Shown: positions 1-30,330 of the stretch, piece after piece
Position numbering within the stretch: the first letter of the stretch is position 1
How the letters are laid out: the number at the start of each line of letters is the position of its first letter
Assembly: GCA_005877655.1 (NCBI GenBank)
Contig: VBOC01000005.1
Coordinates: 1-30,330 of the forward strand
DNA length: 30,330 nt
Direction of reading: 5' to 3'
Source: Ignavibacteria bacterium
GTDB taxonomy: Bacteria; Bacteroidota; Ignavibacteria; UBA10030; SZUA-254
The notes under the pieces: model-generated
The model's database searches: none
Seen by the model: the letters and a program-made list of their open reading frames with translations, nothing else
What the model was told of the DNA's origin: nothing
Made by a program: the position numbers and the translations under genes

Positions 1-63
1 CACCGGAACAACGCCGCAAACAAGAAGTCCCGTCTGATGAAGTTTGTTTCCTCCCTGAAGTAA
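1..63 (+). CDS. rpsT: 30S ribosomal protein S20, C-terminal end (partial)
   Basis: The window opens inside a reading frame that runs through 20 codons to a TAA at 61-63. The residues read HRNNAANKKSRLMKFVSSLK, which matches the basic, lysine-rich last helix of ribosomal protein S20 (usual pattern IHxNxAARKKSRL). S20 binds 16S rRNA in the 30S subunit. The 5' part lies outside the window. An intrinsic terminator follows directly, as expected for this usually monocistronic gene. The identification rests on a short tail, so it is probable rather than certain. Confidence 0.75.
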   Translation, partial: HRNNAANKKSRLMKFVSSLK

Positions 64-80
64 GAGCCGAAGCGTTTCAG

Positions 81-126
81 AAAAAGTCCCCCTCCGTTCC
101 GCACCCGGGACAAGCGGGACTTTTTT
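81..126 (+). terminator. Rho-independent terminator after rpsT
   Basis: AAAAAGTCCC (81-90) pairs perfectly over 10 bp with GGGACTTTTT (116-125), with a 25-nt loop and a T-run at 121-126. It lies 18 nt after the rpsT stop. The A-run on the left arm means it could also work in the opposite direction for the minus-strand operon that ends at 187. Confidence 0.8.
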
Positions 127-186
127 GATTACAGCCTCTCCGGTCAAACCTCTCTAGTCCATCCTGCCTGGTCTATGCTCCCCGGC

Positions 187-1050
187 CTATCCTCTCTGGG
201 GCGGTTTCACCTGTGACAGCCCCTCGAGTTCGCCGATCCGCAGGTCGATCTGCGTAACGAGCTCGGGCCTGATCTGCTTCAATAAACGATAAGTCAAAAT
301 TGCCTCTCCGTAGGCACCCTGGGTGGCATAGATTTCAGCGAGCGTCTTGCTGACAATTCTCCCTTCCTCACCCGGACGCCCTGAGCCCTTGACCACCGGA
401 GACGGGACCGTTCCAAGGATCCCGCTGGCTACGATTTCCGCACGGCGGATGGGCGGGCTTCCCGCGGTTCCTTCCACAACTGGAGTCAATCGTTCCTTCG
501 ATGCCAGCTCTTCGGGTGGAGGCGCTTCCGCCGACCTGCTCGTTTGAGTGGAATCGGAAGAGATGACAGGGGATGATCCCGCTCGGCGGGATGATCCCGC
601 ACCCCGGGATGAGGGGGGTGGAGGCTCGGAAATTTCCCGGTTGATCCGGACCGGGGCCTCGTCCGAGGCGGGAGTCACGGCAGCCGGAGCCTCGCCCGGG
701 GCAGGAATCCCGACAGCCGGGGCCTCGGCAGGAGCTTCGGCCGGGCCGGGAGTGGCGGCAGCGAGTTCTTCCCATTCCCCCTGCAATGCGAGCAGGATCG
801 GCGAGTCGGGGATCCATTCCGATGAGGTCCGCAGGATATCGAGCGCTTCCCGATACCTGCTCTCGGCGGCACGGCATTTTGCAAGGATGAGGCGTCCGGT
901 CGTATAGGCCGGGTGCTCGCGAAGCCCTGACTCACAGAGTTCCAGGGCCTCGGAGAGGCGGCCCGAGTTTAGATACTCGTTCGCGAGACGCGCGAAAAGA
1001 GGTGAATGCGAATGGCGCGAGACGCGGAGAACGATCTGTTCGAGGTTCAT
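187..1050 (-). CDS. TPR-repeat protein with Pro/Ala-rich linker
   Basis: 287 residues. The first ~95 residues hold two to three tetratricopeptide-like helical hairpins (LFARLANEYLNSGRLSEALELCESGL, then a second ending in a DILR..PDSP turn). Residues ~95-230 form a low-complexity linker rich in Ala, Pro, Glu and Ser (repeated PAEAPAEAPA-type units), likely disordered. Residues ~232-275 form a last TPR-like hairpin (TLAEIYATQGAYGEAILTYRLLKQ). No signal peptide or membrane helix is visible, so it is probably a cytoplasmic scaffold. It is the last gene of the miaB operon, 34 nt behind the glycosyltransferase gene. TPR proteins of this shape are common in Ignavibacteria/Chlorobi, but I know no specific function. 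Confidence 0.75.
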   Translation of the reverse strand: MNLEQIVLRVSRHSHSPLFARLANEYLNSGRLSEALELCESGLREHPAYTTGRLILAKCRAAESRYREALDILRTSSEWIPDSPILLALQGEWEELAAATPGPAEAPAEAPAVGIPAPGEAPAAVTPASDEAPVRINREISEPPPPSSRGAGSSRRAGSSPVISSDSTQTSRSAEAPPPEELASKERLTPVVEGTAGSPPIRRAEIVASGILGTVPSPVVKGSGRPGEEGRIVSKTLAEIYATQGAYGEAILTYRLLKQIRPELVTQIDLRIGELEGLSQVKPPQRG

Positions 1051-1084
1051 GGATGCCTGCTCAAGCGGTGAAGAGAAAGTCGCC

Positions 1085-2548
1085 TCAGGGCGCGGCCGGG
1101 GTCGGGACAGGCTCGATCACCGGTTCCTCACTCGCCGCCGCGAGTTTTCGGGCGAGCCAGGCGTGCCTGATCGACAACCAGGCGACGAGTCCGAAACCCA
1201 TCGAAAATAAGAGCTGGAACGGCACTGCGGCCAGCTCGAGGTAGTAAATCGAGGCGCACACGCCGAATAAACAGTAGAGGGCGAGCAGAAACTCGATGAC
1301 CACCGTATAATTCACTTTCATCATTGCGTATTTCTTGTCCAGCCATCGGTCTTTCTTGTCGACGACCGAGTATTTGGGAGTCCGGATGAATTCCGAAGGT
1401 CTCCTGAACAGACCTTCCAGGACCGCTTTGGTATTGTTCACCGCAAATCCCATGCTCCCGGCCATGAACAGCGGAAAGAGCAGCATTCGCTTCTGCCAGT
1501 CCTGATAGACATCCTTCTGAGAATAGAGGTAGAAGAAAAACGATCCCAGAAATGCAAACACGAATATTGCCATCATCGTGAAGTAGAGTTCGTATCCGCC
1601 CTGATGCTTTATAAAAACAAGCGGAACGTTCAGGATGCCGGCCACGAGGATGAAGGGGAAGACGATGTTGTTGCTCAGGTGGAAGGTGGCGTGGACCTTC
1701 TTTTCGAACGGCAGTCGGGATTTCCAGACCTGGGGAAGGATCTTGCGGGCCGTTTCAATGGCACATTCAGCGGGCGACGTCACATCGTTCAGAAACTTGA
1801 ATCTCCATCCCCGTAATTGCGCGCGGTAACTCAGGTCGAGGTCCTCCGTCAGCGTGTCGGCTTCCCAGTTGCCCGAGTCGAAAATACAATCCTTCCTCCA
1901 GATTCCTCCCGTCCCGTTGAAATTAATGAAGAAGCCCGCCTTATTGCGCACATTTTGTTCTATAACGAAATGCCCGTCGAGAGCCATTGCCTGCACTCTT
2001 GTTAAAAACGAGTAATCCCGGTTGAGATGCTCCCATCTTGTCTGGACGAGGCCGACCTTTTTGTCGAGGTAGAAATAGGGGAGCGTAAGCTTTAGAAAAC
2101 TCGGCTGGGGCAGAAAGTCGGCGTCGAACATCGCGATGAATTCCCCGCGCGCCGTCTTCAACCCCTCCTTCAGTGCCCCTGCCTTGTAACCCGCGCGGGA
2201 ATTGCGCCTGAGATGCTTGAGGTCGAAACCCTGGCGGATATAATAGGCGACCCGCTCGGCGACAACATCGCTTGTCTCGTCCGTTGAATCGTCGAGGATC
2301 TGAATTTCGAGCTGTTCCCTGGGGTAATCGATCCGGCAGGCGGCATCGATCAGCCGGGCCGCGACATAGTACTCATTGAAGAGCGGAAGCTGAATGGTCA
2401 CCGGAGGGAATTCCTCCAGGAGTTCCGTGCGTTCGACCTTCTTGTCGCGATGCTTCAAGTAGTAGAAGATCATCACGAATCCGCTCGATCCGAAGAGAAA
2501 GAGAATCGTCAGGGAGATAAAGTATGTGGCTATGATAATGTCCTGCAT
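1085..2548 (-). CDS. Glycosyltransferase family 2, cellulose-synthase-like, lacking the QxxRW motif
   Basis: 487 residues. An N-terminal membrane helix (~5-30) is followed by a GT-A domain with DDSTDET (86-92), KAGALK (~122), the metal-binding DAD (142-144) and the catalytic-base TED (234-236), then about four C-terminal membrane helices (from ~295). This is the layout of processive or polyprenyl-linked beta-glycosyltransferases that use NDP-sugars at the inner membrane. In relatives the text after TED runs PAE...NAFKSQQ(F/H)RWxKGAIETA; here it jumps from SPAE (258-261) to CAIETA, so about 17 residues including QxxRW are missing in frame. That motif positions the acceptor chain, so this copy may be inactive. 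Substrate unknown. It sits in the operon with the LptE-like gene, suggesting a surface polysaccharide or lipid sugar. Confidence 0.85.
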   Translation of the reverse strand: MQDIIIATYFISLTILFLFGSSGFVMIFYYLKHRDKKVERTELLEEFPPVTIQLPLFNEYYVAARLIDAACRIDYPREQLEIQILDDSTDETSDVVAERVAYYIRQGFDLKHLRRNSRAGYKAGALKEGLKTARGEFIAMFDADFLPQPSFLKLTLPYFYLDKKVGLVQTRWEHLNRDYSFLTRVQAMALDGHFVIEQNVRNKAGFFINFNGTGGIWRKDCIFDSGNWEADTLTEDLDLSYRAQLRGWRFKFLNDVTSPAECAIETARKILPQVWKSRLPFEKKVHATFHLSNNIVFPFILVAGILNVPLVFIKHQGGYELYFTMMAIFVFAFLGSFFFYLYSQKDVYQDWQKRMLLFPLFMAGSMGFAVNNTKAVLEGLFRRPSEFIRTPKYSVVDKKDRWLDKKYAMMKVNYTVVIEFLLALYCLFGVCASIYYLELAAVPFQLLFSMGFGLVAWLSIRHAWLARKLAAASEEPVIEPVPTPAAP

Positions 2549-2579
2549 AGAGGCAGCTTAGAAATGAAAATTCAGTTGA

Positions 2580-3052
2580 CTACCACCCCGAAACGGTCTC
2601 GTTCAGGATGTCTTCCGACAGCTTATCCACTGCAGCATTGATGGCGACTTGCCGCTGTGCGGGCCCGCCACTTACCTCATAATCACCCCAGTTGGAAAAT
2701 TGTTTCTCGAACACTTTTTTCTTCAGTTTGATGTCCTCAAATGAAACGGTCGTGCTGATCGTAACATGCCGTTTCGTGACCGCTTCCCCGGTTGTGACCA
2801 CGAGAGGTTGATCGGTTAACGAGGCGATCGTACCCTCGATGTACGAGTCGGCATGCGGTTTGTCCGTCACCCCGAGGCTATTGTCCTGCTTGAAGCGCTC
2901 GATCAACTTATTTGTCATCAGCTCTCTCAGGCCCGGCTCCCCCGATCCGCTCTGATCGTCGAAGAGGGAACCGATGATCCCTTGAACGAATAGAGACAGC
3001 CCGGGACGACGGAAACCGCCGCAAGGATGCAGATCATACCGGGCCGGGACAT
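2580..3052 (-). pseudogene. lptE: LptE-like LPS-assembly lipoprotein, frameshifted
   Basis: The body (about residues 35-157) matches the LptE family of FCB bacteria: LFDDQSGSGEPGLREL, a beta-strand repeat and the typical end DKLSEDILNETVSGW. LptE plugs the outer-membrane LptD channel that inserts LPS. The body frame has no sensible start. In another frame an ATG at 3052 (or 3037) encodes MSRPGMICILAAVSVVPGC, a lipoprotein signal ending in a lipobox-like VPGC, followed by LYSFKGSSVP. The two frames join near 2964-2972 at SSVP/LFDDQ, where relatives have about nine more residues ending in an IP. So a small deletion (net 3n+1 bases) removed that stretch and broke the frame. The start lies 9 nt after the stop of the sigma-54 activator gene. 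An unbroken ORF with start at 3065 exists but has no secretion signal. Confidence 0.75.
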
Positions 3053-3061
3053 GTTCCGCAC

Positions 3062-4192
3062 TCACTCCAATCCGTACTGTTTAATTTTGCGGTACAACGT
3101 TCGCTCGCTGATATTCAGGCCCTCGGCCGCCAGCCGTCTGTTTCCATTAAAGCGGTCGAGCGCCTGGATGATCATCCGCTTCTCCATCTCGTCGAGCGGT
3201 ATGAATTGCTCGCCGACAGCCTGATTATCGGTATCAACGCGCGCCTCGACAATCCCCGAGCCGCCGGGGCCGGTATGACCGTTCCGCTCCAGGATACTCT
3301 TGATGTCCATGATGTCGCTCTTCATTTCAAGAAGGGCCCTGTAGATCAATTCCCTTTCAGCCTGCTCGGACGGTTTTGGACTGTATACCGGGAGGTGCCG
3401 GCCGTCCTCGTGAAGCTCCCTTACATATTTTCTTACCTCCGCCGCGTCGATCCGCTTTCCGCGCTCGATCACGAGCATGCTTTCGACGACATTGCGCAGC
3501 TCCCGCACATTGCCGGGCCAGCGGTAGCTCTTCAAAAGGTCGATTGCCTCGGGCGTGAAACCGGCAAAAGTGATTTTATTTTTCTCGGCGACCTGCCGGG
3601 CAAACCGGTCGATGAATACAGGAATGTCGTCCCGGCGTTCCCGGAGCGGGGGGATGCCGATATTGATCGACCGGAGCCGGAAGAACAGGTCGCTGCGGAA
3701 TTCTCCCTGATTGACTTCGGCTTCGAGGTTTTTATTTGTGGCGGCGATGACCCGCACGTCGACCTTCCTCGGCGTTGCCGATCCCACGCGCATATATTCT
3801 CCGTTTTCCAGGATGCGCAGAAACTTGACCTGCGTTCCGATCGGGAGTTCGCCGATTTCGTCCAGAAAAATTGTGCCGTGATCCGCCAGTTCGAAGTAGC
3901 CCTTTCGCGTTTCACCGGCGCCGGTGAACGCGCCTTTCTCATGCCCGAAGAGCTCGCTTTCGATAATCCCTTCGGGAATCGCCCCGGCGTTTACGGAAAT
4001 CATCGGCTTCTCCGCGCGGAGGCTTGCCTGGTGGATGGCCTTGGCAATGACTTCTTTCCCGACGCCGCTCTCGCCGGTGATGAGCACCGTGAGATCGGTG
4101 GGAGCCACCTGCTGGATGATGTCGACGATTTCCCGAATTTCGATCGACTCGCCGAGGATGCCGTACTTTGCCTGAAATTGATCCCGATCCAT
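3062..4192 (-). CDS. Sigma-54-dependent transcriptional activator without receiver domain
   Basis: 376 residues from the ATG at 4192. The AAA+ domain starts almost at once: Walker A GESGVGKE (40-47), the sigma-54-contacting GAFTGA loop (87-92), Walker B TIFLDE (107-112), RWPGNVREL near 235. The C-terminus is a Fis-type helix-turn-helix (NRRLAAEGLNISERTLYRKI). It should hydrolyse ATP to open sigma-54 promoters. There is no receiver, PAS or GAF domain, so activity must be set by expression, a partner, or be constitutive. A TTG at 4210 in the same frame overlaps the upstream gene by 14 nt and is less likely than the ATG 4 nt after its stop. It is embedded between the SPOR and lptE genes. No sigma-54 promoter was recognised in the window. 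Confidence 0.9.
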   Translation of the reverse strand: MDRDQFQAKYGILGESIEIREIVDIIQQVAPTDLTVLITGESGVGKEVIAKAIHQASLRAEKPMISVNAGAIPEGIIESELFGHEKGAFTGAGETRKGYFELADHGTIFLDEIGELPIGTQVKFLRILENGEYMRVGSATPRKVDVRVIAATNKNLEAEVNQGEFRSDLFFRLRSINIGIPPLRERRDDIPVFIDRFARQVAEKNKITFAGFTPEAIDLLKSYRWPGNVRELRNVVESMLVIERGKRIDAAEVRKYVRELHEDGRHLPVYSPKPSEQAERELIYRALLEMKSDIMDIKSILERNGHTGPGGSGIVEARVDTDNQAVGEQFIPLDEMEKRMIIQALDRFNGNRRLAAEGLNISERTLYRKIKQYGLE

Positions 4193-4196
4193 GACT

Positions 4197-4982
4197 TCAA
4201 TACTTTTCAACCACGATTGAATCGATCTTATACTTTGCTTTGATCTCTTTTCCCTGGCGGGCGGCCTCTTCGGCGTTTCGAAAGTTTCCCACCCAGACTA
4301 GATGGAGGCTGCGACCGGCTCTCACTTTGTCCGTGATCTCGGAGCCGTAGCCCCGTTCCTCAAAAAACAGTTTCTGTTTTTCCGCATTCGCCATTGTGGA
4401 AAATGCGCCCACCTGAAGTGTGTACGGTTTCGGCGACTCCGGCGCGCGCGATTCAGGCGCCGTCGTTGCGAGAGTTTCGCTCATTGCCCTCTCTTTCTGG
4501 GGGAGACTGATTGCCGCCTCCTCGCGCGCAGGAAGCAGGGCCGGCGCCTTGCCGGTCACAAAAGAAGAGCCGGGATAATCCCGCTTCAACTGGGCCATTT
4601 TCTTTTCAGCCGTACGGTAGAGGCCGAGGGCCGAGTAGTACTGATAGATGCGGTAGAGCGCGTTGTCCGCGTACTCGCTCCTCGGGAAATTGTCCACGAT
4701 GCCCTGGTAAAACTTTACGGCTTCCGTGCCGTCGGAGGCGAGGCGTCCCTGCAAAAAGAGCAATCCCGCCGTGTTCGGGTACCTGGTGACGAGGTCGGGG
4801 AGCGCCCTGCGAACCTCATCTGTCTGTCCACGATCGAGCAGGGAGATATACGTCTTCACTTCATCCGTTCGCAACTGTCCGCACAGCGACAGTATGGGAA
4901 CAGTCAAGAACAGAATGAGAATGGAGAGAGATCTCGCGGGGAAGAATGATCGGCTCGCCCGGGTGTGACCCGCAGGCTTCAT
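4197..4982 (-). CDS. SPOR-domain protein with TPR-like region
   Basis: 261 residues. A hydrophobic stretch at ~17-34 (LSILILFLTVPILSLCG) is a signal peptide or anchor. Residues ~38-140 look like TPR/YbgF-type helical hairpins (YPNTAGLLFLQGRL, FPRSEYADNALYRIYQYYSALGLYRTAEKKMAQLKRDYP is the clearest pair). A linker leads to a C-terminal SPOR domain (~185-261, PYTLQVGAFSTMANAE...), which binds denuded peptidoglycan glycan strands at division sites. The protein is therefore probably exported to the periplasm. Its ATG overlaps the miaB stop in an ATGA arrangement, indicating translational coupling. The role in division or wall remodelling is inferred from the domain only. Confidence 0.85.
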   Translation of the reverse strand: MKPAGHTRASRSFFPARSLSILILFLTVPILSLCGQLRTDEVKTYISLLDRGQTDEVRRALPDLVTRYPNTAGLLFLQGRLASDGTEAVKFYQGIVDNFPRSEYADNALYRIYQYYSALGLYRTAEKKMAQLKRDYPGSSFVTGKAPALLPAREEAAISLPQKERAMSETLATTAPESRAPESPKPYTLQVGAFSTMANAEKQKLFFEERGYGSEITDKVRAGRSLHLVWVGNFRNAEEAARQGKEIKAKYKIDSIVVEKY

Positions 4983-6277
4983 GCCGCAATCTCCGCTGGA
5001 ACGTCAATTGGCGATGCTTGCGCCGGGTTCACGACTTCGCCAAAAAGCGTCGCTGCATTCGATCGCGTGATCGAAACCACGACGTACTCACCGCGGGCGA
5101 AGCGGCCACCCGGGAAGATGACGGTTTTATTTCCATCTGTCCGGCCCTGCCACTCGGATGAAGATTTCTTGCTAGGCCCCTCGACCAGCACCGCGAACCG
5201 CTCTCCCAGAAGACGCCGGTTCTTCTCTTCAGAGATCCCAGATTGAAGACGGATCAATTCATCGATCCTTCGTGCTTTGACATCGTCGGGGATCTCGTCA
5301 GACATCCGGAACGCCGGCGTGAGCTCCCTGGGGGAATACTTGAAGATGAATGCGCCGTCGTACCGAACTTTTCCGATGAGCGCAAGGGTGCGCCGGTGAT
5401 CCTCCTCGGTTTCGGTTGGAAATCCGGAAATGAAATCTGTCGACAGACAGACATCGGGAATGGCATCCCTGATCGACTCGACAAGCCGCAGGTAGTGGGA
5501 CTCGTCGTACGTCCGATTCATGAGCCGTAGGATCCGGTCGGGCCCGGACTGGACCGGCAGATGGATATAATTGCAAATATTCGAATGGCCGGCGATCGTC
5601 CGGATGAGTTTCAGCGACATGTCACACGGGTGCGATGTGGTGAACCGGACGCGGATCGACCGATCGACACCGGCAACCGATTCCAGAATGTCGGCAAAAT
5701 CGAGCGGGCCATCGACGACTCCGGAAAGAGACCGGCTCCGCTCCCGGCCCCTGGTGAGGGGCACGACGCAGAAAGAACAGAACTTGTCGCATCCCCGCAT
5801 AACCGAGATCCAGGCGCAAACGCCGTCAGTCCGGAGCGGCGTGATGTCGTCATAGGTTTCAACGCGGGAGAGTCTGACCGCTATTCCCTTCTCTCCATTC
5901 CATGCGTCCCGAAGAAGGGCGGGGGTCTTTCTGTACTCATCAGGACCGATAATCAGATCGACGGCCTTCCCGACACCCCGGGCCCGTTCGCCGAGAATCT
6001 TTGAACGGAGCCGTTTGGCCATGCAGCCGAGCAGGCCGATGACGATACCCGGTTTTTGCAATTTCAGCCGCTTGAATTCTCCCAGTCGGCCGTACACACG
6101 CTGCTCGGCGTTCTCCCGGACGCTGCACGTGTTGATGAGCAGGACGTCGGCATCCTCCATAGAATCTGACATTTCATGCCCATCCTCCTCAAGGAGCGAC
6201 TGCACAACCTCCGTGTCAGCCACGTTCATCTGGCATCCGTAGGTTTCGATGTAGATCCGTTTCTTGTGTTCTGGCAT
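4979..6277 (-). CDS. miaB: tRNA-2-methylthio-N6-dimethylallyladenosine synthase MiaB, with internal deletion
   Basis: 432 residues. MiaB adds the 2-methylthio group to i6A37 of tRNAs using two 4Fe-4S clusters and SAM. The N-terminal UPF0004 domain has Cys15 (TYGCQMN), Cys51 (NTCSVRENAE) and Cys85 (GCMAKR). The radical-SAM motif is Cys163, Cys167, Cys170 (RGCDKFCSFC). LPVQSG, STDFISGFPTET and a C-terminal TRAM domain follow. Between RGRERSRSLSGVVD (to ~189) and GPLDFADILESV, relatives carry about 25-35 more residues containing the invariant LLGQNVNSY. Here they are absent in frame. The GAT-G at the junction could be the remnant of a short direct repeat. The catalytic cysteines remain, but the barrel strand is lost, so activity is doubtful. 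First gene of the operon, with a promoter at 6301-6329. Confidence 0.9.
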   Translation of the reverse strand: MPEHKKRIYIETYGCQMNVADTEVVQSLLEEDGHEMSDSMEDADVLLINTCSVRENAEQRVYGRLGEFKRLKLQKPGIVIGLLGCMAKRLRSKILGERARGVGKAVDLIIGPDEYRKTPALLRDAWNGEKGIAVRLSRVETYDDITPLRTDGVCAWISVMRGCDKFCSFCVVPLTRGRERSRSLSGVVDGPLDFADILESVAGVDRSIRVRFTTSHPCDMSLKLIRTIAGHSNICNYIHLPVQSGPDRILRLMNRTYDESHYLRLVESIRDAIPDVCLSTDFISGFPTETEEDHRRTLALIGKVRYDGAFIFKYSPRELTPAFRMSDEIPDDVKARRIDELIRLQSGISEEKNRRLLGERFAVLVEGPSKKSSSEWQGRTDGNKTVIFPGGRFARGEYVVVSITRSNAATLFGEVVNPAQASPIDVPAEIAA

Positions 6278-6300
6278 CGGAAGATTGTGAAATCGACCCT

Positions 6301-6329
6301 AAGATACCCAATAACTGACAGAAAGTCAA
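6301..6329 (-). promoter_or_regulatory. Promoter of the miaB operon
   Basis: On the minus strand TTGACT (6329-6324), a 17-nt spacer and TATCTT (6306-6301). Transcription would start near 6294, about 17 nt before the miaB ATG. No strong Shine-Dalgarno sequence lies in that leader. Confidence 0.65.
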
Positions 6330-6695
6330 AGGGCAGATTATCTGTTAAAGGATTTTAATAGTTTAAGCCAGCATTTCGGCAACTTGCACGCAGCCCGGCT
6401 TTGACAAGAAGGCAGAGATTCTTCCTTTACCCCCTTTGGCCGCATAGGCTCCGACGATCCCCGGAGTGCTTCCACCGTGTGCCGGCCGGTGCGGCCTGCG
6501 GTGCTTGTCGCGCACAGCGGGGCGTACGGGATGTGCGGGATCGAGCCGGAATGAAGCCGCAGGGTGGCGCGGCAGGGGAACAACCGGGGCAGAACGAAGC
6601 ATCAGGTAGTCCGGGCCCAGAGTAAATCTGCTTGATTCTTGGGCAAAAAAAGGCGACTATTGTTCTCCCGATCATCAAACACACAGGATAAAGCA
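6330..6695. other. Intergenic region with no recognisable gene
   Basis: 366 bases between the divergent miaB promoter and pta. The middle (about 6430-6640) is GC-rich with several short inverted segments (for example around GTGCCGGCCGGTGC, 6479-6492). Short open frames on either strand give Arg/Pro/His-rich products without family resemblance, so I call no gene. It should hold the pta promoter, but I see only weak candidates (TATTGT near 6658 without a well-spaced -35). A structured RNA or the remnant of a decayed gene is possible; neither is supported by a recognised motif. Confidence 0.4.
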
Positions 6696-7679
6696 ATGGT
6701 GCCCGCCCTGCTACTAGAAAGCATCCGGGAACAGGCCAAAAAAAGGAAAAAAGCCGTGGTTCTTCCCGATGCACTCGATGAGCGCACTTTGCGGGCCGTC
6801 CGTATCCTCCTCGATGAAGGTCTGGCGAATCCGATTCTGATCGGCGATGAGGATCAGATCAGATCGAAAGCGAAGCAGTCATCCATCGACCTGGGTAACA
6901 CTCGCATTATCGATCCCGCGAAATCGGAGAGGTTAAGCGACTTTACGCATCTCTACTTTAACCTCAGGAAGGATAAGGGCACCGACCTCGAGCGCGCCCG
7001 CGAGACAATGCTTAATCCGCTCTTTTTCGGGGCCATGATGGTCCGGGAAGGAATGGCAAATGGGAGTGTGGCTGGCTCGCTGTCCACGACCGCTGACGTT
7101 CTCCGGGCTGCAATTCAGGTCATCGGACTCATGGATGGGGTGAGCGTCGTCTCAAGCTTTTTCCTGATCGTCTTTGGACACAAGGTCTTCTCCTTCGCCG
7201 ACTGTGCGGTCGTACCAGACCCCACCGGCGAGCAGCTTGCGGACATTGCCATTGCGACAGCGGAGAGCCATCGGAAGCTGACAGGCGAGGAACCGCGGGT
7301 GGCGATGCTCTCGTTCTCGACGAAGGGAAGTTCTTCTCACCCCTTTGTCCAGAAAATCCAAAACGCTACAGCTGTAGCCCGCAGGAAAATGCCCTCCCTT
7401 GTTATCGATGGGGATTTACAGCTGGATGCGGCTGTAGTTCCTGCCGTCGCCCGCTCAAAGGCCCCGGGCAGCCCGGTCGAGGGGAATGCCAACGTGCTGA
7501 TCTTTCCCGACCTCAATTCCGGCAATATCGGCTACAAGATGGCGGAGCGCCTGGGTGGCGCGAAGGCGATCGGTCCGATTGTTCAGGGGTTGCGGAGACC
7601 CGCCTTTGATCTCTCGCGGGGGGCCGGCGTGGAGGACATTATAAATACGGTGGCGATCAACTGTGTCCTGGCTCCCTGA
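6696..7679 (+). CDS. pta: Phosphate acetyltransferase (short form)
   Basis: 327 residues, the usual size of stand-alone phosphate acetyl/butyryltransferases (PTA_PTB family). It interconverts acetyl-CoA and acetyl phosphate, the partner step of acetate kinase in acetate formation or use. Family marks: [17 protein letters not shown] (N-terminal), [22 protein letters not shown] (central, substrate pocket; ~125-150), [10 protein letters not shown], and [17 protein letters not shown] near the C-terminus. The Asn of the usual (K)PxNDLSRG is Phe here (RPAFDLSRG). The ATG at 6696 follows an AGGA at 6685; upstream in-frame residues do not resemble the family. It ends 9 nt before the convergent anmK. 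A phosphate butyryltransferase is the less likely alternative. Acetate kinase is not in the window. Confidence 0.88.
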
Positions 7680-7688
7680 GGCGGCAGG

Positions 7689-8864
7689 CTATGGGAGGCA
7701 AATGGTTCCGAGAACCGTCGGTTTCACCGCACCCGTGGCTCCGGGCACATTGGCAGGATTCCCGGAAATCGTTTCGTTTGCCAGCAGGGCGAAACAGATC
7801 GCTTCCTTCGCATCAACGGGCAAGAGCGTATCATCCGTGGTGCTTACCTTTAATCCGGAAAAATACCTCCGGAGTGCATCCATGATGTAGGGATTCCTCG
7901 CTCCGCCGCCGCTCACCAGGAGCTCCTGCGCCTTCATCTTCCCGCGGATGAAATGCCTGTAGCCAAGGTAGACGCTTAAGGCGGTAAATTCCGATGCAGT
8001 TGTGATCAAATCTCTTCCCGAGCGGCTCCGCCCACGCCGGATCAACGCCTTGACGAACGGTTTGCCGAATACTTCGCGGCCGGTGGATTTCGGCGGCCGT
8101 TTTGCGAGGTAAGGATGCCGGACCATCCACGCGAGCAATGGCGGAATGATGGCGCCACCGGCGGCAATCGAACCTCCGGCGTCGAAAGGTTTCCGAAAGA
8201 AGATTTCCGTGAGAGCGTCGATGATCATGTTGCCCGGCCCTGTGTCGAAGGCGGACACTTTGTCCAACGAACAGTTCTTTGGCAATACGGTCACGTTTGC
8301 AATTCCGCCAATGTTGAGTGCCAACCGGTTGGAGCGCCGGGACCGCAAAACCAGGTAATCGACATAGGGGACGAGGGGGGCCCCGGCGCCGCCCACGGCG
8401 ATATCGGCAAGTCGAAAATCGCCGACGGTCAGGATCCCGGTAGCTTTTGCAATAACGGCGGGACTCCCTATCTGCAGGGTCGAGCGGACGCAGTTGCCGA
8501 ACATCGTCAGCGGCTCCGGCAGGTGCCGGATGGTCTGGCCATGCGAGCCGATCAGATCGACCTCCGAAGGCGTTTTTCCCGCTAATCGGATAATCCGCTT
8601 TGCCGCATCCGCGAACAGCATCGCAACGAGCACATTGAGTCTTGCCAGATCATCGAGTCGAGCAGTGAGGGGATCAGAATTTCTCAAGAGAAAGGTCTTG
8701 AAGCCCGGAGGGTATGGGAACGTGTCGAACGCGAGGTGCCTGAAGTGTGAGCGGGTGCCCGATCCTGCGACCTCGATGAGCACGGCGTCGATCCCGTCGG
8801 CCGACGTTCCCGACATCAAACCGACGACGAGTTTCTTTTTTCGGCTTTGGACTTTTTCAATCAT
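7689..8864 (-). CDS. anmK: Anhydro-N-acetylmuramic acid kinase
   Basis: 391 residues, complete. AnmK phosphorylates and opens 1,6-anhydro-MurNAc from turned-over cell wall, giving MurNAc-6-phosphate for recycling. The N-terminal phosphate-binding motif GLMSGTSADGIDAVL (15-29) is a family signature. Further marks are GSHGQTIRH, TLQIGSP, NIGGIANVT, AFDTGPGN, PPKSTGREVFG, VSGGGARN and DAKEAICFALLANE, all in order. It is cytoplasmic. It is divergent from nfo, with only about 20 nt between start codons, and I see no good promoter there; this may be related to the abnormal nfo start. MurQ and other recycling genes are not nearby. Confidence 0.93.
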   Translation of the reverse strand: MIEKVQSRKKKLVVGLMSGTSADGIDAVLIEVAGSGTRSHFRHLAFDTFPYPPGFKTFLLRNSDPLTARLDDLARLNVLVAMLFADAAKRIIRLAGKTPSEVDLIGSHGQTIRHLPEPLTMFGNCVRSTLQIGSPAVIAKATGILTVGDFRLADIAVGGAGAPLVPYVDYLVLRSRRSNRLALNIGGIANVTVLPKNCSLDKVSAFDTGPGNMIIDALTEIFFRKPFDAGGSIAAGGAIIPPLLAWMVRHPYLAKRPPKSTGREVFGKPFVKALIRRGRSRSGRDLITTASEFTALSVYLGYRHFIRGKMKAQELLVSGGGARNPYIMDALRRYFSGLKVSTTDDTLLPVDAKEAICFALLANETISGNPANVPGATGAVKPTVLGTICLP

Positions 8865-8884
8865 TCTTGATCAAACTCAGGACC

Positions 8885-9727
8885 ATGAAACGCGCCGGTT
8901 CGAAGACTGATCCCCGTCCCGATCCTCTTGTTGAGCGAGCCGAGCGTGCAGGATGCAGATCTCTTCAGGTCTTTACGAAAAACGCGAGCCGATGGCAGGC
9001 GAAGCCGCTCAGCGATGAAGACATCGCAAACTACAAAACCGCGGCCTCGAAATCAACCATTGCCCCGGTGATCGCGCACGATTCCTATCTCATCAATCTC
9101 TGCGCCGCGGATCGCTTGATCCTGAGAAAATCCCGGGAAGCGTTCATCGATGAGCTGCGCCGCTGTGAAGCTCTTGGAATCCCGTATCTCAATTTTCATC
9201 CCGGAGCTCACATGGGCGCGGGAGAGGCCGCCGGGCTCCGTCTGATGATCGAATCGTTGAACCACTCCCATGACCGGACGGACGGCGCTCGGGTCCTCTC
9301 CGTTGTCGAAACTACGGCGGGTCAGGGGACGGTGCTGGGGCACCGCTTTGAGCAGCTCGCGGCGATCATCGACGGCGTGGAAGATCGGGAGCGTGTGGGC
9401 GTCTGCATCGACACATGCCACATCTTCGCAGCGGGGTACGATATCAGCAAGCGTGATGGATATGAGGGCACGCTCCGGGCATTCGACCAGATCGTCGGAT
9501 TGAAGAAGCTTGTGGCAATTCATATGAACGATTCCAAGGCGCCGCTGGGGTCGCATATCGATCGCCATGAACATATCGGGAAAGGCAAGATCGGCCGGGA
9601 GGGATTTCGATATATAATGAAGGATGACCGGCTCCTGAAAGTCCCGAAGATTCTCGAAACCCCGAAGGGGGAGGATCTCAAGGAGGACAGGATGAACCTG
9701 GCCCTGCTTCGAAGGCTTGCCCAATGA
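8885..9727 (+). CDS. nfo: Endonuclease IV, abnormal N-terminus
   Basis: 280 residues from the ATG at 8885 (a TTG at 8867 is in the same frame). From residue ~17 on it is a clear AP endonuclease of the Nfo family: AGCRSLQVFTKNASRW, HDSYLINL, FHPGAH, VVETTAGQG, CIDTCHIFAAGYD, IHMNDSK, DRHEHIGKGKIG and ETPKGED. These contain the usual His, Glu and Asp ligands for three zinc ions. The enzyme cuts DNA 5' of abasic sites. The opening GAHxSxxGG strand found in all Nfo proteins is missing. Instead there is MKRAGSKTDPRPDPLV, and I cannot recover the expected residues in another frame. A lesion between 8870 and 8930 that also took the promoter region is the likely reason. Confidence 0.85.
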   Translation: MKRAGSKTDPRPDPLVERAERAGCRSLQVFTKNASRWQAKPLSDEDIANYKTAASKSTIAPVIAHDSYLINLCAADRLILRKSREAFIDELRRCEALGIPYLNFHPGAHMGAGEAAGLRLMIESLNHSHDRTDGARVLSVVETTAGQGTVLGHRFEQLAAIIDGVEDRERVGVCIDTCHIFAAGYDISKRDGYEGTLRAFDQIVGLKKLVAIHMNDSKAPLGSHIDRHEHIGKGKIGREGFRYIMKDDRLLKVPKILETPKGEDLKEDRMNLALLRRLAQ

Positions 9728-9831
9728 CCGCCCTGAGGCGGGAAAAAGTGCGTTTCCGGTGTTCTGGAGCACGGGCCGGTTGATCGCCCTGTTCAATCTC
9801 AGTAGCTTCCCGGGAGGTATTGATCAACATC

Positions 9832-9841
9832 AGGAGGTGAT
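9832..9841 (+). promoter_or_regulatory. Strong Shine-Dalgarno for the 9844 gene
   Basis: AGGAGGTGAT at 9832-9841 is a full complement to the 16S rRNA 3' tail, with 6 nt from GGAGG to the ATG at 9844. It fixes the start of a gene otherwise hard to identify. It also shows that this organism uses Shine-Dalgarno initiation, unlike most Bacteroidetes. Confidence 0.8.
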
Positions 9842-9843
9842 CG

Positions 9844-10473
9844 ATGGGAACTATATGGATTATCGGTGGAATTGCCGCGGTCGCAGCTTCGTTCTTCCTC
9901 TCCGGGGGTGATGACGTCTGGCAGTCGCTCGATGCCGCCGGCGTCGCGACGGCGCTGTATCTCATGGCCCTCCTTGGATTCACCACGCGAAAGCCGTTTG
10001 GAACCCGAACCCGGGTCTTTGTCTGGTGCGTTTTTATCCTGGCCGGCACAGGCGTTTATCTCGATTGGTCGGGGATGTCGGAAACCGCGCACAGGCAGAA
10101 GGAGTCTCTCTTGAAAATTCGCGGCACCGTCAGCCGCAGCATCATGCTCAATGAGATGCCGGCGCCCCTCATGAAGGTCCTGCGAAGCTACGCGGAGCAG
10201 CCTCCAAAGAAAAGAGGATCCCTCGGCAAGGCATTCCAGGCGATGTATCCGGCCGATTCGGTGGGAAGGAATATTCACACGCCCTTTGATCAACAGGATA
10301 ACTTGAAGATCGTGGTGGCATCGGTATCCGACACGGAGGTCGTTCTCATCGGGCAGGAAATGTCCGTCGCAGGGGCTGATCGTTCTAAAAAGAATTTCGA
10401 CGGCCGCGCGGGTATGGTTCAGGCAAGGGCCATTCTCACGGAGAGAGGAGTGCGGTATGAACCAGAAAACTGA
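9844..10473 (+). CDS. Three-helix membrane protein of unknown function (A)
   Basis: 209 residues. Three hydrophobic helices sit at ~3-22, ~30-47 and ~57-77, then a hydrophilic domain of ~130 residues (from SGMSETAHRQKES). That domain has a helical start and a Gly/Val/Ile-rich tail (LKIVVASVSDTEVVLIGQEM). I do not recognise a named family. The order (hydrophobic helix, amphipathic helix, small beta-rich end) is reminiscent of pseudopilin-like soluble domains; this is a weak inference. The last 17 nt overlap the next gene, which has a similar plan, so the two are probably co-translated and may work together. Start set by the strong Shine-Dalgarno at 9832. Confidence 0.65.
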   Translation: MGTIWIIGGIAAVAASFFLSGGDDVWQSLDAAGVATALYLMALLGFTTRKPFGTRTRVFVWCVFILAGTGVYLDWSGMSETAHRQKESLLKIRGTVSRSIMLNEMPAPLMKVLRSYAEQPPKKRGSLGKAFQAMYPADSVGRNIHTPFDQQDNLKIVVASVSDTEVVLIGQEMSVAGADRSKKNFDGRAGMVQARAILTERGVRYEPEN

Positions 10474-11173
10474 AGCCGGCAAAGGCTGGGTTCGCCGCAT
10501 CCTGTTTGGGTCGATCGGATTGCTTTGCCTGGCCGCGTTCTATGCCAGCTGGGTGAGCGGGCATCCTGCCAGCTTCTATCCGTGGGTCACCGCAGCGCGG
10601 ATAACCATAGAGGAAGGCTTGAAAGGATTTTCGGGACAGAGCTCCCTGCCTGCGGGTCGATACGATGTGCTCGCGGCACTCCTGATCGGGTTTGTGATCT
10701 CTCCGGCATTGTTCCTATTCGGCTGGCGTTTTCTCCGGACAGGGCAGAGGTCACGAATGGCAGCGATGCTGCTTTTTGTCATCGGAGGAGCCGTCACAAT
10801 CTCTGTGTTCGCTCCTTCTTTTCCCGACGCTCTGCGGTCGCGCAAACGGATGATGGAAGAAAAGGAGCACCGCGCGGCGTGGAACGCGAAGGACAACCTC
10901 ATGCAGGCGCTGAACATCGTCGCTCTCGATGCGCAGTCGTACTGGATCCTCCCGCCGGCGAAGGGCGGAGGCAACAAGAATTTTGAGGGGTACCGGGTTC
11001 CCGCTCACCTCGGATCCCGCGGTGCCGGTCGCGTCGCGATCGTCAAGCTCGGAACGGGGGAACTGCGCTTGAGGGGATGGTCCACCGACTACCCTGAATC
11101 CTCGGTCCTCCTGGAGCTCGACGGCGCCGGGAACAGATACCATTTCAGCTACGAGGGCGCTTTCAGGTTGTGA
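10457..11173 (+). CDS. Three-helix membrane protein of unknown function (B)
   Basis: 238 residues. Hydrophobic helices at ~15-36, ~70-95 and ~100-118, then a charged helix (RSRKRMMEEKEHRAAWNAK) and a C-terminal domain of ~90 residues. The part ALNIVALDAQSYWILPPAKG followed by GGGNKNFEGYRVP resembles the Q..Y..P..mGGGG.sF.GY.iP pattern I associate with pilin-like proteins of Bacteroidetes/Ignavibacteria; this is from memory and needs a profile search. The start overlaps gene A by 17 nt and has GAGAGGAG just upstream. Together with gene A it forms a pair of similar architecture and unknown role. Confidence 0.65.
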   Translation: MNQKTEAGKGWVRRILFGSIGLLCLAAFYASWVSGHPASFYPWVTAARITIEEGLKGFSGQSSLPAGRYDVLAALLIGFVISPALFLFGWRFLRTGQRSRMAAMLLFVIGGAVTISVFAPSFPDALRSRKRMMEEKEHRAAWNAKDNLMQALNIVALDAQSYWILPPAKGGGNKNFEGYRVPAHLGSRGAGRVAIVKLGTGELRLRGWSTDYPESSVLLELDGAGNRYHFSYEGAFRL

Positions 11174-11204
11174 CCTTCCTCTCCGGGACGCCGGCCCGGC
11201 CTGC

Positions 11205-11234
11205 TTGACATCGAAAAAATTTGATCTATATTAT
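11205..11234 (+). promoter_or_regulatory. Promoter of amrS
   Basis: A perfect -35 TTGACA at 11205-11210, with -10 either TATTAT at 11229-11234 (18-nt spacer) or TATATT at 11227-11232 (16-nt spacer). Start of transcription near 11240. The leader of under 20 nt carries GAGGGG (11244-11249) before the ATG at 11259. Confidence 0.8.
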
Positions 11235-11258
11235 AAGCAGGCAGAGGGGCCAAGCCGA

Positions 11259-12332
11259 ATGGTCGAACCAGAACAAACGACGCTGAAGGAGCTCCTCGGA
11301 GAGCACACCGGGGATGGGCAGCTCTATCGGGATCTCGGCGGCGGGAAGTTGGAGTGTTTTGCCTGCGGCCATCGCTGCGTGATCGGCGAAGGGAAGGATG
11401 GTATCTGCCGGGTACGATTCAACCGGGGAGGCACGCTGCGCGTTCCGTGGGGGTACGTGGGAGCCCTCCAGCTGGACCCCGTCGAGAAAAAACCTTTTTT
11501 CCATGCCCTCCCCGGCAGCCTGGCCATGAGCTTTGGCATGCTCGGATGCGACTACCACTGCTCCTACTGCCAGAATTGGGTCACATCCCAGGCGCTGAGA
11601 GATCCGAAGGCGATTTCGGCTCCGGAGGCGCTCACTCCTGAGGAATTCTCCGCGATGGCCCTCCGCCACGGCGCTGCGATTGTGACAAGCACTTATAATG
11701 AGCCGCTCATCACCAGCGAGTGGGCTGTGGAGCTTTTCAAGGTCGCGAGACGCCACCGGCTCGTGACCTCCTACGTTTCAAACGGCAACGGGACCCCCGA
11801 GGTGCTCGAATATATACGCCCCTGGGTGGATCTTTACAAGGTTGACCTCAAGGGTTTTGACGACAAGCATTACCGCAAACTGGGGGGTGTACTGCAGAAT
11901 GTCCTCGATTCGATCGTCAGGCTTCATCAGATGAAGTTCTGGCTTGAGATTGTTACACTCTTTGTCCCCGGATTCAATGACTCTGAGCAGGAAATGCGGG
12001 CGATCGCCGGTTTCATTTCCTCGGTTTCAAAGGATATTCCGTGGCATGTCACGGCATTTCATTCGGATTACCACATGCTCGAGACAGGCAACACTCCGGC
12101 ACGAACGCTCGTCCGGGCCGCGGAGATCGGCACAGAGGCGGGCCTGCGATATGTCTATGCCGGCAACCTGCCCGGACAGGTCGGGCGCTACGAGAATACC
12201 TACTGCGCTTCCTGCGGCGATCTTCTGATCAAACGCCGGGGGTTCAACGTGCTGGCAAACACGCTCCTCGTCGGTTCTTGTCCCCGCTGCTCGAGCCCCG
12301 TGCCCGGATTCTGGAAAGTTCCCGGCAAATGA
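11259..12332 (+). CDS. amrS: AmmeMemoRadiSam system radical SAM enzyme AmrS
   Basis: 357 residues. It has the AmrS/PflA-like radical-SAM motif GCDYHCSYCQNW (Cys97, Cys101, Cys104). Before it stands an N-terminal cysteine cluster CFACGHRC...GIC, and at the end a zinc-ribbon-like CASC...CPRC pair. VPWGYVGALQLDPVEKKPFFH, TYNEPLITSEWAVE, VDLYKVDLKGFD and PWHVTAFHSDY match the family along its whole length. AmrS is normally found with AmrA (AMMECR1) and AmrB (Memo); the biochemical role of the set is not settled. Neither partner is in this window; the coupled neighbour is a DUF309 protein. A TTG at 11205 would extend the frame but lies inside the promoter, so the ATG at 11259 with GAGGGG is chosen. 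Confidence 0.92.
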   Translation: MVEPEQTTLKELLGEHTGDGQLYRDLGGGKLECFACGHRCVIGEGKDGICRVRFNRGGTLRVPWGYVGALQLDPVEKKPFFHALPGSLAMSFGMLGCDYHCSYCQNWVTSQALRDPKAISAPEALTPEEFSAMALRHGAAIVTSTYNEPLITSEWAVELFKVARRHRLVTSYVSNGNGTPEVLEYIRPWVDLYKVDLKGFDDKHYRKLGGVLQNVLDSIVRLHQMKFWLEIVTLFVPGFNDSEQEMRAIAGFISSVSKDIPWHVTAFHSDYHMLETGNTPARTLVRAAEIGTEAGLRYVYAGNLPGQVGRYENTYCASCGDLLIKRRGFNVLANTLLVGSCPRCSSPVPGFWKVPGK

Positions 12333-13180
12333 AAAAATCCCGGCCACCGAAGAAAAGACCCGAGGAGATCAAGCGAGATCCGCTCAAGGAGCTGGGGATG
12401 ACGGAGGAGGACTGGGCGGAATTCGCGCATGGCGTGAAATTGTTCAATCTGGGAAAGTTCTGGCATTCGCACGAAGCATGGGAGCAAATCTGGCTGCGGC
12501 ATGACGAGGACGAGCGCCTCTTCTTCCAGGGGTTGATTCAGCTGGCCGCGTCGTATCATCAGCTCGTGGCGAAAGGAAATTATCGCGGGCTGATCAACAA
12601 TTTTGAGAAGGCCTATGACAAGCTCGCCGTTTTCCAACCAGAGTACCTTGGTGTCCTGGTGTCGCCGCTTCTTGTATTCATTCAGCAGGGGAAAAAGGAA
12701 GCGGTGCGCCTCGGTCCGGCCGGCCTTCAGGGATTCAACTATAACCTGATCCCCAAGCTACAGTTTCACAAGCCGAGCAATCCCGACCTCCTGGTCGAGA
12801 TCGGGGAAGTGCTGAGGTCGGATCGATTCCTGGAGGGTACGAAACTGTTCAATTCGGGATTTCACTGGGAGGCACACGAGGCCTGGGAAGACGTCTGGCG
12901 AGAGCAGGAGGGGGACGCCAAGACATTTGTCCAGGCATTCGTTCAGATGGCAGCGGCGTACAGCTTTCTCAAGCGCGCACGTTCCAGCAGCGCGAAGTAC
13001 CTTTTCGAAAAGGCTATTGAAAAGTTCGGCGAGTACGAAAATCTCGACTGCGAGATCGCGATCAGGCCTCTGATCCAGTCGATGATGCACGCTCTTGAAG
13101 CGATCGGACAATCGCCGGGGAACGGGACGGCCTCGCTCGTCGACGGCTCACCTCCGATGCTCCATCTGTCCCCGGGATAG
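12329..13180 (+). CDS. Tandem DUF309 protein
   Basis: 283 residues. After a basic start (KKSRPPKKRPEEIKRD) come two copies of the DUF309 helical domain. Copy 1 is at ~35-100 (GVKLFNLGKFWHSHEAWEQIW, then FFQGLIQLAASYH). Copy 2 is at ~170-235 (GTKLFNSGFHWEAHEAWEDVW, then FVQAFVQMAAAY). HEAWE occurs at 48-52 and 183-187; the conserved His and Glu suggest a binding site. DUF309 proteins usually carry one domain, and their function is unknown. The ATG overlaps the amrS stop (ATGA), so the two are translationally coupled. The two copies are clearly related but diverged, so the duplication is old. Confidence 0.85.
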   Translation: MKKSRPPKKRPEEIKRDPLKELGMTEEDWAEFAHGVKLFNLGKFWHSHEAWEQIWLRHDEDERLFFQGLIQLAASYHQLVAKGNYRGLINNFEKAYDKLAVFQPEYLGVLVSPLLVFIQQGKKEAVRLGPAGLQGFNYNLIPKLQFHKPSNPDLLVEIGEVLRSDRFLEGTKLFNSGFHWEAHEAWEDVWREQEGDAKTFVQAFVQMAAAYSFLKRARSSSAKYLFEKAIEKFGEYENLDCEIAIRPLIQSMMHALEAIGQSPGNGTASLVDGSPPMLHLSPG

Positions 13181-13930
13181 CCGGGATTCCGGTACGCGCT
13201 CTGACGCCGGAGAAGCTCGAATCGATGCCGCGAACCCACGAGCCCCGTCAGCCCACCGTCTTTCGAACCTGTTGTTCGATCGAAGTATGCTGGTCCGTCG
13301 AGATCTCCAGCTCTTCGCGCAGCTGTTGAAGCTGGTCTGCCGTCCCGCTTGAGATCGATCCTCCCGCCCACGCCTTCTGAACTGCTTCGGTATACACGTC
13401 GAGCTTTGCCTTCTGTTCGAGTTTTACATGTTCGTCTTCCGAAATCCTGAGAGACGCGCGCCATTCCCGAAGTGAGTCGCGCTCGTCTGAACTCAGGGCT
13501 CCGTCGACCCAGGCTTCACGCAGCGCGCGTGAGTAGATGCCTGTCAGCACCTCGTGAGGGATTTTCCTTGCCGTCTCGACCTGTGTGTTGAGAAGATCGC
13601 TCTGTGATTTTCGGATGCTCTTTTCGAGCTCCTGGGCCGCCGCCTGTTGAGGCTCGATGACCTGAATTTTTGCGACTTCGAGCAAGGCCTTGTCGTAGGC
13701 CTTGTTGGATTGATGCTGCTTCGCCTGATCGAGATATTCCCGGATTTTCGCCTCGCGCGCCTGCCGCTTCCCCTGCTCCCGGCGGCCTTGAGGGCCTCCT
13801 CTTCTTCCTTTCTGCGGCGTTCTTCTACCTCCCGCTTTCTCCGGAGCTCTTCCTCGGCTCTGATTCTTGCAGTCTCTTCGGCCGATCTCCGTTTCTCTTC
13901 TTCATCTCTCTTTCGGCGGGCCTCTTCATC

Positions 13931-13994
13931 CTGCTTTTTCCGCTGCTGTTCCTCGGCTTTGAGTCTGGCCGACTCCTCGGCGGCTCTTCGCTTC
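13931..13994. repeat. Direct repeat, copy 1 (64 bp)
   Basis: 64 bp nearly identical (3 mismatches by eye) to 14399-14462. It encodes the same coiled-coil block KRRAAEESARLKAEEQ. The silent or conservative differences suggest a recent tandem-type duplication within the gene. Confidence 0.75.
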
Positions 13995-14398
13995 CCTTCC
14001 TCCTCCTCTTTTCGCTGTTTCTCTTCCTCCAGCTTCTTCCGGAGTTGTTCCTCAACTTTGCGTTTTGCCGCCTCCTCGGCCAGTCTCCGTTTCTCCTCCT
14101 CCACTTTCCGCCGGGCTTCCTCTTCCAGTTTGGCCTTCGCCAGATCTTCACGCTTGCGAAACTCGGCTTCCAGCCGCTTCTTCTCGAACTCTGCGCGCTC
14201 CCGTTCCTCTTCAATTCTCTTCTGGGCCTCGGCCTCCCGCCGGCGCACGTCTTCGACGAGCCTGCGCTGCAGCTCCGCGGTCCGCTCCCGTTCCTCGTCC
14301 GCCTTCAGGCGCTGTTCCTCCTCGCGCCGGTGCACGATTTCCAGCTCGAGTGTCCGCCGCTTCAGTTCCTCTTCGGTGCGCTTGCGCGCCTCGTCCTC

Positions 14399-14462
14399 CT
14401 GCTTCTTCCGCAGCTGTTCCTCGGCTTTGAGTCTGGCCGACTCCTCGGCGGCTCTCCGCTTC
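14399..14462. repeat. Direct repeat, copy 2 (64 bp)
   Basis: Partner of 13931-13994, same orientation, 468 bp apart. Recombination between the copies would remove 156 codons in frame. Confidence 0.75.
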
Positions 14463-14888
14463 TCTTCTTCAGCCGCACGCTGCAGCTCCCGGGCGTCCGG
14501 CGGCTTCGGCTTAGGCGGTTCCGGCTTCTCGGCCTGCCGGAGGTTTGCCTCTTCGGCGCGGCGCTTCATCGCTTCGGTTGCCGCCTGCGGAGTCTCCTCC
14601 TTACTCTCCGATGCCGCCGCCGGCTCTGCGGTGACCTCCTTTGCCTTCGCTTCCGGAGGGGCAGGATGTCCGCCTTTCTTGAGCATGCTCGAGAGACGTT
14701 CCTTGTACGCCCGGGCGTAGAAATTCTGAGGGTCGAGTTCGATGGTCTTCTCGATCTCGACAAGCGCGGCTTCGAACTCTCCCGATTTCATCAACTTATC
14801 GGCATTCTTGAGGAATTCGCTCGCCTGCTTCTTCCGGACGTTATCTTCCGCCGTGAGTTCCTTTTTCTTCATAGCGCTCGACGGGGGA

Positions 14889-17471
14889 TCATAAGTTTTC
14901 CTGGAAGGCAGTACGGAATTCCGGCCGCTCAAACATATTATAGAAATCGCCGTTCACGAGTTCATCGAGCTGAAAACGAAGAGCGAGGGCCGTGCGGAGC
15001 GCCTTGACGGCCTCATCCTTCTTGTCCTCGTCCACCTTTTTCTCCTTGCCCGAGTACATTTGCAGCGAATACATCTGGGCGGCCTTATACTTCACTTCGG
15101 GATCCGTCTCCCCGAGGGAGGAGGCCTTGATTGCGAGCGCGGTTGCCTCCGGAAATTTCCCCTGCCGCGTGAGAATCAAGGCAAGGTACATCATTGCCCT
15201 CGCGTTTTTCGGGTGCCGGTCGAGCTCCGAGCGGAGGAGCGTGGCCGTTTTCGCAAGGAGTTCACGGGCGTCGAGCGGTTTGCCGGTGACCTGGAGCAGG
15301 CGGGCGAAGCGGTACATCGTCACATAGTCATCAGGCCGGGCGCGCAGCACACGCTCGCAGGCGGCGAGAACGCGTTCGCTCTGACTGACTGAAAGCTCGG
15401 GGTCGAGCAGTACCGCATCGGCGAACGGGCCCACAAGGTATGCCGTCGAATCGTCGACAAAGTTGAGCGCGATCAGATGATAGGGGCTCCCCTGATGCAA
15501 CTTGCCGGCCAATTGCTGGATGACGGCATACGCATGCAGAAGTTCCGGATCACGCGGATTCCCCTCGTACGCCTGAGAGAGCGCCCCGATGGCGTCCTGT
15601 GACTTGCCAAGCCGGAGCAGAATTTTTGCGCGGACCAAAAGCGCCGCCGGCGATTTCGGCGCGTAGGTCAGCGACGAATCAACCTCGCGCAGAGCAGCCC
15701 GGTTATCACCCTCCAGGAACCGCAGCTCCCCAAGGGCCCGGTAGGCGTCGGCAACCGAGGGATCGAGTGCAATCGCGCGCCGCGCAAGATCCTCGGCGGC
15801 AGGCAGCGCGGTGTCGCTCACGTCCCATCCACGATCCACCCGCCGGGCCAGGACGCAGGCGGCGGCCGCAGATGCCTCGGCAAATTTCGGGTCGGTATGA
15901 ATCGCTGTTTCTAATAAGCGAAGCGCGTTCGCCGTCGACTCCGCGCTCCTGTGTTGAAGCATTTCCAGGCCCCGAAGGTATGCGCCATACGCGTCCGGAT
16001 TGGATGTTCCGTATGCTGCCTGGAATCCGGGGGGGTTGGCAGACGCACCGGCACCCAGAGCGGCTGCCATCTCATGGGAGATTTCACTCGGAGCGGCCGG
16101 CAAAACGTCTGATGCCTTGTCGAATCTCTGTGACCAGACCAGATTCCGGAGAGAATCCACGAGCCGGAGGGTGATAAAGTATCCGGTCTCGGACCTGGAG
16201 AGTTTTCCCTGTAGCACGTACCGGAAACCAAGCCTGAAAGCCGCCAGATTGGGATCGGCGCTGAAATGAGCGAGCCGGTACGATGACGAATAATCCATTA
16301 CGTTCAAAGGGTTTAATTCCCGGAGCCGGGCCGCTGTTTCCTCCGCCAGAGCCGAGCCGAGGATATCCTCTTCCTGGATCACGGCGGAACTGGTCCACGG
16401 CATCACGGCGATCGAAACGGTCGTGACAGAGGGGCTTTTCTTGAGTTCGATGATGACCACGATGCTGACGACCAGGAGGGCGATGACCGCCGCAATCATG
16501 AGCGCGGGCGCGATCGGCTTTTTCTTGCCGGCGATCGGGGCCGTCTCTTCCCGCTTAATACGCTGCTTACGGGGCCGGTGTTCAATAACCTCCTCGGCTC
16601 GCTTCCGCTGGGTCTCTTTAATCCTTTTTTCGAGGTCGAGTGCCCGGGCATTTTTTTCGTCATTGACAAGGGCTTTCGCGACCTCCACGGAGGCGTGCAC
16701 GTAGTCCCCCTCATCAAAGAGGACTTCCGCGTGGCTGATCAGGGTCTCGATCCGTTCTTCCCTCTCTTGCGCCAGCTCCTGCGCCTCTTCTTCCTTCCGC
16801 TTGCGCTCTTCCTCTTTACGACGCTCCTCGTTCGCGCGCCGGAGCTTCTCCTCCGCGCGTCGCGCCTCCTCCATCTTGCGCGTCCGCTCCTCGTCTTCGA
16901 CGCGTCTTCGTTCCTCTTCCGCCCGGCGCCTGGCTTCCTTCTCGGTCCGTTCCCGCTCCTCTTCTTCGAGGCGCCTGGCTTCCTCCTCGACGCGCCGCCG
17001 TTCTTCTTCCTCGCGCTCCCGCTTCTCTTCCTCGAGGTGCCTTCGCTCTTCTTCCGCCCGGCGCCTTGCCTCTTGCTCGGCGCGCCGCCGCTCTTCTTCC
17101 AGGCGGATCTTTTCCTCTTCTTCCCGGCGCCTTTGCTCTTCTTCCGCCCGCCGCCTGGCCTCTTTCTCAACCCGCTTGCGGGTCTCGGCCTTCTATTCGG
17201 CTTCCTTCCGAAGCTTTCTGAGGACGTCTTCCTCCCGGGCGTGCACCTGGGATTCCTCCCGGCGCCGTTCGTCCTGCGCTTCCTGGAGTTTCTTGCTGTA
17301 GGATTGAGCGTCCTGGGATAGCCGGGCCTTCGTCAGGCTCTGGGCGCGCTCCTCCACTTCGAGCCCGATTGTACGCGATTCCTCCTCAAATGTCTGGCGC
17401 CTCGCCTCCTCAGCCTTTCGCTGAAGGGCCTCGCGGAACTGTTTTTCCTCCTGATCCGGCAACGAATGCAC
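14889..17471 (-). pseudogene. Coiled-coil, single-pass membrane protein with TolB-like domain and TPRs, interrupted by an amber codon
   Basis: One reading frame of 860 codons from a GTG at 17471 (or TTG at 17462, better spaced from AAAGGTG) to 14889, with a single TAG at 17195-17193 (codon 93). Codons 1-~240 encode an Arg/Glu-rich coiled coil; the stop lies between EAE and KAETRKRVEKEA, so it replaces one coil residue. A TPR-like hairpin follows (~242-280), then basic residues, a membrane helix at ~323-342 (ALMIAAVIALLVVSIVVIIE) and a TolB-N/adenylate-cyclase-type domain (~350-480: SIAVMPW...GSALAEETAARLREL...GFRYVLQGKLSRS...LVWSQRFD). TPR repeats run to the end. The nearest later ATG is at 16874, leaving 661 codons without most of the coil. 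Orientation implies a cytoplasmic coil and exterior TPRs. Function unknown; scaffold or sensor is a guess. Confidence 0.75.
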
Positions 17472-17502
17472 CTTTTGCTATTATCGGTGAATAAGCAGGA
17501 AA

Positions 17503-17531
17503 AATATAGAGAAATGGAGTCCGAATGTCAA
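17503..17531 (-). promoter_or_regulatory. Promoter of the coiled-coil operon
   Basis: On the minus strand TTGACA (17531-17526), a 17-nt spacer and TATATT (17508-17503): close to the ideal housekeeping promoter. Transcription should begin near 17496, about 25-34 nt before the start codon. Confidence 0.8.
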
Positions 17532-17583
17532 TAAGAAGGTGATTTAGCGTCAATTGCTGGAACGGGCATAGAATTTGCCATGG

Positions 17584-17612
17584 TGGACTTCCAGGGCAGT
17601 ATCTCGTATATT
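17584..17612 (+). promoter_or_regulatory. Probable promoter of queF
   Basis: TGGACT (17584-17589), a 17-nt spacer and TATATT (17607-17612). The -35 is weak (4 of 6), the -10 has the same form as other promoters in the window. Predicted start near 17619, 26 nt before queF. No preQ1 riboswitch was recognised in the leader. Confidence 0.45.
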
Positions 17613-17644
17613 GACAACGAAGCCGGCTTCCAACCAGGAAAATC

Positions 17645-18055
17645 ATGAAACGCGGGAAAAAGAATCGGCGAACAGTGGGAACCGGGAGCACCGCAGCCAT
17701 CGATGCAGGCGTCCTGGAAACAATCCCATACGAGTACACCGGTCGCGATATTCTGATCGATATTGACACCGACGAATTCACAGCCGTCTGCCCTTACTCC
17801 GGGCTGCCCGATTTTGGCACTCTCCGCATCCATTATTTCCCCCGCCGGCTCCTTCTCGAACTTCGGTCGGTCAAATACTATCTTGTTTCCTACCGCCATG
17901 TCGGGATTTATCAGGAACACGCGGTTAACCGGATCCTGAACGATCTTGTCGCGTGCACAGAGCCGAAATGGATGCAGGTCATTGCTGATTATAACATCCG
18001 GGGCGGGGTCCATTCGGTCGCAAGCATTGAGTGGGGAAAAAAGCCCCGCAGTTAG
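17645..18055 (+). CDS. queF: NADPH-dependent 7-cyano-7-deazaguanine reductase QueF
   Basis: 136 residues, the size of the short (unimodular, Bacillus-type) QueF. It reduces the nitrile of preQ0 to the amine preQ1 in queuosine synthesis. The nucleophile Cys49 lies in TAVCPYSGLPDFG with Asp56 seven residues later, as in the family. ELRSVKYYLVSYR and GIYQEHAVNRI carry the NADPH and substrate contacts; the end DYNIRGGVHSV is typical. The start region is very basic (MKRGKKNRR). It stands alone between the divergent coiled-coil operon and convergent dedA; the other queuosine genes are not in the window. Confidence 0.93.
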   Translation: MKRGKKNRRTVGTGSTAAIDAGVLETIPYEYTGRDILIDIDTDEFTAVCPYSGLPDFGTLRIHYFPRRLLLELRSVKYYLVSYRHVGIYQEHAVNRILNDLVACTEPKWMQVIADYNIRGGVHSVASIEWGKKPRS

Positions 18056-18094
18056 ATGCGGCGGAAGGATGCGCGCAGGCGGCTGTCGGAACAA

Positions 18095-18736
18095 CTACGG
18101 TCTGGCACTCCTCCGTTGCCGGATCAATTCATAGACTGCCGGGAGGAGGGAGATGACGACGATCATGGCGACCACGAGCGTGAAGTGGTTTTTGACGGCG
18201 GGTAGGTTGCCGAATAGATAGCCTCCGAATACAAAAATCCCGACCCAGGCGATCCCCGCCACGACGTTGTAAAACATGAACCTGTTGTATGCCATGAATC
18301 CGATGCCGGCCACGAACGGGGCGAATGTTCGAATGATTGGCAGGAATCTCGCGATGACAATCGTCTTCCCGCCATGGCGCTCGTAGAAGGCGTGGGTACG
18401 CTCAAGGTAACGCTCGTTGATGAACCGCGAACCACCCTTCCGGAAGACGCCAGGTCCGATCGCAGCACCGATCCAATAGTTGGTTGTGTTCCCGGCGACC
18501 GCGGCGATTGAGAGCGTCATAAAAAGCCAGAGTGGATCCAAAGAACCCGATGCGGCCAGAGCTCCGGCGGCAAAGAGCAGAGAGTCCCCGGGCAGGAATG
18601 GGGCCACAACCAACCCGGTCTCGGCAAACACAATCGTGAAGAGAATGGCATACGACCAGATACCGTAGTTCGCGATCAACTGATTGAGGTGGACGTCGAT
18701 GTGAAGCATGAAATCCAGAATGGAGTCGGCGTTCAT
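18095..18736 (-). CDS. DedA family membrane protein
   Basis: 213 residues with about five hydrophobic stretches. DedA/SNARE-associated marks: FAETGLVVAPFLPGDSLLFAAGALAA (~37-62), NYWIGAAIG, ERTHAFYERHGGKTIVIARFLPIIRTFAPFVAG (~113-145) with its membrane-embedded acidic and Arg residues, and a C-terminal GYLFGNLPAVK. Family members transport or flip lipid carriers (undecaprenyl phosphate or phosphatidylethanolamine) or keep the proton-motive force; which one cannot be told. It is the last gene of the rfaE1 operon: its start codon follows the rnr stop without a gap, consistent with an envelope-related operon. Confidence 0.9.
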   Translation of the reverse strand: MNADSILDFMLHIDVHLNQLIANYGIWSYAILFTIVFAETGLVVAPFLPGDSLLFAAGALAASGSLDPLWLFMTLSIAAVAGNTTNYWIGAAIGPGVFRKGGSRFINERYLERTHAFYERHGGKTIVIARFLPIIRTFAPFVAGIGFMAYNRFMFYNVVAGIAWVGIFVFGGYLFGNLPAVKNHFTLVVAMIVVISLLPAVYELIRQRRSARP

Positions 18737-20706
18737 CTATTCTACCAGCATGAAATCAATCTCGCGCTCCTCGGGGTCGACCCGGATCACCTTCACCGAG
18801 ACCTTGTCTCCCAGGCGGTAGCGCTTCTTCGTCCGCCGGCCGATGAGGGAGTAATGCTTTTCATCGAACACGTAGTAATCATCCTCAAGATCGCGAACGC
18901 GGATAAGGCCCTCCACAAGCAAATCGGCAATTTCGACAAACATCCCGAAATTCGTGACACCGGAGATGATCGCATGAAAAACATCGCCGACGTGCCGACG
19001 CATGTACTCGACCTGCATGACCTTCACGGATGCCCGCTCGGCGTCTGAAGCGACTCTCTCCCGTTCAGACGCATGGCGGCAGATGTCGGGCAGCGTCTCC
19101 AGGAGCTGTTCCCGGCGCCGGTGAGGCATGTTGTTCGCATACTCGTCGAGGAGGCGGTGGACGAGCAAATCGGGATACCGCCGGATCGGAGAGGTAAAGT
19201 GCGTATAGTACCGGAATCCGAGGCCAAAATGACCGATGTTCGTTTCGGAATACACGGCCTTTGCCATCGAGCGAATGGCAACTTCATTGATTACGTTCTC
19301 CTCTTCCTTGGCTTTTACATCATTGAGCAACTTTTGAAGCGCCCTTGATGTGACGCCTCCCTGAAGGTGGAGCCGGTATCCGAGGTGCTCGACAAAGGAG
19401 GCGAGGTCTTTCAGTTTGTCGGGGTCCGGCTGGTCGTGAACGCGATAAACGAACGGGCGAAGATGATCCTCCCTGCGGGCGAGCCCGATATGCTGCGCCA
19501 CAACCTGGTTGGCGAGCAGCATGAATTCTTAATCAACCGATGCGCGTCGAGCCGCACTTTTTTGATGATCTCGACCGGCTTGCCCTTCTCATCGAATCGA
19601 AACTTCGTTTCGACCGATTCGAAATCGATGCTGCCCTCCTTGATCCGTTTCTTGAGAAGCGTCTGGCTGAGCGAGTGCATCTGTGCGATTGTCTCCGCGA
19701 AATCGCCTTTCCGGGCTGTGATGATCTCCTGGACCTCTTCATAGGAGAATCTGCGTTTGCTGCGGATGACAGTGCGTTCGATCCGGTAGCTTTTAACTGT
19801 GCCGCGCGGGGTTACCTCCATCAAAGCGGAATAGGTGAGGCGATCCTCCCCGGGGCGCAGGCTGCAAATATCGTTTGAAAGTTTTTCCGGAAGCATCGGG
19901 ATGACTTCATCGGCGAGATACACGCTCGTGCCCCGTTTGACGGCTTCTTTGTCGAGCGCCGTCCCCTCCCGTACATAGTGGCTCACGTCGGCGATGTGAA
20001 CACCGAGCCGGAAATTTCCATCCGGCAGGGGTTCGAGGGAGACTGCATCGTCAAAATCCTTCGCATCTTCGGGGTCGATTGTCACGCAGAGAAGATCGCG
20101 CAAATCGAGTCTCCTGCGGACTTCTTCCTGCGGAATGGTGTGCGGGATGGATTCGAGCTCCCCGAGAACCTCCCGCGGAAAGTGAAGAGGCAGTTGAAAC
20201 TCGCGCGCCACCGCGGTCATCTCGGCGCCCACCTCGCCCGATTTCCCGAGAACCTCGGTAATATGCCCCTCGGGGTTCAGCGTCGGCGATTCCCATCCGT
20301 CGACAAGCGCGACAACCTTTTCTCCGGGCCTCGCCCCCTTGGTCTTCCCCTTCGGGATGTAGATATCCCGCGTCACCCTCCGGCTGTCCGGGACGACGAC
20401 AAAGAAATTCTTTTTTTTCTCGAAGACGCCGACAACCGGCAGAGCGCTCCTCTCGATGACTTCAATAATCTCGCCCTCGGGCATTTCGCTTTCCCCGGAA
20501 CCTTTGAGGCGCGAAGATTCCTGCGCGAGGGGAACCACGGCAACAGTATCCCCGTGGAGCGCGGTGAAAAGGAAGCGCGAAGGGATGACAATGCTGCCCG
20601 TGGAGGGGGGGAGGAGCTTTACAACTCCGTTTCCCTGCTTGACGATGGAGAGAACTCCGGTCATCCGGCGGGAGGAAGTACGGGGGGCTGAATCGCGTTT
20701 ATGCAT
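18737..20706 (-). pseudogene. rnr: Ribonuclease R, single-base frameshift
   Basis: The product would be ~656 residues. It has cold-shock-like RNA-binding folds (~15-165), then the RNB catalytic domain with DPEDAKDFDDAV (Asp211, 217, 219, 220, magnesium ligands) and GVHIADVSHYV. It ends with YTHFTSPIRRYPDLLVHRLL and an S1 domain (~560-656, EGLIRVRDLEDDYY). RNase R degrades structured RNA 3' to 5'. After DAHRLI (codon 392) the frame is lost at 19530/19531; one extra G in the coding strand restores DAHRLIEEFMLLANQ. Unless repaired, the first fragment ends at 19411 and lacks the S1 domain and part of RNB. The N-terminal helix-turn-helix of longer homologues is absent. It lies 4 nt after tamB. Confidence 0.9.
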
Positions 20707-20710
20707 AGTC

Positions 20711-23700
20711 CTAGAAGGAAAATCTGTAATAGAGACGGGCCTCGTTGGTCAGCTTCTTTTCTTCGGAGATGTCGCCCTCGACCCTGCGCTGAATTTCGAG
20801 GAAGAGGTTATGGATCGAGGGGGCCTTGAGGACATCCCCCAGGCTCATCTGGTAGCTCACGTTGGCGTTTCCGATGTCATTCAGGATTTTTCCCCCCACC
20901 TGCCAGTATCCCTTGAAGGCCTCACCGCTCAGGCGCACGTTCGCCCCCTGCTGGAAGCTCCCGCCGCCGTAGGAGACTTCCGCACTCCGGATGAACGGGA
21001 ATTCCTGACGGAGAAAGTCCGTCAGCACCCCCGAGAGGAGTCCCGACGTCAACCCCGACCCCGCCGTCGAACCGACGCTCGAGGCAATATCTCCACGTTC
21101 CTTGGAGGTCAGCTCGTCGCGGAATTTGCCCGTCAGGATGAAGGAGATCACATCCGCCTGCACATCCCCGCCTCTTGCCTGCGATGCCCAGTCGACCGGT
21201 TCCTGGTCCGGCTGAAGCTGAACCTTCATCGACATGTCAAGCTTCGGCTCATAGCGGGTCCCGCCGATATTGAGTTGAACGATGACCTTTTGCTGAAGCG
21301 AATCGTGCACGGGATCGGTCCGGTAGCCCTCGTATGTCGCCTGAATTTCGAGTTCAGGGTTGTCCCATTGTCCGACAAACTTCAACTTCCCGGATGCGTC
21401 AAAGCGTCTGAAAAAATTATAATAGGAGCGGGGTAAAACGGCGATCTCACCGGTGACGCTCGCATATCCCTGGCTGTTGACGACGCTGACGCGCCCGTCG
21501 AGTTCGGCATAGAGCTCCTCATTCGTGCTCGGGGTGAAAATCATCTTGATGGCTGTCGTCCCCCTGCTTTCGATCGAGAGATTATAACGAAGGCGGTCGA
21601 GGAACAAGCTTTCACGCTCACGGACCTCCGCCGTGCGGTTCGACGAGTGCCGCGCGTCGCTTCCGGAATAGAACTTTGACGGCCTCGCGGGTTGGGGCGC
21701 AGCTTTCGATGTGTCGTCGAGGACGACATAATTAAGAGCCATTTGAGCACTTGATCCTGCGTTCTCCTTCACGGGAGGAAACGTGAGATTTGCATCCCGG
21801 ACATACAGGTTCCCCGTGAGATAGGGGTGCGCGATGGGGCCGCTGAGCGCGAGTCCCTCGGGGCCGATTTCGGTGAAGAGCGATTCGTACACCGTGGAGC
21901 GGGTCTTTCGGGTTGCTTCGCTCATCAGGAGGATCTGGCCGAATGCCGTGAAGTCGATCGAATCGATTTGATAATTCTTTATAATTAACGAACCGCTCAC
22001 CCGGGCTTCTCCCACCGGGCCCAGTTTCTGGAGGTTCCTGACCTGAAAGCTCTTCAGAACGATCCTATTCCCCGACGGTTCAAGATCGGCTGAGATTGAA
22101 TACGGCACATTGTTGGGAGCAAACGTGAAACTGACATCGCTCAACGTGATCGAGCCCAGATATTCCGGATCGCGGGGGGTGCCGGCCACAGTGATCCCGC
22201 AGTGCAGGATACCGCGCAGATTTTCAAAGTCTCGTAGTATGGGATCGAAAACGCTCAGATCGAATCCCTGCGAAACAATCTCCAGGTGTTGCTTCTCCGG
22301 GGGGAAGCGTTCCTCCACTCCGGAGAAGGCAAGATTGATCGGCAGCGTCCCTTTGACGACCAGGGTTGGCTGCGGATCGGAGGGCATCTTTTTCACGGTG
22401 AGGCCGATCGTCGCCGTTGCGCTGCCATAGAGAATATTTGCTTCGACAGACCCGATTCGCGTTTGCCGGAAATACGCGCTGTCGCTCACGGCCTTGAAGG
22501 TTATGAACGGATTTTCCGGAGATCCCGCCAAATGGAGCGTCGCGCCGGTCTGTCCGCGGAAACCCTGATCGGGGCGGAGCAACTCCGGATTTCTCACAAA
22601 AACAGCAAGCCCGGTCAGATCGAAGTTGTTCAACGCGGCATCGAAATCGAATTCACCGTCGTGATGCAAGACGCCCGTCAGGGAGAATTGTTCCTGGTTG
22701 CGGAGCATCACCGCGTGCATCACACGCGTTCCGTCGTAGTTCACGCGGACCTGGACGTCCTGATCGTTGTGCCAGCGGTAGACGCCGGAACTAAACGTGA
22801 GATTGTCCACATCGAATGCGTAGGTGTGAGGCTGAACGGATGTCTGCCCGGCCATGATGATCGAGTAGACCGAGTCGATAACCCCCTTGATGGAGAGGGT
22901 CCCCTTGAGCCGGCGGTAATCGAGGTCGATGTCGAGACTGTCAATCCTCGTCGTATTGACCAGCCCGCTTTCGCTCCTGAGTCTCCCGCGCGCGGAAAGG
23001 TTCTCCAGCGTGGAATTGTCGGCCAGGGAATCAAGCGCGACCGTGAGCGTCGCCCGGTTCAGCAAGACGCCCTTCTCGAATGTTCCGATGAAGCATTCCT
23101 CGATAGCGCCGTTGCACGAGAAGGAAAGCCGTTCATCGTTTCCGCGGATCGCGCCGGTCAGGATCGCCCGGCCGTCGAAGCGCTGACCTACGATCAGCGT
23201 TGCAACCGGATCGAGGTCCTTGACATGGAGCGTGTAATCGAAATCCATCCGGCGCTGCGAGGATACGTGCGCGATCCTTGACGCGGCTGTTCTGGTCCGG
23301 AGCGATTCCGGTGGCAGCGCATGTTCCCGAATAGTCTCGAGCAAATTGGAGGTCTGGTGGATCAGAGACGCGCCCGCAAGGTCGAGATCAAACGTACCGT
23401 TCAGATCTAAATCCATCACCGAGGAGTGGAGCGACAACCGTTTGCCCGCGGGGTCGTGCTGATCGAGGAAGAACCGGATTTCCTGAGACGATATCGAGTG
23501 GCCCTGGAATGTCGAGGGCATCAGCAGGAACTTTATGTCGGTGTTGAGGTCGTTGATCGTGCCTCCCGAGCCGGAAACCGTCCCCTCGAGCGTGAGGTCG
23601 CTTCCATAGCGCGGATCATCGAGGACGCGGGCGAGGTTGACTCCCTCGAAGGAAATATCCCCGCTGAATCGGGGAGATTCCCGGATGGATAGGTCCGTGA

Positions 23701-25231
23701 GCCCGGATACGACCGCTTTCATCTTTTGGGAGGTTACCTCGACGCGGCCTTCGAAGCGATCCGGCGAGCCCTGAAGAGTGAGCTGGGCTGCGTCAATGGG
23801 GATATTGCGCAAGCGGGAGGTATCGATCCGAACGCTCAACGTTGCGCGGATCTGGTCGGCGGAGATCCCTTCACCGTCAAGCTTCCCGCTCGTGAAGAGC
23901 GTGGAGTTGATCCGCTGGTTCGATAGAATCGACGCGAGGTCCAGGCGCTTTGTGGTGAACGATAATTCGTACCGCGGGACCTTTCTCTCGAGATTAATAC
24001 TCCCGGCCACCTCACACTCGCCGAACTTTCCCTTGACGACGGTCCTTGTCCGGAAATCGAGCGGCCTCCCGATGAACCGCATATTCACCGACGCCGGTCC
24101 CCCGCGTTCGAATGTCGGGATTTGCATCCCCGGCATCAGTTTCGCCGCCACGGAGGGATCGAAGGAGCTGCTTCCGATAGAGAGGTCGAGATCGAGACGA
24201 TCGGCCCGTTGAAGGTTCCGAACGGTTCCCGCGACGGTGATGGAATTTTCCTCGACCTTCAGGTTCAGCCGACGAATGGTCAGGTCGCCAAATTCCCCGT
24301 CGGCGGCGAGATCGATCGACGCGGAGCCCTCTAGAAATGAAAGTTCCGGGATAAATTCCCGGAGTTCTGAGAAATCGACGCTCCTGGCGTTGAGTTTAAA
24401 TTGCGCAGAGTCATGCTGGAGGGCGGCGGCCTTTACCTCCCTGAAGAGATCGAGGCCGACGACCCGGCCATCCAGCTCCATCTGGGAGCGGCCGGACTGC
24501 ACGATGACATTGGTTGCGGAAACGCCGCCCGCCGAGACCCGAAAATCCCCCGCACAATGGGTCAGTTCGAATACCGGCCGGTCGGAATAGAAGCTGGTGT
24601 GGAGCACGTGAACATCAAAATCCTCGGGCCTCACCGATGCTTTCAGCTGAACGTTGATGTCCTTAAAGGAAAATCGCCCGACTGTAAACTGCCGCCCCGC
24701 AAGCGCGTCTCCATTCGGCGCAACCGCGGACGTCGAATCAAAGACAGTGAGCGTCCCGTTTTTCAGCTCCAGGTCATTCAGAAACACGTTCCAATCAAAG
24801 GTTCCATGCGTGGTATCGCCCGAAGGCTTCAGGAGCTTCGCATAATTCCACTCTCCGGCCCTCGATCGGAGGAGATAAATCGTGGGCCGATCGACGATGA
24901 GATATTGCATCGTAGCGCTCTTATCGAAGAGAGTCATCAGATCGTACTTGACCAGGACTCTTTCTGCCCGCAGGAACAAGCCTGTTTCCGCGTAGATTTC
25001 CACTGAGTCCACCGTGATGCCGGTGAAAAAGTTACCTCCCAGAGTTCCGATGCGAATTGACCCGTTGAGCCGGTCGGAGAGAGACGATACAAGGAGCATC
25101 CGCACGCGATCCTTGAATAATGCGGTCTGCGTGAATCCTCCCAGGATGAAAATGACGATCAGAAAGAGCGCCGCCGCATAGACGACGATCTTGAAGATGC
25201 GTCGGAGGGTCTTCATCGCGGGAAGACTCAC
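20711..25231 (-). CDS. tamB: TamB-like translocation and assembly protein
   Basis: 1506 residues, the size typical for TamB/AsmA-like giants. An N-terminal membrane anchor (~12-35, RIFKIVVYAAALFLIVIFILG) is followed by a long periplasmic body of repeated beta-strand units and a C-terminal DUF490/TamB domain (~1150-1506). That domain includes FIRSAEVSYGGGSFQQG, ITLSDVSF-type repeats and an outer-membrane-like last residue Phe (YYRFSF). TamB spans the periplasm and is thought to move phospholipid and/or help outer-membrane protein insertion with TamA. No tamA is present here. The GTG at 25231 overlaps the rfaE2 stop (GTGA); an ATG at 25216 (MKTLRRIFK) is an equally good start. The frame is uninterrupted over 4.5 kb, in contrast to its neighbours. 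Confidence 0.88.
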   Translation of the reverse strand: MSLPAMKTLRRIFKIVVYAAALFLIVIFILGGFTQTALFKDRVRMLLVSSLSDRLNGSIRIGTLGGNFFTGITVDSVEIYAETGLFLRAERVLVKYDLMTLFDKSATMQYLIVDRPTIYLLRSRAGEWNYAKLLKPSGDTTHGTFDWNVFLNDLELKNGTLTVFDSTSAVAPNGDALAGRQFTVGRFSFKDINVQLKASVRPEDFDVHVLHTSFYSDRPVFELTHCAGDFRVSAGGVSATNVIVQSGRSQMELDGRVVGLDLFREVKAAALQHDSAQFKLNARSVDFSELREFIPELSFLEGSASIDLAADGEFGDLTIRRLNLKVEENSITVAGTVRNLQRADRLDLDLSIGSSSFDPSVAAKLMPGMQIPTFERGGPASVNMRFIGRPLDFRTRTVVKGKFGECEVAGSINLERKVPRYELSFTTKRLDLASILSNQRINSTLFTSGKLDGEGISADQIRATLSVRIDTSRLRNIPIDAAQLTLQGSPDRFEGRVEVTSQKMKAVVSGLTDLSIRESPRFSGDISFEGVNLARVLDDPRYGSDLTLEGTVSGSGGTINDLNTDIKFLLMPSTFQGHSISSQEIRFFLDQHDPAGKRLSLHSSVMDLDLNGTFDLDLAGASLIHQTSNLLETIREHALPPESLRTRTAASRIAHVSSQRRMDFDYTLHVKDLDPVATLIVGQRFDGRAILTGAIRGNDERLSFSCNGAIEECFIGTFEKGVLLNRATLTVALDSLADNSTLENLSARGRLRSESGLVNTTRIDSLDIDLDYRRLKGTLSIKGVIDSVYSIIMAGQTSVQPHTYAFDVDNLTFSSGVYRWHNDQDVQVRVNYDGTRVMHAVMLRNQEQFSLTGVLHHDGEFDFDAALNNFDLTGLAVFVRNPELLRPDQGFRGQTGATLHLAGSPENPFITFKAVSDSAYFRQTRIGSVEANILYGSATATIGLTVKKMPSDPQPTLVVKGTLPINLAFSGVEERFPPEKQHLEIVSQGFDLSVFDPILRDFENLRGILHCGITVAGTPRDPEYLGSITLSDVSFTFAPNNVPYSISADLEPSGNRIVLKSFQVRNLQKLGPVGEARVSGSLIIKNYQIDSIDFTAFGQILLMSEATRKTRSTVYESLFTEIGPEGLALSGPIAHPYLTGNLYVRDANLTFPPVKENAGSSAQMALNYVVLDDTSKAAPQPARPSKFYSGSDARHSSNRTAEVRERESLFLDRLRYNLSIESRGTTAIKMIFTPSTNEELYAELDGRVSVVNSQGYASVTGEIAVLPRSYYNFFRRFDASGKLKFVGQWDNPELEIQATYEGYRTDPVHDSLQQKVIVQLNIGGTRYEPKLDMSMKVQLQPDQEPVDWASQARGGDVQADVISFILTGKFRDELTSKERGDIASSVGSTAGSGLTSGLLSGVLTDFLRQEFPFIRSAEVSYGGGSFQQGANVRLSGEAFKGYWQVGGKILNDIGNANVSYQMSLGDVLKAPSIHNLFLEIQRRVEGDISEEKKLTNEARLYYRFSF

Positions 25232-25710
25232 GATGAGGAGGATCTCTCGAGGATTTTCGCGATGAGGCGTGAGGTGGAATGATCGGGTACAAGATCGATT
25301 GCCGCGACTGTGCCCCCGGCGGCTTCAACGAAGTCCTTGCCGACAATGTCCTTGACACTCCAGTCCGCCCCCTTCACCAGCACATCCGGGGTCAATTGCC
25401 TGATCAGCTCGAAGGGGGTGTCCTCATGGAAGAGACATGCGTAATCGACAGGGGAAAGGTTGGCGACGATGAACAGACGGTCGGTTTCTTCGACAAGCGG
25501 CCGGTTGCTGCCCTTAATGCGGCGGACAGAGTCGTCGCCGTTGACTCCGACGATCAACACATCACCCAGCGCCTTCGCCTTCGTCAGGTAGTCGATATGC
25601 CCGCGATGAATGAGATCGAACACGCCGTTTGTGAACACCACCCTCTTCTTCTGTCCGCGAAGTCCCGTTCTGATCGATTGCAATTCTTCACGGCTCACGA
25701 TCCTTCCCAT
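25228..25710 (-). CDS. rfaE2: D-glycero-beta-D-manno-heptose 1-phosphate adenylyltransferase
   Basis: 160 residues, matching the stand-alone C-terminal half of HldE. It uses ATP to turn heptose 1-phosphate into ADP-heptose for LPS inner core. The nucleotidyltransferase fold begins FTNGVFDLIHRGH, with HxGH at 35-38; further marks are GVNGDDSVRRIKG, VDYACLFHEDTP, LVKGADW and DHSTSRLI. The ATG shares one base with the rfaE1 stop (TGATG), so translation is coupled. In E. coli both activities are fused; split genes are usual in the FCB group. The gene itself looks intact although rfaE1 upstream is damaged. Confidence 0.92.
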   Translation of the reverse strand: MGRIVSREELQSIRTGLRGQKKRVVFTNGVFDLIHRGHIDYLTKAKALGDVLIVGVNGDDSVRRIKGSNRPLVEETDRLFIVANLSPVDYACLFHEDTPFELIRQLTPDVLVKGADWSVKDIVGKDFVEAAGGTVAAIDLVPDHSTSRLIAKILERSSSS

Positions 25711-26711
25711 CAGAACGGGTTGCCGTTGTGCGTCCGATGGTTTTGCAAAACGTGCTCGGCCAGCTCATTCCGGTCGATCGGGACGATTCCGACATATCCG
25801 CACACGATGCCGCCCGCGAAGTTCGCCAGCGTAGCCGCCTCCCGCACTGTCGCTCCGCCCGCCAGCGACAGTGCGGGAGGCGGCTACGAGATCGCGTCTG
25901 AACTCCTTCGGGCCCTGGTGGGCACGTGGTTAACCGTTCCATCGGACTCGAAGAGCGACATTCCCTGCTCTCCGAGCGTCAGGAGTACGCTCTTCGGACA
26001 GAGCCGTTCCAGCAGGACTTTTCCGGTTTCATTAATCTCGTCCCGGTTCTGCAGCCTGATTCCCATCACTTCTTCGACTTCCTTCCTGTTTGGCTTGAAA
26101 ACCGTGACGTTCTTGTATTCAAAGAAATTATTGAATTTAGGATCCGCGGTGATCATGATGGAGTGTTCATTGGCGAGCTCGACGACTTGCCGGATCAGAT
26201 TCTTGACGATCACCCCTTTATTGTAATCCTCCAGGATAATCGCGTCGATGGAATTGATGTTCCGGCGGAGGACATCCAGGATTTTGGCCTGGATGACGTG
26301 CGAAATGTCATTCTTCGATTCCCGGTCGATCCGGACGACATGCTGCTGGTGGGCGATGACCCTGGTCTTGACCGTCGTGGGTCGTTCGCCGTCGATCACT
26401 ATGCCATCGGGAGGAAAGCCGCTTTCTCGAATGATGCCGAAAAGCTGATTGCCGCTGTTGTCGGCTCCGATGACCCCGACAAGGAGGGGTTCCCCTCCAA
26501 GCGACTGTATGTTCTTCGCGACGTTTGCGGCTCCCCCCAGCCGCGCCTGCTCCGTTTCCAGATCGATCACCGGAACGGGGGCCTCGGGCGAAATCCTGCT
26601 GACCGATCCCCAGAAATAGCGGTCGAGCATCAGGTCCCCGACGACGGCAACCCGTTTTCCATTCATGCCGGCGAGGAGATCGGTTAACCGCTTCTCCTGG
26701 ATCTCGATCAA
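25710..26711 (-). pseudogene. rfaE1: D-glycero-beta-D-manno-heptose 7-phosphate kinase, active-site motif replaced by an inverted repeat
   Basis: A PfkB-family kinase that phosphorylates heptose 7-phosphate at C1 in ADP-heptose synthesis. The N-terminus has GDLMLDRYFWGSVSRISPEA (25-44) and GGAANVA (59-65); ILEDYNKG and ADPK follow, as does NRKEVEEVMG. The frame reads to SSDAIS and then hits a TAG at 25886-25884 (codon 276). The same frame resumes at once with ALSLAGGATVREAATLANFA and ends ...NGNPF at 25710. The expected D(V/I)SGAGDTVI, carrying the catalytic Asp, is missing and replaced by stop-PPP inside a 25-bp perfect inverted repeat. Start: TTG at 26711 (reads M-IEIQEKRLTDLL) with AGAGGAAGG just before it. 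A TTG at 26747 is in frame but lies upstream of the expected transcript start. Truncated product ~275 residues, likely inactive. Confidence 0.88.
25830..25888. repeat. 25-bp perfect inverted repeat, 9-nt loop
   Basis: Arms 25830-25854 and 25864-25888 are exact reverse complements; the loop is 25855-25863. It lies inside rfaE1. The inner part (GCACTGTCGCT/AGCGACAGTGC) may be native coding sequence; the outer 14 bp of the right arm copy the left-arm codons REAAT in reverse. No T-run follows, so it is not a terminator. Confidence 0.95.
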
Positions 26712-26747
26712 AACCTTCCTCTGTAAACCATGAATAAATCCCTTCAA

Positions 26748-26776
26748 AATATAGTCAGAACCGCCTTGATAATCAA
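26748..26776 (-). promoter_or_regulatory. Promoter of the rfaE1-rfaE2-tamB-rnr-dedA operon
   Basis: On the minus strand TTGATT (26776-26771), a 17-nt spacer and TATATT (26753-26748). Start near 26741, leader about 30 nt. The leader contains a 7-codon open frame (ATG at 26731) that ends just over the TTG start of rfaE1. Confidence 0.7.
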
Positions 26777-26797
26777 GTGATTAGGGGGGATTTCCCC

Positions 26798-26826
26798 TTG
26801 GATATTGCTTCCAGCTTGTTTATATT
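26798..26826 (+). promoter_or_regulatory. Promoter of the RNA methyltransferase gene
   Basis: TTGGAT (26798-26803), a 17-nt spacer and TATATT (26821-26826). It is back to back with the rfaE1 promoter, 21 bp between the -35 boxes. The ATG at 26836 is only 9 nt past the -10, which predicts a leaderless or nearly leaderless mRNA. Confidence 0.65.
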
Positions 26827-26835
26827 CGGGTCGCC

Positions 26836-27642
26836 ATGATACGACCGAGGAAAATCTCCCAGGCAGCCCTGCAGCAGCTTGCAAAGCTTAACCATAAGAA
26901 ATTTCGCCGGGCCCAGCGAAGGTTTCTTGTCGAAGGTTTCCATCTCGTGGAGGAGGCCCTGGAGTCGGACTGGCGCATCGAGCTGCTCCTCATGACACCA
27001 GCCGTTTCATTAAAAGAGAATGGGGAGCGATTGCATGAACGGGCGGAGAAGAAAGACGTCGAGGTCGCGGCGATCACCGAAATCGAAGCCCGGAAACTGT
27101 CGGACACCGTGACTTCCCAGGGCATCCTTGCGGTCGTACAGGTGAAAGAATATGCGATTGAGAGTTTCTGGCCGGCTGGAAAGCGGCGATCGGTGATCGT
27201 GGCGCTGGACGGGATCTCCGATCCGGGCAACCTCGGAACGATCCTGCGGACCTGTGACTGGTTTGGGGTCGATGCAGTCTGGCTGGATCCCGCTTGCGTG
27301 GAATTGTACAGTCCCAAAGTCGTGCGCTCGACGATGGGGTCGATCTTCCGCGTCCCCGCGCTCCCGGATGCGGATCTTACGCCGATGCTGCGGCTTGCGA
27401 AAAAGAACGGCTCGAAAGTCATGGTCGCGGTGCCCACCGACGGCTCGCCCATTCCACTCGCCGCGTACCCTGAGCGTAGCGTGATCGTATTTGGAAATGA
27501 GTCCCACGGAGTGGGCGCAGGCATCCAGAGGGAAGCGGATCAGAGGATCTCGGTTCCGCGAATCGGTGGGGCCGAATCGTTGAATGTGGCCGTCGCCTGC
27601 GGTGTGATCGTGGGGGTCATCCGCCTTTCACGGGGGGTGTGA
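26836..27642 (+). CDS. SpoU/TrmH family RNA 2'-O-ribose methyltransferase
   Basis: 268 residues. The N-terminal substrate-binding domain (KKFRRAQRRFLVEGFHLVEEAL, 21-42) precedes a SPOUT (trefoil knot) domain with its three motifs: DPGNLGTILRTCDWFG (129-144), VFGNESHGV and the SAM-binding knot SVPRIGGAESLNVAVACGVIV. The family methylates the 2'-OH of a ribose in 23S rRNA or tRNA; the target cannot be read from sequence (RlmB-like or TrmH-like). No Shine-Dalgarno is possible given the promoter position. It lies between the divergent heptose operon and the nuo genes, and is apparently monocistronic. Confidence 0.9.
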   Translation: MIRPRKISQAALQQLAKLNHKKFRRAQRRFLVEGFHLVEEALESDWRIELLLMTPAVSLKENGERLHERAEKKDVEVAAITEIEARKLSDTVTSQGILAVVQVKEYAIESFWPAGKRRSVIVALDGISDPGNLGTILRTCDWFGVDAVWLDPACVELYSPKVVRSTMGSIFRVPALPDADLTPMLRLAKKNGSKVMVAVPTDGSPIPLAAYPERSVIVFGNESHGVGAGIQREADQRISVPRIGGAESLNVAVACGVIVGVIRLSRGV

Positions 27643-27660
27643 GCAAGGCGTGACGAAGGT

Positions 27661-27689
27661 TTGCATTTCCTCCCTTTTTTTTCTAAATT
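27661..27689 (+). promoter_or_regulatory. Probable promoter of the nuo operon
   Basis: TTGCAT (27661-27666), a 17-nt spacer that is pyrimidine-rich, and TAAATT (27684-27689). Start near 27696. Confidence 0.5.
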
Positions 27690-27737
27690 TTTCAGAGAAT
27701 CGTACATTTTGGGCCTATTTTCCGGTTCATTCCGATC

Positions 27738-28064
27738 ATGATCGCCCTCGGGATCTGTTTCGGCATCGTCATGTCGAAGGCGAGTGAATGGTTTGGGCCC
27801 CGGAACCCGAACGAGGTCAAGCTTTCGACGTACGAAAGCGGCATGGATCCGGTTCGGAGCGCCCGGGAGCGCGTCTCGGTAAAGTACTACATGGTTGCGA
27901 TGTTGTTCATCCTCTTTGATATTGAGGTGGTCTTTCTCTATCCCTGGGCGGTGAACTTCAGGGCCCTGGGCTCGTTCGGCTTTGGTGAAATGCTGGTGTT
28001 TATTGCCATTCTGATGATCGGGTATCTGTATTTGTGGAAGAAGGGGGCGTTCGAGTGGCACTAG
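27738..28064 (+). CDS. nuoA: NADH-quinone oxidoreductase subunit A
   Basis: 108 residues from the ATG at 27738. NuoA is a three-helix membrane subunit of complex I near the quinone channel. The loop [13 protein letters not shown] (the mobile TMH1-2 loop; the Cys usual here is Ser), then [26 protein letters not shown] and a third helix are all present. The N-terminus is short by about a dozen residues, so helix 1 is cut. The upstream codons in frame (27711-27737: GPIFRFIPI) would complete the helix, but no ATG, GTG or TTG lies in frame after the stop at 27684. A non-standard start or a small indel near 27690-27730 is possible. Overlaps nuoB by 10 nt. Confidence 0.88.
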
Positions 28065-28591
28065 AAATTGCAAAGGAAAGTTTCGTCACCACCCGCATCG
28101 ATGACATCGTCGGATGGGCACGAAAGAATTCTCTCTGGCCGATGCCGATGGGGATCTCCTGCTGCGCCATCGAGATGATGGCGTTTGCAGGCCCGCGCTA
28201 CGACGTAGCCCGGTTCGGTTCTGAAGCGTTCCGATTTTCTCCCCGGCAGAGCGATCTCATGATCGTTGCGGGCACGGTTACCTATAAAATGGCGCACGTT
28301 GTTCGCCGTATTTATGACCAGATGCCCGATCCGAAATGGGTTATCGCGATGGGGGCCTGCACGTCGTCGGGGGGGATGTACCGGTCCTATTCCGTTGTCC
28401 AGGGAATCGATCTCTTCGTGCCGGTCGATGTCTATGTGGCCGGTTGCCCGCCTCGGCCGGATAATCTCCTCAAGGGCCTGATGGACATCCAGGCAAAGAT
28501 CACGCGCGGGGAAAAACCGGGCCAGCGGGAGAAGATCTACATCCGGGAAACTGTGGAGCTTGATGAAGGACAAGATTCTCGAACAGCTTAA
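28055..28591 (+). CDS. nuoB: NADH-quinone oxidoreductase subunit B
   Basis: 178 residues. NuoB holds the terminal cluster N2 that passes electrons to quinone. The ligands are seen as the tandem Cys36-Cys37 ([10 protein letters not shown]), Cys102 (GACTSSGG) and Cys131 (AGCPPRP). [20 protein letters not shown] and [20 protein letters not shown] match the family over the full length. The GTG at 28055 overlaps the end of nuoA and has AAGGGGG 8 nt upstream; a GTG at 28034 gives seven extra residues and is less likely. Overlaps nuoC by 29 nt. Intact. Confidence 0.95.
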
Positions 28592-29045
28592 CGCTCAGTT
28601 CAGGGATTCGATCGATTCTGTCAATGAGTATCGCGGCGAACTCACGATCGTTGTTCGAAGAAGCGAGATCGGCCGCGTATGCCGCTTCCTTCGCGACGAC
28701 GGAGAGCTCTCCTTCGATTCGCTGAGAGACCTTTCCGGCACCGACTACTATCGCCCTCACGACCGCTTCGAAATCGTTTATAACCTCTACTCGCTGAAAA
28801 ACTATTGCCGGATCCGCATCAAGGTTCGGGTTGATCAAACCGATCTCCATGTTCCGTCGGTTACAGACCTCTGGCCGGCTGCTAACTGGCTCGAACGGGA
28901 GACCTACGACATGTTCGGAATTCAGTTCGACGGCCACCCCGATCTTCGACGGATTTACATGCCGGAAGAGTTCGAATACCATCCGCTCCGGAAGGATTTC
29001 CCCCTGATGGGCATCCCCGGCTCGCTGACCCTGCCGCGGAAATGA
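28563..29045 (+). CDS. nuoC: NADH-quinone oxidoreductase subunit C
   Basis: 160 residues. NuoC (the 30-kDa subunit) belongs to the hydrophilic connecting arm and packs against NuoD. The signature [19 protein letters not shown] (from ~112) followed by [19 protein letters not shown] is complete; DLSGTDYY and the [10 protein letters not shown] strand come before it. It is a separate gene, not the NuoCD fusion of E. coli. The ATG at 28563 lies inside the end of nuoB; a TTG one codon earlier is possible. The stop overlaps the nuoD start (ATGA). Confidence 0.94.
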
Positions 29046-30322
29046 CCGTGGAACGGGAGCCCACGCAGTCGTCAATAGATCGCGGCGATCGCGGAAGACT
29101 CAAAATTCTTCAGGCACTTGAGGATCAGGATACCAGCGTCACGTTCGACGACCCGCTGGAACATGATATGGTCCTCAATATGGGTCCCCAGCACCCCGCG
29201 ACGCACGGAGTCCTGCGGCTTCTCGTGCGGCTGGACGGGGAAACGATCGTCGCCGCAGTTCCCGATCTCGGATATCTGCACCGAGGGTATGAAAAGATCG
29301 CCGAGAATATGACCTACCACGAATATATCCCGCATACCGACAGGCTCGATTATCTTTCACCCCTGGCGAACAACGTTGCCTATGTGCTAGCGGTTGAAAA
29401 ACTGGCCGGCCTCGAAGTTCCGCTTCGCGCGCAATATCTTCGCGTCATCTGCGCGGAGCTCGCGCGGCTGGCCTCGCATCTGGTCTGGCTCGGCACGATG
29501 GCGATGGACGTGGGGGCCGTGACCGTGCTGCTTTGGGGATTCAGAGAGAGGGAAAAGATCCAGGATATTTGGGATATCCTGACGGGGGTCAGGTTCACGA
29601 CGAGCTTCACCCGCATCGGCGGGATGGCGAATGATCTCTCCGGCGAGACTTCCGCCATGATCCGGACCTTTCTCGACCAATTCCCGGAGAATCTTGCCCA
29701 GGCGGAGAAGCTGCTTGTGAGGAACCGGATTTTCATCGACCGGTGCGAAGGAGTGGGGTATATCTCAAGAGCAGATGCGATCGGCTGGGGATTAACGGGA
29801 CCTCTGCTTCGTGCCGCAGGGGTGGCGCACGATCTGAGGCGCGATGAACCGTATCTGGTGTATAACGAACTGGAGTTTGATGTGCCTGTTTATGAGGACA
29901 GCGATGTTCTTGCCCGGTTCTACGTTCGCGTCCAGGAGATGAAGGAGAGCGTCAGGATTATCCGCCAGGCGCTCGAGAAGATTCCCCCCGGCCCGGTGAA
30001 CGCGGCCGACCCGAAACGGGTCCTGCCCAGGAAAGAGCGGACCTACGGAAAGATGGAGGAGCTGATTCATGACTTTATGATCGTAAACTTCGGCATCAAC
30101 CCGCCGATCGGCGAGGTCTATCATGCCATTGAAGGGTCGAAGGGAGAGCTCGGATTCTACATCGTCAGTCACGGCGAAGGATTTCCGTGGAGGCTGAAGA
30201 TCCGCTCACCGTCTTTCGTGAATTTGCAGGCGCTTCCTCCGATGTTGAAGGGGGGAATGATTTCGGACGTCGTTGCGGTGATCGGAAGTGTCGACCCCGT
30301 AATGGGGGAGGCCGACAAGTAA
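29042..30322 (+). CDS. nuoD: NADH-quinone oxidoreductase subunit D
   Basis: 426 residues, complete just before the window end. NuoD (49-kDa subunit) forms the quinone-binding cavity with NuoB. Family marks: MGPQHPATHGVLRLLV (~47-62) with the quinone-contacting His residues, DLGYLHRGYEKIAE, YLSPLANNVAY, RCEGVGYISRADAIGWGLTGP and the end IGSVDPVMGEADK. A ~35-residue polar N-terminal extension (to ~D36) precedes the conserved core; it is not unusual in FCB homologues. Coupled to nuoC by ATGA. The next nuo genes should lie beyond 30330. Confidence 0.95.
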   Translation: MTVEREPTQSSIDRGDRGRLKILQALEDQDTSVTFDDPLEHDMVLNMGPQHPATHGVLRLLVRLDGETIVAAVPDLGYLHRGYEKIAENMTYHEYIPHTDRLDYLSPLANNVAYVLAVEKLAGLEVPLRAQYLRVICAELARLASHLVWLGTMAMDVGAVTVLLWGFREREKIQDIWDILTGVRFTTSFTRIGGMANDLSGETSAMIRTFLDQFPENLAQAEKLLVRNRIFIDRCEGVGYISRADAIGWGLTGPLLRAAGVAHDLRRDEPYLVYNELEFDVPVYEDSDVLARFYVRVQEMKESVRIIRQALEKIPPGPVNAADPKRVLPRKERTYGKMEELIHDFMIVNFGINPPIGEVYHAIEGSKGELGFYIVSHGEGFPWRLKIRSPSFVNLQALPPMLKGGMISDVVAVIGSVDPVMGEADK

Positions 30323-30330
30323 TCCTCCAC

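Follow-up and report, generated by a model that had tools for sequence, protein, structure and literature searches.

The inverted repeat that replaces the rfaE1 active site in an Ignavibacteria draft genome is most likely an assembly error

Has a mutation destroyed the active site of rfaE1 in the sampled cells of an Ignavibacteria bacterium, or is the lesion an error of the draft genome in which it is found? We analyzed a stretch of 30,330 nt (contig VBOC01000005.1 of assembly GCA_005877655.1; hereafter the window) from a draft of 2.53 Mb in 255 contigs with a completeness of 79.26%. In the window rfaE1 precedes rfaE2 (25228-26747, minus strand), and their order with respect to the nuo genes and to a large TamB-like gene is the same in G001, a genome of the same genus that served as comparison. 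rfaE1 encodes D-glycero-β-D-manno-heptose-7-phosphate kinase. Its 5' part is an open reading frame of 287 amino acids (25884..26747, minus strand), which matches TIGR02198 with 295 bits, below the curated cut-off of 345, and is 95% identical to P0001 (350 amino acids), the closest protein found. The 3' part continues in the same frame (25710..25883, minus strand, with its stop codon at 25710-25712) and matches both P0001 and G001. The neighboring rfaE2 (heptose 1-phosphate adenylyltransferase; 25228..25710, minus strand) is intact and scores 190 bits with TIGR02199, above the cut-off of 181.5.

Translation of the minus strand yields PTRARRSSDAIS, a TAG stop codon (25884-25886) and PPPALSLAGGATVREAATLAN in one frame. 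P0001 reads ARNVADVSGAGDTVISTLTMALAGGATV at this site (wider context ...VADVSGAGDTVISTLTMALAGGATVREAATLAN...) and keeps the GAGD motif, which is absent from rfaE1 of the window. GAGD is the active-site motif of PfkB kinases. A study of the related kinase WcbL (PMC4691232) and a search of solved structures contributed no evidence to the present argument. The rest of rfaE1, outside the altered stretch, carries no other lesion. A previous reading, made from the sequence alone, had assigned the gene to rfaE1 and had described a lost GAGD segment and a gained TAG with an equal frame before and after; the TIGR02198 match supports the assignment, and the translation displays each of the other points.

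The lesion coincides with two arms (25830-25854 and 25864-25888) that are complementary at 25 of 25 bp and lie 9 nt apart, in agreement with the perfect 25-bp inverted repeat that had been placed at 25830-25888 inside rfaE1. On the minus strand the downstream arm (25830-25854) encodes ATVREAAT, and the same residues are found in P0001; the 9-nt loop (25855-25863) lies within the LAGG codons and is native by comparison with the same protein. The upstream arm (25864-25888) is the exact reverse complement of the downstream arm, carries the TAG and stands in the place of the relatives' active-site codons. GAGD is present at the corresponding place in all of 109 related loci (29 from one search and 80 from another, with some genomes in both), and the palindromic change is found in none of them. 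Because P0001 and all 109 related loci keep GAGD, the upstream arm is the derived copy. The proposal that one arm is native and the other a reverse-complement copy of the REAAT codons thus holds, ATVREAAT being present in P0001. The repeat itself is most naturally explained by fold-back copying.

A perfect repeat of this length is far beyond chance. The longest other inverted repeat (loop of at most 60 nt) in 251,062 sampled draft bases outside the window has arms of 14 bp, and a further 228,736 draft bases contain none of at least 13 bp; over 510,128 draft bases including the window, none besides the rfaE1 repeat exceeds 14 bp at the same loop limit. G001 has no inverted repeat of at least 13 bp in 142,270 bases and none of at least 16 bp in a further 835,963, nor any of at least 16 bp in the total of 978,233. 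We considered a dispersed repeat or mobile element and rejected it, as a second copy of the arm sequence is absent from the 2.53-Mb draft at up to three mismatches. As single-stranded DNA, the hairpin has a folding energy of -38.5 kcal/mol (z -9.07). This stability is a property of the product and not of the native site.

How much of a hairpin may have existed before the change was estimated from the DNA of relatives. We compared 89 distinct sequences from the 109 loci (three were too short, the remainder duplicates; an earlier count on 83 agrees). At the corresponding place 0-6 contiguous bp are paired, and 60 of the 89 pair none; across their whole region, no inverted repeat is longer than 10 bp, the maximum observed. 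Some relatives have a short hairpin at the site, of 6 bp in L008 and 4 bp in L018. It is plausible that the native site formed a hairpin of a few bp, probably shorter than the 11-bp inner hairpin postulated by the sequence-only reading, which is not supported by the 0-6 bp paired at the aligned place in relatives.

A simple one-step extension of that hairpin, suggested at the same time, is not supported either. Compared with P0001, rfaE1 of the window lacks five codons, and the alteration extends beyond the arm. Some 22 nt next to the repeat (25889-25910) also look altered and not clearly native, so that the copied arm does not explain all changed bases. A degenerate-codon test of low power places this outer stretch below the shuffle mean for nativeness, and a DNA test against nine relatives places it weakly above shuffles (26 of 300 reach the observed mean, 21 of 300 the maximum), in keeping with a weak resemblance to the relatives' DNA. 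The draft holds no other copy of the stretch, and thus no candidate source, at up to three mismatches, and no segment longer than 12 nt is shared with it in the 281 kb of draft compared. We also asked whether the fold-back copy might simply continue into this stretch with many errors, and rejected this because 150 of 300 shuffles matched as well, as expected by chance.

Whether the change belongs to the organism depends on how reliable the draft is elsewhere. We ran the same script in both directions, over 510,128 bases of the draft and 978,233 bases of G001; the draft sample is non-random, its contigs having been picked by number and some through earlier search matches. When the draft was the subject, the script listed 13 lesions in 86 gene matches (27,085 aligned amino acids); when G001 was the subject, it listed one in 89 gene matches (27,432 aligned amino acids). 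The lists were sorted by eye. The single G001 lesion was dropped for low identity, leaving none, and five of the 13 draft lesions were dropped: a match in L201 of low complexity, a stop that precedes the sucC start, a match in L196 that rests on a 13-residue piece, a frame in L157 that looks non-coding, and a stop in L148, of uncertain status, whose frame is weakly GroES-like. The eight credible lesions affect rfaE1, rnr, leuS, sucC, tpiA, hpt, pheT and one unnamed gene in L126 (gene names from NCBIfam), and seven remain without rfaE1, which was chosen in advance. L196, a contig of 4.9 kb, carries four of the 13 listed and two of the eight credible lesions.

These breaks take several forms. 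The gene rnr (RNase R; 18737..20706, minus strand), the second lesion in the window, has a frame change near 19528, and the G001 copy at the corresponding place is intact. Abrupt single-point losses of roughly 35-60 nt compared with G001 occur in leuS (L153, about 18490-18514), tpiA (L196, about 815), sucC (L196, about 3762) and the unnamed gene (L126, about 1896), and they possibly reflect a systematic fault of assembly or gap closing. In-frame stops interrupt hpt (L148, about 1826) and pheT (L157, near base 25); the latter sits 24 bases from the contig end, and consensus is often poor near contig ends. Because their stop codons differ, the two are not signs of recoding. The draft contains no other intact copy of leuS or tpiA. 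The genes leuS, pheT and tpiA are indispensable, and a cell could not survive without the synthetases for leucyl- and phenylalanyl-tRNA, so most of the draft breaks are probably errors. It is very unlikely that any living cell combines all of them. Indispensable genes are broken in the draft and not in the matched control, G001, and breaks this frequent make error the leading explanation for rfaE1 as well. That the change is present in the organism, as the earlier reading had it, is not supported in a draft that also breaks leuS, pheT, tpiA, sucC, hpt and rnr. Eight other break sites that we examined show no inverted repeat longer than 7 bp, so the errors of this draft alone do not predict a fold-back, a point against the artefact described below.

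It had further been suggested that the cell lacks ADP-heptose unless another kinase exists. We find no second rfaE1 in the draft, which lacks about one fifth of the genome; of five PfkB matches, only one of the four others matches P0001, at 23%. gmhA is without a match in two of 30 genomes searched, the draft and G014. Since gmhA adjoins alaS in G001, and alaS in the draft is cut short where contig C84 ends, the absence of gmhA may well be an assembly gap, and we disfavor pathway loss on this evidence. The conclusion that ADP-heptose is lacking does not follow from a draft that is only 79% complete. A search for hldD (TIGR02197) was uninformative, the cut-off being reached in one of 30 genomes.

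If the lineage were abandoning ADP-heptose, rfaE1 could be a true pseudogene, which would account for its broken state together with an undetected gmhA. We regard this as very unlikely in view of the possible gap at gmhA, the intact rfaE2, the lack of further decay in rfaE1 and the seven draft matches to PF01075, the family that includes heptosyltransferases. Even harder to credit is a functional DNA or RNA element within the gene, such as a terminator, a mobile-element end or a recoding signal. The very stable hairpin would fit such an element, but the draft holds no other copy, positions 25600-26100 give no Rfam match at gathering score, no inverted repeat longer than 10 bp is found at this place in the 89 distinct relative sequences, one arm belongs to normal coding sequence, and the active site is lost through the change. 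That the sampled cells recently underwent a genuine quasi-palindrome template switch deserves more weight, although we still consider it unlikely. During replication the nascent strand would fold at a short native hairpin, copy itself for about 20 nt and return with a small deletion, destroying rfaE1. The repeat is exact with one native arm, relatives can have a short hairpin at the site, and the remaining gene is undamaged, which fits a very recent event; against this stand the roughly 22 further nt that the switch leaves unexplained, the absence of the change from all 109 related loci, and the indispensable genes broken elsewhere in the draft, which make the lesion weak evidence of mutation.

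Quasipalindrome-associated template switching is established in Escherichia coli (PMC7202029, in which Ripley 1982 is cited). The likeness to rfaE1 lies in an inverted repeat within a gene that becomes more perfect, with the copied arm templated by its neighbor. The reporters described there, however, begin with an 18-bp quasi-palindrome, whereas only 4-6 bp are likely at rfaE1, where the copy spans about 20 nt and some 22 nt more are altered. A wild population carrying a fresh rfaE1-null allele from a compound switch on a 4-6-bp hairpin is unlikely in our view; losing surface heptose might favor such an allele, for instance where phages attack.

Our preferred explanation is a local error of the assembly that grew out of a fold-back artefact in a read. 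It probably explains the rfaE1 lesion better than a real compound template switch does, and it would mean that the sequence is not the organism's allele. The site would be a poorly covered, GC-rich spot, at which a DNA 3' end could have snapped back on the short native hairpin (about 4-6 bp with a 9-nt loop) during library making or amplification. The snapped-back end would then have been filled in by copying about 20 nt of the neighboring strand, and the read tail, together with some 22 nt of bad or misjoined sequence, would have bridged the gap. A physical fold-back is needed because an assembler alone would hardly make a reverse-complement copy of about 20 nt. Several points count against the artefact: a fold-back read is not expected to re-enter native sequence, so the misjoin has to be assumed as a second error, fold-back of DNA ends occurs in cells too, the frame is kept on both sides with the remainder of rfaE1 free of lesions, and two fairly complete genomes, G051 and G057, also have a two-piece rfaE1.

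Chimeric reads with inverted repeats arise in sequencing libraries. In the PDSM model of PMC10908179, short inverted repeats let single strands pair, the opposite strand is copied during end repair, and the resulting reads turn back on themselves. These reads come from human libraries and are of low frequency, whereas the rfaE1 case stands in a consensus and returns to native sequence beyond the repeat (PMC10908179). Local assembly errors that yield incorrect protein-coding genes in metagenome-assembled genomes (MAGs) are described in the consulted sections of PMC7111523. As in our draft, short consensus stretches in uncurated MAGs break conserved protein genes, several per draft. The errors in PMC7111523 are defined by a consensus without read support, whereas the present analysis covered the consensus, and the perfect inverted copy in rfaE1 is unlike them, none being mentioned in the same sections.

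Taken together, the rfaE1 palindrome most likely reflects a fault of the draft rather than a real mutation. The case is a useful caution that artefacts of draft genomes can look like striking signatures of mutation; they come to light when indispensable genes from the draft in question are compared with those of a close relative. If the change were true, it would show that a very short hairpin can seed a template switch in a wild bacterium, which would extend a known process modestly.

Broken copies of rfaE1 also occur in other relatives. Four rfaE1 matches have an internal stop, and all four are among the 12 of 100 genomes that are less than 80% complete. The gene lies in two adjacent pieces in G051 (94% complete; C77, 10787-11576) and G057 (92% complete; C80, 18075-18793), and G078, G083, G084 and G095 are among the other relatives in which rfaE1 is split or has one internal stop. 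These split or stop-bearing copies are probably draft errors. The draft studied here also keeps very short contigs (C5 with 310 bases and C30 with 279 bases), which is unusual for a binned genome.
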